From Flavobacteriales bacterium (GTDB taxonomy: Bacteria; Bacteroidota; Bacteroidia; Flavobacteriales_D; Parvicellaceae), in NCBI GenBank assembly GCA_025210295.1, contig JAOASC010000026.1, positions 62,001 to 126,000 on the forward strand: DNA of 64,000 nucleotides, read 5' to 3'. Shown here one piece after another: positions 1-64,000 of this stretch. Under the pieces are notes generated by a model. It was given only the letters and a program-made list of their open reading frames with translations, was not told the origin of the DNA and made no database searches. How positions within the stretch are numbered: position 1 is the stretch's first letter; the number at the start of each line of letters is the position of its first letter. A program made the position numbers and the translations under genes.

Positions 1-136
1 TGTTGGTGAGCATGTTGATTAATGAAGACTTTCCAACGTTTGAACGTCCAATAAAAGCATATTCAGGTTTGTTTGGTTTTGGACATTTTTTGTAGTCGGA
101 ATTGCTCATCGCAAATTCAGCAGATGTAATTTCCAT
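1..136 (-). CDS. engB: Ribosome biogenesis GTPase EngB/YsxC, N-terminal part (cut by window start)
   Basis: Reading leftward from the ATG at 136-134, the first 45 residues begin [11 protein letters not shown] and reach the Walker A/G1 motif GRSNVGKSS, then stop at the window edge. The opening MxIxSAEF, followed by about 20 residues and then [16 protein letters not shown], is characteristic of EngB (YihA/YsxC), a Ras-like GTPase that helps assemble the 50S subunit. The family is about 200 residues, so roughly three quarters of the gene lies outside the window. It is divergent from mraZ across a 277-base spacer, and a -7-like element lies 20 bases upstream of the ATG. The G1 motif and N-terminus are seen; the rest is inferred. 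Confidence 0.93.
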
Positions 137-155
137 GGTGTTGTGTTTTAGTGTG

Positions 156-163
156 CAAATGTA
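156..163 (-). promoter_or_regulatory. Candidate -7 element for engB
   Basis: On the minus strand this reads TACATTTG, an exact match to the Bacteroidetes sigma-A -7 consensus TAnnTTTG. It is placed so that transcription would start about a dozen bases before the engB ATG. No good -33 TTTG was found at the usual 19-21 base spacing, so this rests on one element only. Confidence 0.35.
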
Positions 164-350
164 AGTAAAACTTAGGATTTAGCTGGAGGGAATTTTAAGC
201 TTTCTATTGAGGTGCTAAAAAAAGAAGTTTATCAACATCTCCCCACTTTTTACCACTTTATAAAAATGTTTATTTTTCTTGTTTTTAAAGGGGTTTGTTT
301 TGTTTTTGTTTGTTAAAGTTTGTAAAAGTTATTCACAAATTGTATTATTG

Positions 351-382
351 TGGGGAAATGTGGGTATAAACGTATATTTTTG
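351..382 (+). promoter_or_regulatory. MraZ box (two TGGGN direct repeats) with candidate dcw promoter -7
   Basis: TGGGG at 351-355 and TGGGT at 361-365 are direct repeats separated by five bases. This is the spacing of the TGGGN-N5-TGGGN operator that MraZ binds in E. coli. Ten bases downstream, TATTTTTG (375-382) matches the Bacteroidetes -7 consensus TAnnTTTG. The repeats therefore lie between the -33 and -7 positions, where a bound MraZ could block or modulate transcription of mraZ and the genes behind it. The mraZ ATG is 31 bases further on. The -33 element is unclear. That this is autoregulation is inferred from the known family behaviour. Confidence 0.6.
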
Positions 383-413
383 TATCTGATTAAAACTGAG
401 TGAAGTAAAAATA

Positions 414-872
414 ATGACTGGTTTCATAGGAGAATATCATTGTAAAATCGACGCTAAGGGTAGGTTGCTCTTACCTGCGGAGATGCGCAAGCAATTGTCT
501 GCTGAAGACCAGGGAACTTTTGTTATTTCTAGAGGTGTTGATGATTGTTTGTCTCTGTATCCTATGAGTGAATGGGAAGTAGTGATGGCTAAGCTTCGTA
601 CATTAAATCGTTTTAAAGCAAAGGATAGAAAGTTTGCCCGAATGTTTCAAAAAGGTGCTACGAAAGTAGTCGCTGATTCTAACGAAAGAATACTCTTGCC
701 AAAAGGGTTGTTAGGATGGGCAGGTGTTCAAAAGGAAATTGTCCTTGTTGCTAATGTGGATCTCTGGGAGATTTGGGATAAAACGAAGTATGAAGATCTT
801 ATGGGAGAAGATTGGGAAGACTTTGATCAATTAGCAGCTGAAGTAATGGGCAATTCTGATTTGGATGACTGA
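414..872 (+). CDS. mraZ: Transcriptional regulator MraZ
   Basis: 152 residues, close to the usual MraZ length. Two SpoVT/AbrB-like half-domains are visible, each with the family's signature turn: DAKGRLLLP at residues 13-21 and DSNERILLP at 88-96. MraZ forms a ring-shaped oligomer that binds TGGGN repeats upstream of its own gene and tunes dcw expression; such repeats are present at 351-365. It is the first gene of the dcw cluster and its end overlaps rsmH by eight bases, indicating translational coupling. In the second half the conserved glycine/lysine turn is replaced by SNE, which is common in the second repeat of this family. Confidence 0.96.
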   Translation: MTGFIGEYHCKIDAKGRLLLPAEMRKQLSAEDQGTFVISRGVDDCLSLYPMSEWEVVMAKLRTLNRFKAKDRKFARMFQKGATKVVADSNERILLPKGLLGWAGVQKEIVLVANVDLWEIWDKTKYEDLMGEDWEDFDQLAAEVMGNSDLDD

Positions 873-1773
873 AAATAAATATCATATACCAGTATTATTA
901 AAGGAGTCTGTGGATAACATGATTGTTGATCCAGATGGTGTGTACGTTGATGTGACGTTTGGAGGAGGAGGGCATTCTCGTTATGTGCTTTCTTGTCTGG
1001 GGAGCGGGCGTCTGATAGGTTTTGATCAAGATGAGGATGCAGAACAGAATTTGATAGAGGATGAGCGGTTTACGTTTGTACGTCAGAATTTTGGGTATTT
1101 AAAAAATTATTTAAGAATGCTTCCAGGGGTGTTGCCAGTGGATGGAGTGTTGGCTGATTTGGGGGTGTCTTCTCATCAGTTTGATACTGCTGAAAGAGGG
1201 TTTTCTTTTCGGTTTGATGTAGAGTTAGATATGCGAATGAATCGTGATGTGATGAAAACTGCTAAAGATGTGTTGATGGGGTATGAAGAGAGTGAGTTGA
1301 GGTATGTTTTTAAGGTTTATGGTGAGTTGTCTAATGCTTATAAAATAGCAAAGAGAGTTGTTGGGGCTAGAGAGGAGCGTGAGATAGGAACGATTGGAGA
1401 GTTGAAAGAGTTGATGGCTGGGCTTTATTTACCGCATAAGGAACATACTTTTTTTGCAAAGTTGTTTCAAGCGTTGAGAATAGAGGTTAATGATGAAATG
1501 AAGGTTTTGGAGCGTCTGTTGGAGCAGAGTGTAGAGGTGATAAAGAAAGGGGGGAGGTTCTCAGTAATTACTTATCATTCTCTAGAAGATAGGATGGTGA
1601 AGCGTTTTTTTAAGTCGGGTAATGTTGAGGGGAAACAAGAGAAAGATTTTTACGGGAATTTGATTCGGCCATTTAAAGAAGTGAATCGTAAGCCAATTGT
1701 GCCTTCTGATGAAGAGGTAATTGTAAATAATAGAGCTAGGAGTGCGAAGTTGAGGGTTGCAGAAAGAATATGA
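865..1773 (+). CDS. rsmH: 16S rRNA (cytosine1402-N4)-methyltransferase RsmH (MraW)
   Basis: 302 residues, near the usual 300-315. It transfers a methyl group from S-adenosylmethionine to N4 of C1402 in the P-site region of 16S rRNA. Family motifs are plain: VDVTFGGGGHS (28-38, SAM-binding loop), GFDQD (52-56), ADLGVSSHQFD (97-107), RGFSFR (111-116), LDMRM (121-125), and the C-terminal YHSLEDRMVKRFF. It overlaps mraZ by 8 bases and ftsL by 4 (ATGA), so it is part of one translationally coupled dcw operon. Codons in this gene and the next two often end in G (ttg, gtg, ggg), more than in later genes of the cluster. Confidence 0.97.
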   Translation: MTENKYHIPVLLKESVDNMIVDPDGVYVDVTFGGGGHSRYVLSCLGSGRLIGFDQDEDAEQNLIEDERFTFVRQNFGYLKNYLRMLPGVLPVDGVLADLGVSSHQFDTAERGFSFRFDVELDMRMNRDVMKTAKDVLMGYEESELRYVFKVYGELSNAYKIAKRVVGAREEREIGTIGELKELMAGLYLPHKEHTFFAKLFQALRIEVNDEMKVLERLLEQSVEVIKKGGRFSVITYHSLEDRMVKRFFKSGNVEGKQEKDFYGNLIRPFKEVNRKPIVPSDEEVIVNNRARSAKLRVAERI

Positions 1774-2105
1774 GTGATAAGAAAGTGAAAATATCAAATC
1801 CTATTAAAGGAGTGGTGTCTGGGGAGTTGCTGTTTAAGACAGGGGTTTTTCAGAATCTACCTTTTTTGCTTTATGTCACTTTGTTGATGATTTTGTATAT
1901 CGCTTATGGGTATTATGTAGATGCTACTGTTCATCAATATAGTAAAGAAGAGAAGCGAGCAGAAGAGTTGTATTCGGAGTTGCAGTCTTTAATGGAGGTG
2001 TATGACCAAGAAAGTTTACAGAGTAAAATAGCAGTAGATGTTGAACCGTTGGGGTTGTATGAGTCTAAATATCCGCCTAAGGTCGTTTGGAGAGAAAAGA
2101 AATAA
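1770..2105 (+). CDS. ftsL: FtsL-type cell division protein
   Basis: 111 residues: a short cytoplasmic N-terminus, one transmembrane helix at about 31-50, then a charged helical stretch (about 55-85) that looks like the FtsL/DivIC periplasmic coiled coil, and a short tail. Sequence conservation in FtsL is poor, so the call rests on this architecture and on position between rsmH and ftsI, exactly where ftsL lies in dcw clusters. FtsL bridges FtsQ/FtsB-type partners to FtsW-FtsI at the septum. Its ATG overlaps the rsmH stop (ATGA) and its stop abuts the ftsI ATG with no spacer. Confidence 0.85.
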   Translation: MSDKKVKISNPIKGVVSGELLFKTGVFQNLPFLLYVTLLMILYIAYGYYVDATVHQYSKEEKRAEELYSELQSLMEVYDQESLQSKIAVDVEPLGLYESKYPPKVVWREKK

Positions 2106-4229
2106 ATGAGTGCTAAAAAAGAAAATATTATTAGGGTTTATGTAGTCTATGTGGCTATGTTGCTTTTTGCTTTTTTGATACTTTTTCAAATTGTTAAAGT
2201 TCAGTTTGTGGATGGAGGGGAATTGAAAAAAGAAGCGGAAGGTAGGACATTAGTGATGAAAAGTATTAAGGCGCCTCGTGGAAATATATTTGCCGATAAT
2301 GAACCGAGAACGACACTGGCGTTGTCTGTTCCAAGGTATGATATTTATATGGATTTGATGACAGTTAAGCAAGAGTTGTTTGATGAGGGGATTGAAGCTT
2401 TGTCTGATAGTTTGTCGGTTGTTTTTACACATAAAACAAAGTCAGAGTGGTTAGCTACATTGCGGCATGAACGAGAGGTGGATTCCAATCAGTATTTTAG
2501 AATAAAGTCAAAAATAAAAAACGCTGAATTAAGGAGGTTAAAGACGTTTCCGATTTTTAAAAAAGGTAAAAATAGAGGGGGCTTTATTGTGGTTAGGGAT
2601 ATGAAAAGGGTAAAGCCTTATGATTTGTTGGCTTATAGAACGATAGGTCGTTATAAGGCAATAGAGGAAGATTCGGCTAGAGGGATAAGAGCTGATACGA
2701 TAGCTATAGGTTTAGAAGGTGCATATAATGATTTTCTGGAGGGGCAAGATGGAGAGATGTTGATGAAGAAAATTCGAGGAAATGAATGGAAGCCAGTGAG
2801 TAGTGATTTGTCGTTGGAACCAATTCCTGGAGCTGATGTGTATACAAGTATCGATGTCAATATACAGGATGTAGCAGAAAGTGCTTTGATGAAACAGTTG
2901 CAGGAGCAAAATGCAGAAAAAGGTTGTGTGGTGTTGATGGAGGTTGAAACGGGGTATATTAAAGCAATAGCTAATTTGTCTAAGGGGCAAAATGAAGGAG
3001 AGTTTTATGAGTTGCATAATATGGCAGTGGGTAGAGTCTCTGAACCAGGTTCAACTTTAAAGTTGGCGACATTACTGACAATGTTAGAGGATAATAAAAT
3101 TCGGTTAACTGACTCAGTGGATATGCCAGGGGTGTATCGAATTTATGATCGTGTTTTACATGATAGTAGGCCAGGAGGGTATGGGAGAAATACTATTCAG
3201 TATGCTTTTGAAAAGTCGTCTAATGTCTTCGCAAAATTGGTAGATGATAATTATAGAACTAACCCTCAGGCATATATAGATGGTTTGGTTCGGTTAGGGT
3301 TGAGAAAGCCTTTGGGGTTAGAAATAAAAGGAGAAGGGGTGCCAAAGTTAAAGAATGCAACGGCAAAAGAAGGGTTTTCTGGGGTGACATTATCGTCTAT
3401 GGCGATTGGGTATGAGGTAGAAATTACTCCAATGCAAACATTGGCGTTGTATAACGCTGTTGCAAATGGCGGGAGATTAATGAAGCCGCAGTTTGTTAAA
3501 GAAATTAGAAGAGGAGGTAAGGTGTTAAAGGAATTTGAGCCAGTGGAATTGAAAGCGAAAATAGCTTCAGAGCAAAATATTGCTCTTGTTAGAAAAGCGT
3601 TGGAAGGTGTAGTAGAAAGAGGGACAGCCAAAAACATAAGGGCTTTAGGGTTTAAAATAGCAGGGAAAACAGGTACAGCTAAAAAGTTAGATGAAAATGG
3701 TCGTTACGGGAATAAATATCAAGCTTCTTTTTGTGGGTACTTTCCAGCGGAAAACCCGAAGTATTCATGTGTGGTAGTTATTCAGGGGCCAACTAAAAAC
3801 ATATATGGAGCAGTGGTTTCAGGGACTGTTTTTAAAGAGATTGCGGATAAAGTGTATGCAAGTGGCTTAGATAATTTTAACGAGGTCGCAGAAGAGTCTA
3901 CTAAAATGCCTTACTCTAAAAATGGACTGAGAAGTGATTTGAAAGAAGTCATGGAAAGGATAGGGGTTGAAGTAGATGACCAGTCGGGAGATTATGATTG
4001 GGTAAAGACAATAACGGGTGAACGTTCAGTGAATTTTTATACTAAAAGTGTCGCGAAAAATGTAATGCCAGAAGTCAAAGGTATGGGCTTGGGGGATGCT
4101 TTGTATTTGTTAGAGTCAAAAGGGTTGAGTGTAGAGGTAAAAGGAAGTGGTGTAGTTAAAGCACAGTCAATAGAAGTAGGTAGAGAAGTAGTTAGTGGTC
4201 AATTAGTAACATTAGAATTAGTAGAATGA
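2106..4229 (+). CDS. ftsI: Septal peptidoglycan transpeptidase FtsI/PBP3 with PASTA domain
   Basis: 707 residues. One N-terminal membrane anchor (about 9-31) is followed by a PBP dimerisation domain (about 50-240) and a class B penicillin-binding transpeptidase domain. The active-site triad motifs are all present: S316-T-L-K319 (nucleophile serine), S371-S-N373 and K521-T-G523. The last 55 residues (about 650-707) have the PASTA pattern, starting MPEVKGMGLGDALYLLE, which in other proteins binds muropeptide or beta-lactam-like ligands. The enzyme cross-links septal peptidoglycan together with FtsW, encoded downstream. It directly abuts ftsL and overlaps murE by four bases. Confidence 0.96.
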   Translation: MSAKKENIIRVYVVYVAMLLFAFLILFQIVKVQFVDGGELKKEAEGRTLVMKSIKAPRGNIFADNEPRTTLALSVPRYDIYMDLMTVKQELFDEGIEALSDSLSVVFTHKTKSEWLATLRHEREVDSNQYFRIKSKIKNAELRRLKTFPIFKKGKNRGGFIVVRDMKRVKPYDLLAYRTIGRYKAIEEDSARGIRADTIAIGLEGAYNDFLEGQDGEMLMKKIRGNEWKPVSSDLSLEPIPGADVYTSIDVNIQDVAESALMKQLQEQNAEKGCVVLMEVETGYIKAIANLSKGQNEGEFYELHNMAVGRVSEPGSTLKLATLLTMLEDNKIRLTDSVDMPGVYRIYDRVLHDSRPGGYGRNTIQYAFEKSSNVFAKLVDDNYRTNPQAYIDGLVRLGLRKPLGLEIKGEGVPKLKNATAKEGFSGVTLSSMAIGYEVEITPMQTLALYNAVANGGRLMKPQFVKEIRRGGKVLKEFEPVELKAKIASEQNIALVRKALEGVVERGTAKNIRALGFKIAGKTGTAKKLDENGRYGNKYQASFCGYFPAENPKYSCVVVIQGPTKNIYGAVVSGTVFKEIADKVYASGLDNFNEVAEESTKMPYSKNGLRSDLKEVMERIGVEVDDQSGDYDWVKTITGERSVNFYTKSVAKNVMPEVKGMGLGDALYLLESKGLSVEVKGSGVVKAQSIEVGREVVSGQLVTLELVE

Positions 4230-5689
4230 AATTATTGAAAGATATTATATATAGTGTTAGAATCGAGAATGTGATAGGGTCTACTAATGTGGCTGTAGAG
4301 CATGTGGCTTTCGATTCAAGAGAAGTTGCGCAGTATTCTTTGTTTGTCGCTGTGAATGGAACTCAAGTTGATGGGCATGAGTATATAGCGATGGCAATTC
4401 AAAAAGGAGCAGTAGCTATTGTTTGTGAGGTTGTTCCTGAAGAGCTGATAGAGGGGGTGACTTATATCCAAGTATTAGATTCTTCAAATGCATTAGGAAT
4501 TGTTGCTGCTAATTTTTATGACAATCCTTCAGAAAAAATCAAGTTAGTTGGGGTGACAGGTACCAATGGCAAAACAACATCGGTTACATTAATGTATGAG
4601 TTGTTTCAGTTGTTTGGGGAGCGAGTAGGGCTGATTTCTACAGTGCAAAATAAGATTCATAATGAAGTTTATAAAGCGACACATACTACTCCAAATGCAA
4701 TAGAGTTGAATGCGCTTTTGGCTAAAATGGTTGAAAAAAAATGTACTTACTGTTTTATGGAGGTGAGTTCTCATGCTGTAGATCAAAAGCGTGTGGCAGG
4801 GGTTTGTTTTTCTGGTGGGGTGTTTACAAACATCTCAAGAGATCATTTAGATTACCATAAAACATTTGATAATTATATAGCTGCTAAAAAAGCTTTTTTT
4901 GATGCTTTACCTTCTGATGCATTTGCATTAACAAATGAGGATCATGAGTATGGAGAGGTAATGATGAGCGAGACAAAAGCTAAGGTCCATAGCTATGGTT
5001 TGAATGCGGTTGCTGATTTTAAAGCTAAAATCTTGGAGAATAGATTGGATGGTTCGTTGTTGGTGATTGATGGGAAAGAGGTTTATACAAAACTAATAGG
5101 AAAGTTTAATGCTTACAATGCTTTGGTGGCGTATGCTGTGGGAGTTTTGTTGGGGAAAGAGGAGCTGGAAGTATTGACAATGCTATCGAGTTTAACACCT
5201 CCTGAAGGACGATTTCAACATGTAATTTCAGAAACAGGGGTTATTGCAATCGTTGATTATGCACATACTCCAGATGCATTGGAAAATGTGCTGAATACAA
5301 TTAAAAATATTAGGACAGGTAATGAATTGGTTATTACAGTTGTTGGGTGTGGAGGAGATAGAGATAAAGGGAAGCGACCTTTGATGGCGGAAGTGGCTTG
5401 TCGATTAAGCGATCAGGTTGTCTTTACTTCTGATAATCCCCGAAGTGAAAATCCTGAGACTATTATTCAAGAAATGGAGGCTGGAGTTCCAGCAAAAGAT
5501 TATCGAAAAACATTGTCTATAACGCATAGAAGAGAGGCTATAAAAACGGCTTGTAGTATTGCCAGAAAAGATGATATCATTTTGATAGCTGGTAAAGGAC
5601 ATGAAAAGTATCAAATTATAAAAGATGAAGTTTTAGACTTTGACGATAAAGAAATAGTAATAGAAATTTTAAAAAAATTAAATAAGTAA
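4226..5689 (+). CDS. murE: UDP-N-acetylmuramoyl-L-alanyl-D-glutamate--2,6-diaminopimelate ligase MurE
   Basis: 487 residues, normal for MurE. It adds the third amino acid of the peptidoglycan stem peptide in the cytoplasm, using ATP. Seen: ATP-binding loop G112-TNGKTT118, THTTP (152-156) and EVSSHAV (179-185) of the UDP-MurNAc site, a KK pair at 221-222 where the carbamylated lysine lies, and D403-N-P-R406. The DNPR motif is the hallmark of meso-diaminopimelate-specific enzymes (lysine-adding forms have a different sequence), so this cell should have A1-gamma DAP-type peptidoglycan. ATGA overlap with ftsI; its stop overlaps the mraY start by one base. Confidence 0.97.
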
Positions 5690-6927
5690 TGTTGTATCAT
5701 TTGTTTGAGTATTTAGCAGAGAATTTTGATTTCCCAGGAGCTGGTTTGTTTGAATATATCTCTTTTAGGGCAAGTTTAGCAATGATTGTATCCTTGTTGA
5801 TCTCAATGGTTTTTGGAGGGAGATTAATCAAGTTGCTTCAACGTCTACAGGTAGGCGAGTCTGTAAGAGATTTAGGGTTGGATGGACAACTTGAAAAAGC
5901 AGGTACGCCAACAATGGGTGGTCTGATTATTCTTGCTGCTATTTTGATTCCAACATTGTTGTTTGCCAAGCTTGATAATATCTATACCATTACGATGTTG
6001 GTGGCTACAGTTTGGTTGGGATTGATTGGTTTTATAGATGATTATATAAAGGTCTTTAAAAAGAATAAAGAAGGTCTAGCAGGAAAGTTTAAAATTGTAG
6101 GACAGGTAGGTGTAGGAGTTATTGTAGGATCATTGCTTTATTTTAATGATGATATTACAGTAAAAGAGAAAGTGTATTTCGAAGATTCTGTATATACACA
6201 AGAGATGGCTGATTTGAGTGATGGAGAGGGGCAGAGTTTCAAGTGGGTAGAGAGTAAATCAACTAAAACAACAATCCCGTTTGTAAAAAATAATGAGTTT
6301 GATTACGCTTGGTTGTTACCAGATAGTTTGAAAGAATATGCTTGGTTGATTTTTATACCAATGGTAATCATTATTGTTACAGCAGTATCAAATGGAGCAA
6401 ACATGACGGATGGTTTGGATGGGTTGGCAACAGGGACTTCTGCGATTATGGGAGTTACCTTGGCAGTGTTTGCTTATTTATCAGGTAATGCCATTTTTGC
6501 TGATTATTTAAATATCATGTATATCCCTAATGCAGGAGAACTGGTAATTTTTATTAGTGCTTTTATTGGGGCTGCAATTGGTTTCCTTTGGTATAATTCA
6601 TATCCAGCAAAAGTGTTTATGGGGGATACGGGAAGTCTAGCGCTTGGAGGTATTATTGCTGTGTTTGCAATAGCAATTCGTAAAGAATTGTTGATTCCAA
6701 TTTTTGCAGTGGTGTTTTTGGCGGAGAATGTTTCAGTAATGTTGCAAGTGGGGTACTTCAAATACACAAAGAAAAAATATGGTGAGGGGAAACGTATTTT
6801 CTTAATGGCTCCATTGCATCATCATTACCAGAAAAAAGGAATTCACGAAGCAAAGATTGTTTCTCGTTTTTGGATTGTGGGAATCATGGCGGCAGTATTG
6901 TCAATTGTAACCTTAAAAATTAGATAA
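5689..6927 (+). CDS. mraY: Phospho-N-acetylmuramoyl-pentapeptide-transferase MraY
   Basis: 412 residues, about ten transmembrane helices. It transfers phospho-MurNAc-pentapeptide from UDP to undecaprenyl phosphate, giving lipid I. Catalytic motifs: FIDDYIK (115-121, the DD pair), NMTDGLDGL (238-246), [10 protein letters not shown] (311-320) and the triple histidine HHH (377-379). It is about 50 residues longer than the E. coli enzyme (360) because of an extra loop at roughly 153-205, between membrane segments; longer MraY forms are usual in Bacteroidetes. The stop of murE (TAA) shares its last base with this ATG. murD follows after three bases. Confidence 0.97.
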
Positions 6928-6930
6928 AAA

Positions 6931-8286
6931 GTGGCAAGTCGTTCAGGAAATATAGTAATCCTTGGAGGTGGTGAAAGCGGTGTTGGAGCTGCTATTTTAG
7001 CTCAGAAAAAAGGCTTTGATGTGCTTGTTTCGGATAATGGAACGTTAAAGGAAAAGTACAAAAAAGACTTAGATGCTTATGCGATTGAGTGGGAGGAGAA
7101 TGGGCATTCTTTAGATAGGGTGTTTCAGGCTACTGAGGTTATCAAAAGTCCTGGTATTCCAGATACAATTGCTTTAATTAAAGATTTGAGGGAAAAGCAG
7201 ATTCCTGTTGTGTCTGAAATAGAATTTGCAGCACGTTATACAAAAGCAACTAAGGTTTGTATTACGGGTAGTAATGGAAAGACTACAACAACATTAATGA
7301 CATATCATTTGCTGAAGAAAGCGGGGTTGAATGTCGCGGTTTGTGGGAATGTAGGGGAGAGTTTTGCAAGGTTAGTGGCAGAAGAGGAGCATGACTATTA
7401 TGTCATAGAATTAAGTAGTTTTCAATTGGATGGAATGTATGAGTTTAAGGCGGAAATAGCAATTCTCTTAAACATAACTCCCGATCATTTAGATCGCTAT
7501 GATTACAGTATGGATAAGTATGCTGAAAGTAAATTCAGGATTATTCAAAATCAAACAGAAAGAGATTTTTTCATCTTCAATAATGATGATGAGTTAATCG
7601 TAAATAAAATCAACAACAAACAAATAAGAGCTCAGCAATATCCTTTCTCTTTAGAACAACAGCTAGAGAAAGGAGGGTGGCTCGACAACGAACAACAAAT
7701 AAATATATTAACAAACAACAAACAACAACAAACAACAATGTCAATTCACGAGTTAGCACAACAAGGAAAGCACAATGCCTATAATTCAATGGCATCTGGG
7801 ATTACAGGAAGTATCCTGAAAATCAGAAAAGAAATTGTAAGAGAAAGTTTATCTGATTTTCAAAACATAGAACATCGATTAGAGCCAGTGGTAGCTGTTC
7901 ATGGAATCGAATTTATTAATGATTCTAAAGCGACAAATGTAAATTCAACATGGTATGCTTTAGAAAGTATGGATAAGCCTACTATTTGGATCGCAGGAGG
8001 AGTAGATAAAGGGAATGATTATACCATGTTGCATGCATTGGTGAAACAAAAAGTTAGAGGGATTGTCTGTCTAGGTAAAGATAATACGAAATTGAGAGAG
8101 GCTTTTGGTGATATTATAGAAGATATTTATGATGCAACTTCTGCTCAGGAGGCAGTAGGCTTATCGTATAGATTGGCTAAAAAGGGATACAATGTCTTAT
8201 TGTCTCCAGCATGTGCTAGTTTTGACTTGTTTGAAAATTATGAAGATAGAGGGAATCAATTTAAGAAAGCTGTAAGAATGCTGTAA
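6931..8286 (+). CDS. murD: UDP-N-acetylmuramoylalanine--D-glutamate ligase MurD
   Basis: 451 residues from a GTG start three bases after mraY. It adds D-glutamate to UDP-MurNAc-L-Ala. A Rossmann-type N-terminal domain (GGGESGVGAA at 12-21) is followed by the ATP loop I111-TGSNGKTT119, ELSSFQLD (160-167), NITPDHLDRY (181-190), and a C-terminal domain of about 150 residues with NDSKATN (330-336), GGVDKGNDY (356-364) and LSPACASFD (424-432). A CAA-rich, asparagine/glutamine-rich stretch lies at about residues 250-268, between the central and C-terminal domains. A diverged copy of the C-terminal domain alone lies 1.7 kb downstream at 10004-10504. A -7-like TAATTTTG overlaps the stop region (8287-8294). 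Confidence 0.97.
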   Translation: MASRSGNIVILGGGESGVGAAILAQKKGFDVLVSDNGTLKEKYKKDLDAYAIEWEENGHSLDRVFQATEVIKSPGIPDTIALIKDLREKQIPVVSEIEFAARYTKATKVCITGSNGKTTTTLMTYHLLKKAGLNVAVCGNVGESFARLVAEEEHDYYVIELSSFQLDGMYEFKAEIAILLNITPDHLDRYDYSMDKYAESKFRIIQNQTERDFFIFNNDDELIVNKINNKQIRAQQYPFSLEQQLEKGGWLDNEQQINILTNNKQQQTTMSIHELAQQGKHNAYNSMASGITGSILKIRKEIVRESLSDFQNIEHRLEPVVAVHGIEFINDSKATNVNSTWYALESMDKPTIWIAGGVDKGNDYTMLHALVKQKVRGIVCLGKDNTKLREAFGDIIEDIYDATSAQEAVGLSYRLAKKGYNVLLSPACASFDLFENYEDRGNQFKKAVRML

Positions 8287-8291
8287 TAATT

Positions 8292-8405
8292 TTGTGTTTA
8301 TGTAAGTGTTTGTCATTAAGTGTGTTATGCTTTTCTGATGGTGAGAAAGATATAAGCCTTAATGTCAAAGAGCTTTTGGAACAAGGGGCTGATGCTGTAG
8401 TTTAG
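8292..8405 (+). CDS. Possible 37-residue secreted peptide (doubtful)
   Basis: In the 127-base gap between murD and the next lipoprotein gene, a TTG-initiated frame of 37 codons runs without interruption to TAG at 8403-8405. It reads as a hydrophobic cysteine-rich start (CLCKCLSLSVLCF) followed by a soluble tail (DGEKDISLNVKELLEQGADAVV), like a tiny signal peptide plus mature peptide. No ATG start exists, and a candidate -7 element overlaps its first codons, so translation from this TTG is unlikely if that promoter is real. It may be the decayed tail of an older gene. Coding status is a guess from composition only. Confidence 0.18.
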   Translation: MCLCKCLSLSVLCFSDGEKDISLNVKELLEQGADAVV

Positions 8406-8413
8406 GTGAAAAA

Positions 8414-9196
8414 ATGAAAAATTTAATTAAAATTTTAAGCTTATTGATCTTAACGTCATGTGCGGCTAGTTCGGATGTTGTCCACAAAGGTTTTTTACAA
8501 AAAAGAAAGTATAAAAAAGGTTATAGCTTATCAGTAAGGAGTAAAACAGAGAGCAAGCATAAAAAAGTTGACCGTTTAACAGCGGAACCACCCTTGGAAG
8601 AAGTTGGAGTGTTTGCAGAAAAAGAGAAAGTTTCTGTAGAAGAAAGGAGGAGTGTTAGTGAAGTGATTCCTCAAGAGAGTGTAGTTGAAGAATCGTTATT
8701 GGCTTTAGCGGATGATGATGGAAAAGTTGATGTAGGACAAGAGGGAGTAAAAAAGACTAAACTTTTAATGTTTACAGAAAAGTTAGAGTCAAAACTAGAG
8801 CACTCAGGAGTTGCCGATAAAAAGGTAGAGAAAGTATATAAGTCTAACTATACATTCTTAATGGTGCTAGGAATTTTATCCTGTGTCATGATATTTGGGA
8901 TTTTTATTCTGATTAAAATAAGAAAGATAGGTAAAGAAAAGATCAACAGTTCTAAGGAGTTGAATAGGAGGTCGATAGTGACCGGGGTATTGTATTTGTT
9001 GGGATTGTTATTGTTGTTGGGAATTGTTATGGTGTTAAATGCTATAAATATAGATGGTTCTAATGCATGGATAGATAGCTTGGCGTTTTTGCTGATTTTG
9101 GGAGCTTCAGGTATCTTGGTGCTTATTGTTGGGCTGTCAAGTTTGATACCACTTTTTAGTACATTAACTAAGTTGTCTAAAGAAACAAACGAATAG
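8414..9196 (+). CDS. Lipoprotein with FLQKRKYKKGY motif and three C-terminal membrane helices (sister A)
   Basis: 260 residues, function not recognised. A type II signal peptide with lipobox LTSC (Cys16) is followed at once by SSDVVHKGFLQKRKYKKGYS, then about 100 residues of charged, low-complexity sequence. Three hydrophobic helices follow: about 148-168, 189-211 and 219-247. A lipid-anchored N-terminus joined to inner-membrane helices is an odd topology. The neighbour at 9199 has the same plan and nearly the same first 45 residues, so the two arose by tandem duplication. They sit inside the dcw cluster between murD and ftsW and are probably co-transcribed with the division genes. A role at the envelope is inferred from this position only. 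Confidence 0.85.
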   Translation: MKNLIKILSLLILTSCAASSDVVHKGFLQKRKYKKGYSLSVRSKTESKHKKVDRLTAEPPLEEVGVFAEKEKVSVEERRSVSEVIPQESVVEESLLALADDDGKVDVGQEGVKKTKLLMFTEKLESKLEHSGVADKKVEKVYKSNYTFLMVLGILSCVMIFGIFILIKIRKIGKEKINSSKELNRRSIVTGVLYLLGLLLLLGIVMVLNAINIDGSNAWIDSLAFLLILGASGILVLIVGLSSLIPLFSTLTKLSKETNE

Positions 9197-9198
9197 TT

Positions 9199-10014
9199 AT
9201 GATGAAGTACATAGGAGTAATATTAAGTTTCGTACTAATGATGTCGTGTGCGTCTAGTACTGATGTGGTTCATAAAGGCTTTTTACAAAAAAGAAAATAT
9301 AAGAAAGGTTATAATTTGTCTTTGAGAAAGAAGAATAATGAAAAGACTAATAGCCAGGAATCATTAGTGTTTCATGATGAGTATGATGCAGAGGAGTTAA
9401 AATTTGTAGAAAAAACTAAGCCTAATAAAGAGCCTCAACCTCAATACAAAAAGGCAAAAGAAGAAGAAGTATTTCTTGCTGATTTAGAGGTAGAGTATGA
9501 GGTGAAAACATCAATTGAAAGGGCAGATGAATTATTTGTTGAAGAGGTTGGTGTTGAGGATGTAGAAGAAGATCCTTTGTTAGCAATTAAGCAAAGTAGG
9601 AGGATGACTGTTGCACAAGTTTCTAAAATTGTAGGACTTGTATTAATCATTCCACTCATTACACTGCCAGTTACTTATGTGCTTTTTTTGGTGTCTTTAC
9701 ATAGTTTGCTTATGTATACAAGAGATCGGAAAGTAGAAGATAAAGATAGTTTGTATGAAAGAGAAGTAAAAATGCTTTATGAATCCTGTGTGACAAAGAT
9801 GAAAGTAATGTATATACTTATGGCAATAGGCTTAGGATGCTTTTTCTTGGTAGTATTACTTTATGATGCGTTTGTTGTGTTTGGTGTTTTGGGGTTGATT
9901 GCTTTGGCGTTGTTCCTAGCTAACTTATTGATGTTAACTATTCAGTATTTTAAGTTGTTTAAGATGGTGAGACAAAAAGATATGGTGAGAAGTGTAGAAC
10001 GTAGTGGAGAATAA
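9199..10014 (+). CDS. Lipoprotein with FLQKRKYKKGY motif and C-terminal membrane helices (sister B)
   Basis: 271 residues, function not recognised. The signal peptide has lipobox MMSC (Cys17), followed by ASSTDVVHKGFLQKRKYKKG, nearly identical to the upstream gene. The middle (about 45-135) is acidic and variable. Two longer hydrophobic regions follow, near 146-172 (interrupted by a proline) and 205-250 (probably two helices). At DNA level the block around the QKRKY motif is almost the same as in the upstream sister (about 8470-8525 versus 9258-9313), while the remaining sequence has diverged, so selection appears to act on the N-terminal motif. It starts two bases after sister A and its end overlaps the GTG of the next gene by 11 bases. 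Confidence 0.85.
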   Translation: MMKYIGVILSFVLMMSCASSTDVVHKGFLQKRKYKKGYNLSLRKKNNEKTNSQESLVFHDEYDAEELKFVEKTKPNKEPQPQYKKAKEEEVFLADLEVEYEVKTSIERADELFVEEVGVEDVEEDPLLAIKQSRRMTVAQVSKIVGLVLIIPLITLPVTYVLFLVSLHSLLMYTRDRKVEDKDSLYEREVKMLYESCVTKMKVMYILMAIGLGCFFLVVLLYDAFVVFGVLGLIALALFLANLLMLTIQYFKLFKMVRQKDMVRSVERSGE

Positions 10015-10504
10015 AAAGATAAAATATAAAGAGCAGTTGTTGGCAATCAGACGAAAAAGTTTGGCGTCCTTTTCTGATATGGATTATCGATTAGAATCGA
10101 CAGCCATATTGGATGGTGTTGAGTGGATTAATGATTCGAAATCAACAGACGTGGCATCAACGCATTATGCGTTGTCTGTGTTTAACCAACCGCTACATTG
10201 GATTGTTGAAATAGATGGAGGAGAACAAGATTATTCTATTCTAGAAGATTTAGTTCGTCATCAAGTACGGTCAATTGCTTGTTATGGGGTTTATAATAGC
10301 GAATTTGAAAATTTGTTTGGAAGTATTGTCGATAGTTATGTGTTTCATGCCAATTTAGAAGAAGCAGTGAAAGCTATAGCTGATAGAGCAAAGGCTTATG
10401 AGGTGGTGTTGTTCTCGCCAGCTTCTTTTTCATCTGATGGAAGGTCGTATATAGAAAGAGGGAAGATGTTTAATCGTGTTTTGAAAGCGCATTGTCAATT
10501 ATAG
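10004..10504 (+). CDS. Stand-alone MurD C-terminal-domain paralogue
   Basis: 166 residues from a GTG that overlaps the preceding gene by 11 bases. From about residue 14 to the end it can be aligned by eye with residues 303-451 of MurD at 6931. DYRLESTAILDGVEWINDSK matches the MurD stretch EHRLEPVVAVHGIEFINDSK, and ASTHYAL, EDLVRHQVRSIACYG, EEAV and SPASFSSDGRSYIERG all have MurD counterparts. The N-terminal and ATP-binding domains are absent. The lysine of MurD's GGVDKGNDY is lost (here IDGGEQDY), and the D-glutamate-pocket loop is one residue shorter and rewritten. It therefore cannot be a ligase, yet the frame is intact, arguing for a retained non-catalytic role. A slowly decaying fragment is the alternative. 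Confidence 0.8.
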   Translation: MENKKIKYKEQLLAIRRKSLASFSDMDYRLESTAILDGVEWINDSKSTDVASTHYALSVFNQPLHWIVEIDGGEQDYSILEDLVRHQVRSIACYGVYNSEFENLFGSIVDSYVFHANLEEAVKAIADRAKAYEVVLFSPASFSSDGRSYIERGKMFNRVLKAHCQL

Positions 10505-10509
10505 TTATT

Positions 10510-11682
10510 ATGCAGGTTAAAATTGAAAAATACTTAAAAGGAGATCGCGTGGTTTGGGCGGTGGTTATTCTATTATCATTGTTTTCGAGTGTTATGGCCT
10601 TGAGTGCAAGTTCTAATTTAGCGTATCGATTAACAGGAGGAGATGCAACGCCGTTTTGGTTTAAGCATGTTGCGATTTTAATCATGGGAATTGTGTTGAT
10701 GTTGTATTTGCAACATTTTAATTTTAAATACTTTTCTAGACTTTCTCAGTTGGGGATATGGGTAGCGGGGCTATTGCTACTCGTGACTTTGGCTTTTGGA
10801 AAGGAAGTGAACTCTGCGCAACGTTGGATAATGGGGTTTCAGCCTTCAGATTTGGCTAAGATTGTGTTAATAATTTATGTGTCAAGACTGTTGGCTTTAA
10901 AACAAATGAAGGGGACGATTAAAGACCTAAAGCAAGGATTGTTGCCTATGCTTATACCAATAGGAGCGATTTGTGTGTTGATTTTACCCGCTGATTTTTC
11001 AACGGCAGCAATGTTATTTACAGTTTGTTTTGTGTTGCTTTTTGTAGGAGGGGTTGCAGTAAAACACTTGTTAGGGATAATAGGTAGTGCTGTTGTGTTT
11101 TTTGGATTATTGTTAGCATTAAATGCTGTCTCACCAGGGTTGTTGCCGCGTGTTGGTACTTGGCAAACAAGATTGACGGAGTTTTTTCATGGAAGTAACT
11201 CGCCTAGAAATTCTAAAGAGAATTATCAAGCAAATATGGCTAAAATGGCTGTTTCAACTGGAGGTTTTTTTGGGAAAAGGCCCGGGAGAGGAGATATTAA
11301 AAATAACCTTTATTCAGCACAGTCGGATTTTGTATATGCGTCAGTAATAGAAGATTTTGGTTCCTTGATCGGAGGATTGGGAATGTTGTTGCTCTATCTT
11401 ATTTTTCTGTTTCGATCCATAAAAATTATGACTAAAACAGAAAGTAAGTTCGGAGGATATATGGCTTTTGGTTTGAGTTTTTTACTGGTCTTTCAGGCAT
11501 TTATAAATATGGGGGTAGGAGTCAATTTATTGCCAGTAACGGGGCAGGCTTTGCCTTTGATTAGTATGGGAGGAACATCAATTTTGTTTACCTGTATGTC
11601 GATAGGGATCATCTTAAATATAAGCCGGACAGTTTATCAAGATGAAGAACAGGAGTCTAAACAAAATAAATCATTAACATAA
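10510..11682 (+). CDS. ftsW: Peptidoglycan glycosyltransferase FtsW (SEDS family)
   Basis: 390 residues from the ATG at 10510. An earlier in-frame TTG at 10492 would overlap the previous gene and is less likely. About ten transmembrane helices are visible. SEDS-family hallmarks include SAQRWI with the following GFQPSDLAKI, the long loop with YQANMAKMAVSTGGFFGKRPGRG, QSDFVYASVIEDFG (the aspartate of this motif is the SEDS catalytic-region residue), and GVNLLPVTGQALPLISMGGTS near the C-terminus. FtsW polymerises lipid II into septal glycan together with FtsI, encoded earlier in the cluster. The gene is separated from ftsI by the murE-murD block and the three-gene insertion. Confidence 0.95.
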   Translation: MQVKIEKYLKGDRVVWAVVILLSLFSSVMALSASSNLAYRLTGGDATPFWFKHVAILIMGIVLMLYLQHFNFKYFSRLSQLGIWVAGLLLLVTLAFGKEVNSAQRWIMGFQPSDLAKIVLIIYVSRLLALKQMKGTIKDLKQGLLPMLIPIGAICVLILPADFSTAAMLFTVCFVLLFVGGVAVKHLLGIIGSAVVFFGLLLALNAVSPGLLPRVGTWQTRLTEFFHGSNSPRNSKENYQANMAKMAVSTGGFFGKRPGRGDIKNNLYSAQSDFVYASVIEDFGSLIGGLGMLLLYLIFLFRSIKIMTKTESKFGGYMAFGLSFLLVFQAFINMGVGVNLLPVTGQALPLISMGGTSILFTCMSIGIILNISRTVYQDEEQESKQNKSLT

Positions 11683-11694
11683 AATAACAGTACT

Positions 11695-12810
11695 ATGAGT
11701 TCGCCAAGAGTTATTATAAGTGGAGGAGGAACAGGGGGGCATATTTATCCAGCAATTGCTATTGCTAATGCAATAAAAGAGTTGGAGCCATCAGCAGAAA
11801 TCCTGTTTGTAGGGGCCAATGGGAAAATGGAAATGGAAAAAGTTCCTGCAGCTGGATATGAAATTAAAGGCTTAGATGTTGTAGGGTTACAAAGAAAGTT
11901 AACCTTAAAGAATTTAGCTTTTCCCTTTAAATTGCTGAAAAGTTTACGAGTAGCCAAAAAAATTGTTAAAGATTTCAATCCAGATGTGGCAGTTGGAGTT
12001 GGGGGTTATGCTAGTGGGCCAACATTAAAGATGTCAGAGCGATTAAAGAAGCCTACTGTACTTCAAGAGCAGAACTCCTATGCAGGTATTACCAATAAGT
12101 TATTAGCAAAAAAAGCAAAGGTAATTTGTGTGGCTTATGATAATATGGGGCGCTTTTTTGATGCCTCTAAAATTAAGTTAACTGGAAACCCTGTCCGAAA
12201 GGATATTTTATCTATTGAAGATAAAAGAGCTGAAGCAATAGCGCATTTCAAGTTAGATGCTGATAAAAAAACAGTATTGATTATAGGGGGGAGTTTAGGG
12301 GCTAGAACGTTGAATGATAGTGTAAAAGAAAATTTTGAATTGTTGAATAAAGCAGGGGTTCAATTGATTTGGCAAACAGGAAAGTTTTATGATGAAGAGA
12401 TGCAGGCAGCAGCTAAGAAGAATAATAACCCAGCGATAAAAGCAATGCCTTTTATTGCTAAAATGGATTTAGCTTATGCTGCAGCTGATGTTGTGATTAG
12501 TAGAGCTGGAGCATTATCGGTAAGTGAATTGTGTTTAGTAAAAAAACCATGTGTTTTAGTGCCGTCTCCTAATGTATCAGAAGATCATCAAACGAAAAAT
12601 GCCCAATCCCTTGTTAATAAAAATGCAGCACTGCTTGTTAGAGACGTTGAATCAATTACGAAATTAGTACCAACTGTATTATCTCTTCTTGAAAATGAGT
12701 CTCAACAGGCTGATTTAGAGAAGAATATAGCTGTTTTGGGTAGGCCGAATGCAGCAAAGGATATTGCAACTGAAGTCTTGAATATCATAGCTGAAAATAA
12801 AAAAAAGTAA
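11695..12810 (+). CDS. murG: UDP-N-acetylglucosamine--N-acetylmuramyl-(pentapeptide) pyrophosphoryl-undecaprenol transferase MurG
   Basis: 371 residues. It adds GlcNAc to lipid I to make lipid II on the inner face of the membrane (GT28 family). The N-terminal glycine-rich loop GGGTGGH (10-16) runs into IYPAIAIANAI. VGVGGYASGP and QEQNSYAGITNKLLAKKAK mark the acceptor side, and GGSLGARTLND plus SRAGALSVSELCLVKKPCVLVPSP mark the UDP-GlcNAc-binding second Rossmann half. It starts 12 bases after ftsW and is followed 19 bases later by murC. Nothing unusual. Confidence 0.97.
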   Translation: MSSPRVIISGGGTGGHIYPAIAIANAIKELEPSAEILFVGANGKMEMEKVPAAGYEIKGLDVVGLQRKLTLKNLAFPFKLLKSLRVAKKIVKDFNPDVAVGVGGYASGPTLKMSERLKKPTVLQEQNSYAGITNKLLAKKAKVICVAYDNMGRFFDASKIKLTGNPVRKDILSIEDKRAEAIAHFKLDADKKTVLIIGGSLGARTLNDSVKENFELLNKAGVQLIWQTGKFYDEEMQAAAKKNNNPAIKAMPFIAKMDLAYAAADVVISRAGALSVSELCLVKKPCVLVPSPNVSEDHQTKNAQSLVNKNAALLVRDVESITKLVPTVLSLLENESQQADLEKNIAVLGRPNAAKDIATEVLNIIAENKKK

Positions 12811-12829
12811 AAAACTGTAAAAAAAATAA

Positions 12830-14215
12830 ATGCAATTAGATAAAATATATAATGTTTATTTTGTTGGTATCGGTGGAATCGGTATGAGCGCAATTGCACG
12901 TTATTTTTTATCAAAAGATGTGAATGTTGCAGGTTACGATCGTGTTTCAACGCCTTTAACACAAGAGCTTGAAAAAGAAGGGTGTATGATTCATTATAAC
13001 GATGCGATTAATGAAATTCCAAAGTCTCATAAATATAGAGATACCTTAGTGGTTTATACTCCTGCCATACCAGATACACATGAAGAGTTAAATTACTTTA
13101 GGGCAAATGAATTTGAGGTTGTTAAACGTTCAGAAGTTCTGGGGATGATTACTCAAGGAGCATTTACAATTGGGGTAGCTGGAACACATGGGAAAACAAC
13201 AACTTCAACAATTGTAGCACATTTATTAGATAATGCTAAGTATAGTTGTGATGCTTTTTTAGGGGGGATTAGTACCAATTTTAATTCAAACTTTATTTTC
13301 TCCAATCCATCACAAGCTACTGTTATAGAAGCTGATGAATATGACCGTTCGTTTTTAACGCTGTCGCCTAATATTGCTGTGGTCACTTCTACAGATGCAG
13401 ATCATTTAGATATCTATTCAGCACACGATTATTTGTTGGCGTCTTTTCAGGAGTATGTCAATAAACTTCCAGAAGATGGGCTGTTAATCTTAAGGAAAGG
13501 ATTAAAGCTTAATTATTCGAATACGATTACTTATGCTGTGAATGAAGAAGCAGATGTTTACGCTAAAAATATAAAAGTAATTAACGGGTGTTTTCATTTT
13601 GATGTGCAAACACCAAAAGGATTAATAAAAGATGTAACAGTAGGATTGCCAGGTTTACACAATGTAGAGAATTCCTTGGCTGCTATTGCAATAGGAATAA
13701 AACTCGATTTGTCAGAAAAGGATATAAAAGAGGGGTTGGCAAGTTTTAAAGGAGTTAGAAGAAGATTTGAATATCAAGTGAAAACAGATGATTTTGTTTA
13801 TATCGATGACTATGCACATCATCCAGAAGAACTAAAGGCTTGTATTAATTCAGTAAGAATGATGTATCCTGATAAAAAAATTACGGGCGTTTTTCAGCCA
13901 CATTTGTATTCAAGAACACGTGATTTTGCAGAGGGATTTGGAGAAAGTTTAGCATTACTGGATGAGCTATTTTTACTAGATATTTATCCTGCTAGAGAAT
14001 TGCCAATCGAAGGGGTTGATTCAAAGATGTTGTTCGATAAGGTTAAGCTAGAGCAGAAAGAATTAGTAACAAAAGAAGAGTTAGTAGAAAAATTAGAAAT
14101 AAAAGATATAGAGGTACTGTTAACACTTGGAGCAGGTGATATCGATACACTTATTAAACCGATAAGAGAAAAAATGATCTCGAGTCTTGAAACTAGAAGT
14201 CTTGAGTCTAAATAA
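12830..14215 (+). CDS. murC: UDP-N-acetylmuramate--L-alanine ligase MurC
   Basis: 461 residues. It adds L-alanine to UDP-MurNAc, the first committed step of stem-peptide synthesis. The N-terminal Rossmann motif FVGIGGIGMSAIA (11-23), the ATP loop G118-THGKTT124, EADEYDRSFL, NSLAAIAIG and YAHHPEEL with the following QPHLYSRTRDF are all typical. It is transcribed with murG and ftsQ. In Bacteroidetes, as here, murC follows murG rather than lying beside murD. The C-terminal 40 residues are lysine/glutamate-rich and less conserved. Confidence 0.97.
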   Translation: MQLDKIYNVYFVGIGGIGMSAIARYFLSKDVNVAGYDRVSTPLTQELEKEGCMIHYNDAINEIPKSHKYRDTLVVYTPAIPDTHEELNYFRANEFEVVKRSEVLGMITQGAFTIGVAGTHGKTTTSTIVAHLLDNAKYSCDAFLGGISTNFNSNFIFSNPSQATVIEADEYDRSFLTLSPNIAVVTSTDADHLDIYSAHDYLLASFQEYVNKLPEDGLLILRKGLKLNYSNTITYAVNEEADVYAKNIKVINGCFHFDVQTPKGLIKDVTVGLPGLHNVENSLAAIAIGIKLDLSEKDIKEGLASFKGVRRRFEYQVKTDDFVYIDDYAHHPEELKACINSVRMMYPDKKITGVFQPHLYSRTRDFAEGFGESLALLDELFLLDIYPARELPIEGVDSKMLFDKVKLEQKELVTKEELVEKLEIKDIEVLLTLGAGDIDTLIKPIREKMISSLETRSLESK

Positions 14216-14216
14216 A

Positions 14217-15008
14217 ATGAAAAAAGGAATAAAAATATTAAGTTGGAGTGCATTCACATTAGTGGTGTTGATTCTCTTAGTGTTTGTCGATAATTCTTAT
14301 TCGGCAATTCCATGTGCTGCACCTTCTATTCAGATCTCACAAGAGGGAGGGCATCATTTTATTACAGATGAATCGATAAAAGAGCAGTTGTTAGCCATAG
14401 GGTATTCGTTCAATAATCAAACTTATCAAGATATTGAAGTAGGAAGAATAGAAGAGGTGATTCGTGAAACACCAGGTGTAAAAAAGGTAGATGTTTATAA
14501 GCTGAATAATGGAGAGTTATCACTAGAAATAAATCAAAGTAGACCAATAGCAAGGATTATTACGCATGCTGGTTTGGTGAGTTTTTATTTAGATGAAGAT
14601 GGGAATACAATGCCTCTAAGTGAAACCTATATAGCAAGGGTTCCTGTTTTTTCAGGAGAGATTTATTATGATAATAGTGCTGTAATCAATGCACAAGATA
14701 TTATGATGAACGATAGCTTAAAAAGAATACATACAATAGATGATATTTACCTTGTTGCTAAAGCTATTGATGAAAATGATTTAATAAAATTGCAAACATT
14801 ACAGGTGTTTGTGAATAGAAAGACAGAATTTGAAATTACACCAAGAGTAGGAAGAAATAGATTAATGCTGGGGAACTCAGATAATATAGAAAATAAATTA
14901 TCGCGTTTAGAGCAGTTTTATACCGCAGTAATTAAACCACAAGAATTAAATAATTTTGATACCATAAGTGTCAAGTATAATAACCAAATAGTTTGTTCAA
15001 AAAGATAA
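14217..15008 (+). CDS. ftsQ: Cell division protein FtsQ/DivIB-like
   Basis: 263 residues from the ATG at 14217, one base after the murC stop. An in-frame TTG at 14187 would give 10 more residues overlapping murC and is less likely. A short basic N-terminus, one membrane helix (about 7-24), then a POTRA-like periplasmic domain (about 45-115, with the segment IRETPGVKKVDVYKLNNGEL) and a beta-rich remainder. Sequence similarity to E. coli FtsQ is slight, so the call relies on topology, the POTRA-like pattern and position between murC and ftsA. FtsQ links early and late divisome proteins. Confidence 0.88.
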   Translation: MKKGIKILSWSAFTLVVLILLVFVDNSYSAIPCAAPSIQISQEGGHHFITDESIKEQLLAIGYSFNNQTYQDIEVGRIEEVIRETPGVKKVDVYKLNNGELSLEINQSRPIARIITHAGLVSFYLDEDGNTMPLSETYIARVPVFSGEIYYDNSAVINAQDIMMNDSLKRIHTIDDIYLVAKAIDENDLIKLQTLQVFVNRKTEFEITPRVGRNRLMLGNSDNIENKLSRLEQFYTAVIKPQELNNFDTISVKYNNQIVCSKR

Positions 15009-15013
15009 AGTAA

Positions 15014-16279
15014 ATGACTATGGATGCACCAGAAATTGTAGTAGGGCTAGATATTGGAACCACCAAAATAGCTTGTATTGTCGGTCGTAAAACTGATAAT
15101 GGTAAAATAGAAATTTTAGGTATGGGAAAATCACCAAGTGTAGGGGTTACACGTGGAGTGGTTTCTAATATCGAAAAAACAGTACAGTCAATTAGAGCCG
15201 CTGTTGATGAAGCAGAAGCAAAATCAGGAATTGAAATTAATGTCGTAAATGTAGGTATTGCTGGACAGCATATCAAAAGTTTACAGCATCGAGGAATGAT
15301 TACGCGTAATGACAGTGATACTGAAATTAGCCAACAAGATATCGATTCATTAATTGAAGATATGTATAAATTGGTGATGATGCCTGGTGAAGAAATAATT
15401 CATGTTTTACCTCAGGAATACATTATCGATAGACAAAGCGGAATTAAAGATCCAATTGGAATGGCTGGTGTTCAATTAGAAGCAAATTTCCATATCATTA
15501 CTGGACAGATAGCAGCTGCCAAAAACATTTATAAATGTGTGGCAAAAGCAGGGTTAGAAGTTGCCGAGCTTATATTAGAGCCATTAGCTTCTTCTGCAGC
15601 TGTGTTGAGCGAGGAAGAAAAAGAGGCAGGAGTTGTTTTGGTAGATATTGGTGGTGGAACAACAGATGTTGCAATATTCCATGATGGGATTATTAGACAC
15701 ACAGCTGTAATTCCTTTTGGAGGAAATGTGATCACTGAAGACATCAAAGAGGGATGCACTATTATGCATCGTCAAGCTGAATTAATGAAAACAAAGTTTG
15801 GAACGGCATTCCCACACAGTAGTCAAGAAAATGAGATCGTATGTATTCCTGGTTTGAGAGGAAGAGATCCTAAAGAAATTTCAATCAAAAACCTGTCAAG
15901 TATCATCAATGCTCGAATCACAGAAATGATTGAACATGTTTACTACGAGATCAAAAACTCAGGGTATGAAAAGAAGTTAATTGGAGGAATTGTGATAACT
16001 GGTGGTGGTTCACAGTTAAAACACATTACACAATTGTCTGAATATATTACAGGAATGGATACTAGAATTGGTTATCCAAATGAACATTTGAGTTCAAATA
16101 CTAATGTAAATGTAACTAGTCCGTTATTTGCAACTGGTGTAGGATTGGTCGCTAAAGGTTTTGAACAGTTTGAAAAGTATAAAGCTACTCAAGAAATTCA
16201 TACAAGAACGCACTCTGAAAAAACACAGGGAAGTTTCTTTAAAAAGGTGTTAAGTTTCTTTGATGATAATATAGAATAA
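15014..16279 (+). CDS. ftsA: Cell division protein FtsA (actin-like FtsZ membrane tether)
   Basis: 421 residues. Actin-fold ATPase motifs: VVGLDIGTTKIACIVGR near the N-terminus (phosphate 1), VDIGGGTTDVAIF (phosphate 2) and GGIVITGGGSQLKHI (adenosine). The 1C subdomain specific to FtsA lies between. The C-terminus ends in a short hydrophobic/basic helix (SFFKKVLSFFDD), the usual amphipathic membrane-targeting sequence. FtsA anchors FtsZ filaments to the membrane. It starts five bases after ftsQ. The 93-base spacer to ftsZ contains a strong inverted repeat. Confidence 0.97.
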   Translation: MTMDAPEIVVGLDIGTTKIACIVGRKTDNGKIEILGMGKSPSVGVTRGVVSNIEKTVQSIRAAVDEAEAKSGIEINVVNVGIAGQHIKSLQHRGMITRNDSDTEISQQDIDSLIEDMYKLVMMPGEEIIHVLPQEYIIDRQSGIKDPIGMAGVQLEANFHIITGQIAAAKNIYKCVAKAGLEVAELILEPLASSAAVLSEEEKEAGVVLVDIGGGTTDVAIFHDGIIRHTAVIPFGGNVITEDIKEGCTIMHRQAELMKTKFGTAFPHSSQENEIVCIPGLRGRDPKEISIKNLSSIINARITEMIEHVYYEIKNSGYEKKLIGGIVITGGGSQLKHITQLSEYITGMDTRIGYPNEHLSSNTNVNVTSPLFATGVGLVAKGFEQFEKYKATQEIHTRTHSEKTQGSFFKKVLSFFDDNIE

Positions 16280-16316
16280 CAATCCAACAACAAACAAAAC
16301 AATAGATAAAACAACC

Positions 16317-16357
16317 AGTTTAATAAGCTGCTAAGTCGAATAGTAGCTTATTAAACT
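16317..16357 (+). promoter_or_regulatory. Strong hairpin in the ftsA-ftsZ spacer
   Basis: AGTTTAATAAGCTGCTA (16317-16333) pairs with TAGTAGCTTATTAAACT (16341-16357): 17 pairs including one G-U, closing a seven-base loop AGTCGAA. It ends 15 bases before the ftsZ ATG. It is not followed by a T-run on the plus strand (the next bases are A-rich), so it does not look like a rho-independent terminator. It could be an mRNA-processing or stability site that sets the FtsA:FtsZ ratio, an attenuator, or a protein-binding palindrome. The structure is seen; the role is inferred. Confidence 0.6.
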
Positions 16358-16372
16358 AAAAAAGAGCAAAAA

Positions 16373-18127
16373 ATGATGAAATTCGATTTACCAAAAGACC
16401 AATCGTCTATCATAAAAGTGATAGGTGTTGGAGGCGGAGGAAGTAACGCCGTAAACCACATGTTCCAGCAAGGAATTAAAGGTGTAGATTTTATAGTGTG
16501 TAATACCGATCACCAAGCGTTAGATATTAGTCCAGTACCTGTAAAAGTACAGTTAGGGGCAAGTCTAACAGAAGGAAGAGGTGCGGGGTCAATTCCTGAT
16601 GTAGGAATGAACGCAGCGATTGAAAACTTAGATGAAATAAAAGAAATATTAGCAAACAGTACGAAGATGGTTTTTGTTACTGCTGGTATGGGAGGTGGTA
16701 CTGGAACTGGTGCTGCTCCAGTAATCGCTAAGTTGGCAAAGGAGATGGGAATCTTGACCGTGGGAATCGTTACAGTTCCATTTATGTTCGAAGGTCGAAA
16801 GAGAAGAACACAAGCTGAAGATGGTATTGAAAGAATGAGAAATGCCGTAGATACCTTGTTAATTATTAATAATGACAAGTTGCGCGAAATGTACGGGAAC
16901 CTTACATTGGCCAATGCGTTCTCTAATGCAGATGACGTGCTTTCTACTGCAGCGAAAGGTATTGCAGATGTTATTTCTGTTACAGGACAAATCAACGTCG
17001 ATTTTAATGATGTAAGTACAGTAATGAGAGATAGTGGTGTTGCTATTATGGGATCAGCTCAAGCTGAGGGTGAAAATAGAGCACATACAGCAGTCTCTAA
17101 AGCATTATCTTCTCCACTATTGAACGATAATGATATTAAAGGAGCAAAATATGTTCTTTTAAATATTACTTATGGAGAAAAAGAAGTGTTAATGGATGAA
17201 ATCATGGAAATAACAGATTTTATCCAAGACGAAGCAGGTAGTACCGCAGATGTTATTTGGGGACATGCTAAAGATGAAGAGCTTGGAGAACAGTTAAGTG
17301 TGACGATTATTGCGACAGGATTTAATGTCTCTCCTGATACTGGATTGCCACAAAAACAACCAGAAAAAGTTCGAATGAACTTGGAGGATGAGCAGCCAAC
17401 AATGATTACAGCTCCTATTCAATCTCCAGTACAAGGAAATGTGCCAACTCAAACAAACGAACCAGTAGCAGAAGTAAATGAACCTTATGTTATAAAAAGG
17501 GAAGAGTCTGAGTTAAAAGCTCCTGTAGAAACTCCAGAACCATTTATAAAAAATGAGGCAGTTGAGATAGAAGTAGCACAACAAGCTCCTGAAGTTGTAG
17601 AACCAATTAATGAGGTGAAAGAAGAAGAAGCAAGTCCATTAGTCTCCGAACAACACAATGATAATATTGTTTGGGATTTTGGAACAACTTCAAATGATAC
17701 TCCTGAAGAACCAAAAACAACAGAAACTTTATCAAATGATGGTAAAGTAAGGTATTTTTTAGAAGATGATTTGGATGATAATAGCTCAAATGAGTATACA
17801 GAAAATATTGGTGAGCAAAATGTTACCCCAGAATTGTCTAATGGTAGAATCGAAGAAACACCATCTGTTGAAGATAACATAGAGCTGGCGAAACAACGTA
17901 TAGAAAGAATTAGACAAAATAGCCAAAAGCTAAAAACTGTAAGTGGTTTAACAGAAATGGAAAATGAGCCAGCATACAGAAGAAGACAAATCCGTTTAGA
18001 TGATGTTCCGCATTCATCTGAATCTAATGTGTCAAGATTTACATTAGGAGATGTTCAAGATGAAGACGGAAACAACCGAACAGGTTTAAGTGATAACAAT
18101 TCTTTTTTACATGATAATGTAGATTAG
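16373..18127 (+). CDS. ftsZ: Cell division GTPase FtsZ
   Basis: 584 residues, much longer than the 380-400 of E. coli or Bacillus. The extra length is a disordered acidic linker (about 330-525) rich in P, E, V and N, as is typical for Bacteroidetes. The tubulin-like GTPase core has GVGGGGSNAVNHM (18-30), the tubulin signature G107-GGTGTG113 and NNDKLREMY. Near the C-terminus PAYRRRQIRLDDVP (about 536-549) is the likely conserved peptide contacting FtsA and other partners, followed by about 35 more residues. Two adjacent ATGs (16373, 16376) could start translation. It is the last dcw gene, followed by a clear terminator. Confidence 0.97.
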   Translation: MMKFDLPKDQSSIIKVIGVGGGGSNAVNHMFQQGIKGVDFIVCNTDHQALDISPVPVKVQLGASLTEGRGAGSIPDVGMNAAIENLDEIKEILANSTKMVFVTAGMGGGTGTGAAPVIAKLAKEMGILTVGIVTVPFMFEGRKRRTQAEDGIERMRNAVDTLLIINNDKLREMYGNLTLANAFSNADDVLSTAAKGIADVISVTGQINVDFNDVSTVMRDSGVAIMGSAQAEGENRAHTAVSKALSSPLLNDNDIKGAKYVLLNITYGEKEVLMDEIMEITDFIQDEAGSTADVIWGHAKDEELGEQLSVTIIATGFNVSPDTGLPQKQPEKVRMNLEDEQPTMITAPIQSPVQGNVPTQTNEPVAEVNEPYVIKREESELKAPVETPEPFIKNEAVEIEVAQQAPEVVEPINEVKEEEASPLVSEQHNDNIVWDFGTTSNDTPEEPKTTETLSNDGKVRYFLEDDLDDNSSNEYTENIGEQNVTPELSNGRIEETPSVEDNIELAKQRIERIRQNSQKLKTVSGLTEMENEPAYRRRQIRLDDVPHSSESNVSRFTLGDVQDEDGNNRTGLSDNNSFLHDNVD

Positions 18128-18148
18128 AAACAATAAAAGCTCTTTTTT

Positions 18149-18184
18149 AAAAGCCACTAGCATTTTGTGTTAGTGGCTTTTTTT
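18149..18184 (+). terminator. Rho-independent terminator ending the dcw cluster
   Basis: AAAAGCCACTA (18149-18159) and TAGTGGCTTTT (18171-18181) form an 11-bp perfect stem around an 11-base loop, followed by a T-run to 18184. It lies 22 bases after the ftsZ stop. Confidence 0.9.
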
Positions 18185-18241
18185 ATGAAGATAAAGATGT
18201 TATGTAAATGTTATTTTTAAGAAATACTTATGATTAGGTAG

Positions 18242-18271
18242 TTGTTATATCGGGATATGCTGTTAATTTTG
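18242..18271 (+). promoter_or_regulatory. Bacteroidetes-type promoter for the 18343-23251 unit
   Basis: TTG at 18242-18244 and TAATTTTG at 18264-18271 are 19 bases apart, matching the -33 TTG and -7 TAnnTTTG spacing known for Bacteroidetes. The predicted start is near 18278, leaving an untranslated leader of about 65 bases before the ATG at 18343. It lies after the ftsZ terminator, so the two downstream genes have their own control. Confidence 0.6.
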
Positions 18272-18342
18272 ATTTGTATAGAATGAAAAAGCAACATGTT
18301 TTTTGATTTTTACGTCAATAAATTAGACTAAACAACAATATT

Positions 18343-18684
18343 ATGGTTTTAATAAAAACAGGAATTGTAGTAATAGCATTATTTGCTGTATCTATAAGTT
18401 GGGGACAGAAAGCAGAAAGAGTTCATACTAATGAGCCTTCTAGAAATATTAAGAAAGCAGATCAATTAGTGAAATTGAATAGCTTATACTTTGAAGAGGT
18501 CGCGGTGTTAAAAACGTATTTCACTTCAGGGGAAATTAAAAATGGTTTTCCTGGATACAATCATTCATTATCAAAAGCGTCTAACGCATTGGAATTAAAA
18601 AAATGGATTGCTGTTGGAGAGAATAAAGCAGCTTTAACGAAAGATGGTATCATAGCTATTGAAAACTATATAACAGGAAAATAA
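18343..18684 (+). CDS. Small secreted protein of unknown function
   Basis: 113 residues. A signal peptide (about 1-21, ending SISWGQ) precedes a mature part of about 90 residues with no domain I recognise. The mature part is mostly helical in look, with the segment YFTSGEIKNGFPGYNHSLSK followed by ALELKKWI and a C-terminal EDG-like helix ending ENYITGK. It is the first gene of a two-gene unit and its stop is one base before the ATG of the 1521-residue T9SS protein, so the two are very probably co-transcribed and may act together at the cell surface. That link is inferred from spacing only. Confidence 0.75.
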   Translation: MVLIKTGIVVIALFAVSISWGQKAERVHTNEPSRNIKKADQLVKLNSLYFEEVAVLKTYFTSGEIKNGFPGYNHSLSKASNALELKKWIAVGENKAALTKDGIIAIENYITGK

Positions 18685-18685
18685 T

Positions 18686-21600
18686 ATGAGAAAATTATAC
18701 TTTTATTTAATAGGATTGATCTTCTTACCGGTTTTTATGTTTGCTCAAGGAGAAGGGCAAAATTGGTTTTTTGGATATAATGCTGGGTTAGACTTTACAG
18801 GAGGAAACCCTGTTGCAGTAACCAATGGTGCAATTAGTCAATGGGAGGGAGTAGCCTCCATCTCTGATGCCAATGGGAATCTATTGTTTTATACCAACGG
18901 TCAAAATGTTTGGAATAGAAACCATGTAGTTATGACGAATGGCTCTGGATTATTAGGGCATCAAAGTTCAAGTCAGTCTGCTGTAATCGTTCCTTATCCA
19001 TATTATCCAGATCGATACTATGTTTTTACAGTAGACCAACTAGCGGGAAGCAATGGTGTACGTTATTCAATAGTGGATATGAGTATGAGTGGAGGGTTAG
19101 GAGCTGTAACATCGACTAAAAATATGCCGTTGATGACAAATGCAACAGAAAAAATCACAGCAGTTAGGCATTCCAATAATTCAGATATATGGGTGATTTG
19201 TCATAAATGGGGTAGTAACCAGTTTCAGGCTTTTTTAGTAGACGCTTGTAACGGGTTAAATACAACTCCCGTTATTTCGAATACAGGAACAGTCCATAAT
19301 CACGTTACTGGTGGATATAATACTGGGTCAATAGGGTATATGAAAGCTTCTCCTCAAGGGGATATGTTGGGGTTAGCACTATTTACACAGGCTAGTCATT
19401 CAGCAACACATTTTGAGTTGTTTGATTTTAATAATACTACAGGAGTGGTTTCTAATCCAATATCATTACCAAGTCCAAGTTCAACAACCTTACCCCCTGG
19501 TGTTCCATGGTACCGATCATACGGAGTAGAGTTCTCACCAGATGGGACCTATTTTTATGGAGGATTAAATAGTACAGGGGAAGTTTATCAATATGATTTA
19601 TTAGCGGGTAATGCTACAGCAATAAGAAATTCAGCTAGCTTGGTAGGAACAGCCACAAGTACAAACGATAATAAAATAGGAGCGTTACAGTTGGGAACTG
19701 ATGGTAAGATTTATGTAGCAAGAGATGGCCAAGGATGGTTAGCACATATTACCAACCCTAATACTGCTGGAGCGTTCTTGACCAATAATGGCGTTCATTT
19801 AGGCGGAAGTACGAGTGGTTTAGGATTACCAACTTTTATTCAGTCTTTCTTTTTGGATTTGCCAGATATTTATATCGCCTATTCAGGGAATGATTGCGAA
19901 GGGAATTCAATTTCTTTTGGTTTACAAGGTACAGATGTACCTATGGTAACTTCGGTTGATTGGGATTTTGGAGATGGTACTACGATTAATAATTCTTCAG
20001 GTAGTGGAGTTGTCAGTCATACATACAATTCAGGAGGAACTTATTATGTTCAGGCAACTTATTATTTTGGATGTTATTACGTGGTTTTAGGTGGGAATAT
20101 TACCGTTTATACTAATCCTACTGTCAATGCCAATACCTCAGGGAATTATTGCCTTTCAGGGAATTCTGTTGCATTAAGCGGTTCTCCTTCGGGAGGAAGC
20201 TGGAGTGGTCCTGGAGAAATAGGAAATGTTTTCTATCCAAATATAGCAGGAGTAGGGACACATACCTTAACATATACCTATACTAATTCAAATGGGTGTT
20301 CTGGTACAGACAATACTATAGTGACTGTAAATGCTGCACCTGAAGCAAACATCACAACAACGACTTCATCTACTTGTTTAGCAGGGACATCAATTAATTT
20401 AACGGCAACCAATGGAGGTGGAACTTGGACAGGTCCAGGGGTTTCAGGAAGTTCGTTTAACCCAAGTTCAGCGGGAGTAGGAACGCATACGATTACCTAT
20501 ACTACATCCAATAACGGGTGTACAGATACGGATACGCATACAATTATAGTTACAAATACAGCAGATGCAACAATTGTAGCAATAGCAGATATGTGTGAGA
20601 ATGAGGCTTCAATGACTTTAACTGCAGCCAATGGAGGAGGAACTTGGACAGGTCCAGGGGTCTCAGGAAATACATTTAATCCTGGTTCAGCAGGAGTAGG
20701 AACACATACGATTTCTTATGTGATTTCCGGAGCTTGTGGGGATTCAGATACAGAAACGGTTACAGTGTATGCTGCGCCAAATTCTAATTTTGTTTCTGGA
20801 GGTCCTTATTGTACTGCTGATAATGCGGTCACTCTAACTCCTTCTGTGACTGGAGGAACATTCTCTGGTCCAGGTGTTTCAGGAAATACTTTTGATCCTA
20901 CAATTGCTGGAGTTGGTAGTCATACAATTCAATATGCGATTACAAATTCGAATAATTGTACCGAAACTACTCAGCAAACTATTGTGGTAAATAATACTCC
21001 TGATGCTTCTATTACATCAGGTAATGCGATCTGTTCAGCCGATAGTCCATTGACATTGACAGGAACAACCAGTGGTGGAGTGTGGACAGGTCCAGGAGTT
21101 ACAGGAAATGTATTTGACCCATCTGGAGTAGGGGCAGGAACTTATACTGTTAATCATACAGTAAATGTTGGTAGTTGTTCAGCTTCTGATTCGTATACTA
21201 TTACAGTAACGGAATCACAAGATCCAACAATTTTAAGTCAAGGGCCATATTGTCCATTTGGAGATACAGTAACATTGTCTGCAGCAACTGCCGGAGGGGT
21301 TTGGTCTGGAACGGGAATTGTAGATGCAAATGCAGGATTGTTTGATCCTACAATAGGAAATGGAACTTATACGATTACCTATACCATATCTGGGACTTGT
21401 GGAGGTACAGATACTCAGGATATTGAAGTGACAACTACTGCTTGTGATAATGACAATGATGGAGTACTGGATGTAGATGATCCAGATGATGATAACGATG
21501 GAATATTAGATGTGGATGAGGATGTTAATGGAGACGGTGATTATACCAACGACGATACAGACGGAGATGGGATCCCTAATGTTTTTGATTTAGATTCAGA

Positions 21601-23251
21601 TAATGATGGAATTGTTGATGTAATAGAGGGAGGGGGAGAAGATCCAGATGGAGATGGTGTGATCGGAACAGGTCCTATTACTGATGTCGATAATGATGGA
21701 TTAGCTGATGAAGTAGATCCTTCTCAAGGAGGAACACCATTGCCTAATCCAGATACGGACGGAGATGGAATGGATAATGTGATAGATATTGATGCTGATG
21801 ATGATGGGATTGTTGATAATGTTGAGGGGCAAGCTTCAGATAATTATATAGCCCCTTCAGGAAATGATTCTGATAATGATGGAATTGATGATGCGTATGA
21901 TGTTCATAGTGGTGGTGTAGCCATTGTTCCAGAAAATACAGATGGAGATGATGAAGATGACTATACAGATACAGATGCTGATAATGATTTAGTCAATGAT
22001 GTGGATGAAAGTAATAATCCTTATGTCGCGCCAACAGGTAATGATACTGATGGAGATGGGCTGGATGATGCTTTTGATGTAGATGGAAGTTCTTCTGTAG
22101 ATAATGGAGGGCCTACCAATGGTGGAACTGTGCCTTCTGATTTTACCAATGATGCAGAACCTTCAACGCCTCAACTAGACTGGAGAGAACCATTAGATCA
22201 TGATAATGATGGGGTGGTTGATGCCGAAGATCCAGATGATGATAATGATGGGATTTTAGATGTGGATGAAGATGCAAATTTAGATGGAGATAATAACCCT
22301 GCAACAAATCCTTCTGATACCGATGGAGATGGAATACCTGATCATTTTGACTTAGATTCAGATAATGATGGAATTGTTGATGTAATAGAAGGAGGAGGAG
22401 AAGATCCAGATGGAGACGGTGTAATTGGAACAGGGCCTATTACAGATGTTGATAATGATGGGTTATCTGATGACGTTGATCCCTCTGAGGGAGGAACACC
22501 ATTGCCTAATCCTGATACAGATAATGATGGAGTGCATGATTTCCTTGATTTAGATGCTGATGATGATGGAATTGTAGATAATATTGAAAGTCAATCTACG
22601 TTGGACTATGTTGCTCCAAGTGGCAATGATACTGATGGAGATGGGATAGACGATGCTTATGATATTCATAATGGAGGAACACCAATTGATCCATTGGATA
22701 CTGATTTAGATGATGCACCTGATTATGTTGATTTAAACGCTGATAATGATAATGAAGATGATCTAATTGAGGGATGGGATGAGGATAATGATAATATTCC
22801 AGATACAGAACCAACAGGAAATGATTCAGATAATGATGGAATAGATGACGCTTTTGATGTGGATGGAACTTCTCCAGTTAATAATGGAGGGCCTACAAAT
22901 GGAGGGAGCTTACCAACAGATTTTCCAAATTTAGATGATGCAGTATCAGAGGAGTTAGATTGGAGAGAAGTTGAAACGTATGTAGAGGTTCCTAATATCT
23001 TTACTCCTAATGGAGACGGGATTAATGATGTTTTTACAATTAACACTTCAAATATAGAATCTTTGACTGCTGTGATTGTTAATAGATGGGGGCAAACAGT
23101 ATTTGAATGGAAAGGAGTAAATGGAGTATGGGATGGATATACTAAAGCTAGTCAAGAAGCTTCTGAGGGAACCTATTATTATATTATTATAGGTAAAGAT
23201 AATACAGGAGAAGATTTTGAGTATAAAGGTTCTTTAATCCTAGAGCGATAG
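18686..23251 (+). CDS. Large T9SS-secreted adhesin-like protein: PKD, Ig-like repeats, calcium-repeat blocks, type B sorting domain
   Basis: 1521 residues. A signal peptide (1-20, ending FAQG) is followed by a beta-propeller-like region (about 25-390), one PKD domain (about 395-475, core DWDFGDGT), five or six Ig-like repeats (about 480-915) with recurring GGGTWTGPGVSG and AGVGTHTI motifs, and then about 500 residues of TSP3-like aspartate-rich calcium loops (DNDGI/DGDGI, about 922-1430). The last 90 residues (VPNIFTPNGDGINDVF, then RWGQTVFEW and GTYYY) form a gliding-motility-type CTD, the type B signal for secretion and attachment by the type IX system. A surface adhesin or matrix protein is likely. 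Internal duplication is described separately. Confidence 0.92.
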   Translation: MRKLYFYLIGLIFLPVFMFAQGEGQNWFFGYNAGLDFTGGNPVAVTNGAISQWEGVASISDANGNLLFYTNGQNVWNRNHVVMTNGSGLLGHQSSSQSAVIVPYPYYPDRYYVFTVDQLAGSNGVRYSIVDMSMSGGLGAVTSTKNMPLMTNATEKITAVRHSNNSDIWVICHKWGSNQFQAFLVDACNGLNTTPVISNTGTVHNHVTGGYNTGSIGYMKASPQGDMLGLALFTQASHSATHFELFDFNNTTGVVSNPISLPSPSSTTLPPGVPWYRSYGVEFSPDGTYFYGGLNSTGEVYQYDLLAGNATAIRNSASLVGTATSTNDNKIGALQLGTDGKIYVARDGQGWLAHITNPNTAGAFLTNNGVHLGGSTSGLGLPTFIQSFFLDLPDIYIAYSGNDCEGNSISFGLQGTDVPMVTSVDWDFGDGTTINNSSGSGVVSHTYNSGGTYYVQATYYFGCYYVVLGGNITVYTNPTVNANTSGNYCLSGNSVALSGSPSGGSWSGPGEIGNVFYPNIAGVGTHTLTYTYTNSNGCSGTDNTIVTVNAAPEANITTTTSSTCLAGTSINLTATNGGGTWTGPGVSGSSFNPSSAGVGTHTITYTTSNNGCTDTDTHTIIVTNTADATIVAIADMCENEASMTLTAANGGGTWTGPGVSGNTFNPGSAGVGTHTISYVISGACGDSDTETVTVYAAPNSNFVSGGPYCTADNAVTLTPSVTGGTFSGPGVSGNTFDPTIAGVGSHTIQYAITNSNNCTETTQQTIVVNNTPDASITSGNAICSADSPLTLTGTTSGGVWTGPGVTGNVFDPSGVGAGTYTVNHTVNVGSCSASDSYTITVTESQDPTILSQGPYCPFGDTVTLSAATAGGVWSGTGIVDANAGLFDPTIGNGTYTITYTISGTCGGTDTQDIEVTTTACDNDNDGVLDVDDPDDDNDGILDVDEDVNGDGDYTNDDTDGDGIPNVFDLDSDNDGIVDVIEGGGEDPDGDGVIGTGPITDVDNDGLADEVDPSQGGTPLPNPDTDGDGMDNVIDIDADDDGIVDNVEGQASDNYIAPSGNDSDNDGIDDAYDVHSGGVAIVPENTDGDDEDDYTDTDADNDLVNDVDESNNPYVAPTGNDTDGDGLDDAFDVDGSSSVDNGGPTNGGTVPSDFTNDAEPSTPQLDWREPLDHDNDGVVDAEDPDDDNDGILDVDEDANLDGDNNPATNPSDTDGDGIPDHFDLDSDNDGIVDVIEGGGEDPDGDGVIGTGPITDVDNDGLSDDVDPSEGGTPLPNPDTDNDGVHDFLDLDADDDGIVDNIESQSTLDYVAPSGNDTDGDGIDDAYDIHNGGTPIDPLDTDLDDAPDYVDLNADNDNEDDLIEGWDEDNDNIPDTEPTGNDSDNDGIDDAFDVDGTSPVNNGGPTNGGSLPTDFPNLDDAVSEELDWREVETYVEVPNIFTPNGDGINDVFTINTSNIESLTAVIVNRWGQTVFEWKGVNGVWDGYTKASQEASEGTYYYIIIGKDNTGEDFEYKGSLILER
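21452..22978 (+). repeat. Tandem duplication (about 750 bp units) of the calcium-repeat block
   Basis: Unit 1 (about 21452-22201) and unit 2 (about 22202-22978) encode parallel series. Both begin DNDGV followed by DDPDDDNDGILDVDED or a near match, pass through IVDVIEGGGEDPDGDGVIG, GGTPLPNPDTD, DADDDGIVDN and GNDxDxDGxDDA, then VDNGGPTNGG or VNNGGPTNGG, and both close with LDWRE. At DNA level the IVDVIEGGGEDPDGDG stretch is nearly identical at about 21610-21690 and 22370-22450. The units differ in length by about 27 bp because of indels. Confidence 0.85.
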
Positions 23252-23278
23252 TTCCAAAACTATAGATGAACTAAATTT

Positions 23279-23308
23279 AAAGGGTAGCCATTTGGGTTAC
23301 CCTTTTTT
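23279..23308 (+). terminator. Rho-independent terminator after the T9SS adhesin gene
   Basis: AAAGGGTAGCC (23279-23289) pairs with GGTTACCCTTT (23295-23305), 11 pairs with one G-U, loop of five bases, then T-run to 23308. The minus-strand gene ends at 23315, so the hairpin may also serve that side, although the T-run is better on the plus strand. Confidence 0.85.
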
Positions 23309-23314
23309 AGTATC

Positions 23315-24244
23315 CTATGTCTTTAGCTTGTTTGAATTCGATTGAGAGTCTGTTCTGGTCGATAATTCAAATCCAATTAAAAGAATGTAACTAATTGTTT
23401 GAATCCAGATTAAGACAATCAAAAGGGAGCCTATAGAGCCATACAGTTCATTGTATTTGCCGAAGTTGTCGAAATAATAGATCAACCCTTTAGAGGCAAG
23501 AATAATGATAACGGTAGCTAACGTTGCTCCAGCAGAAAAGAATTTCCATTGTTGCCTACCAGGGTTGCCAATGTTGTATAGAGTGCTAACACTAAAAATA
23601 GTACCTCCAATAATAACAAACCATCGGATAAGGTGAAACAAGAAGCTTCCTATTTGGCTGAGCCCTCCTTGAAATAAAGTCTTAATAGCAATTTCTCCAA
23701 TAATCAAAGAGCTAATTACGGCAATAATAAAAATGGTAATAACGGCAAAGCCACCAAACGATATTAAACGTTGTTTTATTGGGTTGCGTTTTACTTCGAT
23801 TTGGTAAGAATTATTAAAACTGTTTAATAAAGCATTTAAGCCATTTGATGCATAGTATAAAGAAAACAAGAAACCAATAGAAAGTAATACATTGTGTTTT
23901 CGTGTAATCAAATCGTTCATTGTTTCCTCAACCAACGAAAAAGCATTGCTAGGTAGGGCTTCCGATAAGTAAAAGAGTAAATCTTCCTGAAAGTGGTCGA
24001 TTGGGATGTATGGAATCAGCGAAAGTAAAAAAACTAAAGAAGGAAATATGGCCGTAAAAAATTTAAAAGATATGGCAGCACTACGAGTGCCGTATTGAGC
24101 CTTTTGAAAAGATTCCCATAAAAATGAAATAGTATCATATAAAGTCATGCCTTCAAATCCTGGGAGGTAAATGCGTTGGCTAACCTTTTTTAAGAATCGA
24201 ACTACAGAAAGATTCAAAAACCAATGTTTAATTTTGTTTAGCAT
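23315..24244 (-). CDS. YihY/BrkB-family membrane protein (UPF0761)
   Basis: 309 residues, six predicted membrane helices. The N-terminal GTRSAAISFKFFTAIFPSLVFLLSLIPYI and the central YYASNGLNALLNSFNNSYQ are recognisable family features of YihY/virulence factor BrkB, once misnamed ribonuclease BN. Its biochemical role is unsettled; transport or envelope functions have been proposed. The start overlaps the end of the hemJ-type gene by 17 bases, so it is the last gene of the leftward araC-hemH-hemJ-yihY run. No functional link to heme is evident beyond co-transcription. Confidence 0.87.
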   Translation of the reverse strand: MLNKIKHWFLNLSVVRFLKKVSQRIYLPGFEGMTLYDTISFLWESFQKAQYGTRSAAISFKFFTAIFPSLVFLLSLIPYIPIDHFQEDLLFYLSEALPSNAFSLVEETMNDLITRKHNVLLSIGFLFSLYYASNGLNALLNSFNNSYQIEVKRNPIKQRLISFGGFAVITIFIIAVISSLIIGEIAIKTLFQGGLSQIGSFLFHLIRWFVIIGGTIFSVSTLYNIGNPGRQQWKFFSAGATLATVIIILASKGLIYYFDNFGKYNELYGSIGSLLIVLIWIQTISYILLIGFELSTRTDSQSNSNKLKT

Positions 24245-24767
24245 TCTCTCTATAGTTTTTGTAAAGTTTAATAAGTACCATTAGTAGAACACCAAAACTA
24301 ATTATTCCGAGAACTCCCCAAATCCAATTTAGGGTACTCTTTAAAACAACTAGGAATACGATAGCAAACAATAAAATAGTCGCTACCTCATTCCAGATCC
24401 TTAGTTGAGTAGAGCTCCATTTATAGGTTTCTTTTTGTAGTTGTCTAAATATTTTATGGCAATAGAAGTGGTAGATTAAAAGAAGAAGGACAAATGTAAG
24501 TTTGAGGTGCATCCAAGGCATTTTTAAATAACTTGGGATTAGTAAAATAAGAGAAGTGCCAAATATTACAGTTAATATGGCAGAAGGCCATGTAATCATG
24601 TACCATAGACGTTTGCTCATTATTTTGTATTGCTTTTGAAGAATGTTCCTTTCTTGCTCTTCTTTCTCGTTAGCTTCTACGTGATAAATGAAGAGACGTA
24701 CAATATAAAAGAGCCCAGCAAACCAGGTTACAACAAAAATAATATGTAGAGCTTTTATGTATAACAT
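24228..24767 (-). CDS. hemJ: Protoporphyrinogen IX oxidase HemJ-type
   Basis: 179 residues with four or five membrane helices. It starts MLYIKALHIIFVVTWFAGLF with the invariant histidine at position 8, then RLWYMITWPSAI and WMHLKLTFVLLLLIYHF, both signatures of the UPF0093/HemJ family. HemJ oxidises protoporphyrinogen IX to protoporphyrin IX, the penultimate heme step, in bacteria lacking HemG and HemY. No HemG or HemY is present in the window, and the gene lies four bases downstream of hemH, the next enzyme, which strongly supports the call. It may be 20-40 residues longer than some homologues because of the polar loop at about 30-50. Confidence 0.87.
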   Translation of the reverse strand: MLYIKALHIIFVVTWFAGLFYIVRLFIYHVEANEKEEQERNILQKQYKIMSKRLWYMITWPSAILTVIFGTSLILLIPSYLKMPWMHLKLTFVLLLLIYHFYCHKIFRQLQKETYKWSSTQLRIWNEVATILLFAIVFLVVLKSTLNWIWGVLGIISFGVLLMVLIKLYKNYRENAKQN

Positions 24768-24771
24768 TTAT

Positions 24772-25815
24772 TTACTTGTTTTTTAACCAGTTGTTAATCC
24801 ATGTAGTAATGGTGGCGACCCATTGTTCATCTTCGTTGAGGCATGGTATGGCAAAATAATTATCTCCACCGTTTTCCATAAAATCTTTTTTCCCCTCTAG
24901 TGCTATTTCTTCAAGTGTTTCGAGACAGTCAGCTACAAAAGAAGGGATGACTACAGCTAAGTTGTTGATGCCTTTAGCTGGGAGTTCTCCAATCAATTGA
25001 TTTGTTGAAGGAGTAAGCCATTTATCTTTCCCTAATTTAGATTGGAAGGCAACGCTATATTTATCTTTAGGTAAATTGAGTTGCTCAACGACAGCCTCAG
25101 TTGTTGCAAAGCATTGGTGTCTATAGCAAAATTCATGGGCATTAGAGGGGGTGGTGCAACAACTGTTGTCAATCGTACAGTGCGATTTTGTGATGTCAGA
25201 TTTACGAATGTGACGCTCAGGAATACTGTGATATGAAAACAAAAGGTAATCCCATTTTTTCGTTTCAAGTTCCTTTTTTATTTTGTCTGATAATGCTTTT
25301 ATGTAAGTTTTGTCTTTGTAAAAAGCAGGGAAAAAAGTTAGTTTGCTGGTTGGAAAAAAAATCTTCTGTACTTCTTTTACCTTTTCGTTTACTGTATCAG
25401 TAGTAGACATAGCATGCTGAGGATATAAAGGTATAATTAAAATATCATCAACACCTTTTTGCTTGAGTTTAAGAATGCCTTCTTCAATAGATGGAACACT
25501 ATATCGCATCGCTAGTTCAATAGGAATGTCATTTTGTTTCTGAACTTTGTCAGTTAGAGCTTGTGAAATGACAACCAAAGGAGAACCTTCCGTTGTCCAT
25601 ATCTTCTTGTATGCTTCTCCAGACTTTTTAGGACGATTAGGGAGAATGAATCCCTTTACAATAATAGCTCTAAGTAGGTAAGGGACATCAATTACTCTTT
25701 TGTCCATTAAAAATTCATCAAGATATGCTCTAACATCTTGTGTTGAGGTGCTTTTAGGGGAACCTAAGTTGATTAATAATACTCCTTTGTTATTTGAGTT
25801 TGTTTCTGTCGGCAT
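24772..25815 (-). CDS. hemH: Ferrochelatase HemH
   Basis: 347 residues. It inserts Fe2+ into protoporphyrin IX to make protoheme. Recognised by KGVLLINLGSPKSTSTQDVR at the N-terminus, YSVPSIEEGI, ILIIPLYPQHAMSTT, LLFSYHSIPERHIRKSD (the catalytic-site histidine region) and FQSKLGKDKWLTPSTN. A cluster of cysteines (CTIDNSCCTTPSNAHEFC) follows the SYHSIPER motif; similar cysteines in some ferrochelatases bind a cluster or metal. The start is three bases after the end of the AraC-type regulator, so the regulator, hemH, hemJ and yihY form one leftward transcript. Confidence 0.95.
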   Translation of the reverse strand: MPTETNSNNKGVLLINLGSPKSTSTQDVRAYLDEFLMDKRVIDVPYLLRAIIVKGFILPNRPKKSGEAYKKIWTTEGSPLVVISQALTDKVQKQNDIPIELAMRYSVPSIEEGILKLKQKGVDDILIIPLYPQHAMSTTDTVNEKVKEVQKIFFPTSKLTFFPAFYKDKTYIKALSDKIKKELETKKWDYLLFSYHSIPERHIRKSDITKSHCTIDNSCCTTPSNAHEFCYRHQCFATTEAVVEQLNLPKDKYSVAFQSKLGKDKWLTPSTNQLIGELPAKGINNLAVVIPSFVADCLETLEEIALEGKKDFMENGGDNYFAIPCLNEDEQWVATITTWINNWLKNK

Positions 25816-25818
25816 TAA

Positions 25819-26562
25819 TTAATTCATTTGTTTTAGAAATTGTTTGGGGGGGCTACCAAACTTCTTTTTAAATGCAAATATAAAATGACTTGAGGTACTA
25901 TATCCTAAAAAAGAGGAAATTTCATTAATATTCATTTCTTTTTCAAGTAATAAGTCTTTTGCTAAGTTCATTTTATAATTTAAGATGTATGTGAAAACAG
26001 GTGCTCCATACTCTTTCTTAAATTCAGTTTTGATTGTTTTTATGTTTAATCCCACCAAAATTGATAATTCATTTAGAGAGGGTGGGTTTGCGAATTTAGA
26101 AGTGATAATTTGATGAATTAATCCAAGTTTATCATGAATTCCATTTTTTGTATTATCTAAATTTTTGATAGTGTTTAAAAAAGAAAAAGAAATATCTAAT
26201 AACTTATAGGTGTATGATCTAAAGCTTAGCGTTTGTGAATGATGTTTTTTAGTCCATTCAAGATATTGCTCAATTGATTCTCTGTATTTTCCATAAAGAG
26301 AATACTTTTTAATGGTGACTTTATTTTTATTAATAGCGTCTGTTATTTCGTTTTTATTATAGGTGTTAGGAAGTGCCTTTATGGTTTGATGTGGAATCAA
26401 TACAATGATTATAACAGATTTAGAAGGGATTGTAAAAAACGCAATATCGTTCTTTCTTTGTTCAGAGTTAACCATTAATGTGTATGGAAGAAGCTCATAT
26501 TTTAAATCTTTGTGTTTGGGAGAGTACGAGGCCCCTTTTTTTAAAGTGAAAACTTGAAGCAT
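25819..26562 (-). CDS. AraC-family transcriptional regulator; N-terminus probably extends upstream without an ATG
   Basis: The ATG-started frame gives 247 residues. The last 100 form an AraC/XylS double helix-turn-helix (first HTH NELSILVGLNIKTIKTEFKK, second INEISSFLGYSTSSHFIFAF followed by KKKFGSPPKQFLKQ). The 53 codons directly upstream are open and protein-like, including PTPFALQICDTTPDYSIFIY, back to a TAA at 26727-26725. Only CTG (26721) or ATT/ATC codons are available there as starts. The real protein is therefore probably about 300 residues, beginning near 26721-26718. It heads the hemH-hemJ transcript and diverges from hemA, so it is a likely local regulator of heme genes. That role is inferred from position. 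Confidence 0.85.
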   Translation of the reverse strand: MLQVFTLKKGASYSPKHKDLKYELLPYTLMVNSEQRKNDIAFFTIPSKSVIIIVLIPHQTIKALPNTYNKNEITDAINKNKVTIKKYSLYGKYRESIEQYLEWTKKHHSQTLSFRSYTYKLLDISFSFLNTIKNLDNTKNGIHDKLGLIHQIITSKFANPPSLNELSILVGLNIKTIKTEFKKEYGAPVFTYILNYKMNLAKDLLLEKEMNINEISSFLGYSTSSHFIFAFKKKFGSPPKQFLKQMN

Positions 26563-26767
26563 GCTTTTTTGATTCGCATTAATAGCTTGTTCAATAACAA
26601 ATTTAGAATCGTTTTCATATATGAAAATGGAATAGTCAGGAGTTGTGTCACAAATTTGTAACGCAAAAGGGGTGGGATTAGCCTTGGGATTAATGTCGAT
26701 GTTTTTTGTTTTGATAATCAGAGCTTATTTTGTGAGTAAATAGTTGGTAATGTGACGAAAATATGAT

Positions 26768-26841
26768 AAAAACATGACTTTTGCTATGTTTTTGAGGTTT
26801 TTTAATGTTTTTTAGGGCTTGTTATTTATACTCTTTATAAA
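26768..26841. promoter_or_regulatory. Two inverted repeats in the regulator-hemA spacer (candidate operators)
   Basis: AAAAACAT (26768-26775) and ATGTTTTT (26786-26793) form an 8-bp perfect inverted repeat with a ten-base centre. TTTATA (26825-26830) and TATAAA (26836-26841) form a second, with a five-base centre. Both lie in the roughly 230-base spacer between the divergent AraC-type gene and hemA, where an operator would be expected. AT-rich palindromes arise easily by chance, so this is weak. Confidence 0.25.
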
Positions 26842-26908
26842 TTAAACTCTAGTTCAATTTCCGATATTTAAAGTTCTTTTGTCGATGTTTTTAGGGGGGC
26901 TGATAATG

Positions 26909-26916
26909 TATCTTTG
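26909..26916 (+). promoter_or_regulatory. -7 element of the hemA operon
   Basis: TATCTTTG matches TAnnTTTG. Transcription would begin near 26922. That rules out the in-frame TTG at 26919 as the hemA start and favours a later codon. A convincing -33 element at the right distance was not found, so the promoter may need an activator. Confidence 0.45.
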
Positions 26917-26948
26917 TTTTGATTTATTTTTTGAGAAAATTGAAGCCT

Positions 26949-28226
26949 GTGTTAAATCAAAAGGAAAAACAATATTATTTAGTAGGACTTAGTTACAAAA
27001 AAGCTGATGTGAAGACTCGTGGTGAGTTTAGTTTATCAGAAGAGCAGCAGTTAGCATTACTCAATAGCTTTAAAGAGGAGGGGTATGAGTCAGTATTGAT
27101 TTTGTCAACGTGTAATCGAACAGAAATTTCAGGTTTTGTCGAGCACCCTTATATCTTAATTAATAAGTTGTGTAATGTAGTAGAGGGTAGTGTAGATAAA
27201 TTTTTAGATGTAGCATACATTTTAAAGACAGAACAAGCTATTAACCATCTCTATAGAATCGTAACAGGACTTGATAGTCAGATTTTAGGAGACTATGAGA
27301 TCATAGGGCAGTTAAAAAGGTCGGTAACTAATTCGAAAAAAATAGGTGGTTTAAATGCTTTTACAGAAAGACTTTTTAATAGTGTAATAAAAACGAGTAA
27401 ACGTGTCAAAAATGAGACGTTAATTAGTTCTGGTGTTACTTCAGTTGCTTATGCTGCCACTCAATATTTAAAAGATAATGTTCAAGATTTAAAAAGTAAA
27501 AAAATCGTCATTTTTGGAGTAGGAGAAATAGGAAAAAACAGTCTTAAAAATGTATTAAGTTATACAGATAATAAAAATGTAATTTTGATTAACCGTACAT
27601 ATGAAAATGCACAGTTTCTAGCTGATCAATTTGATGTAGAGGTAAGAAAATATGAAAACCTTAAAGAAGAAGTAGCAAATACTGATGTACTAATCGTTGC
27701 TACGGGGTCACAAACCCCAACTATTAGAAAAGAAGATTTGCCACAAGATAAAGAAATGTATATTGTCGATTTGTCTGTGCCAAGAAATGTGGATGTGAGT
27801 ATCGATAAAATGCCAAATAAATATGTCGTAGATGTAGATTATTTATCGGTCTTAACAGAAGAAACAAAAGAAAATAGGTTAAAAGAAGTTCCAAAAGTTG
27901 AAAGTATTATAGAAGAAGAAAAGCAGGATTTTATTAAATGGGTAGAAGCAAGAAAATTTGCACCTGTGATCAAAATGTTGAAACAAAAACTCAATGATTT
28001 TCAAACTGAGGAAATTAATTATCATAAGAGGAAAAGTTCAGCTTTTGATGAAAACGAAATACAGACCGTGAGTGATAGAATTAACCAAAAAATAATCCGA
28101 CATTTTGCAACGTACCTTCATACCAATATGGAAAATGCAGATACTTGCATACACCTTGTAAAAGAAATGTTTAATTTAGAATTGGAGAGCGCACATGAAA
28201 AAAATAAGAATTGGAACGCGGTCTAG
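26949..28226 (+). CDS. hemA: Glutamyl-tRNA reductase HemA
   Basis: 425 residues from the GTG at 26949. It reduces glutamyl-tRNA(Glu) to glutamate-1-semialdehyde with NADPH, the first step of C5-route heme synthesis. The catalytic cysteine is C55 in ILSTCNRTEISG. VTGLDSQILGDYEIIGQLK is the glutamate-recognition site, and IVIFGVGEIGKNSLKNV is the NADPH Rossmann loop. There is no ATG near the N-terminus: the frame is open back to TTG 26919, with TTG 26931/26940 and GTG 26949 as choices. The -7 element at 26909 and the family N-terminus (LVGLSYKKADV) favour GTG 26949 or TTG 26940. It overlaps hemC by 32 bases. Confidence 0.95.
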   Translation: MLNQKEKQYYLVGLSYKKADVKTRGEFSLSEEQQLALLNSFKEEGYESVLILSTCNRTEISGFVEHPYILINKLCNVVEGSVDKFLDVAYILKTEQAINHLYRIVTGLDSQILGDYEIIGQLKRSVTNSKKIGGLNAFTERLFNSVIKTSKRVKNETLISSGVTSVAYAATQYLKDNVQDLKSKKIVIFGVGEIGKNSLKNVLSYTDNKNVILINRTYENAQFLADQFDVEVRKYENLKEEVANTDVLIVATGSQTPTIRKEDLPQDKEMYIVDLSVPRNVDVSIDKMPNKYVVDVDYLSVLTEETKENRLKEVPKVESIIEEEKQDFIKWVEARKFAPVIKMLKQKLNDFQTEEINYHKRKSSAFDENEIQTVSDRINQKIIRHFATYLHTNMENADTCIHLVKEMFNLELESAHEKNKNWNAV

Positions 28227-29112
28227 TGAATTAGCCTGTTGGCAAGCTCAAAAAGTAAGCGAGAAATTACTAAATCTAGGGTACTCAACCGAATTGGTTA
28301 AAATATCATCTAAAGGTGATATAGTATTGGATAAACCTCTATACGAAATCGGAGTTGTTGGGCTTTTTACAAAAACCTTGGATATAGCATTGTTAAATGG
28401 AGAGGTTGATATTGTTGTCCATTCTTTAAAGGATGTTCCGACTCAATTACCTAAAGGTATTATCCAAGCGGCAGTTTTAGAAAGAGGAAGTGTTCAAGAT
28501 ATTGTAGCACTTCACCCTAGTGTAGATCAAATTGATGAAAGAGGTAAGGTTGCAACTAGTAGTTTAAGAAGAAGAGCTCAATGGCTTAATAAATACCCCA
28601 ACGCTGAGATTACAGATTTAAGAGGAAATGTAAACTTGAGAATGCAAAAATTAGCAGAAAGTAATTGGAATGGAGCTATCTTTGCTAAAGCTGGATTGGA
28701 GCGAATTAATATATTGCCTGAAAAATACAAAGAGATAGATTGGATGGTTCCAGCACCTGCTCAGGGAGCCGTTATGGTAGCATGTTTAGATCAGCATGAA
28801 GAATTGAAGCGTATCTGTGCCTTAATTAATCATGAGGACACGATGAAGTGTGTTAAGATAGAACGAGAGTTCTTAAGAAAACTAGAAGGCGGTTGTACAG
28901 CTCCAATTGGAGCTTATGCATGTGTAAATGCTAACGAAGAAGTCGTTTTTAAAGGATGTGTATTATCAATAGATGGTAAGGAGAAAATAACAGTTGAGCA
29001 GAAAATAAAGATCAATAATATAGAAGGGTTCGGTGAAACATGTGCTGAAATTATATTAAATAAAGGAGGAAAAGCTTTGATGGCGGATATCAAAGCTGCG
29101 TTAAAAAAATAA
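28195..29112 (+). CDS. hemC: Hydroxymethylbilane synthase (porphobilinogen deaminase) HemC
   Basis: 305 residues. It polymerises four porphobilinogens into hydroxymethylbilane. Seen: KIRIGTRSSELACWQA at the start, VDIVVHSLKDVPTQLP (substrate-binding aspartate), TSSLRRRAQW, LRGNVNLRMQKL, and the dipyrromethane-cofactor cysteine C234 in LEGGCTAPIGA. The ATG lies within hemA, 32 bases before its stop, so translation of the two is coupled. hemD follows after two bases. Confidence 0.97.
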   Translation: MKKIRIGTRSSELACWQAQKVSEKLLNLGYSTELVKISSKGDIVLDKPLYEIGVVGLFTKTLDIALLNGEVDIVVHSLKDVPTQLPKGIIQAAVLERGSVQDIVALHPSVDQIDERGKVATSSLRRRAQWLNKYPNAEITDLRGNVNLRMQKLAESNWNGAIFAKAGLERINILPEKYKEIDWMVPAPAQGAVMVACLDQHEELKRICALINHEDTMKCVKIEREFLRKLEGGCTAPIGAYACVNANEEVVFKGCVLSIDGKEKITVEQKIKINNIEGFGETCAEIILNKGGKALMADIKAALKK

Positions 29113-29114
29113 GT

Positions 29115-29768
29115 TTGGAAAACCAGTTGACGATACAATCCACAAAAATATTAACGCCTCACCAAAAAGATGCGTTAAAAGCATTTGATATATATGAAAA
29201 CGATTTTATTGAAATAGAGTATACCCCTACAGCAGTCGGAAATGTCGCGGAAAGAGCGATCTTTACAAGTCAAAATGCTGTAAAATCAATTATTGAAACT
29301 GCTTTTTTTAAAGAGAAAATACAAGAGGTTTATTGTGTTGGAGAAAAAACAGCTTTACTATTAACAGAATTAGGTAAGAATGTTATAGTTGTAGCAGATT
29401 CGTCCAAAAAATTAGCATTAGAAATTGTTAAGCAAGGCGATATGATAATCGATTTTTATTGTGGGAATATTAGGAGGGATGAGTTGCCAAATATCTTGGG
29501 AGATAATGGGGTTGTTGTTAAAGAAAGAGTAGTTTATCATACAAAGTTAAAAGCGCATCAGGTTAACCCAAAAATAGATGGGGTCTTGTTTTTTAGCCCC
29601 TCAGCTGTTCGTGCCTATTTGATGAGTAATTTAGCAGGAGATAGCGTTGCTTTTTGCATAGGTAGTTCAACTGAAAGAGAAGTGAAAAGTAGTTTTAATA
29701 AGACAGTAATAGCTGAAAAACCTACAATAGAAAGTGTAATAGAAAGTGTAATAAAATATTTTAAATAA
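29115..29768 (+). CDS. hemD: Uroporphyrinogen-III synthase HemD
   Basis: 217 residues from TTG; no ATG is available near the start. It cyclises hydroxymethylbilane with inversion of ring D. HemD is poorly conserved, but IFTSQNAVKSIIE, YCVGEKTALLL, VFFSPSAVRAYL (as LFFSPSAVRAYL) and CIGSSTEREVK are the expected family landmarks, and it lies exactly between hemC and hemB. The two-base gap to hemC and zero-base gap to hemB show operon structure. It is a little shorter than the usual 230-260 residues. Confidence 0.88.
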   Translation: MENQLTIQSTKILTPHQKDALKAFDIYENDFIEIEYTPTAVGNVAERAIFTSQNAVKSIIETAFFKEKIQEVYCVGEKTALLLTELGKNVIVVADSSKKLALEIVKQGDMIIDFYCGNIRRDELPNILGDNGVVVKERVVYHTKLKAHQVNPKIDGVLFFSPSAVRAYLMSNLAGDSVAFCIGSSTEREVKSSFNKTVIAEKPTIESVIESVIKYFK

Positions 29769-30734
29769 ATGAATCGTACTAGGAGGTTGAGAAAGCAGGC
29801 AAGTATTCGAAGCGTTGTACAGGAACATGAATTGTCTGTAAATGATTTTATCTATCCTTTGTTTATTGAAGAGGGGACTGGAATAGAGAAAGAAATAGCA
29901 TCTATGCCTGGTATTTACAGATATTCATTGGATTGTATAGCAAAAGAATTAGAAGAGGTTGTTGCATTAGGAATAAAGTCTGTTTTACTTTTTGGAATTC
30001 CTTCAGAAAAGGAAGAAACAGGAAAAGAGTCTTGGAATGACGAAGGGATAATTCAACAAGCAATAAGATATATTAAACAGAACTACCCAAGTTTATATGT
30101 TGTAACAGATGTATGCTTTTGTGAATATACAGATCATGGTCATTGTGGGGTGTTAGAAGATGGAGATGTGAAAAATGATCCTACTGTTTGCAATTTACAA
30201 AAACAGGTTGTGTCTCATGTAAAAGCTGGGGCAGATATGGTTGCGCCTTCTGGAATGATGGATGGCACAGTTGAAGCACTTCGTGTAGCGTTAGATGGAG
30301 CAGGCTTTGTTGATATTCCAATAATGGGGTATTCTGTAAAATATGCCTCAGCTTACTATGGCCCTTTTAGAGATGCAGCAGATTCAGCACCAGCATTTGG
30401 AGATCGAAAAACTTATCAAATGAATCCAGCTAATCGACGAGAGGCGATGATAGAGGCACAATACGATGATAGTGAAGGGGCAGATATTTTAATGGTAAAA
30501 CCAGCATTATCATACTTGGATATTATTAGAGATTTAAGAAATAGCTTTTCAAAACCTATAGCATGTTACAATGTGAGTGGAGAATACTCCATGATAAAAG
30601 CAGCAGCAGAAAAAGATTGGATAGATGGAGATCGTGTAATGATGGAATCGTTGTTGTCAATGAAGAGAGCAGGAGCTGATATTATTATTACTTACTTTGC
30701 GAAAGACGCAGCTAAAATTTTAAATCAATATTAG
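29769..30734 (+). CDS. hemB: Delta-aminolevulinic acid dehydratase (porphobilinogen synthase) HemB
   Basis: 321 residues. It condenses two 5-aminolevulinates to porphobilinogen. The Schiff-base lysines lie in [19 protein letters not shown] and [17 protein letters not shown]. The metal site is of the zinc type: [18 protein letters not shown] carries the three cysteines, whereas Mg-dependent enzymes have aspartates there. The ATG directly follows the hemD stop. hemL begins 25 bases downstream. Confidence 0.97.
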
Positions 30735-30759
30735 ATTAGACATTTTAATTAGTAAAGAA

Positions 30760-32067
30760 ATGAAGCACACAAAATCAGAAGAATTATATAACCAAGGATT
30801 AGAGCATTTAGTAGGTGCAGTAAATTCTCCAGTAAGAGCTTTTAAGTCAGTAGGAGGATCTCCTTTGTTTATTAAGAAAGCGAAGAGAAGCCATATTGTT
30901 GATGTTGATAATAATAGATATATTGACTATGTGCTTTCATATGGGCCTATGTTATTAGGACATAAGAATAAAAAAGTAGATAAAGCGATTTATAAAGCCT
31001 TAAAAAAAGGATATACATTTGGAGCATCTACTAAAAATGAAATAAAGCTTGCTAAAATTGTATGTGAAGCGTTTCCTTCAATGGATAAAGTTCGATTTGT
31101 AAATTCAGGGACAGAGGCAGTTTTAAGTGCTATTCGGTTAGCTAGAGCTTATACACAAAAAGATAAAATAATTAAGTTTTCTGGATGTTATCACGGTCAT
31201 TCAGATGCTTTGTTAGTTGCTGCGGGGTCAGGAATTGCAACGTTAAGCATGCCAGGGAGTAGTGGAGTGCCTAAGGCTGCTGTTGAAAATACATTGATAG
31301 CCAATTATAATGATATAGAAAGCGTAAAGCAGCATTTTGAAAAACACAATGATATTGCGGGGGTTATTATAGAACCTGTAGCAGGAAATATGGGGGTTGT
31401 CATCCCTCAGAATGAATTTTTAAAAGAACTAAAAGAATTAGCGAACGAGTATGGAGCTTTGTTAATCGTTGATGAAGTAATGACTGGTTTCCGTTCAAAA
31501 TTTGGAGGGGCTCAAGAGCTATTAGGTATAGAAGCAGATATTACATGTTTAGGGAAAGTTGTTGGAGGAGGTTTCCCAGTAGGAGCTTATGGGGCTAGAA
31601 ATGAGATCATGGAAATGGTTGCTCCTCTTGGAAATATGTATCAAGCTGGAACACTTAGTGGCAATCCAATAGCTATGGCAGCAGGAATTGCAACATTAAA
31701 AGAGTTAAAAAAACAAAATCCGTACGAACAATTGGAAGCTGTAGCTCAAGAAATAGAAGAGACGTTATTACAAGCAGCTCAAGAAAATGATATAGAATTG
31801 GTTGTCAACCGATTTGGAACAATGATTAACCCATTCTTTACTTCAAAAGAAGTAAAGAACTTTTCTGATGCTCAGCAATGTGATACCGAACGTTTTGCTA
31901 AATTTTTCTGGGCGTTAATAGAGAATGGTGTGTTTATTCCTCCTTCTCAGTTTGAAGCTTGGTTTTTATCAAGTTCTTTAACTAGAAAAGATATCGAAAA
32001 GACGAAACTGGCAATTCAAGAAGCAATGAAACAAATAGCAGTATCAAATACAAATAGCAATGATTAA
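30760..32067 (+). CDS. hemL: Glutamate-1-semialdehyde 2,1-aminomutase HemL
   Basis: 435 residues, a class III PLP aminotransferase. It isomerises glutamate-1-semialdehyde to 5-aminolevulinate. [15 protein letters not shown] at the start, [46 protein letters not shown] and the PLP lysine K266 in [16 protein letters not shown] are diagnostic. Together with HemA it confirms that this organism uses the C5 pathway. It overlaps hemE by eight bases. Confidence 0.97.
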
Positions 32068-33085
32068 AAACGATTTATTTTTAAGAGCATTAAAAGGTGA
32101 AGAGGTAAAAAGACCGCCAGTTTGGATGATGAGACAAGCAGGTAGGTATTTACCTGAATTCATGGAGATAAAGGCGAAGTACGACTTTTTTACAAGGTGT
32201 CGAACTCCAGAGTTAGCTTCTGAAATTACAGTACAGCCAATTAGAAGGTATGGTATGGATGCAGCAATTTTATTTTCAGATATTCTAGTTGTTCCACAAG
32301 CTATGAATATTGAAGTAGAAATGAAACCAAATGTAGGACCTTGGTTGCCAAATCCTATCAGAACAACTCAAGATTTAGATCGTGTTGTAGTACCTGATGT
32401 AAAAGAAGAATTAGGGTATGTTATGGATGCGATCAAAATGACCAAAGAACAACTGAATAACGAAATTCCGTTGATTGGCTTTGCTGGATCGCCATGGACT
32501 ATCTTATGTTATTGCGTTCAAGGTCAGGGGTCAAAGAATTTTGATAAAGCTAAAAAGTTTTGTTTTACCAATCCAACAGCTGCTCATGCTTTGCTTCAAA
32601 AGATTACGGATACAACTATTTTATATCTTAAGGAAAAAGTAAAAGCTGGAGTGAATGCTGTGCAAGTATTTGATTCTTGGGGAGGTATGCTTTCTCCTGT
32701 TGATTACCAAGAGTTCTCATGGAGGTATATTCAGCAAATTATTGATGCACTAAAAGATGATGCTCCTGTGATAGCATTTGGAAAAGGATGTTGGTTTGCA
32801 TTAGAAGAAATGTCAAAATCTGGCGCTTCAGCTATAGGTGTGGATTGGACTATAACGCCAGAAAAAGCAAGAGCTTTGACAAAAAACAATGTAACTTTAC
32901 AAGGGAATTTTGATCCAACAAGACTGTATTCTCCACCTGCTGAGATAAAAAAAATGGTTAAACAAATGATTGATCGTTTTGGTAAAAATCAATATGTGGT
33001 AAATTTAGGACATGGTATATTGCCTGATATTCCTCTTGAAAATGTAGAAGCTTTTATCAGTTCGGTAAAAGAATATGAAGGATAA
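32060..33085 (+). CDS. hemE: Uroporphyrinogen decarboxylase HemE
   Basis: 341 residues. It decarboxylates the four acetate side chains of uroporphyrinogen III to give coproporphyrinogen [19 protein letters not shown] near the N-terminus is the family signature, with the catalytic aspartate in [41 protein letters not shown] and [16 protein letters not shown] complete the pattern. It overlaps hemL and is followed 38 bases later by hemN. Confidence 0.97.
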
Positions 33086-33123
33086 AAAAGTTCTGCTTTT
33101 GTTGCTAGATGTAAAAATGAAAT

Positions 33124-34485
33124 ATGAATAACCTTATTCAAAAATATAATGTTCCTGGACCCCGTTATACAAGTTACCCGACTGTGCCTTATTGGGATGC
33201 TGATGGGATAGCGTATGAGGTGTGGAAAGAAACAGTTAAAAAAGCTTTTAAAGAAAGTAACCAAGAAGAAGGAATAAGCCTTTATATACATCTGCCTTTC
33301 TGTGAAAACTTATGTACGTTTTGTGCTTGCCATAAACGAATAACCAAACGACATGAAGTAGAAACACCTTATATAGAATCTGTTATTGAGGAGTGGAAAT
33401 TGTATTGTGATTTATTAGAGGAAAAGCCTATCATTCGAGAGTTACATTTAGGGGGAGGAACTCCTACTTTTTTTTCTGCAGAAAACCTTAGAAAATTAAT
33501 AGATGGTGTTTTTTCTAGAGCGATAAAAAGTCCCGATTTTGAATATAGTTTTGAAGGACATCCTAACCAAACTTCTAAAGAACAACTCAAAACATTATAT
33601 GATCTAGGTTTTAGACGAAATAGTTTTGGGATTCAAGATTATGATGATAAAGTTCAAGTCGCCATTAACAGAGTGCAAAGTTTTGATAACGTAAAAGAAG
33701 TAACGCTAAATTCTAGAGATATCGGTTACGAATCGATAAGCCATGATTTAATATTTGGATTACCTCACCAAACTGAAGAAAGCATTAGGGCAACAATAGA
33801 AAAAACCAATCAGTTAAGACCAGATAGAATAGCGTATTATAGTTATGCCCATGTGCCTTGGATAAAAGGTAATGGTCAAAGAGGGTTTGATGAAAATGAT
33901 TTGCCACAAGACGCTGAGAAAAGAAAACTATACGAATTAGGGAAAGAGTTGTTCTTTAAAAACGGTTACGTTGAAATAGGTATGGATCACTTTGCTTTAC
34001 CCACCGATTCTTTATATCAAGCAATGATTAATAAGAAATTGCATAGGAACTTCATGGGATATACTGCGGGTAAAACAAAATTAATGATTGGGTTAGGAGC
34101 ATCTTCAATTAGCGACTCGTGGTACGGATTTGCTCAAAATGAAAAGAAAGTAGAGGATTATCAACAGAAAGTACTTCAGGGGATAATTCCTATCTATAGA
34201 GGTCATGCGTTAACAGAAAAAGACTTGATTATTCGTCAACATATCTTAAACTTGATGTGCCAAATGAAAACCTCTTGGAAAGATGATGCTATGAAGTTTC
34301 AAGAACTGGAACAAGTTTTAGAACAGCTAGCAGAAATGGTTGATGATGGTTTAATTTTAATAGAAGATCAAACATTAACAGTTAAAGAAGAAGGAAGAAT
34401 GTTTGTACGAAATGTCTGTATGGCTTTCGATTTAAGACTGATGGAGAACAAGCCTAATACTCGACTATTTTCAATGACAATATAA
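33124..34485 (+). CDS. hemN: Oxygen-independent coproporphyrinogen III oxidase HemN (radical SAM)
   Basis: 453 residues, full length for true HemN rather than the shorter HemW. It converts coproporphyrinogen III to protoporphyrinogen IX by radical SAM chemistry without oxygen. The cluster cysteines are C60, C64 and C67 (CENLCTFCAC, with an extra C69). NVPGPRYTSYPTVPYW precedes them, HLGGGTPTFFS follows, and the HemN-specific C-terminal domain is complete. It is the last gene of the hemACDBLEN operon and is followed immediately by a strong terminator. No oxygen-dependent HemF is present in the window. Confidence 0.96.
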   Translation: MNNLIQKYNVPGPRYTSYPTVPYWDADGIAYEVWKETVKKAFKESNQEEGISLYIHLPFCENLCTFCACHKRITKRHEVETPYIESVIEEWKLYCDLLEEKPIIRELHLGGGTPTFFSAENLRKLIDGVFSRAIKSPDFEYSFEGHPNQTSKEQLKTLYDLGFRRNSFGIQDYDDKVQVAINRVQSFDNVKEVTLNSRDIGYESISHDLIFGLPHQTEESIRATIEKTNQLRPDRIAYYSYAHVPWIKGNGQRGFDENDLPQDAEKRKLYELGKELFFKNGYVEIGMDHFALPTDSLYQAMINKKLHRNFMGYTAGKTKLMIGLGASSISDSWYGFAQNEKKVEDYQQKVLQGIIPIYRGHALTEKDLIIRQHILNLMCQMKTSWKDDAMKFQELEQVLEQLAEMVDDGLILIEDQTLTVKEEGRMFVRNVCMAFDLRLMENKPNTRLFSMTI

Positions 34486-34487
34486 AA

Positions 34488-34523
34488 AAAATCCTGCTTT
34501 GAATATTACAAAGCAGGATTTTT
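34488..34523. terminator. Bidirectional rho-independent terminator between hemN and the M43 protease gene
   Basis: AAAATCCTGCTTTG (34488-34501) pairs perfectly with CAAAGCAGGATTTT (34509-34522) around a seven-base loop. T-runs follow on both strands, so it can stop hemN (plus) and the convergent protease gene (minus). A smaller inverted repeat (ACCTAT...ATAGGT) lies at 34524-34542. Confidence 0.92.
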
Positions 34524-34546
34524 ACCTATTTATATTATAGGTAAGA

Positions 34547-35872
34547 TTATTTTATTATTAGCTTTTCAATATGTTTTGAGTTTCCATTGTCAAGTAACTC
34601 AACAATATAAATCCCTTTATTGAAGTGGCTAAAGTCCAGTTGTAATGGTTGTTGGTCAGTTTTTGTTAATAATAGTTGTTTACCGAGTAAATCAGAAACT
34701 CTAATTAAAGCATTGTCAAGTTTTTGATCCAATTCGATGTTCACAATAGCATTACTAGGGTTGGGGTATAATTTTATAGCAACATCAGAATACTCATTAA
34801 TTGCAGTAGCGTCAGATAATAAACCAATTCTTTCATTCTCCAAGACACTTCTCATGATTCCAATTTGGTCGTTCGTAAACATGTTCTTACAAGCTTCAGA
34901 AGAATAATCCATATGATTTTCAATTAAATCTGGTAGGTCATTAGGAGAAGGTTGCCCTCCTAAAGAGTCTATGCAAGTGTTTAAGCTGGTGTTACAGTCA
35001 AAGTTACTTTGGGCACCTTGATTTGGAGTGTCGTCGCAACCATCATCAGCGCCACAGCTATTTCCTCCAAAAAATCCACCGCCATCGCCCCAGATGTGTC
35101 TTAAACCAAGATAATGTCCAACTTCATGCGTTGCTGTTCTTCCTCTGAAATCTACATTTCCTCCTCCTCCGTTTGGATCAGGCATAGGATTTGGGTTGTT
35201 GTCTCCTACAGTTCTAAAATCTAAAACAACACCTTCTAAATTAGGGTTGGGAGCTTCTGAGCCTCCTGGCCAATGAGAAAGCCCTGCTGGTGGGTATGCA
35301 TAGCCAAATAAAGCTCCTAATAACCCTCCGTCAATATTACAAACCCAAATATTTAAAAAATATTCAGTGTTCCATGCGTCACTTCCTCCATTAGCAGACT
35401 CTTTTACATTGTCAGGAAGTCCTGTAAATGAAACGGAAAAAGTTTCATTGGTTTGCACGCGTTCAATAGCAACTAAGTTAAATTGAATGTTTGGGTTCCC
35501 TGCAATAGGGTCAAATATTGGACGTAAATTGACGGTGTCAGCATTGGTTCTCCCGTAATCTTCATTAAGTATTTCTATTTGACGTTCAATAATACTATCG
35601 TGAATGTTTTCTTCATTATTCTTCCAAACTACATGTACCACCGTATTGATAGTGTAGGTTTGTCCATTTTTTAAAGCCCCGTTTTTGTTATTGTCGAATA
35701 CTTGTTGTACTTGGTTTTTGTACCCCGGGTACTTTTTCTCCATTAAGTCGAGTACTAACTTGGAATCGTTTACAATTCCATTGTGGTTGTAGTGAAATGG
35801 ATTGAATTGTTGTCCAAAGCCTAAAAGAGAGGTAGTCAAAAAGGCGAAAAAGATACTTGTTTTTTTCATCAT
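34547..35872 (-). CDS. Secreted M43 (pappalysin-type) zinc metalloprotease with T9SS type A sorting domain
   Basis: 441 residues. Signal peptide about 1-20 (ending LGFGQQ). The protease domain has the extended zinc motif HEVGHYLGLRHIWGD (around residues 246-260) and a later MDYSSEACKNMFTNDQ that fits the metzincin Met-turn, both typical of the M43 cytophagalysin/ulilysin group. The last 75 residues (KLYPNPSNAIVNIE onward, ending HIEKLIIK) form a type A T9SS sorting domain, so the enzyme is exported and probably anchored to the surface. Several glycine/asparagine-rich loops (GGGGNVDFRGR) surround the active site and may bind calcium. It stands alone, sharing a terminator with hemN. Confidence 0.92.
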   Translation of the reverse strand: MMKKTSIFFAFLTTSLLGFGQQFNPFHYNHNGIVNDSKLVLDLMEKKYPGYKNQVQQVFDNNKNGALKNGQTYTINTVVHVVWKNNEENIHDSIIERQIEILNEDYGRTNADTVNLRPIFDPIAGNPNIQFNLVAIERVQTNETFSVSFTGLPDNVKESANGGSDAWNTEYFLNIWVCNIDGGLLGALFGYAYPPAGLSHWPGGSEAPNPNLEGVVLDFRTVGDNNPNPMPDPNGGGGNVDFRGRTATHEVGHYLGLRHIWGDGGGFFGGNSCGADDGCDDTPNQGAQSNFDCNTSLNTCIDSLGGQPSPNDLPDLIENHMDYSSEACKNMFTNDQIGIMRSVLENERIGLLSDATAINEYSDVAIKLYPNPSNAIVNIELDQKLDNALIRVSDLLGKQLLLTKTDQQPLQLDFSHFNKGIYIVELLDNGNSKHIEKLIIK

Positions 35873-35907
35873 GGTTTTTATATTATTTGTTTAAATGTTT
35901 ACGGTAA

Positions 35908-36741
35908 TTATACAGCTTTTAAACTTAAGTCCAAATTGTGAACAGAATGTGTTAAAGCTCCTGAAGAGACATAGTCAACGCCACATTCAGCATAGCTTCT
36001 AACTGTTGATAGTTTGATGCCGCCAGATGCTTCCGTTTCGTATTTTCCATCAATTAATTGTACAGCAGTTCTCAAGTCTTCATGTGAAAAGTTGTCCAAC
36101 ATAATACGATCGATACCTCCTATAGCAAGAACTTCTTTTACTTCATTAAGGTTTCTTGTTTCTATTTCAATCTTTAGTTCTAGTTTTTTGTCAGCTAGGT
36201 ATTTTTTTGTTTTAAGAATTGCATTTTTAATTCCTCCAGCAAAATCAATGTGATTGTCTTTGAGCATAATCATATCATACAATCCCATTCTATGATTTTC
36301 TCCTCCACCTATTTTTACGGCCTGTTTCTCCAAAAAACGAATTAAAGGAGTTGTTTTTCTGGTGTCTAGAATTTTAGTTGGTAGTTCGCCAATCTCTATT
36401 ACAAATTTATTGGTTAACGTAGCTATTGCACTCATACGTTGCATAATGTTCAGTACTAATCGTTCTGATCCTAGTAGTTTTTGAGAATACCCCTCTATGT
36501 AAAAAGCAATGTCACCATATTTTACTTGATCACCATCATTAAGTATTTGCTCAAAAACAACAGATTCATCAAAAGCTTTAAACAGCGCTTTAGCGACTTC
36601 AATTCCTGCGATTATACCACCCTCTTTTACCAAAAGCTTAGCTTTTCCACGTGCATCATTAGGAATACAAGCTAATGCAGAATGGTCTCCATCTTTGATG
36701 TCTTCTTCTATGGCTAAGGCCACAAAGTCTTTAATTTCCAT
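35908..36741 (-). CDS. nadC: Nicotinate-nucleotide pyrophosphorylase (quinolinate phosphoribosyltransferase) NadC
   Basis: 277 residues. It makes nicotinate mononucleotide from quinolinate and PRPP in de novo NAD synthesis. Family motifs: ALAIEEDIKDGDHSALACIP, LGSERLVLNIMQRMSAIAT, ILDTRKTTPLIRFLEKQAVK, GGENHRMGLYDMIMLKDNHI, IDRIMLDNF and ASGGIKLSTVRSYAECGVDY. The gene is upstream of the M43 protease gene on the same strand (35-base gap) and is divergent from rlmH. Nothing unusual. Confidence 0.96.
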   Translation of the reverse strand: MEIKDFVALAIEEDIKDGDHSALACIPNDARGKAKLLVKEGGIIAGIEVAKALFKAFDESVVFEQILNDGDQVKYGDIAFYIEGYSQKLLGSERLVLNIMQRMSAIATLTNKFVIEIGELPTKILDTRKTTPLIRFLEKQAVKIGGGENHRMGLYDMIMLKDNHIDFAGGIKNAILKTKKYLADKKLELKIEIETRNLNEVKEVLAIGGIDRIMLDNFSHEDLRTAVQLIDGKYETEASGGIKLSTVRSYAECGVDYVSSGALTHSVHNLDLSLKAV

Positions 36742-36757
36742 GTTAATAGGTTATCGT

Positions 36758-36765
36758 TATATTTG
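36758..36765 (+). promoter_or_regulatory. -7 element for rlmH
   Basis: TATATTTG matches TAnnTTTG and would start transcription near 36772. It overlaps the in-frame TTG at 36763, which therefore cannot be the start of rlmH. No clear -33 element is visible. Confidence 0.45.
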
Positions 36766-36816
36766 CCAAAGTTAATAAAAGTCTTTGATTCTAATTTTTT
36801 GAAAAAAATAAGATGT

Positions 36817-37290
36817 ATGCAAATAAAACTAATTGTTGTTGGAAAAACGAATAAGAAATACCTTATTGAGGGAGAGCTAGAGTATGAAAAAAGACTAAAG
36901 CACTATATTCGATTTGAAGAAGAGGTGATTCCTGAGCTAAAAAAAGCCAAGCATTTATCCGAGTCAGAAATAAAAGAAAAAGAGGGAAAACTTATTTTAA
37001 ACAAATTGAATAATGCTGATTATCTGGTACTATTAGATGAAAATGGGAAAGCATATCACTCCATAGGATTTAGTCAGTTTATTCAAAAACAACTCAATTC
37101 AGGTGTGAGAAAAGTCGTTTTTGTTGTTGGTGGTGCCTATGGTTTTAGCGAAGAAGTATATAGGAGAGCTAATTCAAAAATAGCATTGTCTCCAATGACA
37201 TTTTCTCATCAAATGGTACGACTTTTTTTTAAAGAACAGTTGTATAGAGGGTTTACCATTTTAAAGAATGAACCTTACCATCATAGGTAG
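36817..37290 (+). CDS. rlmH: 23S rRNA (pseudouridine1915-N3)-methyltransferase RlmH
   Basis: 157 residues from the ATG at 36817, the exact usual length of this SPOUT methyltransferase. A longer frame from TTG 36763 adds 18 atypical residues upstream of the family N-terminus MQIKLIVVGKT. RlmH methylates pseudouridine 1915 in helix 69 of 23S rRNA. The knot region FVVGGAYGFSEEVYRRA, then LSPMTFSHQMVRLFFKEQLY and the C-terminal GFTILKNEPYHHR are all as expected. It has its own -7 element and stands alone between nadC and the TonB-type receptor. Confidence 0.96.
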   Translation: MQIKLIVVGKTNKKYLIEGELEYEKRLKHYIRFEEEVIPELKKAKHLSESEIKEKEGKLILNKLNNADYLVLLDENGKAYHSIGFSQFIQKQLNSGVRKVVFVVGGAYGFSEEVYRRANSKIALSPMTFSHQMVRLFFKEQLYRGFTILKNEPYHHR

Positions 37291-37389
37291 TTGGATGTGT
37301 TAATAGGCTCATAATGTGTGGTTTATTTTCTTTGGTTTGATGTAGTTGAAACTTTTTATTGAATAATAGAGGGGAAAAAATGAAACTAT

Positions 37390-37419
37390 TTTGAGGTCTA
37401 AATTATTTTAATAGATTTG
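37390..37419 (+). promoter_or_regulatory. Bacteroidetes-type promoter of the TonB receptor gene
   Basis: TTTG (37390-37393) and TAGATTTG (37412-37419) are 18 bases apart, matching -33 TTTG and -7 TAnnTTTG. The start would be near 37426, about 18 bases before the ATG. This is the best full promoter match in the window. Confidence 0.7.
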
Positions 37420-37443
37420 TATTTCATAAAAATGAAACGCTAA

Positions 37444-39831
37444 ATGAAAAATTATTTAATATTAGGGCTTGTTTTATTGTCGTATACATTGTTTGCTCAA
37501 CAAACGATTAAAGGGACAGTAGTCGATTTAGAGTCTAAGTTTCCACTTCCAGGAGTTAATGTTGTCGTCATTTCAGATACTACTCAATTGTTGGGGGCGG
37601 CAACAGATATGAATGGAAAATTTAAAATAGAAAATGTTTCTTATGGAAGACACCAGGTACAGATTACTTACATGGGCTATACTCCACAAGTAAAAACAGT
37701 TATTGTAAACTCTGCAAAAGAAGTGGTACTCAATGTTTCCATAGAAGAGTCAGCTTTAATGATGGATGAGGTCGTGATAGAGTCAAGTAATGGGAGGGAT
37801 GTAAAAAATGAAATGGCAGTGGTGAGTGCTCAGGTTTTTTCAGTTGAAGAAACCGAGAGATATGCTGGTAGTAGAGGAGATCCAGCGCGTATGGCTAGTA
37901 ATTTTGCTGGTGTTTCAGGGTCTGATGATAGTAGAAATGATATTGTGATTAGGGGGAACTCTCCTCTTGGAGTTTTATATAGAGTGGAAGGAGTGGATAT
38001 TCCTAACCCTAACCACTTCTCAGTATCCGGTTCAACAGGAGGTCCAACAAGTATTATTAATAATAAAATATTGGGCAATAGTGACTTTTTTACAGGGGCT
38101 TTCCCAGCTGAATTTGGAAACAGTACTTCAGGAGTATTTGATCTGAGTTTACGTGCTGGAAATAATGAAAATTATGAGTTTACGGGACAGTTAGGGCTGT
38201 TTGGGACTGAGCTTTTAGCAGAGGGGCCTATTTCAAAAGAAAAAGGCTCGTCATTTCTAATGATGTATCGTTATTCTACTTTAGTCTTTTTTGGGAAGTT
38301 AGGCTTAGATTTAGGGACGTCTGCGATCCCTTATTATCAAGATTTAAACTTTAAATTAAATTTCCCACTAAAAAAAGGAGGGAATGTATCACTTTGGTCA
38401 ATGAGTGGTTTAAGTAATATTGATATTTTAATTAGTGAACAAAAAAATAGAGAAGAATTAGATACTTATGGAGAAAATGATAAAGACCAACATTTTGGTA
38501 CAGGAATGGCTGTTGGAGGAATTACATTTTCTAAACCATTAAATGAGAATACTTATGTTAAGTCTACACTTGCAATGTCGAGAGAACAACAAAAATCCCA
38601 TCACGAATTAGTGCATCGAGTTGTAGCTAATGAAGCAGGAGATTTTAGATTAGATTCAGTGACTAATTATATGAAGTTTACGTTTAATACGACAAAGTTT
38701 ACCAGTTCTTCATTTGTAAATACTAAGGTGGGGAAGAAAGGGGTTTTAAAAGCAGGGTATAATGCCGATTTTTTTATTGCAAACCTACGAGATAGTATCT
38801 TAGATACTGCTAATTATGTATGGAATAAAAGGTGGGATGCTGACGAATCTTTTGCGTTAATTCAGCCTTATGCATCTTATAAATATAAAGCTACAGATAA
38901 TTTGGTCTTTACTGCTGGATTGCATTATTCATATTTTACCTTAAATAATACGGTCTCAGGAATAGAGCCTCGAGGAGGTATGAAATGGACAATAAATGAT
39001 AAAAATGCAATAAGTGCTGGAGTAGGGATACATAGTCAAATCCAACCTGTATATACTTATTACTACATTCTTCCTGGGAATCAAACCCCACACAATACAG
39101 AGATGGGAATGAACAAAAGTTTTCATTCAGTGTTAGGATACACCCGTCAATTATCAAAAAAAATAGGCCTAAAGTTAGAAACTTACTATCAGGAATTGAG
39201 TAATATTCCTGTTGAGGTTAGACCTTCAGCTTTTTCTTTAATTAATGGCGGTAGTGGGTTTTCGAGGTTATTCCCAGATACATTGACTAATAGCGGTACA
39301 GGAAGAAATTACGGTATAGAATTTACTCTTCAGAAATATTTTAGTAATAATTGGTATGCGATGTCCACAGGAGCAATATATGACTCAAAATTTAAAGGAA
39401 GCAATGGAGTAGAGTATAATACTAGTTTTAATAATAATTTTGCGATTAATATCCTTGCTGGAAAAGAGTTTGAACTGTCTAAAAATAGAACTATCGGTTT
39501 AGGAACTAAATTTACTTGGGGAGGAGGAAAAAGATATGGAAATGTAGATATTGCTAAAACAACGTTAACAGGAGATATTATTTTTGAAGATGATAAGTTT
39601 AATGAGTTTCAGTTCCAAGATTATTTACGTTTAGACTTTAAAATTAGTTTTAAGAAGAATGCAAAGAAAGTGACCCATGAGGTAGCATTTGATTTGGTAA
39701 ATGTAACTAATCAACAAAATATTTTGAACTTAACTTATGCGCCATCAGCAAACGAAATAGGAAATGACGCTATTCGTGAAAATTACCAATTAGGATTTTT
39801 ACCAATCTTCTACTATAGAATTGATTTCTAG
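37444..39831 (+). CDS. TonB-dependent receptor with carboxypeptidase-regulatory-like N-terminal domain
   Basis: 795 residues. Signal peptide 1-18 (ending LFAQQ), a CarbopepD_reg-type beta-sandwich (about 20-105, TIKGTVVDLESKFPLPGVNV), then a TonB plug (about 115-235, IVIRGNSPLGVLYRVEGVDI and FGNSTSGVFDLSLR) and an outer-membrane barrel to the end. The C-terminus ends in an aromatic-rich strand (FLPIFYYRIDF), usual for beta-barrel insertion. It has no SusD-like partner, so it is not a classic SusC polysaccharide system. The substrate cannot be told. A TPR-phosphatase gene follows after seven bases, suggesting co-transcription. Confidence 0.93.
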   Translation: MKNYLILGLVLLSYTLFAQQTIKGTVVDLESKFPLPGVNVVVISDTTQLLGAATDMNGKFKIENVSYGRHQVQITYMGYTPQVKTVIVNSAKEVVLNVSIEESALMMDEVVIESSNGRDVKNEMAVVSAQVFSVEETERYAGSRGDPARMASNFAGVSGSDDSRNDIVIRGNSPLGVLYRVEGVDIPNPNHFSVSGSTGGPTSIINNKILGNSDFFTGAFPAEFGNSTSGVFDLSLRAGNNENYEFTGQLGLFGTELLAEGPISKEKGSSFLMMYRYSTLVFFGKLGLDLGTSAIPYYQDLNFKLNFPLKKGGNVSLWSMSGLSNIDILISEQKNREELDTYGENDKDQHFGTGMAVGGITFSKPLNENTYVKSTLAMSREQQKSHHELVHRVVANEAGDFRLDSVTNYMKFTFNTTKFTSSSFVNTKVGKKGVLKAGYNADFFIANLRDSILDTANYVWNKRWDADESFALIQPYASYKYKATDNLVFTAGLHYSYFTLNNTVSGIEPRGGMKWTINDKNAISAGVGIHSQIQPVYTYYYILPGNQTPHNTEMGMNKSFHSVLGYTRQLSKKIGLKLETYYQELSNIPVEVRPSAFSLINGGSGFSRLFPDTLTNSGTGRNYGIEFTLQKYFSNNWYAMSTGAIYDSKFKGSNGVEYNTSFNNNFAINILAGKEFELSKNRTIGLGTKFTWGGGKRYGNVDIAKTTLTGDIIFEDDKFNEFQFQDYLRLDFKISFKKNAKKVTHEVAFDLVNVTNQQNILNLTYAPSANEIGNDAIRENYQLGFLPIFYYRIDF

Positions 39832-39838
39832 TAATTAG

Positions 39839-42043
39839 ATGAAAGTACTTTTTTATATCACACTTTGTTTGATTAGCATTCAGGCTATATTAGGACAAGA
39901 TGTTGGTAAAATTGATAGCTTAAAAACTGTCATACAAAATTCGAGGAATGATTCTGTGGTAGCCAAAGCTCATGAGCAATTAGCTATTGCTTTTTACCCA
40001 ACCATTTTTGATAGTGTACTATTTTATGGAGAGCAAACAATAGTGTTTGTTCAGCAAATAGGAGATAAAGACTCTACCGTTCTTAAGGTGTGTTTACAAA
40101 GCCAAGCAAATGTTTATAATGCAATGGGAAACGTTTGTTATATGTCAGGCGACGTGCTCAAAGCCTTGGAAAATTATCACAATGGACTAGAGTTAAATAA
40201 AAAGCTTTCCAATTTCCAGGCACAAGCAAGTTTAATGAGTAATCTTGCTGCTTTGTATAATAGTTTGGGAGATATAGAACGTTCGCTAGAGTATAATCAT
40301 AAGAGCCTTAAAATTCGAGAACGTTTAGGTGTTCCAAAAGACATTGCGATTAGTCTAAATAATATAGGGGCGCTCTATTCTTCTCAAAAAGAATATAAAA
40401 GTGCCTATGAATTTTATCGTCGAAGTTTAAAAATACGAGATTCTTTAGGCGATCAGAAAGGAGTGTCCAGTGTATACAATAACCTTGGGATCTTAAAAAA
40501 AGAAGAAGGGAAAGAAGAAGAAGCGTTAACCTATTACTTAAAAGCTTTGGCAATTGATGAAGCCATTGAGAATAAAGATGGAATAGTTATATCATTGATC
40601 AATATTGGGAACTATTATAAAGGGCAAGAACGGCTAGATTCTGCAGTTGTCTATTATCAGAAAGGCTTGGAAATAGCCAGAACAATACAATATGTAGAAG
40701 ATGAAGTGCATTGTTTGAATAGTATAGCTTCTATTTTTTTAGAACAAGGAGATTTAACAACGGCTAAAACATTTGGGGAGCAATGTTTTGAAAAGGCAAA
40801 ATATTTAGGGTATCCCTCTTTATTGGAAGACGCCTCGTTATTGCTTTTTAAAATCTACGAAAAAGAGGGGGATGTAAATAATGCCCTGCCAATGCTAAAG
40901 CTCGCCATAAAAATGCAAGACAGTTCTTTTAGTGAAGAAACCCAATACTTGACGATAAAGAATCAGACCCAATATGAATATGAGAAAAAGAAAGAGGTAG
41001 ATAAGGCCGTTTTTGAGCAGCAATTAGCATTAGAAAAAGAAGAGAAAGCAAAACAATTAATCCTCATTGTGGCCATTGTTATTGTATTAGCTTTAGTGGC
41101 GATGTTTTTATTTTATATCTATCGAAGATTGCAAATTACTAAAAGACAAAACGCTCTAATAGAAAAGCAGCGAGCAGCTGTTGAAGCTCAAAAGAAAGAG
41201 TTAGCAGTTGCCCATGAAAAGTTAGCGGAAACCACCAAAGAACTCCATGATTCTATTGATTATGCCGAATTAATTCAACAGGCAGTATTACCGTCTTTAA
41301 AAATAGAGGATTTGACAAAAGAGTCATTTATATATTTTAATCCCAAAGAAAAAGTATCAGGTGATTTTTATTGGATAGAGCAAAAAGATGAGTATCATGG
41401 ATATGCAGTAGCCGATTGTACAGGACATGGAATTCCAGGAGCCTTTATATCTATGGTTGGTACTATTTTATTAAATGAAATTTATAATTCAAAACAAATA
41501 TATGTACCTAATGAGATTTTGGATGAACTAAGCCGTCTGGTTCAATTGACTTTAACAAATAAGGAGGGACATGTCATGAAAGACGGGATGGATATCTCTT
41601 TTGCAGTGTTGGATAATAATACTAAAATGTTGTATTTCTCAGGAGCTAATAATCCCGTATGGATTGTCAGTAAAAACCCGTCCAAACGAATTAATAAAGC
41701 AACAGCAATACCTTTGTCAGACGAGGGAGGGCTCTACTTGTATGAAATTAAAGGAGATAGACAGCCAATAGGAGAGTATGGTGATCGTTCTCAACCTTTT
41801 ACGTTAAACAGTGCACATTTAGAGGATGGAGATGTATTTTATTTATTCTCAGATGGTTTTGTCGATCAATTCGGGGGAGAACGTGGAAAGAAGTTTAAAG
41901 CAAAACCTTTTAGGTCATTCTTGATGTCGATTCATCAACAACCCATGAGAGAACAAGAACAAAGTCTTCATGCTCGTTTTGAAAGCTGGAGAGGTCAACA
42001 AGAGCAGATCGACGATGTCACCGTTATGGGAGTTAGGGTTTAG
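39839..42043 (+). CDS. TPR sensor with membrane helix, coiled coil and SpoIIE/PP2C-type phosphatase domain
   Basis: 734 residues. Signal peptide about 1-20 (LGQD), then six or seven tetratricopeptide repeats (about 65-350; for example ALENYHNGLELNKKL, SLEYNHKSLKIRERLG, AYEFYRRSLKIRDSLG). One transmembrane helix (about 401-423) is followed by a coiled coil (about 430-475) and a SpoIIE-type PP2C serine phosphatase (about 480-734). Metal aspartates lie in VSGDFYWIE, AVADCTGHGIPGAFISM and FSDGFVDQF. The topology suggests a periplasmic TPR sensor controlling a cytoplasmic phosphatase, a plan common in Bacteroidetes and often linked to partner-switching regulation. No anti-sigma partner is encoded nearby. 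Confidence 0.92.
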   Translation: MKVLFYITLCLISIQAILGQDVGKIDSLKTVIQNSRNDSVVAKAHEQLAIAFYPTIFDSVLFYGEQTIVFVQQIGDKDSTVLKVCLQSQANVYNAMGNVCYMSGDVLKALENYHNGLELNKKLSNFQAQASLMSNLAALYNSLGDIERSLEYNHKSLKIRERLGVPKDIAISLNNIGALYSSQKEYKSAYEFYRRSLKIRDSLGDQKGVSSVYNNLGILKKEEGKEEEALTYYLKALAIDEAIENKDGIVISLINIGNYYKGQERLDSAVVYYQKGLEIARTIQYVEDEVHCLNSIASIFLEQGDLTTAKTFGEQCFEKAKYLGYPSLLEDASLLLFKIYEKEGDVNNALPMLKLAIKMQDSSFSEETQYLTIKNQTQYEYEKKKEVDKAVFEQQLALEKEEKAKQLILIVAIVIVLALVAMFLFYIYRRLQITKRQNALIEKQRAAVEAQKKELAVAHEKLAETTKELHDSIDYAELIQQAVLPSLKIEDLTKESFIYFNPKEKVSGDFYWIEQKDEYHGYAVADCTGHGIPGAFISMVGTILLNEIYNSKQIYVPNEILDELSRLVQLTLTNKEGHVMKDGMDISFAVLDNNTKMLYFSGANNPVWIVSKNPSKRINKATAIPLSDEGGLYLYEIKGDRQPIGEYGDRSQPFTLNSAHLEDGDVFYLFSDGFVDQFGGERGKKFKAKPFRSFLMSIHQQPMREQEQSLHARFESWRGQQEQIDDVTVMGVRV

Positions 42044-42095
42044 TCAAAAAGAGTTAACTAATTAGTGGATGAGAGTATAAGTAAATTAGAGTAGA

Positions 42096-42151
42096 GAATA
42101 GAGATCGAAGAATAGAGAACAAAGAATAGAGAACAAAGAATAAAGAGAATA
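42096..42151 (+). repeat. Minisatellite, four 14-bp units
   Basis: GAATAGAGATCGAA (42096-42109), GAATAGAGAACAAA (42110-42123), the same again (42124-42137), and a degenerate GAATAAAGAGAATA (42138-42151). All purines except T and C at fixed positions. It fills part of the 240-base gap between the phosphatase gene and the DUF58 gene. Confidence 0.85.
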
Positions 42152-42283
42152 CTTAGTTGTCAATGTAGAATCATCTCATTCGCTAATTATCTCATTATTT
42201 AAGCCAGTATCTAAAAAAAAAAAACTAAATGAAGACATTCTCGTGATTAATGATTAATTTTCTGCTCGAAAACAAACTATTTA

Positions 42284-43618
42284 ATGTTAAAATTCTTTCG
42301 GCAGTTTTACTTATCAAATCGCTTCTTCCTTTTATGGTTAGGAGTAATAGTCTTGTTTTGTTTAAGTTTTCCTTTTGCTTATTTATTTCCAGTTGCACAA
42401 TTAGCTCTGGTGGGGTTATTAGCAGTGACCTTTTTAGATGTTTTTATTTTATTTTTTAATAAAGCAAAAATAAAAGCTGAGCGAACAGTAAATACCCCCT
42501 TGTCATTAGGAGATGTTAATAATGTGGAGCTTCTTATTGAAAGCAATTATACTATTCCTATTCGACTTAAGGTCATCGACGAAATACCTTATCAGTTTCA
42601 AATTAGAGATTTCGAGAAAAGCATTAGTTTAGGAGGTGGGGAATCTAAGTTATTAAGCTATACTTTGAGACCAACTAAGCGGGGAATGTATCTGTTTCAA
42701 AGTATCAATCTTTTTGTAGCGACAGTATTTGGTTTAGTACAAAGAAGAGTGCAGGTTGAAGCTAGTCAGGAAGTAGCAGTGTATCCCTCGATCTTACAAA
42801 TGAAAAAATATGAGCTGCAATTATTTTCACAAACAGCTGTTTTTCAAGGAATAAAAAAGGTAAGGCGCTTAGGTAATAACAATGAGTTTGAACAAATTAA
42901 AAACTATGTTCAAGGAGATGATTTACGTACAATTAACTGGAAAGCTACTAGTCGAAGAGGAGAGTTGATGGTTAATCAATACCAAGATGAACGGGCACAA
43001 CAAGTATATTGTGTGGTAGATAAAAGTCGTTCTATGCGAATGCCTTTTGAGGGACTATCATTATTAGATCATGCTATCAATGCTAGTTTAGTGTTGTCAA
43101 ATATTATTCTAAAAAAAGGAGATAAGGCTGGCGTTATTACTTTTTCAGATAAATTAGGTTCCAGAGTTACAGCAGAGGGAACAGGCATACAACTGCGAAG
43201 AATTATGGAGGTGTTGTATAAACAGAAAACACGTTATTTAGAATCTAATTATGAAAGTTTGTACTATGGAACCAGAAACATTATTAAAGGAAGAAGCCTG
43301 ATTCTTTTGTTTACCAACTTTGAAAGTCATTATGCTTTGGAACGTAATCTAACGTTGTTAAGGAAAATGAGTCAACAACATTTATTGGTCGTTATATTTT
43401 TCGAAAATACTGAAATTGTTGATGTAGCCAATCAACAAAGTAAAAATGTAAAAGATATATATGTGAAGACAATGGCTGGAAAGTTTGCGTTAGAAAAGAA
43501 AAAAATGATTCAAGAACTTAATCGTCATGGAATTCAGAGTATTTTAACGAAGCCGGAAGATTTAACAGTCAATACAATTAATAAATACCTAGAAATTAAA
43601 TCTAGAGGAATGTTGTAA
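42284..43618 (+). CDS. DUF58-domain protein (possible MoxR-associated vWA-like)
   Basis: 444 residues. Two N-terminal membrane helices (about 15-60), a beta-rich domain, then the DUF58 signature GDDLRTINWKATSRRGELMV followed by a degenerate von Willebrand A-like core: CVVDKSRSMRMPFEGLSLLD keeps the DxSxS-type metal site as DKSRS. DUF58 proteins usually work with MoxR AAA ATPases in envelope stress or chaperone roles (RavA/ViaA-like). Here no MoxR gene is adjacent in the window, which is unusual. The gene is flanked on both sides by short tandem repeats (42096-42151 and 43775-43806). Confidence 0.88.
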   Translation: MLKFFRQFYLSNRFFLLWLGVIVLFCLSFPFAYLFPVAQLALVGLLAVTFLDVFILFFNKAKIKAERTVNTPLSLGDVNNVELLIESNYTIPIRLKVIDEIPYQFQIRDFEKSISLGGGESKLLSYTLRPTKRGMYLFQSINLFVATVFGLVQRRVQVEASQEVAVYPSILQMKKYELQLFSQTAVFQGIKKVRRLGNNNEFEQIKNYVQGDDLRTINWKATSRRGELMVNQYQDERAQQVYCVVDKSRSMRMPFEGLSLLDHAINASLVLSNIILKKGDKAGVITFSDKLGSRVTAEGTGIQLRRIMEVLYKQKTRYLESNYESLYYGTRNIIKGRSLILLFTNFESHYALERNLTLLRKMSQQHLLVVIFFENTEIVDVANQQSKNVKDIYVKTMAGKFALEKKKMIQELNRHGIQSILTKPEDLTVNTINKYLEIKSRGML

Positions 43619-43774
43619 TAACATTATGAGAGCTTTTGTTCACCTCGTTTTACTATAACTCGCTTTCTGTACCTTTTTTATCGTAATATATCACTATAAT
43701 TCGGTAAGTCTTGATGAGGTTTTTACGTTGTTATTGTTTGGATGCCCTTTATTGTTTGTTTAGTCCCATAAAGT

Positions 43775-43806
43775 CCCCCATTCCATTATTGTATCATTCC
43801 ATCATT
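43775..43806. repeat. Short tandem repeat, four degenerate 8-bp units
   Basis: CCCCCATT, CCATTATT, GTATCATT and CCATCATT in succession, each ending ATT with matching positions; on the minus strand the unit is AATGATGG-like. It lies in the 198-base gap between the convergent DUF58 and YhhN genes. Nothing else is seen in that gap. Confidence 0.6.
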
Positions 43807-43816
43807 ACCTCCCTAT

Positions 43817-44488
43817 TCAATCCTCCAATGCGAGTGTCCCTCGTACAATAAAAAACTGTCCGATAATATAGAGCGACATTATGATTACAGAAGCGTAGGC
43901 CAATTCTCCATAATATAAAAACTTGTCTAAAGCGATAAAAGTATCAGAAACCACAAAGAGGAAAGCTCCTATAAAAACTTGAATAAAACTGCTGTTGTTT
44001 ACAGATAGGTATCTAAAAGCTGCCGTAATTCCCATAAGACCTACAGCAGAAGCGTATACGATAACAGGAATTAAGAAATCATTTAAGTTTTCAGATATGC
44101 TATAGAATAGGATTCCAATATAAAAGACAAAAAAGAGCAGAATCAATGCGATAAAACCAGAGGGTAGACGATGTTTTATACGGTCTTTATTAAATGTAAC
44201 TACGTAAGCAAGTTGTGCGACTAGAAAAGAACCTAACCCCAATAAAAAGAACAGTTCATTTTGGTAAACGAACAATAAAAATGTATCGCCAAGAAAGGAA
44301 AAAATGAGCGCGGTAACAATCGCTGATTTTCGGTTGTTTTTACTGGTGTTATAGAAATACCACAACAATAAAAGGGGCATCAGTAATGGTTTAAAAACGA
44401 AAATTAAAAAGTCGTTATGGAAGATTTCTCCTGCAACTTGTAAAATGGAGGTCAAGAAAAATAATAAAAGAAAAACTTGTTTAAACAT
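43817..44488 (-). CDS. YhhN-family membrane protein (lysoplasmalogenase-like)
   Basis: 223 residues with seven or eight membrane helices. The pattern FKPLLMPLLLLWYF near residue 30, then FSFLGDTFLLF and LGLGSFLVAQLAYVVTF, and GAFLFVVSDTFIALDKF near the C-terminus match the YhhN/TMEM86 family. Members hydrolyse the vinyl-ether bond of lysoplasmalogens; the two conserved aspartates (in LGDTF and VSDTF) fit the proposed active site. Plasmalogens are rare in aerobic Bacteroidetes, so the physiological substrate is open. Single gene, divergent from the DUF389 gene. Confidence 0.85.
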   Translation of the reverse strand: MFKQVFLLLFFLTSILQVAGEIFHNDFLIFVFKPLLMPLLLLWYFYNTSKNNRKSAIVTALIFSFLGDTFLLFVYQNELFFLLGLGSFLVAQLAYVVTFNKDRIKHRLPSGFIALILLFFVFYIGILFYSISENLNDFLIPVIVYASAVGLMGITAAFRYLSVNNSSFIQVFIGAFLFVVSDTFIALDKFLYYGELAYASVIIMSLYIIGQFFIVRGTLALED

Positions 44489-44579
44489 TGTTAATTTTTT
44501 GATAAGATTTCTCTAAAATAAAATACTTTCTTCAAAAAACCAGCTATTTTATTATTTTAGCGCAAGTTATCAATACAAT

Positions 44580-46061
44580 ATGGAAATAAAATCAGGAGAC
44601 AACGAAGCACCACAAAACCAAGAACAACCAGAAAGTTCTGAAGCGTCAGCAGTTCAGTTAGAAGAGAATTTCTTCAAGCGTTTTCTAAGAGAAGTGAAAG
44701 AGTTTTTCGAAAGCTTGATTTCAATTAAAGAGGAAGTTAATGTAGAAATCACTGCGAGAAATATAAAACGAGGAATTGAGTTTTCTGGCTCAAGTGTTTG
44801 GATTTTAGTATGCTCAATTATAGTAGCCTCTATTGGGTTAAATGCCAATTCTGTAGCAGTAATTATTGGAGCCATGTTGATTTCTCCTTTGATGGGGCCA
44901 ATTAGAGGTTTTGGATTAGCCTTAGCAACCAACGATATTAAAACATTGATCACTTCCTTGATTAATTTCGGAATTATGGTTGGTGTAAGTTTAATTGCTT
45001 CATGGGCTTATTTTTGGCTAACGCCATTAAAAGAGGTAACCTCAGAATTAGTAGCAAGAACTCAGCCACAAGTTTTAGATGTAATGGTTGCATTTTTTGG
45101 TGGGTTAGCTGGTATTATTGCTGCGGCATCAGGTAACAAAGGTTCTGCTATGACTATTATTCCAGGGGTAGCAATTGCCACAGCATTAATGCCGCCGTTA
45201 TGTACAGCAGGTTATGGGTTGGCTAATCATAATTGGGAATTCTTTTTTGGTGCGTTGTACTTATTTATCTTAAATTCTGTATTTATTGGATTATCGACTA
45301 TTGTTACCATTTGGATGTTACGTTTTCCATTGGTCGATTTTGTAGATAAAAAAAGAGAGAAAAGAGTCAAGTGGATTATTTTTGGTTCATTATTATTAGT
45401 GGTAATCCCAAGTATAATAGGGTTTGTGAATATTATCAATGAGTCTATTTTTAATCGAGAGACTCAGCGATATATTTCGTATTTATCGAGACATAATCCT
45501 GATGTGCACATTACACCTAAAGTCGATTTTAACGATGGAGAGCCAGAGATTACATTATGGGTTCAAGGACCTTATCTAGAAGAAAGAGAAGTTAGCCGTT
45601 GGAAGTCTTACTTACAAGATTATAATATTGGGAAAGTAGAATTAGAGATCAAACAAAACCAAAGCATGCAACAATTTGTAGATACCAATTCTATTCGTTT
45701 GCAAACCATGTATGAGTCTAAATTGTCTGATCTGAGCTCTGTAGCTGAAGAAAGAGATTTCTTAAAAAGAGAACTAATCAAGTTACAAACCTCTAAACTT
45801 AATGTATTAGAGTTGGAAAGACGATTAAAATTAGCTTATCCTGAATTGCAGCGTTTCTCTTATGGAGAAGCTTATGAAACAAATTTTAAGGGAAATATTG
45901 ATACAATTTATTTATTTAATGTAAATTGGGGTAGAATTACTGATACGTTAAAAAGAGAACAAGAATCAATCGCCCTAAAAAAGATGTTACAATTAGAACT
46001 AGAATTAAAGCAATTACTAGATTCTACTAACTTGTCACAATTTAAAGTGATCGAATATTAA
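44580..46061 (+). CDS. DUF389 (TIGR00341-type) membrane protein with C-terminal coiled region
   Basis: 493 residues. A polar N-terminus rich in E, Q and S (1-40), then six membrane helices (about 75-290) with the DUF389 motifs LNANSVAVIIGAMLISPLMG, GIIAAASGNKGSAMTIIPGV and AIATALMPPLCTAGYGLA. The last 190 residues form a soluble region with a likely coiled coil (about 370-410). The family function is unknown; membership in ion or small-molecule transport has been suggested from the repeated glycine-rich helices. A secreted esterase gene follows after six bases, then the SUI1 gene, so a three-gene operon is likely. Confidence 0.88.
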   Translation: MEIKSGDNEAPQNQEQPESSEASAVQLEENFFKRFLREVKEFFESLISIKEEVNVEITARNIKRGIEFSGSSVWILVCSIIVASIGLNANSVAVIIGAMLISPLMGPIRGFGLALATNDIKTLITSLINFGIMVGVSLIASWAYFWLTPLKEVTSELVARTQPQVLDVMVAFFGGLAGIIAAASGNKGSAMTIIPGVAIATALMPPLCTAGYGLANHNWEFFFGALYLFILNSVFIGLSTIVTIWMLRFPLVDFVDKKREKRVKWIIFGSLLLVVIPSIIGFVNIINESIFNRETQRYISYLSRHNPDVHITPKVDFNDGEPEITLWVQGPYLEEREVSRWKSYLQDYNIGKVELEIKQNQSMQQFVDTNSIRLQTMYESKLSDLSSVAEERDFLKRELIKLQTSKLNVLELERRLKLAYPELQRFSYGEAYETNFKGNIDTIYLFNVNWGRITDTLKREQESIALKKMLQLELELKQLLDSTNLSQFKVIEY

Positions 46062-46067
46062 TTAACT

Positions 46068-47222
46068 ATGAAAAAAATAATTAGCGCTCTAGGAATTTTA
46101 GCAAGCTTAAGTTTAACTGCTCAAACAACAACTAACGATAGTATCATGCATGGAGGAGGGTATCGTACTTATAAATTGTATGCTCCAGCATCTTATGATG
46201 GTTCAACACCAGTTCCTGTTGTATTAAATTTACACGGTTTAGGAAGTAATAACAATGAGCAAATTATGTATGGGGAGTTTAGACCCATCGCTGATACCGC
46301 AAACTTTTTAATTCTTTTACCTCAAGGAACAGTAGGTTCTTTGCCAGGAAGTGGTTCTGCAACACATTGGAATGCAAACTTTGGAACATCAGTTAATGAT
46401 ATCGACTTTATCAGTAATTTAATAGACTCTATAGCAACAGAATATAATGTTGACGAAGATAGAGTTTACAGTACAGGAATGAGTAATGGTGGGTTTATGA
46501 GTTTAACACTTGCAGGGCAATTAAGTGATAAAATTGCTGCTGTAGCCTCAGTTACAGGATCTATGGTGCTAACGCAGACGGGCTTAAATACCGTAACTAG
46601 ACCTGTACCCGTAATGCAAATTCATGGAACTTCAGATAGTACTGTGAAATATAATGGAGAAACATTTGCTTATTTGGGAATCAATAACCTAATCAACTAT
46701 TGGGTAGGGCATAATAACTGTTCCTCAACACCTGTAGTAACGCCAGTACCAGATGTTAACACAACAGATGGTTGTACAGCTACAAGATACGATTATTTAA
46801 ATGGAGATAGCGGAGCAGAAGTGGTACATTATAAAATTACAAATGGAGGGCATACATGGCCTGGAGCATTTTCAATACCAGGAAAAGTGACCAATCAAGA
46901 TTTCCATGCAAGTACAGAAATTTGGAAGTTCTTTAGTAAATATTCAAAAGCCTCATTGGTTAGTGTCAGTGAGTTTGAAGCAGTTGATGGTTGGATGACT
47001 TTACAAAGTGAAAATCCAAGTCGTGATATTATAAAATTAGCATCCAATAATGAACAACCTTACGAAGTTACAATCTTTAATTTAGAGGGGAAACAAGTAT
47101 ATAGTCGTGTAAATAATATTGGAGAAACGACTATTAGTGTTAGCGATTTAGTTGATGGAATCTATGTTGTTCATGTGAATAACGCCAGTCAGAAAGCAAC
47201 GCTAAAAATTGTAAAACAATAA
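46068..47222 (+). CDS. Secreted alpha/beta-hydrolase esterase (PHB-depolymerase/LpqC-like) with T9SS type A sorting domain
   Basis: 384 residues. Signal peptide about 1-18 (SLTAQ), then an alpha/beta-hydrolase of the polyhydroxybutyrate-depolymerase/feruloyl-esterase type (about 25-300). VVLNLHGLGSNN forms the oxyanion region and GMSNGGFMS carries the nucleophile serine. The acid is probably the D in IHGTSDSTVKYNG, and the base histidine lies in NGGHTWPG. The last 75 residues, with EVTIFNLEGKQVYSR and GIYVVHVNN, are a type A T9SS sorting domain. It is thus an exported esterase acting on a polymer or ester-linked polysaccharide; the exact substrate cannot be told. Confidence 0.9.
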   Translation: MKKIISALGILASLSLTAQTTTNDSIMHGGGYRTYKLYAPASYDGSTPVPVVLNLHGLGSNNNEQIMYGEFRPIADTANFLILLPQGTVGSLPGSGSATHWNANFGTSVNDIDFISNLIDSIATEYNVDEDRVYSTGMSNGGFMSLTLAGQLSDKIAAVASVTGSMVLTQTGLNTVTRPVPVMQIHGTSDSTVKYNGETFAYLGINNLINYWVGHNNCSSTPVVTPVPDVNTTDGCTATRYDYLNGDSGAEVVHYKITNGGHTWPGAFSIPGKVTNQDFHASTEIWKFFSKYSKASLVSVSEFEAVDGWMTLQSENPSRDIIKLASNNEQPYEVTIFNLEGKQVYSRVNNIGETTISVSDLVDGIYVVHVNNASQKATLKIVKQ

Positions 47223-47228
47223 GGGGGA

Positions 47229-47573
47229 ATGGGAAAAAATAAGAAGAAAAGAATAGCGATCGTTTATTCTACTAATCAAGATTTTTCCTACGATTACGAA
47301 GAAGATGAAGAACAGGAAACGTTAGTTCCTGGAGAACAGTTGTTGTATGTTTCAATCGATCGTAAAAAACGAAAAGGAAAAGCTGTAACACTAGTTGAGG
47401 GCTTTGTTGGTGCCGAAGAAGATTTAAAAGACTTAGGTAAACTATTAAAGTCCAAGTGTGGAGTCGGAGGTACTGCAAAAGATGGAGAAATAATAATTCA
47501 AGGAGAGCTAAGGGATAAAGTTGCTGATTTATTATTGGCAAGCGGATATAAAGTAAAGAAAAAAGGAGGATAA
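47229..47573 (+). CDS. SUI1/YciH-family translation factor
   Basis: 114 residues. The N-terminal 30 are polar and acidic (a DYEEDEEQE run). The rest is a SUI1/eIF1-like domain: RKKRKGKAVTLVEGFVGAEE, LGKLLKSKCGVGGTAKDGEI and IIQGELRDKVADLLLASGYK are the conserved family segments. Bacterial YciH is related to eIF1 and influences initiation fidelity in vitro; the role in vivo is not settled. It starts six bases after the esterase and its end is three bases from the convergent alkyltransferase-like gene. Confidence 0.93.
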   Translation: MGKNKKKRIAIVYSTNQDFSYDYEEDEEQETLVPGEQLLYVSIDRKKRKGKAVTLVEGFVGAEEDLKDLGKLLKSKCGVGGTAKDGEIIIQGELRDKVADLLLASGYKVKKKGG

Positions 47574-47576
47574 TTT

Positions 47577-47912
47577 TTAGAGTAATTCTATTGAGGGGTC
47601 CCAAAAAACAGTTGCTAAATTCTGAATTTGATGATCGATTATAGTGATTCCCTCTGCCTCTAATAATTCTTGCATGGTGTGTTTACCATTGAAGTGCTTT
47701 TTGCCTGTCAATAAGCCTTTACGATTTACAACACGATGTGCAGGAATATTTTCTTCTGGCTTGATGCTGTTCATTGCCCAGCCAACCATCCTAGCAGATC
47801 TCTCAGCACCTAAATATTTTGCGATACTTCCATAGGAACAAACTCGTCCTTTAGGAATTAATCGCGCAACAGCTTTAGCGTCTTCAAAAAAAGAACGTTT
47901 GTTTTCACTCAT
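47577..47912 (-). CDS. Alkyltransferase-like (ATL) protein, MGMT family without the acceptor cysteine
   Basis: 111 residues, only the DNA-binding domain of O6-methylguanine-DNA methyltransferase. RVCSYGSIAKYLGAERSARM and VGWAMNS match the family. In place of the acceptor motif PCHRV it has PAHRVV, so alanine replaces the alkyl-accepting cysteine. ATL proteins bind alkylated guanine in DNA and flag it for nucleotide-excision repair rather than repairing it directly. Its ATG overlaps the stop of the upstream LVIVD-repeat gene (ATGA), so the two are co-transcribed, though no functional link is evident. Confidence 0.92.
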   Translation of the reverse strand: MSENKRSFFEDAKAVARLIPKGRVCSYGSIAKYLGAERSARMVGWAMNSIKPEENIPAHRVVNRKGLLTGKKHFNGKHTMQELLEAEGITIIDHQIQNLATVFWDPSIELL

Positions 47913-49276
47913 CGTTTAATAAATTTGCCTGATAACCTTTTGTCATTTTCAGCACTATAAAACTCATAGATATAGCCTCCCTGTGCATAATGTTCTATTG
48001 AAAGTTTTAAGAAATCTTGATTGCCATTGTAGGTTTCAATGTGTTGCCCAAGATCATTATAAATCTTAAGTTCAAAATTATAGTTAACAGGTTGGTCGTA
48101 ATAGAAGTAAACCAACTCTCCGTTAGCAGGATTAGGATAGATACCGTGAGCATCTTGATCTTCCGGATGAATTTCGGGAGGAGGTGTGTGCCGAAGTAAA
48201 AATAATCCATTTTTACGGTCAGAAATTAAAATTCGTTCACTTGGGAATAAGCAATAAATTCCCCATGCACCTCTATAATCTCCATTGTCAGGACCGTCGT
48301 AAGTGTCATAATAAGCAATTCTCTCAGGTTGATCAGGTATTGAGATGTCGTAGATTTGTAAGCCATCATTATAATAAGAAAAATAGGCCAAATTATCTCG
48401 AATCATGACATTATGAGGGATGGTATTCTCATAGGTTTCAGGCTTAGTCGCCGCCAAAACTTCTATATTAGATAAATCTGAAACATCACAGACTTTAAAG
48501 CGATTGGATTGGTTTTCATCACACAAAACATAAAGGTTCCCTTGTTCATTTAACCAGCCTGAGTGAGTATACCCTTGGTCTACATAATAAGGTAAATTTC
48601 CTAACGGAATAGGCATTGTAGGATTACTAAAATCTAAGACAATTAGGCCGTCTCCAGGAACATTTAAATAAGCGGTGTCATTTCTTACGTAAATATCATG
48701 CACATAATTAATAAAGTTGTAATCATACACCTGAGTAGGTTGAGTAGGATCAGCTAGAGAAATAACTTTTAATGCATCAATGTCGGCGTGACTAGTGTTA
48801 CCGCAAGAGTATAAGAGGGCAGCACTGGAATCAATAAAAATATTATGGCTTCTAACAATCAGACTATCACTATCAGAAATAATGTGTACAGAATCAGGTA
48901 AATATTGTAAGTCATAAATACGCAAAGAGCTAAGTCCCTCATCAGCAACCTCGTATAAATACCCTTGGTAATCATGGTAATCTCGATGGATAATCTCATG
49001 ACTTGAATGTTTTCCCTCTTTAAAGTCGATTAATTGGAGTTGATGAGTAGGAGTAATTCTAAAAAAGTGAGTTCCAACTGTAGAGCCTATTACAGCATAC
49101 TCTTCATTATTATGAACAAATCCCCAGCATTCATTAAAGACAGATTCATCATCATAAGTCGTAATTAAATCATTATCATCCCAATTGTCTAATAACATTA
49201 CATTTTTAATTTGTGCCAACAGCTGAACGGATAATAAGAGCAATGTTATGATTAATGAAGACTTCATAGGTTTCAA
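47909..49276 (-). CDS. Secreted LVIVD-repeat beta-propeller protein with T9SS type A sorting domain
   Basis: 455 residues. Signal peptide about 1-21 (LLAQ). The body carries repeated beta-propeller blades of the LVIVD type, for example DALKVISLADPTQPTQVYDY, GLIVLDFSNPTMPIPLGNLP and GLQIYDISIPDQPERIAYYD, with histidines preceding several blades (VHDIYV, SHNIFI). This fits the choice-of-anchor-B group of secreted proteins. The last 80 residues, starting GIYPNPANGELVYF, form a type A T9SS sorting domain. The function is unknown; binding or scaffolding at the surface is plausible. Two in-frame ATGs (49276, 49267) could start it. Confidence 0.85.
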   Translation of the reverse strand: MKPMKSSLIITLLLLSVQLLAQIKNVMLLDNWDDNDLITTYDDESVFNECWGFVHNNEEYAVIGSTVGTHFFRITPTHQLQLIDFKEGKHSSHEIIHRDYHDYQGYLYEVADEGLSSLRIYDLQYLPDSVHIISDSDSLIVRSHNIFIDSSAALLYSCGNTSHADIDALKVISLADPTQPTQVYDYNFINYVHDIYVRNDTAYLNVPGDGLIVLDFSNPTMPIPLGNLPYYVDQGYTHSGWLNEQGNLYVLCDENQSNRFKVCDVSDLSNIEVLAATKPETYENTIPHNVMIRDNLAYFSYYNDGLQIYDISIPDQPERIAYYDTYDGPDNGDYRGAWGIYCLFPSERILISDRKNGLFLLRHTPPPEIHPEDQDAHGIYPNPANGELVYFYYDQPVNYNFELKIYNDLGQHIETYNGNQDFLKLSIEHYAQGGYIYEFYSAENDKRLSGKFIKR

Positions 49277-49407
49277 ATGAGCTTTAAAGTTAAATAAAGT
49301 TAACTACTAAAAAAAATGTGTTGTAGGAAAGGTCTCTTAAATCATTTTTTGGATTATATTCGTAGCCAAATATAATAAACGATATGTTGTATCGTTATAT
49401 CCAAAAT

Positions 49408-50118
49408 ATGAGTAACCTAGTTATTATTCCTACCTATAATGAAAAAGAAAACATCAATAATATTATTGATGCTGTTTTTTCTTTGGAGGAGTTGTTTCAT
49501 ATATTGGTGGTAGATGATGGGTCTCCAGATGGAACAGCCCAAATCGTTAAAGACCTGCAACAGCAATATCAAGGAAAGCTGCATATTGAAGAAAGAACGG
49601 GTAAACAAGGTTTAGGAACAGCATATATTCATGGGTTTAAATGGGCACTGAATCGTGATTATGATTTTATCTTTGAGATGGATGCCGATTTTTCGCACAA
49701 CCCAAAAGATTTACCTCGTTTATTAGAAGCCTGTAAAAACCAGGGATACGATATGAGTATCGGATCGAGGTATGTAAAAGGAGGTAAAGTCGAGAATTGG
49801 CCGTTTAGCCGATGGTTAATGTCATATTATGCTTCTTTCTATGTAAGAATGGTATTGTTGATTAATATCAAAGACACAACAGCAGGATTTAAGTGTTATT
49901 CACGAAAAGTTTTAGAAACATTAAACTTAGACAATGTTTGGTTTGTAGGATATGCATTTCAAATTGAAATGAAATATTCAACACTAAAAAACGGGTTTAA
50001 AATTAAAGAGGTCCCAGTTACATTTGTAGATCGAGTTTTTGGAGAATCTAAAATGAATATGGGGATTTTTAAAGAAGCTTTTTGGGGGGTACTTAAGTTG
50101 AGAAAGAAGTTTAAATAG
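49408..50118 (+). CDS. Polyprenol-phosphate glycosyltransferase, GT2 (dolichol-phosphate-mannose-synthase-like)
   Basis: 236 residues from the ATG at 49408; an upstream in-frame ATG at 49384 would add eight residues not typical of the family. GT2 fold: VIIPTYNEKENI at the start, HILVVDDGSPDGT (nucleotide-binding), the metal-binding EMDADFSHNP and GSRYVKGG. No membrane helices follow, as in the soluble, membrane-associated DPM1-type enzymes. It would make polyprenyl-phosphate-mannose or -glucose, a donor for extracytoplasmic glycosylation. Bacteroidetes O-glycosylate secreted proteins, so a link to the T9SS cargo nearby is possible but not shown. Confidence 0.92.
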   Translation: MSNLVIIPTYNEKENINNIIDAVFSLEELFHILVVDDGSPDGTAQIVKDLQQQYQGKLHIEERTGKQGLGTAYIHGFKWALNRDYDFIFEMDADFSHNPKDLPRLLEACKNQGYDMSIGSRYVKGGKVENWPFSRWLMSYYASFYVRMVLLINIKDTTAGFKCYSRKVLETLNLDNVWFVGYAFQIEMKYSTLKNGFKIKEVPVTFVDRVFGESKMNMGIFKEAFWGVLKLRKKFK

Positions 50119-50286
50119 ATCTAGCTTTTTTATTGTTAGGTAGATTTTTTTGAACTTTGTAAGTAGAGAATTTTACAGCCTTTAGAGCGAGAATAGCCGT
50201 TTATACAAAAAAGCTTACCGTTAAAAAGAAAAGAGAGTAAATAAATTGATGCTTTTTTCAGACTTCGTTTTTTCGCGAAAAAAAAG

Positions 50287-51867
50287 ATGAAAAAATTCAA
50301 TTTATTAATTTTAGGTATACTTTTTATAGGCGGATTAATAGCACAAGAAAGTATAGAATGGGGGAAAACAAATGTAGCAAAGAGCAAGACTTATTATCCA
50401 GATATTATTGGAGAAAATGAAAAAAATATTTATACATTTTCCCTAGTCAATAAAGGCTATGTTGTAGAATCACATCGAAAAGGGTCTTACTTAAAAAACT
50501 ATTCCACATCTATTAACCCTGAAAAGATCAAGAAAAATAAAACCCAGTTAGAAGATGTAATTTTTTTTAATAATAGGTTTGTTGTTTTTGTTAGTTATTT
50601 TGATAAAAAAGCTAAACAGTCGGTGATCTATGCCTATTATATAAATGGTAAAACGGGAAAAGCGGATAAGCATAAACAAAAAATATTTTCAATTCCTGTA
50701 GAAAAGAAAAGTAGAGATGGTTCTTTTTCTATAATGGTGTCACCTGATAAATCAAAAGTTTTGATCAGACATTATGCTTACTACAAAAAACAAAAAGCAT
50801 TTAAAGAAAAAATTAAAGTTTTAGATGATAATTTAGAAGAGCTAAACGCTACAGAAGAGATTTCTTTAAAGAAAGGAGCGAGTTTTACACTTTCTAATGG
50901 AGTGTTAGATAATGACGGTTCAATCTATTTCTTAAAAAAGGAAAAAGTAGGTAAAAAAGATGATGCTTATTCGATTATCTCGTATGAAGCACGAAGAGAT
51001 TTTGAAAAATGGGAAGAGAATTTATCAGTAAAAGATTTAGGGTTAGAAATAGGAGCTTTTATTAATGATATTCATTTTACAATTAATGAAAATAATGAGT
51101 TAATAGTATCGGGTTATTACGCTTTAAAAAAGCAATTAAAAGGGTGCTTTTATTTACGAATAGATAATAAATCTAAAGAAATTGAAGTAAAAAAAATCAA
51201 TGAATTTGATGATAAATTTGTTGATCAGTTTAAAACTAAAAAACAAGAGAAAAAAGGGAAAGAAGCAGAAATTATGAACAGGTTTCATAATGTTGAAATT
51301 TTAACCAAAAAAGATGGGGGAATTGTTTTATTAGGAGAGCTTTATTATTATTACTATGTCTCTAGTGATCAAGGTACAAGTTATAAAGAATATTTTGGTG
51401 ATATAATCGTACTGGATATGTCATCTGAAGGAGATTTAAACTGGGGAAATAGAATTCCTAAAAAGCAAGTGTTTGCTTATAGAGCTCAAGGACCATTTAT
51501 TTTTGCTACTACTGGTTTTTCTTTATTTATTGTTCCTAATTGGAGAACTGTTGAGTATTTCTCTTATTTAGCAGCGATAAATGATGAGAAGATTTCTATT
51601 ATTTTTAATGATAATCCGAAAAATAATTTAAGTACAGATGACCAAACAAAACTTAAAGCATTGAAAAAAGTTAAAAAGGCAACCGTTACTAAATATACAA
51701 TAGACTTAAAAACAGGAGAGAAAAAAGAAGAACTATTTGCAAACGCTAAGGATTTTGATGTGTATATTAAACCACAGGTTTATTATCAAAAAGGGCAAAA
51801 CGAACCAATAACTGTCTTTGGAATGAAAGGCAAAAAATATAAATACGGAACTTTTAATTTAGATTAA
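50287..51867 (+). CDS. Secreted lysine-rich protein of unknown function
   Basis: 526 residues, not recognised. Signal peptide about 1-19 (GGLIAQ). The mature part is very rich in lysine, with many alternating beta-like stretches (for example IYTFSLVNKGYVV, NRFVVFVSYFDKK, GSIYFLKKEK, GGIVLLGELYYYYYV), suggesting a beta-propeller or stacked sheets, and a QEKKGKEAE helix near 325. No sorting domain is seen, so it is probably periplasmic or outer-membrane associated. A short palindrome (TTTTTTCGCGAAAAAA, 50268-50283) lies four bases before the ATG. The gene ends at a hairpin terminator. Confidence 0.8.
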   Translation: MKKFNLLILGILFIGGLIAQESIEWGKTNVAKSKTYYPDIIGENEKNIYTFSLVNKGYVVESHRKGSYLKNYSTSINPEKIKKNKTQLEDVIFFNNRFVVFVSYFDKKAKQSVIYAYYINGKTGKADKHKQKIFSIPVEKKSRDGSFSIMVSPDKSKVLIRHYAYYKKQKAFKEKIKVLDDNLEELNATEEISLKKGASFTLSNGVLDNDGSIYFLKKEKVGKKDDAYSIISYEARRDFEKWEENLSVKDLGLEIGAFINDIHFTINENNELIVSGYYALKKQLKGCFYLRIDNKSKEIEVKKINEFDDKFVDQFKTKKQEKKGKEAEIMNRFHNVEILTKKDGGIVLLGELYYYYYVSSDQGTSYKEYFGDIIVLDMSSEGDLNWGNRIPKKQVFAYRAQGPFIFATTGFSLFIVPNWRTVEYFSYLAAINDEKISIIFNDNPKNNLSTDDQTKLKALKKVKKATVTKYTIDLKTGEKKEELFANAKDFDVYIKPQVYYQKGQNEPITVFGMKGKKYKYGTFNLD

Positions 51868-51877
51868 CTTTTTCTAG

Positions 51878-51911
51878 AAAGGCTACTATAATTGTATAGT
51901 AGTCTTTCTTT
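51878..51911 (+). terminator. Hairpin terminator after the 50287-51867 gene
   Basis: AAAGGCTACTATA (51878-51890) pairs with TATAGTAGTCTTT (51895-51907), 13 pairs with one G-U, loop of four, followed by CTTTT. It overlaps the longer reading frame of the next gene from TTG 51892 and so supports the later ATG start at 51925. Confidence 0.75.
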
Positions 51912-51924
51912 TATTGATGGATAC

Positions 51925-53952
51925 ATGAAGCTATTTTTATTATTACTTACTGTTATAACATTCTATAGTCAGCAGTTAACTGCTCAGCATAAGGAGGTAA
52001 ATTTTGAAGAAAGAAATTTATATGCAAAAGGAACCTTGCCAAATGTGTTTTCTGCAACTATAGCTGAAAAGTTAGAAACATCTATAGAAGAATTTAATCT
52101 GGTAGATTCAACACAAGATTATGATGAAAAAATAAAATTTTTATTAACCTCTAACTATCTAGATTCTGATTTGTTTTGGTCTGGTAATGTTTTGTATGGA
52201 GATGCTTTGACGAACTATATTCAGAAAGTAGGAGATAAAGTCGTTCAAGGTAGAAAAGACTTAACTAAAAAAATAGAGTTTTATGTTTATAGATCAAGTC
52301 AAATCAATGCCTTTTGTACAGGATTGGGAAATATCTTTGTGAGTACAGGTTTGCTTGCCAATATTGAAACTGAGGCCGAGTTAGCTTTTGTATTATCTCA
52401 TGAAGTAGCACATTATGAATTAAAACACAGTTTATCTTCCTATTTTGAAAATGACAAGTTATTAAAAGGAAAAGGAGAGTATAAAAAACAGAAAATTGAA
52501 CAAAAAATAGCTTTACTGTATAAGTTTGCTAAAGAAGATGAGTATGAGGCAGATTCTGTGGGAACTGCTGAGTTTTTAAAGTTAGGGTATAGAGGAGAGC
52601 ATGTTCCAAATGTATTGGAAATGCTGTATTATGCCTACCTCCCTTTTGATGAAAAATATATTGATGAGGAGTTTTTAAATATTGGAGATATTCAAATTCC
52701 TGCAGAATATTTGTTGAAAAATGCCGATAGCATACCAGCAATGATAGAAAGAAATGACAGCTATTATACGCATCCCAACATCTTAAAACGATTAAATAGA
52801 GTAGAAGCCATTCAGTTGGAGTATGAGCAATCAAACACAGTTGATTTTTTCTTTTCAGAAGAAACGTTTTATGCTGTGAGAAAAAAAGCCAGGTATGAAT
52901 TGGTTAGACAATATTTGATTGAAGCCAGGTATTCAAAAGCGCTGTATAGTTCTTTAACTTTGTTAGAAGATGATCCAAATAACCGCTTTTTAGAGTTGTC
53001 GATATCAAAAGCATTGTATGGTTTATGTAAGTATAAAAATGCCAATGAATTACATTATGTAGCTGAAGCTTATACTAGAATACAAGGTGAGAGTCAAAAG
53101 ATCCATTACCTGATTAAGCATTTAACTAAAAAGCAGTTCAATGTTGTTGTTGTAAGCTTTTTAGAAAAAATGGCCTTAAAATATCCAGAAGAAACAATCT
53201 TAGAACAGTACATTGAAGATCTAATTAGAGAGTTAGTTGTTGTCAATAAAATAACTACTAAAGATTTAAAAAAGGAAAGTACTACTGCTGATAATTTTCA
53301 CCTTTATGCGTTAAGAGATTTATATGAAAAAAATGGATATGAAGCTAAGTTTAATGATTACCATAAAGAACTTGAGGAGTTACAAGAAAAAGAAAATAAA
53401 AGTTACAAGGAAAAAGAGAAAGAAAAAAGATTAAAACAAATAGACCAACAAAAGAATGGGTACCAAATTAAAGCCGAAACAATGGTGGTGATGGAACCTA
53501 AAGTTTATTTGTTTGACAAGGAGGGGATCATGTTAAGTGCTATAGAAAAGCTACAGTTAGAGTATGTTGAAGAGATTAAAAAGATGTCTGAGGTCCATCA
53601 CATTAAGGTCGAACATTTAGATCGGTTAAATGTCAGAGATACTAAACGTTATAATTATTTATTAATTTTAAATGATTTGTTGAGGAGCTATAACCAGAAT
53701 ATGGATTATAAGCTTGTTACAATAATGGATGGAAATCGGAACTATTTACAAGATGTTTACGATACAAGGTATGTTTATCAAACTTATATATACTATAATA
53801 AAAAGACGAAAAGCAATCATTTTATTTCAAGTCTTATAGATATTGAATTAGGTAAAACAGTTTATTCGAATATAGCGTTTTTCAAAGGTTACCCACATCT
53901 TAATCTTATTAGGAGGTTTATAGACGATGATTTTAGAAAGATAAAGACGTAA
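51925..53952 (+). CDS. M48-family zinc metalloprotease with long C-terminal extension
   Basis: 675 residues from ATG 51925 (signal peptide about 1-21, LTAQ). A TTG-started frame from 51892 would place 11 residues before the signal peptide and overlap a terminator. The M48 protease domain (about 75-260) has the zinc site HEVAHYELKH (H159) and the downstream glutamate region DEYEADSVG. The family includes BepA-like outer-membrane quality-control proteases. The last 400 residues are mostly helical with repeated pairs that could be TPR-like, and a lysine/glutamate coiled coil near 485-515. No sorting domain, so probably periplasmic. It is followed immediately by the broken hydroxylase fragment. 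Confidence 0.88.
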   Translation: MKLFLLLLTVITFYSQQLTAQHKEVNFEERNLYAKGTLPNVFSATIAEKLETSIEEFNLVDSTQDYDEKIKFLLTSNYLDSDLFWSGNVLYGDALTNYIQKVGDKVVQGRKDLTKKIEFYVYRSSQINAFCTGLGNIFVSTGLLANIETEAELAFVLSHEVAHYELKHSLSSYFENDKLLKGKGEYKKQKIEQKIALLYKFAKEDEYEADSVGTAEFLKLGYRGEHVPNVLEMLYYAYLPFDEKYIDEEFLNIGDIQIPAEYLLKNADSIPAMIERNDSYYTHPNILKRLNRVEAIQLEYEQSNTVDFFFSEETFYAVRKKARYELVRQYLIEARYSKALYSSLTLLEDDPNNRFLELSISKALYGLCKYKNANELHYVAEAYTRIQGESQKIHYLIKHLTKKQFNVVVVSFLEKMALKYPEETILEQYIEDLIRELVVVNKITTKDLKKESTTADNFHLYALRDLYEKNGYEAKFNDYHKELEELQEKENKSYKEKEKEKRLKQIDQQKNGYQIKAETMVVMEPKVYLFDKEGIMLSAIEKLQLEYVEEIKKMSEVHHIKVEHLDRLNVRDTKRYNYLLILNDLLRSYNQNMDYKLVTIMDGNRNYLQDVYDTRYVYQTYIYYNKKTKSNHFISSLIDIELGKTVYSNIAFFKGYPHLNLIRRFIDDDFRKIKT

Positions 53953-53953
53953 A

Positions 53954-54044
53954 CTATTTTAGTTGCTCTTGCAAATACTTTGATGTCATGTCTCCATCAT
54001 GTCGCCAACCAGGAGGGTAAAAGAGATACTTCTATACTAGGAGT
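53954..54044 (-). pseudogene. Remnant of the 3' end of a fatty-acid-hydroxylase gene (second copy at 56783)
   Basis: Read on the minus strand this encodes YLFYPPGWRHDGDMTSKYLQ followed by EQLK and TAG (53956-53954). The intact gene at 57682-56783 ends YIFYPPGWRHDGELMTSKYL followed by QEQLEKD and TAG. About 70 bases match closely, with one in-frame three-base difference and one 11-base difference (near 54033) that breaks the frame further upstream; similarity fades by about 54044. The stop lies one base after the M48 gene stop, tail to tail, so this is probably the original 3' end of the hydroxylase gene, cut off when the LamG gene arrived. Confidence 0.85.
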
Positions 54045-54164
54045 CATCCGAGATGTGTTGATAATGAAGTTTAGATATGCACAAATCGATATAGAATTTA
54101 ACCGTTGGCTAAATATAAAGTGGGGAAGTTACTTTTTCTTGTTTATTTTGATTTACTTTTGAAT

Positions 54165-56786
54165 ATGAGAAGAAACATTTTATTAGTATTTAATTTTTTC
54201 TGTCTTCTAGCAGTTTATGCACAGCCATTTAATAGGGCAATAACATTAAATGGAGTTAATGATTATATTGTAGTTCCCAATAATAGTGCTTTTTATCAGA
54301 GTAGCAATATGACAATCGAAGCGTGGATAAAGCCTTGCGAAATTAATGGGTATCGAGCTATTGTAAATCGACAATGGTGTGCAGCGAGTAGACCATCATA
54401 TCATTTCTCAATAAGAAATGGCCATATCGAGTTTGTCTGGTCAAATAACGGAAATTGCAATTACTATAATAGTTATCGATCTGATTTGCCACTAGCACAA
54501 GTTAATGTATGGCAGCATGTTGCAGTTGTCCATACCTCTACTGGTATTGATTTATATTATAATGGGGCATTGGTTGTTGGGAATCTGATAAATGGGAGTT
54601 ATGGTAATATTAGAAATACTTCTGAACCTCTTAGAATTGGAGTTTATAAAAATATAAGTGGTAATTATGGTGGTTTTTTTCACGGAGGAATAGATGAAGT
54701 TAGAATTTGGAATACAAATTTAAATTCAACACAAATAATGAATCGATATAATACTCCTTTGAACGGGAATGAAAATAATTTAGTAGCATATTATGCTATG
54801 GATGGAACTCAAAATGGAAGCCCAACAACAGCATTAAATAGTGGTCAAGTTCATGGAGCAGTTTTAAATGGGACAACAGTTGGTACTGTAGCAACCCCAA
54901 TATATGGAAATAGCACTCCTGTTGTTGATTTAGGAAATGATACGATCATTTGTCAGGGAACAAATATAGAACTAAATTCAGGGGTTACTGGTGCTACTTA
55001 TGCTTGGAATAACGGGTCACTTGGGAGTAGTATTAGTGTTGTCGATTCAGGTACGTATTGGGTTGAGGTAACAAAGGGATGTGATATTGTAAGAGATTCT
55101 ATAAAGGTTGATTTCCCTGAGTCAATAGCTGTTTCTGCAGGTCCTGATACGATAATTTGTAAGGGAGATTCTGTTCAATTGAATGGAAGTACAACATCGC
55201 TTTTATACAGTTGGGGAGCCAATGTAAATGCAGGTAATTCTTTAACTCCTTGGGTAATGCCAGAGGCCAATACAATCTTTACACTTCAAGCTGACGATAG
55301 TTTAGGATGTCCCAATACTAGTTCTGTATTAATAACTGTAAGAGATTTGCCTGGTATATCTGTAGGTGAAGACACAACGTTGTGTGTAGGAGAATCAATA
55401 GAACTTCAAGCTTTAGGAGGAACAGCGTATGCATGGAGTGCTAATCCAACATTATCTGATCCTTCTATTTCAAATCCAGTAGCAACTCCAATAGTAAATG
55501 AAACTTATATTGTGGAAGGTAGTGATGCATATGGATGTGTCAATTTTGATACAGTGGTTATAAATACACAAGCTTTGCCATTAGTTGAAGCAAGCCTTGA
55601 TACAACAATATGTTATGGAGACTCTATACAAATTTCAGCTACTGGAGGAGAGCAGTATAGTTGGGGAGTTATTGGGGGAACATTAGCATTATCTGGATCA
55701 AATATTTGGGTAACTCCTTCTGAATCTTCTGTTTATACTGTTGTTGGTGAAGATCTAATTGGGTGTCAAGGGATAGATTCTGTAATAGTTGACGTTATCC
55801 CGCTTCCAAATGTTGTTGCTAACCCATCAAGCATTGTCAATATTTGTCTGGGGGATTCCGTTCAGTTAAATGCTATGGGAGCAATTGATTATATCTGGGA
55901 TGCGTCGCCTTTTATGGATGTTACGACGACACATTCACCTTGGGTTTTTCCTGATACTTCAGTTTATTTTACGGTTAGTGGAACTTCAGTTGAAGGATGT
56001 GTAGGTAGAGACTCTGTATTGGTAAATGTTTATAATTATATTTTTCAAATTCCAGAAGATACTGTTATGTGTAAAGGAGATGTTCTTAGTTTAACGATAA
56101 CAGGAGGGGATAGTTCTGCTATTTATTCTTGGTCTCCGACATCATCTATTACAGGTGATTATGGGAGTATGATTCAAGTAAGCCCTGATTCCTCTACACA
56201 GTTCACTGTTTCAATTCAAGGAAATAATGGTTGTGAAATAGAAGAAAATATTTTTGTAACTGTCAATGAAATACCTGAACCTTATTTTGTATATGAATTA
56301 GCTTATAGTTGTAATGGAGTTAGAGTGGATTTTACCCAATATACTTCGGATGATTACCAATATAAATGGACTTTTAGTGATGGTAAAGAATCTTTCGAAC
56401 CACACCCATTCAATGTTTTTAACTATGATAGAGCGTTTAATGCAACGATAACAATTTGGGATAGTATAGGGTGTTCTTCAAGTTATACTTCAAGTCAAGA
56501 AATAGTACTTTTTGATGAGTTGTTGTATAACGTCCCTAATGTCTTTACCCCCAATAATGATGGAATAAATGATGTGTTTTATATTGAGTTAAATGAGGGG
56601 ATTGTAGAATGTGTATCGTTTAATATATATAATCGTTGGGGACAACTTTTATATGAAGCCTATGGAAGTGATGTAGTTTGGGATGGAAAAGTATTAAATG
56701 GAGCTCCTGCATCTGAAGGAACTTATTACTATAGTTTATCCATACAAGATAAACTATATAAAGGAACAATCAATTTAATGCGCTAA
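54165..56786 (+). CDS. Secreted LamG-domain protein with Ig-like/PKD repeats and T9SS type B sorting domain
   Basis: 873 residues from ATG 54165; the frame runs back to 54105, but the signal peptide (MRRNILLVFNFFCLLAVYAQ) begins here. A LamG/concanavalin-like domain (about 22-225, with ALTLNG-type opening as AITLNGVNDYIVV and GIDEVRIWN near its end) is followed by Ig-like segments of about 80 residues with the recurring pattern DTTICxGDSI/V, a PKD-like domain near 725-780 (KWTFSDGKES) and a type B T9SS sorting domain (about 790-873, VPNVFTPNNDGINDVFYI). It is flanked by the broken and the intact copies of the hydroxylase gene 3' end, and its stop overlaps the intact one by four bases. Confidence 0.9.
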   Translation: MRRNILLVFNFFCLLAVYAQPFNRAITLNGVNDYIVVPNNSAFYQSSNMTIEAWIKPCEINGYRAIVNRQWCAASRPSYHFSIRNGHIEFVWSNNGNCNYYNSYRSDLPLAQVNVWQHVAVVHTSTGIDLYYNGALVVGNLINGSYGNIRNTSEPLRIGVYKNISGNYGGFFHGGIDEVRIWNTNLNSTQIMNRYNTPLNGNENNLVAYYAMDGTQNGSPTTALNSGQVHGAVLNGTTVGTVATPIYGNSTPVVDLGNDTIICQGTNIELNSGVTGATYAWNNGSLGSSISVVDSGTYWVEVTKGCDIVRDSIKVDFPESIAVSAGPDTIICKGDSVQLNGSTTSLLYSWGANVNAGNSLTPWVMPEANTIFTLQADDSLGCPNTSSVLITVRDLPGISVGEDTTLCVGESIELQALGGTAYAWSANPTLSDPSISNPVATPIVNETYIVEGSDAYGCVNFDTVVINTQALPLVEASLDTTICYGDSIQISATGGEQYSWGVIGGTLALSGSNIWVTPSESSVYTVVGEDLIGCQGIDSVIVDVIPLPNVVANPSSIVNICLGDSVQLNAMGAIDYIWDASPFMDVTTTHSPWVFPDTSVYFTVSGTSVEGCVGRDSVLVNVYNYIFQIPEDTVMCKGDVLSLTITGGDSSAIYSWSPTSSITGDYGSMIQVSPDSSTQFTVSIQGNNGCEIEENIFVTVNEIPEPYFVYELAYSCNGVRVDFTQYTSDDYQYKWTFSDGKESFEPHPFNVFNYDRAFNATITIWDSIGCSSSYTSSQEIVLFDELLYNVPNVFTPNNDGINDVFYIELNEGIVECVSFNIYNRWGQLLYEAYGSDVVWDGKVLNGAPASEGTYYYSLSIQDKLYKGTINLMR

Positions 56787-57682
56787 TCCTTTTCAAGTTG
56801 CTCTTGTAAATACTTTGATGTCATGAGTTCTCCATCATGTCGCCAACCAGGAGGGTAAAAGATATACTTCAATTTGTTTTTTATACTAGGAGTGGATTGG
56901 ACGTCAGTCCAGATGTTTTTGAGCTCATGTGTAGCTATTTCAAAAGGGTTGTAGGTATCAATATTAGAGGTAATACCATAAATAGGATGATCTTGACGAT
57001 CTTCTTTTTCAAAAGTCCCAAATAACCGGTCCCAAATAATTAATATTCCAGCATGATTTTTATCTAAATATTTAACTTGAGTGGCATGATGTACTCGGTG
57101 ATGAGAAGGTGTGTTGAATACCAGTTCTAAGAAACCTAGTTTTTTAACAGTCTCGGTATGTTGAAAAAATTGATAAACTAAGCTGATAGAATGCATGACT
57201 AATATCGATAGCGGAGAGAATCCAATTAATGGTAGCCAAGCCCAAAAGAAAAACTTATAAAAAGGTTCACCCCAACTTTGCCTTAAAGCAGTAGTAAAGT
57301 TAAAATGTTGAGAAGAGTGATGGTGTATATGGGCAGCCCATAGAATACGAACTTGATGACTCAACCTATGATGCCAATAAAAAGAAAAGTCATCAGCAAA
57401 AAATAGTAAAATCCACATGTACCAATGCATCTCAAAATCAAATAATCTGAATTGGTAGATAAAAGTGAAAAGAATAAAAAATAACGTTTTAGTCAGAATA
57501 CCAATAAAAACAGATCCAACCCCCATTGACAGACTAGCAAATGAATCTTTTGTTGTATAAAGATTTAAATGTTGTCGAGCATTTAAAAAGAGTTCTAAAC
57601 CAATAAATAAAAGGTAAAAAGGTACAGCGTAAATACTGGGGTCACCTTTGGCTGCTGCGTTGTAAGCTTCTATAAAGGTCAT
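56783..57682 (-). CDS. Fatty acid hydroxylase/sterol desaturase superfamily protein
   Basis: 299 residues, four or five membrane helices. The di-iron histidine boxes are HHRLSH, HIHHHSSQHFN and the later HHRVHHATQ, the pattern of the fatty acid hydroxylase superfamily (sterol C5-desaturase, alkylglycerol monooxygenase, bacterial carotenoid and lipid hydroxylases). It uses O2 to hydroxylate or desaturate a lipid; the substrate cannot be told. Its last 30 codons are duplicated at 53954-54044. It overlaps the end of the LamG gene tail-to-tail and is followed on the same strand, one base upstream, by the M1 peptidase stop, so the two are co-transcribed. Confidence 0.9.
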   Translation of the reverse strand: MTFIEAYNAAAKGDPSIYAVPFYLLFIGLELFLNARQHLNLYTTKDSFASLSMGVGSVFIGILTKTLFFILFTFIYQFRLFDFEMHWYMWILLFFADDFSFYWHHRLSHQVRILWAAHIHHHSSQHFNFTTALRQSWGEPFYKFFFWAWLPLIGFSPLSILVMHSISLVYQFFQHTETVKKLGFLELVFNTPSHHRVHHATQVKYLDKNHAGILIIWDRLFGTFEKEDRQDHPIYGITSNIDTYNPFEIATHELKNIWTDVQSTPSIKNKLKYIFYPPGWRHDGELMTSKYLQEQLEKD

Positions 57683-57683
57683 A

Positions 57684-60674
57684 CTATGGTTTGATTGATT
57701 GGATAATTTTAAAAGGATTCATGGAGTTAAAGTGAATGACAAAAGTCATACGTTGCCAAAAAGTGATACCGTTATAATCGAATTCTTTTTGAATGTTTTC
57801 TGAAAACAATAACGGCATATAAAGCTCAATAAAATTTTTCTTAATAGGAATGTATAGGCCTACATCAAAATTACTACCAATCTTGTTTGTAATAATTCCT
57901 TGATTATTTTCTTTATAAGGGTAATAACCAATATCAGCAAAAATTCCAATAGGGAGTTTAGGTAAGTCTAGTTTCGTATTTAGTGCAAGTATCCAGTTGT
58001 TACTACTTCCTGTGTTTGTAAAAGTTTTAAAACCTCCATGTGAATTGCCTAATTGCTGAGCTAAGAAATTAGGATAATTACTTGTTCTCCCCAGAAAAGT
58101 ATTGTTAAACATGTAGTCATATAAACCTGTTTGACCACTCATACGCCAATTATATCTAGAATTAGTGTTTGCATATAATGACTTTCCTGCAAAAAGACGA
58201 AATGAAATCCCATCTCTTTTTAAGTTGTAATTAATTCTCATTTTTCCAGTTAAACTTATGGTATTTACAACCTCATTATTACTATTGTCTCCATAAGTAT
58301 AATCAACTTTTAATGAAGCAGGTTTTAGTGTTTGTTTATTTTGAATCTGGTAGCTGAAATCAAAATAGTTGGAAGAAACTCCTGTGCTATCACTATAGCA
58401 CTTTTCTCTAATATTGTGGAATGAAAGGGCAAAAGATTGTTTAGGTGCTGTCCTCAATTTTTTATTATAGAGTTCAGCATTTAAGTTGACAGAATGCTTA
58501 TACCAAGCAATATTGTTTTCTGAAATCTGTTCAGCATAAGAGAATGATTTAGCCTCGTATCCTAAACTTACTTTTCTAAATATAGGCGTAGGGTACCAGT
58601 TGTAGTAGATAGATCCAAGTCCAGTTATTGCTTTGTTTTGAAAAGAGTACATAGGTATTGCTAGCCACTCAAGCTTTTTCTCAGGAAAAGTAGTGTTATA
58701 AAATGCTAAACCTAGCATTCCTCGGTCAGTTTCATTCCATCCAACTAATGGTAAAAAGTTGATGGTATAATAATCTCTATTTTCTATTTCTCCTAACAGT
58801 TTAAGTTTAATTGGTCTAGATTTTTTTAGTATTCCACTGGTTTTAATAACATCATTTGTACGGTCAATCTCAGGAATGTCTTTATCATAGTCTAGCACAA
58901 GTTTGTATGCTGTTTGGGGTAAAGAGAAGTTTTGTTTTCCATAAAAACCATCCGACCATTGTTTGAAAAGAATACTATCATTTTTATCTAGTCCATAAAT
59001 AGATATTGGAGCAGCAATATCGCTGTTGTTTTTGACAGTTAAAGTGTTTGAACTCTTTTGATAAGCGCTCATTTTATAGTCAATCTTTTTAGTGGTTTGA
59101 ATATAATCTTGAAAGAACCAACTCAAGTCTTTTTTGGAAACACTTTCAAAAACTGCTTTAACATCTTTAGGTTGCGGATGTTTAAATTTCCATTCATCAA
59201 AGTAGGTGTGCATGCACTGATTAAATAAGGAATCGCCTAAATAAGCTAATAAGTAATCAAATCCAATCGCCGTTTTGGAATAGATAATAGTACCATAATT
59301 GGTAGGAGTAAATAACGAAGCTGGTGATTCAATAGGTTGGTCATAGTTCCTTCTTGCTGCATATAAATAGGATAAATCGTGTAATCCCCTTGCTTGGTAC
59401 TGATCTAGCCCGATTTTTTTAGCAACATTCTTATTGACTAATCCAATCCCAGAATTAGGGTGTAGGGTTTCAGTAGTTCTGTTCTCAGTATAGGAGTTCA
59501 TTCCTTCATCCATCCATGCATGTTTACGCTCATTAGACCCCAGTATTCCATAAAACCAATTGTGTCCAACTTCATGGATAATCACTTGTTCAAGAGCACT
59601 AGGAGTATAAGATGTTCCAATAACAGTTACATTAGGATATTCCATACCAGCCCCAGCTGTCAGCGCCCCATCAATAGCAGTAACCTGATTATAGGGATAA
59701 TCTCCAGTCCATAATGAATAGTAATAAATGGAGCTATCTAAATAAGCAATAGCATCTTTCCATAAATGTGATTCGCTATTGGTAAACATAGCCCAAGTAG
59801 TGACTTTTCTTTTGGAATGAGGTAAGGTCACTTCTCCTTTTAAAACATGCCATCTTTTATCAACAAAAAAAGCAAAATCATGAACATTATCTTGATGATA
59901 ATGAAGTGTTTTTAATTTTTTAGAGCTTTTGGGAGTGCTCATATCTGTATAGGCTTTATAGCCACCACTTTCAATTAATAATTGAGTTTTTTTGACTTTT
60001 TTATCTAACCATTCTAGCTCTTTTTCTCCATTGACTAAATCACCAGTGGCTCCCACAACATAATTTTCTGGAAGCGTAATCTTTACATCATAACTCCCGT
60101 ACTCTGAGTAAAATTCACCTTGGCTAAGGTAGGGCATTACATTCCAACCATTCTCATCATAAACAGCTGGTTTAGGAAACCATTGAGTTAATTGATATGC
60201 TTGTCCCAAATGTCCAAGTCTAGAAATATTACCATAAGGAATTTTAACCCTGAAAGGAGTAGTAATGGTCACACTCTTATTAGGAGGTAGAGGTTTATTT
60301 AAATAAACTTTTACATAATCAATGTTGTCATCATACACTAACTTTAAACGCTGGTTGTTAATTTTAAAATCCAATGAATCGATATGACCTCTATTTTGAT
60401 CAGGAGAAAAGTGGAACGTTAAATCTCCTGCTTGGTTTAATTGTTCAGCAAGAGCTGTAGCGTTATTTTTATAGGCGTTAGGCCATAAGTGAAAATAAAT
60501 AAAAGAAAGCGTGTCTCTAGAGTTATTGATGTATTCAATTTTTTCAAAAGCGTTTAATTCATGTAAGGAATCATTTAAGGTAACGTCTATGGTTGTGTTC
60601 ACCTCTTGCTGAAAATACTGTGAAAATGAAATAATTTGAGTAAATACCAATAAGGTTAGAGCTAAATGTTTCAT
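57684..60674 (-). CDS. M1-family zinc metallopeptidase with C-terminal outer-membrane-like region
   Basis: 996 residues. Signal peptide about 1-18 (ISFSQ). The N-terminal beta domain and M1 catalytic domain follow: the zinc motif HEVGHNWFYG (around residue 367) with the third ligand glutamate in AWMDEGMNSYTE, 18 residues on as in gluzincins. The usual GXMEN exopeptidase motif appears as GAGMEYPN. The region after about 620 is rich in alternating beta strands (GLGSIYYNWYPT, SLGYEAKSFSYAEQ, DFSYQIQNKQ) and could form an outer-membrane barrel, a fusion known in Bacteroidetes M1 proteins. It is the first gene of a two-gene unit with the hydroxylase and has a -7 match at 60702-60695. Confidence 0.9.
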   Translation of the reverse strand: MKHLALTLLVFTQIISFSQYFQQEVNTTIDVTLNDSLHELNAFEKIEYINNSRDTLSFIYFHLWPNAYKNNATALAEQLNQAGDLTFHFSPDQNRGHIDSLDFKINNQRLKLVYDDNIDYVKVYLNKPLPPNKSVTITTPFRVKIPYGNISRLGHLGQAYQLTQWFPKPAVYDENGWNVMPYLSQGEFYSEYGSYDVKITLPENYVVGATGDLVNGEKELEWLDKKVKKTQLLIESGGYKAYTDMSTPKSSKKLKTLHYHQDNVHDFAFFVDKRWHVLKGEVTLPHSKRKVTTWAMFTNSESHLWKDAIAYLDSSIYYYSLWTGDYPYNQVTAIDGALTAGAGMEYPNVTVIGTSYTPSALEQVIIHEVGHNWFYGILGSNERKHAWMDEGMNSYTENRTTETLHPNSGIGLVNKNVAKKIGLDQYQARGLHDLSYLYAARRNYDQPIESPASLFTPTNYGTIIYSKTAIGFDYLLAYLGDSLFNQCMHTYFDEWKFKHPQPKDVKAVFESVSKKDLSWFFQDYIQTTKKIDYKMSAYQKSSNTLTVKNNSDIAAPISIYGLDKNDSILFKQWSDGFYGKQNFSLPQTAYKLVLDYDKDIPEIDRTNDVIKTSGILKKSRPIKLKLLGEIENRDYYTINFLPLVGWNETDRGMLGLAFYNTTFPEKKLEWLAIPMYSFQNKAITGLGSIYYNWYPTPIFRKVSLGYEAKSFSYAEQISENNIAWYKHSVNLNAELYNKKLRTAPKQSFALSFHNIREKCYSDSTGVSSNYFDFSYQIQNKQTLKPASLKVDYTYGDNSNNEVVNTISLTGKMRINYNLKRDGISFRLFAGKSLYANTNSRYNWRMSGQTGLYDYMFNNTFLGRTSNYPNFLAQQLGNSHGGFKTFTNTGSSNNWILALNTKLDLPKLPIGIFADIGYYPYKENNQGIITNKIGSNFDVGLYIPIKKNFIELYMPLLFSENIQKEFDYNGITFWQRMTFVIHFNSMNPFKIIQSIKP

Positions 60675-60694
60675 AGGAGCTAATTTTCTTAAAA

Positions 60695-60702
60695 CAAATA
60701 TA
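60695..60702 (-). promoter_or_regulatory. -7 element for the M1 peptidase gene
   Basis: Minus-strand TATATTTG matches TAnnTTTG, 20 bases before the ATG. No clear -33 element. Confidence 0.4.
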
Positions 60703-60822
60703 ATTGAAAAGTTTTTAAATTATAAATGTTATAATAGTATAGTATATCGTGTTTTTTTAACGAAAGTTAAGTTAAATAGGTGTTAAAGTTCGTTTTATGG
60801 TGGTTTATTGTTGATTTATTGT

Positions 60823-60830
60823 TAGATTTG
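60823..60830 (+). promoter_or_regulatory. -7 element for the 60862 gene
   Basis: TAGATTTG matches TAnnTTTG exactly and lies 31 bases before the ATG. Upstream is a T/G-rich stretch without a -33 at the usual distance. Confidence 0.4.
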
Positions 60831-60861
60831 TCTGGCAAGAATACCCTAAAGAGTTTAAAGT

Positions 60862-61242
60862 ATGGAAACTAGAACATTGCGTTTTGGAACTATTAAAATA
60901 ATTTCGAAGAACCTCATTCATTTCTGTTACAATAAAGGAATAGAAGTAGGGGTAAATGAAATGCAGGAAATTATCCAAATTCTAGTGGATTATGTAGCTG
61001 AGAATGGGAAGATAAAATTGGTTTTGGAAATACCTCCAACAACAATGACCAATTTAGAGGCAATGACTTATTTAAATGAGAATAAATACAAAAATGAAAA
61101 TACGATAGCAGTTGCTTTAGTAACAAAAGCAATAGCGCAACGTTTAAATTCAAAGTTTTATCATACCAAGGTTGAAGTTGGTGTTCCCACAGAGTTTTTT
61201 AAATCGGTAGAAGAAGCTTTAACTTGGCTTTCACAAGTTTAA
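60862..61242 (+). CDS. Small protein of unknown function, possible STAS/SpoIIAA-like fold
   Basis: 126 residues, no signal peptide. The sequence alternates beta strands and helices in the order expected of a STAS-like fold: an N-terminal RTLRFGTIKIISKNLIHFCY, a VNEMQEIIQILVDYVAENGK helix, KIKLVLEIPPTTMTNLEAMT, then TIAVALVTKAIAQRLNSKFY and KSVEEALTWLSQV at the end. Bacteroidetes encode many such small proteins; function is unknown. The call of a fold is by eye only. It stands alone between the divergent M1 peptidase and the helicase. Confidence 0.7.
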   Translation: METRTLRFGTIKIISKNLIHFCYNKGIEVGVNEMQEIIQILVDYVAENGKIKLVLEIPPTTMTNLEAMTYLNENKYKNENTIAVALVTKAIAQRLNSKFYHTKVEVGVPTEFFKSVEEALTWLSQV

Positions 61243-61258
61243 GTAGTTAAAAAGAGGG

Positions 61259-61276
61259 AAGCTTGTAGCTTATTTT
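61259..61276 (+). terminator. Weak hairpin terminator after the 60862 gene
   Basis: AAGCT (61259-61263) and AGCTT (61267-61271) form a 5-bp stem with a three-base loop, followed by ATTTTT. The stem is short, so this is tentative. Confidence 0.35.
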
Positions 61277-61305
61277 TCTGAATTTATTTTTTATTTTTGA
61301 GGTAA

Positions 61306-64000
61306 ATGAAGTTTGATTTTACCTTACAGCAGTTAATCGCATATTATCGGGAGTGTTATGAGTTAGATAATAAACAGCTTGAAGTTTTTGATTTTTATTC
61401 TAAACAAATTACTAACCGATTAATTCTATCTTCTTCTAAAATTTTATTGGATAAAGAAGTTGTTCAGAAAGTTAATTTCGATTGGGGGAATGCGGTTTCG
61501 AAAAAACTCAGGGTTTATGAAAAAGAGTTGGACTTGTACGCCTGTTCTTACTTTCTAAAAGCAAAAGTTAAGGTCTTAGGAAGAAATAAAGTAGCCAGTA
61601 TACCTGTTTTTTTGACTCCATTATCATTAAAGTTTGAAGCACCAAATTATAGTGTTTCACAAACAATCAAGCAAACAATTGTTAATCCTACTGCGCTAAA
61701 AGTAATTCAAGAATTACATCCTGAATTAGTCGAGGAAACTATAGATCGTCAACTCCAATCCATTTGGAAAATTGCAGATGCTAAAAAGAGATTAAGGGTG
61801 TTACAAGAGAAGTTCAAAGGTATAGACTATTCTTTTTTTCAAGATTCAAGCCGTTTCTTCTCAGAGAAAAAATTAAAAGGAGCAATAAAAACAGAGGGGC
61901 TTAATTTATTATTACCAGCAATAGGTTTAGCACTACTAAAAAAGCCAACAGCTAGTAGGGGAGTATTGGCAGAATTAAAAGACATCGCCTTAGAGAATAA
62001 GTTTTATCCACAATTGATTGAAAGCTTATTTTTAGGAACGAACTACAACATAACAGCAGAGTCGAAAGAAACGATTCATGTGCCAGTTAACTTGAGTATT
62101 CCTCAGCAAAATATTATTAAGTCTGCCTATCAGAATAATATCACACTTGCAGTTGGGCCTCCAGGAACAGGGAAGTCATTTACGATAGCAAGCATAGCTG
62201 TTGATGCAATAGCGAATGGAAAATCGGTGTTAATAGCCTCAAAAAACGATCAAGCTCTTAAAGTCATTGCCGAAAAACTGGAAAAGGACTTCTTTGCTAA
62301 AGAGAATATCATTTCTGGTGGGGAGAAATATTTTGTAAGAAAACTGTTGAATAAGTTTAAAGATATCTTGAATGGCGTAGCTGATGATAGTTATTATGAT
62401 TCTTTAAGAAAGGAGGTTAAAGCACAACACAAGTCATTAAGAAAAATCAATGCTGCAATACATAGGTTAGAAGAGAAGATAAAGGAAAAGTCTAATGATG
62501 AATTGGAAGTAACAGAGCTACTATTATCGGAAGATAACTGGTCAAAAAAGATCAAATTGTTTTTTAAAAGTAGAACAATCAAAAACCTTGAAGAGTTAGA
62601 AAGAGATATCAGTACCTTAGCTCATCAAATAGAGTTAAGAAAAGAATGGATGAAACATTTGTTGCTTTGTATTGCTAACTTAAGAGTTGCGGAAGCGATA
62701 AGAGATACTCAGACCAGAGAAGTTTTCAAAAAAATGGTTAAAGTAATTGAGTCGGATTCAGGTTTAGAAAAGGAGTCATTATTTTATTCTTTAGATTTTA
62801 AAAAGGTCTTAAAAGCTTTTCCTATTTGGTTGGTCAACTTAAAAGAGCTTAATCAATACTTGCCACTTCAGGATGGAATTTTTGATTTAGTGGTTATGGA
62901 TGAAGCGACGCAATGTGATATTGCCAGTTCCATTCCATTGTTGTTTCGAGGAAAAAGAGCAGTTATTGTAGGAGATCCTAAACAGTTGCGACACGTTTCT
63001 TTTCTTGCATACGACACTCAACAAGAGTTAGCAATAAAATACGGTGTAGAAAAGTTTAATTCGAAATTATTAGATTACCGAAACGCTAGTATTTTAGATG
63101 TAGTAATGGAAACAATTACAGCTCAAAATCAGGTTCATTACCTCGATGAACATTATCGAAGTATGCCAGATATAGTCGAGTTTAGTAATGAGGAGTTTTA
63201 TAATAACTCGTTAAACATTATGACTTTCAAATCAAAAAATGATTTAGAAGAAAATATCGAAATTCAGTATTGTAGTGGAGAGCGAAAAAATAACGGAGTT
63301 AATCAGGGAGAAATAGATGCTATTTTTAACAAAATAAAACATAACCTTTCTCTAAAAGAAGAACGTTATAGTGTGGGAATTATCTCTCCATTTGCCAATC
63401 AAGTCAAAGCAATACAAAAGCAAGTTAGTACAGCCTTTAAGGTAGAAGAATTGAACAAAATAGATTTGTTAGTTGGAACGCCCTATCATTTCCAAGGAGA
63501 AGAAAGAGATGAAGTACATCTATCATTTACTGTAGATGAGTATACAGCAGGCAATGTTTATACTTATTTAAATAAGGAAGATGTTTTTAATGTAGCGATA
63601 ACTCGTGCAAGAAAACGGCAATATATTTACCTTTCAATCGATACCATACCCCATGATTCTTATCATTTATTGCATCGGTATATTCGTTCAATTAAAAACG
63701 AAGAATTAGCTAATTTCAAGACCACCAATACATTGGATTATTTCTTGAATGAAGTCAAAGATTGGTTAAAGGAATTGGAAGTAACTGTATTTGTCGCTAG
63801 AGAGCTTGCTGGGGTAACGATCGATCTTCTGGTAGAAAGGGGGGATCAGTTATACGCCATAGATTTAGTAGGTTATCCAGGAGTCTATCAAGCAACATTT
63901 CCTATTGAAAAATACAAAACCTTATACCGAATGGGGGTAGAAGTAGTTGTTGTACCTTTTAGTTTTTGGTATCGTAAAAATGAAGCATGTAAAACATTTT
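61306..64000 (+). CDS. SF1 (UPF1-like) helicase with possible PD-(D/E)XK-type tail, 3' end outside the window
   Basis: 898 codons are visible without a stop. An N-terminal domain without clear homology (about 1-270) precedes an SF1B helicase: Walker A G284-PPGTGKS, motif II DEATQ (about 532), motif III GDPKQL (about 556), motif IV HYRSMPDIVEF, motif V GTPYHFQGEERDE and motif VI NVAITRARKR (about 762). A coiled region (about 365-400, KKINAAIHRLEEKIKEK-like) splits the ATPase core. After the helicase, IDLLVERGDQLYAIDLVG (about 839-856) resembles the core of a PD-(D/E)XK nuclease (ID, then D-x-V). TATTTTTG at 61292 matches a -7 element close to the ATG. Confidence 0.88.
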   Translation, partial: MKFDFTLQQLIAYYRECYELDNKQLEVFDFYSKQITNRLILSSSKILLDKEVVQKVNFDWGNAVSKKLRVYEKELDLYACSYFLKAKVKVLGRNKVASIPVFLTPLSLKFEAPNYSVSQTIKQTIVNPTALKVIQELHPELVEETIDRQLQSIWKIADAKKRLRVLQEKFKGIDYSFFQDSSRFFSEKKLKGAIKTEGLNLLLPAIGLALLKKPTASRGVLAELKDIALENKFYPQLIESLFLGTNYNITAESKETIHVPVNLSIPQQNIIKSAYQNNITLAVGPPGTGKSFTIASIAVDAIANGKSVLIASKNDQALKVIAEKLEKDFFAKENIISGGEKYFVRKLLNKFKDILNGVADDSYYDSLRKEVKAQHKSLRKINAAIHRLEEKIKEKSNDELEVTELLLSEDNWSKKIKLFFKSRTIKNLEELERDISTLAHQIELRKEWMKHLLLCIANLRVAEAIRDTQTREVFKKMVKVIESDSGLEKESLFYSLDFKKVLKAFPIWLVNLKELNQYLPLQDGIFDLVVMDEATQCDIASSIPLLFRGKRAVIVGDPKQLRHVSFLAYDTQQELAIKYGVEKFNSKLLDYRNASILDVVMETITAQNQVHYLDEHYRSMPDIVEFSNEEFYNNSLNIMTFKSKNDLEENIEIQYCSGERKNNGVNQGEIDAIFNKIKHNLSLKEERYSVGIISPFANQVKAIQKQVSTAFKVEELNKIDLLVGTPYHFQGEERDEVHLSFTVDEYTAGNVYTYLNKEDVFNVAITRARKRQYIYLSIDTIPHDSYHLLHRYIRSIKNEELANFKTTNTLDYFLNEVKDWLKELEVTVFVARELAGVTIDLLVERGDQLYAIDLVGYPGVYQATFPIEKYKTLYRMGVEVVVVPFSFWYRKNEACKTF

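Follow-up and report, generated by a model that had tools for sequence, protein, structure and literature searches.

A family of free MurD C-terminal domains between murD and ftsW in many Bacteroidia, and its possible connection to FtsW

The window is a 64,000-nucleotide stretch of DNA from a Flavobacteriales bacterium (contig JAOASC010000026.1 of assembly GCA_025210295.1, positions 62,001 to 126,000). It contains a division and cell-wall (dcw) cluster, which is among the best-studied gene clusters in bacteria, in the order mraZ, mraW, an ftsL-like gene, ftsI, murE, mraY, murD, two lipoprotein genes, a gene that we call the orphan, ftsW, murG, murC, ftsQ, ftsA and ftsZ. The identities of mraZ, mraW, the ftsL-like gene, ftsI, ftsQ, ftsA and ftsZ are presumed from their translations. 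The murD gene (6931..8286; all features given here are on the forward strand) is full length and encodes the complete set of catalytic C-domain residues. It is followed by the genes for putative lipoproteins A (8414..9196) and B (9199..10014), whose products are 31% identical, and by the orphan (10004..10504), which encodes 166 amino acids from a GTG start and overlaps the lipoprotein B gene by 11 nt. The ftsW gene (10510..11682) begins 5 nt past the orphan's stop; its ATG at 10510 is a likelier start than the mechanically assigned TTG at 10492.

The orphan protein is a MurD C-terminal domain alone. This had been proposed in a first-pass annotation, together with the loss of a lysine and a remodelled D-Glu loop, and BLASTP, NCBIfam and AlphaFold2/Foldseek agree with it. 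BLASTP aligns the protein to the window's MurD with 57 of 149 residues identical (38%, E 3e-28), covering MurD residues 302-449. The NCBIfam murD model matches it with an E-value of 4.4e-27, only at model positions 296-440 of 441 and with a score of 95 bits against a cut-off of 212. The Pfam model Mur_ligase_C (PF02875) gives 17.9 bits, under its cut-off of 28.4, and matches 21 of 24 members of the orphan family at E<=0.01. The three-domain layout of MurD (UDP-binding, ATP-binding and C-terminal) is absent from the window's orphan. An AlphaFold2 model (pLDDT 88.1, pTM 0.81), which may be biased to MurD because the input alignment consisted mostly of MurD C-domains, was compared with the PDB in Foldseek, where the first 33 matches are all chains of MurD (TM by query 0.69-0.76).

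Secondary structure in the AlphaFold2 model and the alignment place a helix at residues 2-21 (10007..10066), which is a lengthened counterpart of the last helix of MurD's middle domain. Its net charge has a median of +1 in orphans versus 0 in MurD, and this is not a family-wide feature; we therefore do not claim membrane binding through this helix. The NDSK motif, conserved across orphans, occupies residues 43-46 (10130..10141; E. coli MurD N316-K319). Aligned with MurD, the D-Glu loop reads EIDGGEQDY in place of GGVDKGNDY (10208..10234), and farther on lies the LFSPA...ERG segment (10409..10462; E. coli L409-G426), with the D-Glu loop one residue shorter. The window's orphan retains R29, N43-D44-S45-K46 and S138-P139-A140, so that MurD residues R302, D317 and K319 are all present (as R29, D44 and K46). 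The D-Glu-site lysine, K348, is missing, and the position is occupied by G. The protein has the slot between murD and ftsW, the length (about 145-240 aa), the lost lysine and the kept NDS that characterize the orphan family, f24 being the exception for the lysine.

These features recur in the family. In E. coli numbering, and comparing 74 MurDs with 89 orphans, K348 is present in 73/74 MurDs versus 4/89 orphans, the latter being confined to family f24 and one sequence of family f40. The positions listed next are each invariant in the 74 MurDs. Among the 89 orphans, P411 is kept in 88, N316 and G426 in 82 each, D317 in 81, S318 in 75, T321 in 66, R302 in 62, S415 in 57 and K319 in 54. A core of N316/D317/S318 and SP...RG is retained across the family. 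Changes typical of orphans are A329 to S (77%), L409 to F (77%) and N322 to D (47%). In E. coli MurD, K348, T321, S415 and F422 bind the D-Glu-like group of inhibitors (PMC3527612), and thus the loss in orphans centres on the D-Glu pocket. Judging from its sequence, the orphan cannot be a ligase by itself, since it lacks the ATP-binding and UDP-binding domains and the D-Glu lysine is gone in nearly all members; without an ATP-binding domain, no activity would be expected from the orphan alone.

We searched samples of the order and of the class with a profile built from 24 orphans. The weakest orphan accepted (genome G085) had an E-value of 3e-5, a level at which highly divergent copies could escape detection. 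Orphans are present in 25 of the 67 Bacteroidia families sampled, and are patchy inside some of these families. Eight belong to the window's order (f1, f2, f3, f4, f7, f8 with two genomes, f10 and f11) and the others to other orders (f16, f17, f21, f22, f24, f25, f31, f35, f38, f40, f42, f47, f51, f52, f54, f56 and f64). When the orphan itself served as query, a second, free MurD-C match appeared in nearly all f1 genomes in which the region is readable. The orphan is absent from most f8 genomes and from every f9 and f13 genome sampled. Outside the class, 68 genomes from elsewhere in the phylum gave no clear free orphan; in one of them (G324), a contig edge carries an 88-aa piece that most likely comes from a split murD. 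Among the matches listed in a scan of named genomes, only one of 80 had an orphan (Flavobacteriales bacterium HKST-UBA105, locus L096). As a negative control, ftsW directly follows murD, with no orphan, in at least about 75 named loci, from Flavobacteriaceae, Weeksellaceae, Bacteroidales and others. In one control locus (L107), murD and ftsW are separated by an unrelated ORF of 125 aa.

With few exceptions, the family is found in the arrangement murD-orphan-ftsW, and the longer order murE-mraY-murD-orphan-ftsW-murG-murC occurs in about 70 fetched loci. Median gaps, calculated with mechanically assigned start codons, are 16.5 bp between murD and the orphan and 3 bp between the orphan and ftsW. 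In families f2, f3 and f7 (L219-L227 and L255), murD and ftsW flank a tandem pair of orphans. Within the window's genus, murD and the orphan are separated by one or two lipoprotein genes, and the orphan-ftsW junction is still tight. In genome G245 (loci L194 and L196), ftsW comes immediately after the orphan on one contig (C2), and murE-mraY-murD occurs without an orphan on another (C1), both sites being far from contig ends. Therefore, the orphan and ftsW either moved jointly or stayed joined when murD left.

The orphan evolves faster than the MurD C-domain, yet it is clearly constrained. Between the window and genome G001, the identity is 48% for the orphan and 85% for the MurD C-domain. Pairwise dN/dS of orphans (Nei-Gojobori, pairs with usable dS) ranges from 0.02 to 0.35, with typical values at dS below about 1.4 of 0.034, 0.115, 0.083, 0.075, 0.042 and 0.020; the MurD C-domain of these genomes mostly gives lower values. 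Three damaged copies, all in fragmented assemblies, compare with about 90 intact ones. The selection suggested in the first-pass annotation is thus borne out, and the dN/dS near 1 and broken sister copies that would mark a pseudogene are not what we observed. A chance reading frame is excluded, because the frame is conserved in about 90 loci. An in-frame TAA interrupts the D-Glu loop region of one damaged copy (G026, L237), another has a frameshift at the N-terminus (G036, L238), and the third, the murD-proximal copy of a tandem, is truncated (G078, L256).

A tree was built from 50 orphans and 51 MurD C-domains. In it, one branch separates all MurDs from the orphans (SH-aLRT 89), with long branches present, and the MurD of the same genome never stands beside the orphan. 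AU tests of a family-level duplication (p = 0.137) and a genus-level duplication (p = 0.070) are not significant at 5%. Consequently, the case for a single ancient origin of the family, which we consider likely, rests on the tree split and the shared substitutions. The earlier description of the orphan as lying next to its parent does not agree with this class-wide split, and the window's orphan is most likely not a recent local copy of MurD.

The orphan therefore belongs to a family of free MurD C-domains that is under selection and sits between murD and ftsW in the dcw cluster of many Bacteroidia. It resembles MurD (NCBIfam TIGR01087, Pfam PF02875 for the C-domain) in its C-terminal fold, its NDSK and SP..RG motifs and its gene cluster, and aligns over the entire MurD C-domain. 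It differs in lacking the N-terminal and middle domains, in the loss of the D-Glu lysine except in f24 and the one f40 sequence, in its S329/F409 signature and in its faster evolution. No model in Pfam or NCBIfam separates orphans from MurD. Literature searches, with most subscription journals outside their coverage, turned up no account of a MurD C-domain standing alone. The sources searched thus describe no function for this mid-cluster gene, although 25 of the sampled families of one class retain it.

Our preferred reading, which we hold tentatively, is that the orphan is a pseudo-ligase adaptor made and working together with FtsW. The orphan would be co-translated with FtsW and would bind its cytoplasmic face. 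Its MurD-like surface, or a pairing with MurD or MurG, could keep the precursor-making enzymes at the septal glycan polymerase, and the supply of lipid II would thereby be coupled to septal synthesis. We favour FtsW over MurD as the partner because of the shorter gap (3 bp vs 16.5 bp), the insertions in the window's genus, the arrangement in G245 and the tracking of evolutionary distances. Among the proteins compared over 58 genomes, FtsW has the distances that correlate best with those of the orphan (r 0.59), with a partial r of 0.52 given MraY, the MurD body, the MurD C-domain and MurG. The partial is 0.59 with one genome per family and 0.71 without f1 and f24, and none of 500 taxon permutations reaches these values. 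Distance matrices are non-independent observations, and we regard this tracking as suggestive only. Many FtsW columns also differ between genomes with and without an orphan, but phylogeny confounds this comparison and we dropped it.

Several observations weaken the FtsW-adaptor reading. Rank-based partials are weaker (0.31-0.65), and in f1 alone the orphan tracks MurG (partial 0.46) and the MurD C-domain (0.32), not FtsW. Moreover, the arrangement in G245 is that of one genome, f24 differs from the rest of the family, and the gene is absent from many Bacteroidia. A Mur-enzyme complex at the membrane is an old idea. If the orphan does bind FtsW, it would be a cytoplasmic link from the precursor ligases to the septal SEDS polymerase, and such a complex would become directly testable. 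In Bordetella pertussis, a MurE-MurF fusion and a scaffold of MurG oligomers are known (PMC6420597). The likeness lies in the idea of Mur enzymes being held together near the membrane steps; there, however, MurG provides the scaffold and the ligases are active, whereas here the candidate is a separate, inactive ligase domain.

The main rival to the FtsW adaptor is a regulator or decoy of MurD, which would dock on the N-terminal and middle domains or pair with the C-domain, and alter the activity of MurD as a dominant-negative or stabilising subunit. Such a role fits the homology to the mobile domain of MurD, the position next to murD, the retained N316/D317/S318 and SP..RG core and the tracking of the MurD C-domain within f1. 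There is also a precedent in MigC of Acinetobacter baumannii, which binds the middle region of MurD and inhibits the enzyme (PMC12208494). MigC is likewise a non-ligase protein acting on MurD, but it is a COG0523 GTPase, whereas the orphan is a Mur-ligase domain. However, across families the orphan's distances do not track those of MurD (partials -0.35 to 0.10; -0.35 for the MurD C-domain over the 58 genomes), the orphan of G245 is beside ftsW and apart from murD, and in the window's genus other genes separate the orphan from murD. Hence, although a partnership with MurD, as suggested in the first-pass annotation, could still be correct, the genomic evidence leans more to FtsW, and we consider a MurD regulator rather unlikely.

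A ligand sensor is less probable still. Such a protein would bind a nucleotide, D-Glu or UDP-MurNAc-dipeptide and report precursor levels. This idea fits family f24 best. In 10 of 10 f24 genomes, from two genera, the orphans (L185-L187 and L266-L272) retain HR, NDSKATN, GGVDK, SPASAS and ERG, and in one f24 pair the orphan, at 95% identity, has changed less than the C-domain of MurD itself, at 77%. Elsewhere, the substrate sensor of the earlier annotation is weakened by the loss of K348, and K319 is kept in little more than half of the orphans. In addition, the ligand site of MurD needs the other two domains for its completion.

In f24, the gap from the orphan to ftsW is about 150-250 bp, and MurD is on a long branch. 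The f24 orphans may work in another way than the rest of the family. They may have retained the ancestral state, or murD may have been replaced and the native C-domain kept. The f24 orphan would mark an intermediate stage from enzyme domain to pseudo-enzyme. A broader reading, doubtful as a whole, takes in both the FtsW adaptor and f24. In many Bacteroidia, the orphan might be an undescribed division protein specific to FtsW, an inactive MurD C-domain through which the septal glycan polymerase is linked to the synthesis of precursors in the cytoplasm, and its f24 sister, having kept the ligand site, might signal the condition of the precursor pool.

The earlier suggestion of a scaffold with the two adjoining lipoproteins is very unlikely. 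The three genes are contiguous in the window and two of them overlap, but the lipoprotein genes are a genus-specific insertion, with none in the murD/orphan interval of any other orphan-bearing family among the loci compared, while the orphan is class-wide. Lipoproteins A and B have the common start C-A-(A/S)-S-(S/T)-D-V-V-H-K-G-F-L-Q-K-R-K-Y-K-K-G-Y and hydrophobic C-terminal stretches, and a weak third relative is found elsewhere in the genome (G000:C20:95159-95479).

Finally, a functionless, decaying remnant of a tandem murD duplication, which the fast divergence and the three damaged copies might suggest, is hardly credible and is refuted as a pseudogene reading for the family as a whole, given the low dN/dS, the intact frames in about 90 loci from 25 families and the family-specific S and F at positions 329 and 409.

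Five genomes (G209, G249, G253, G287 and G245; loci L184, L189, L190, L192 and L195) have extra free MurD-C copies that are unlinked to the cluster. We looked for a functional clue to these copies in the five genomes and found none. They form a more degenerate side branch in which NDAH, NDST or NDSL replaces NDSK, and an aldehyde dehydrogenase gene adjoins four of the five.
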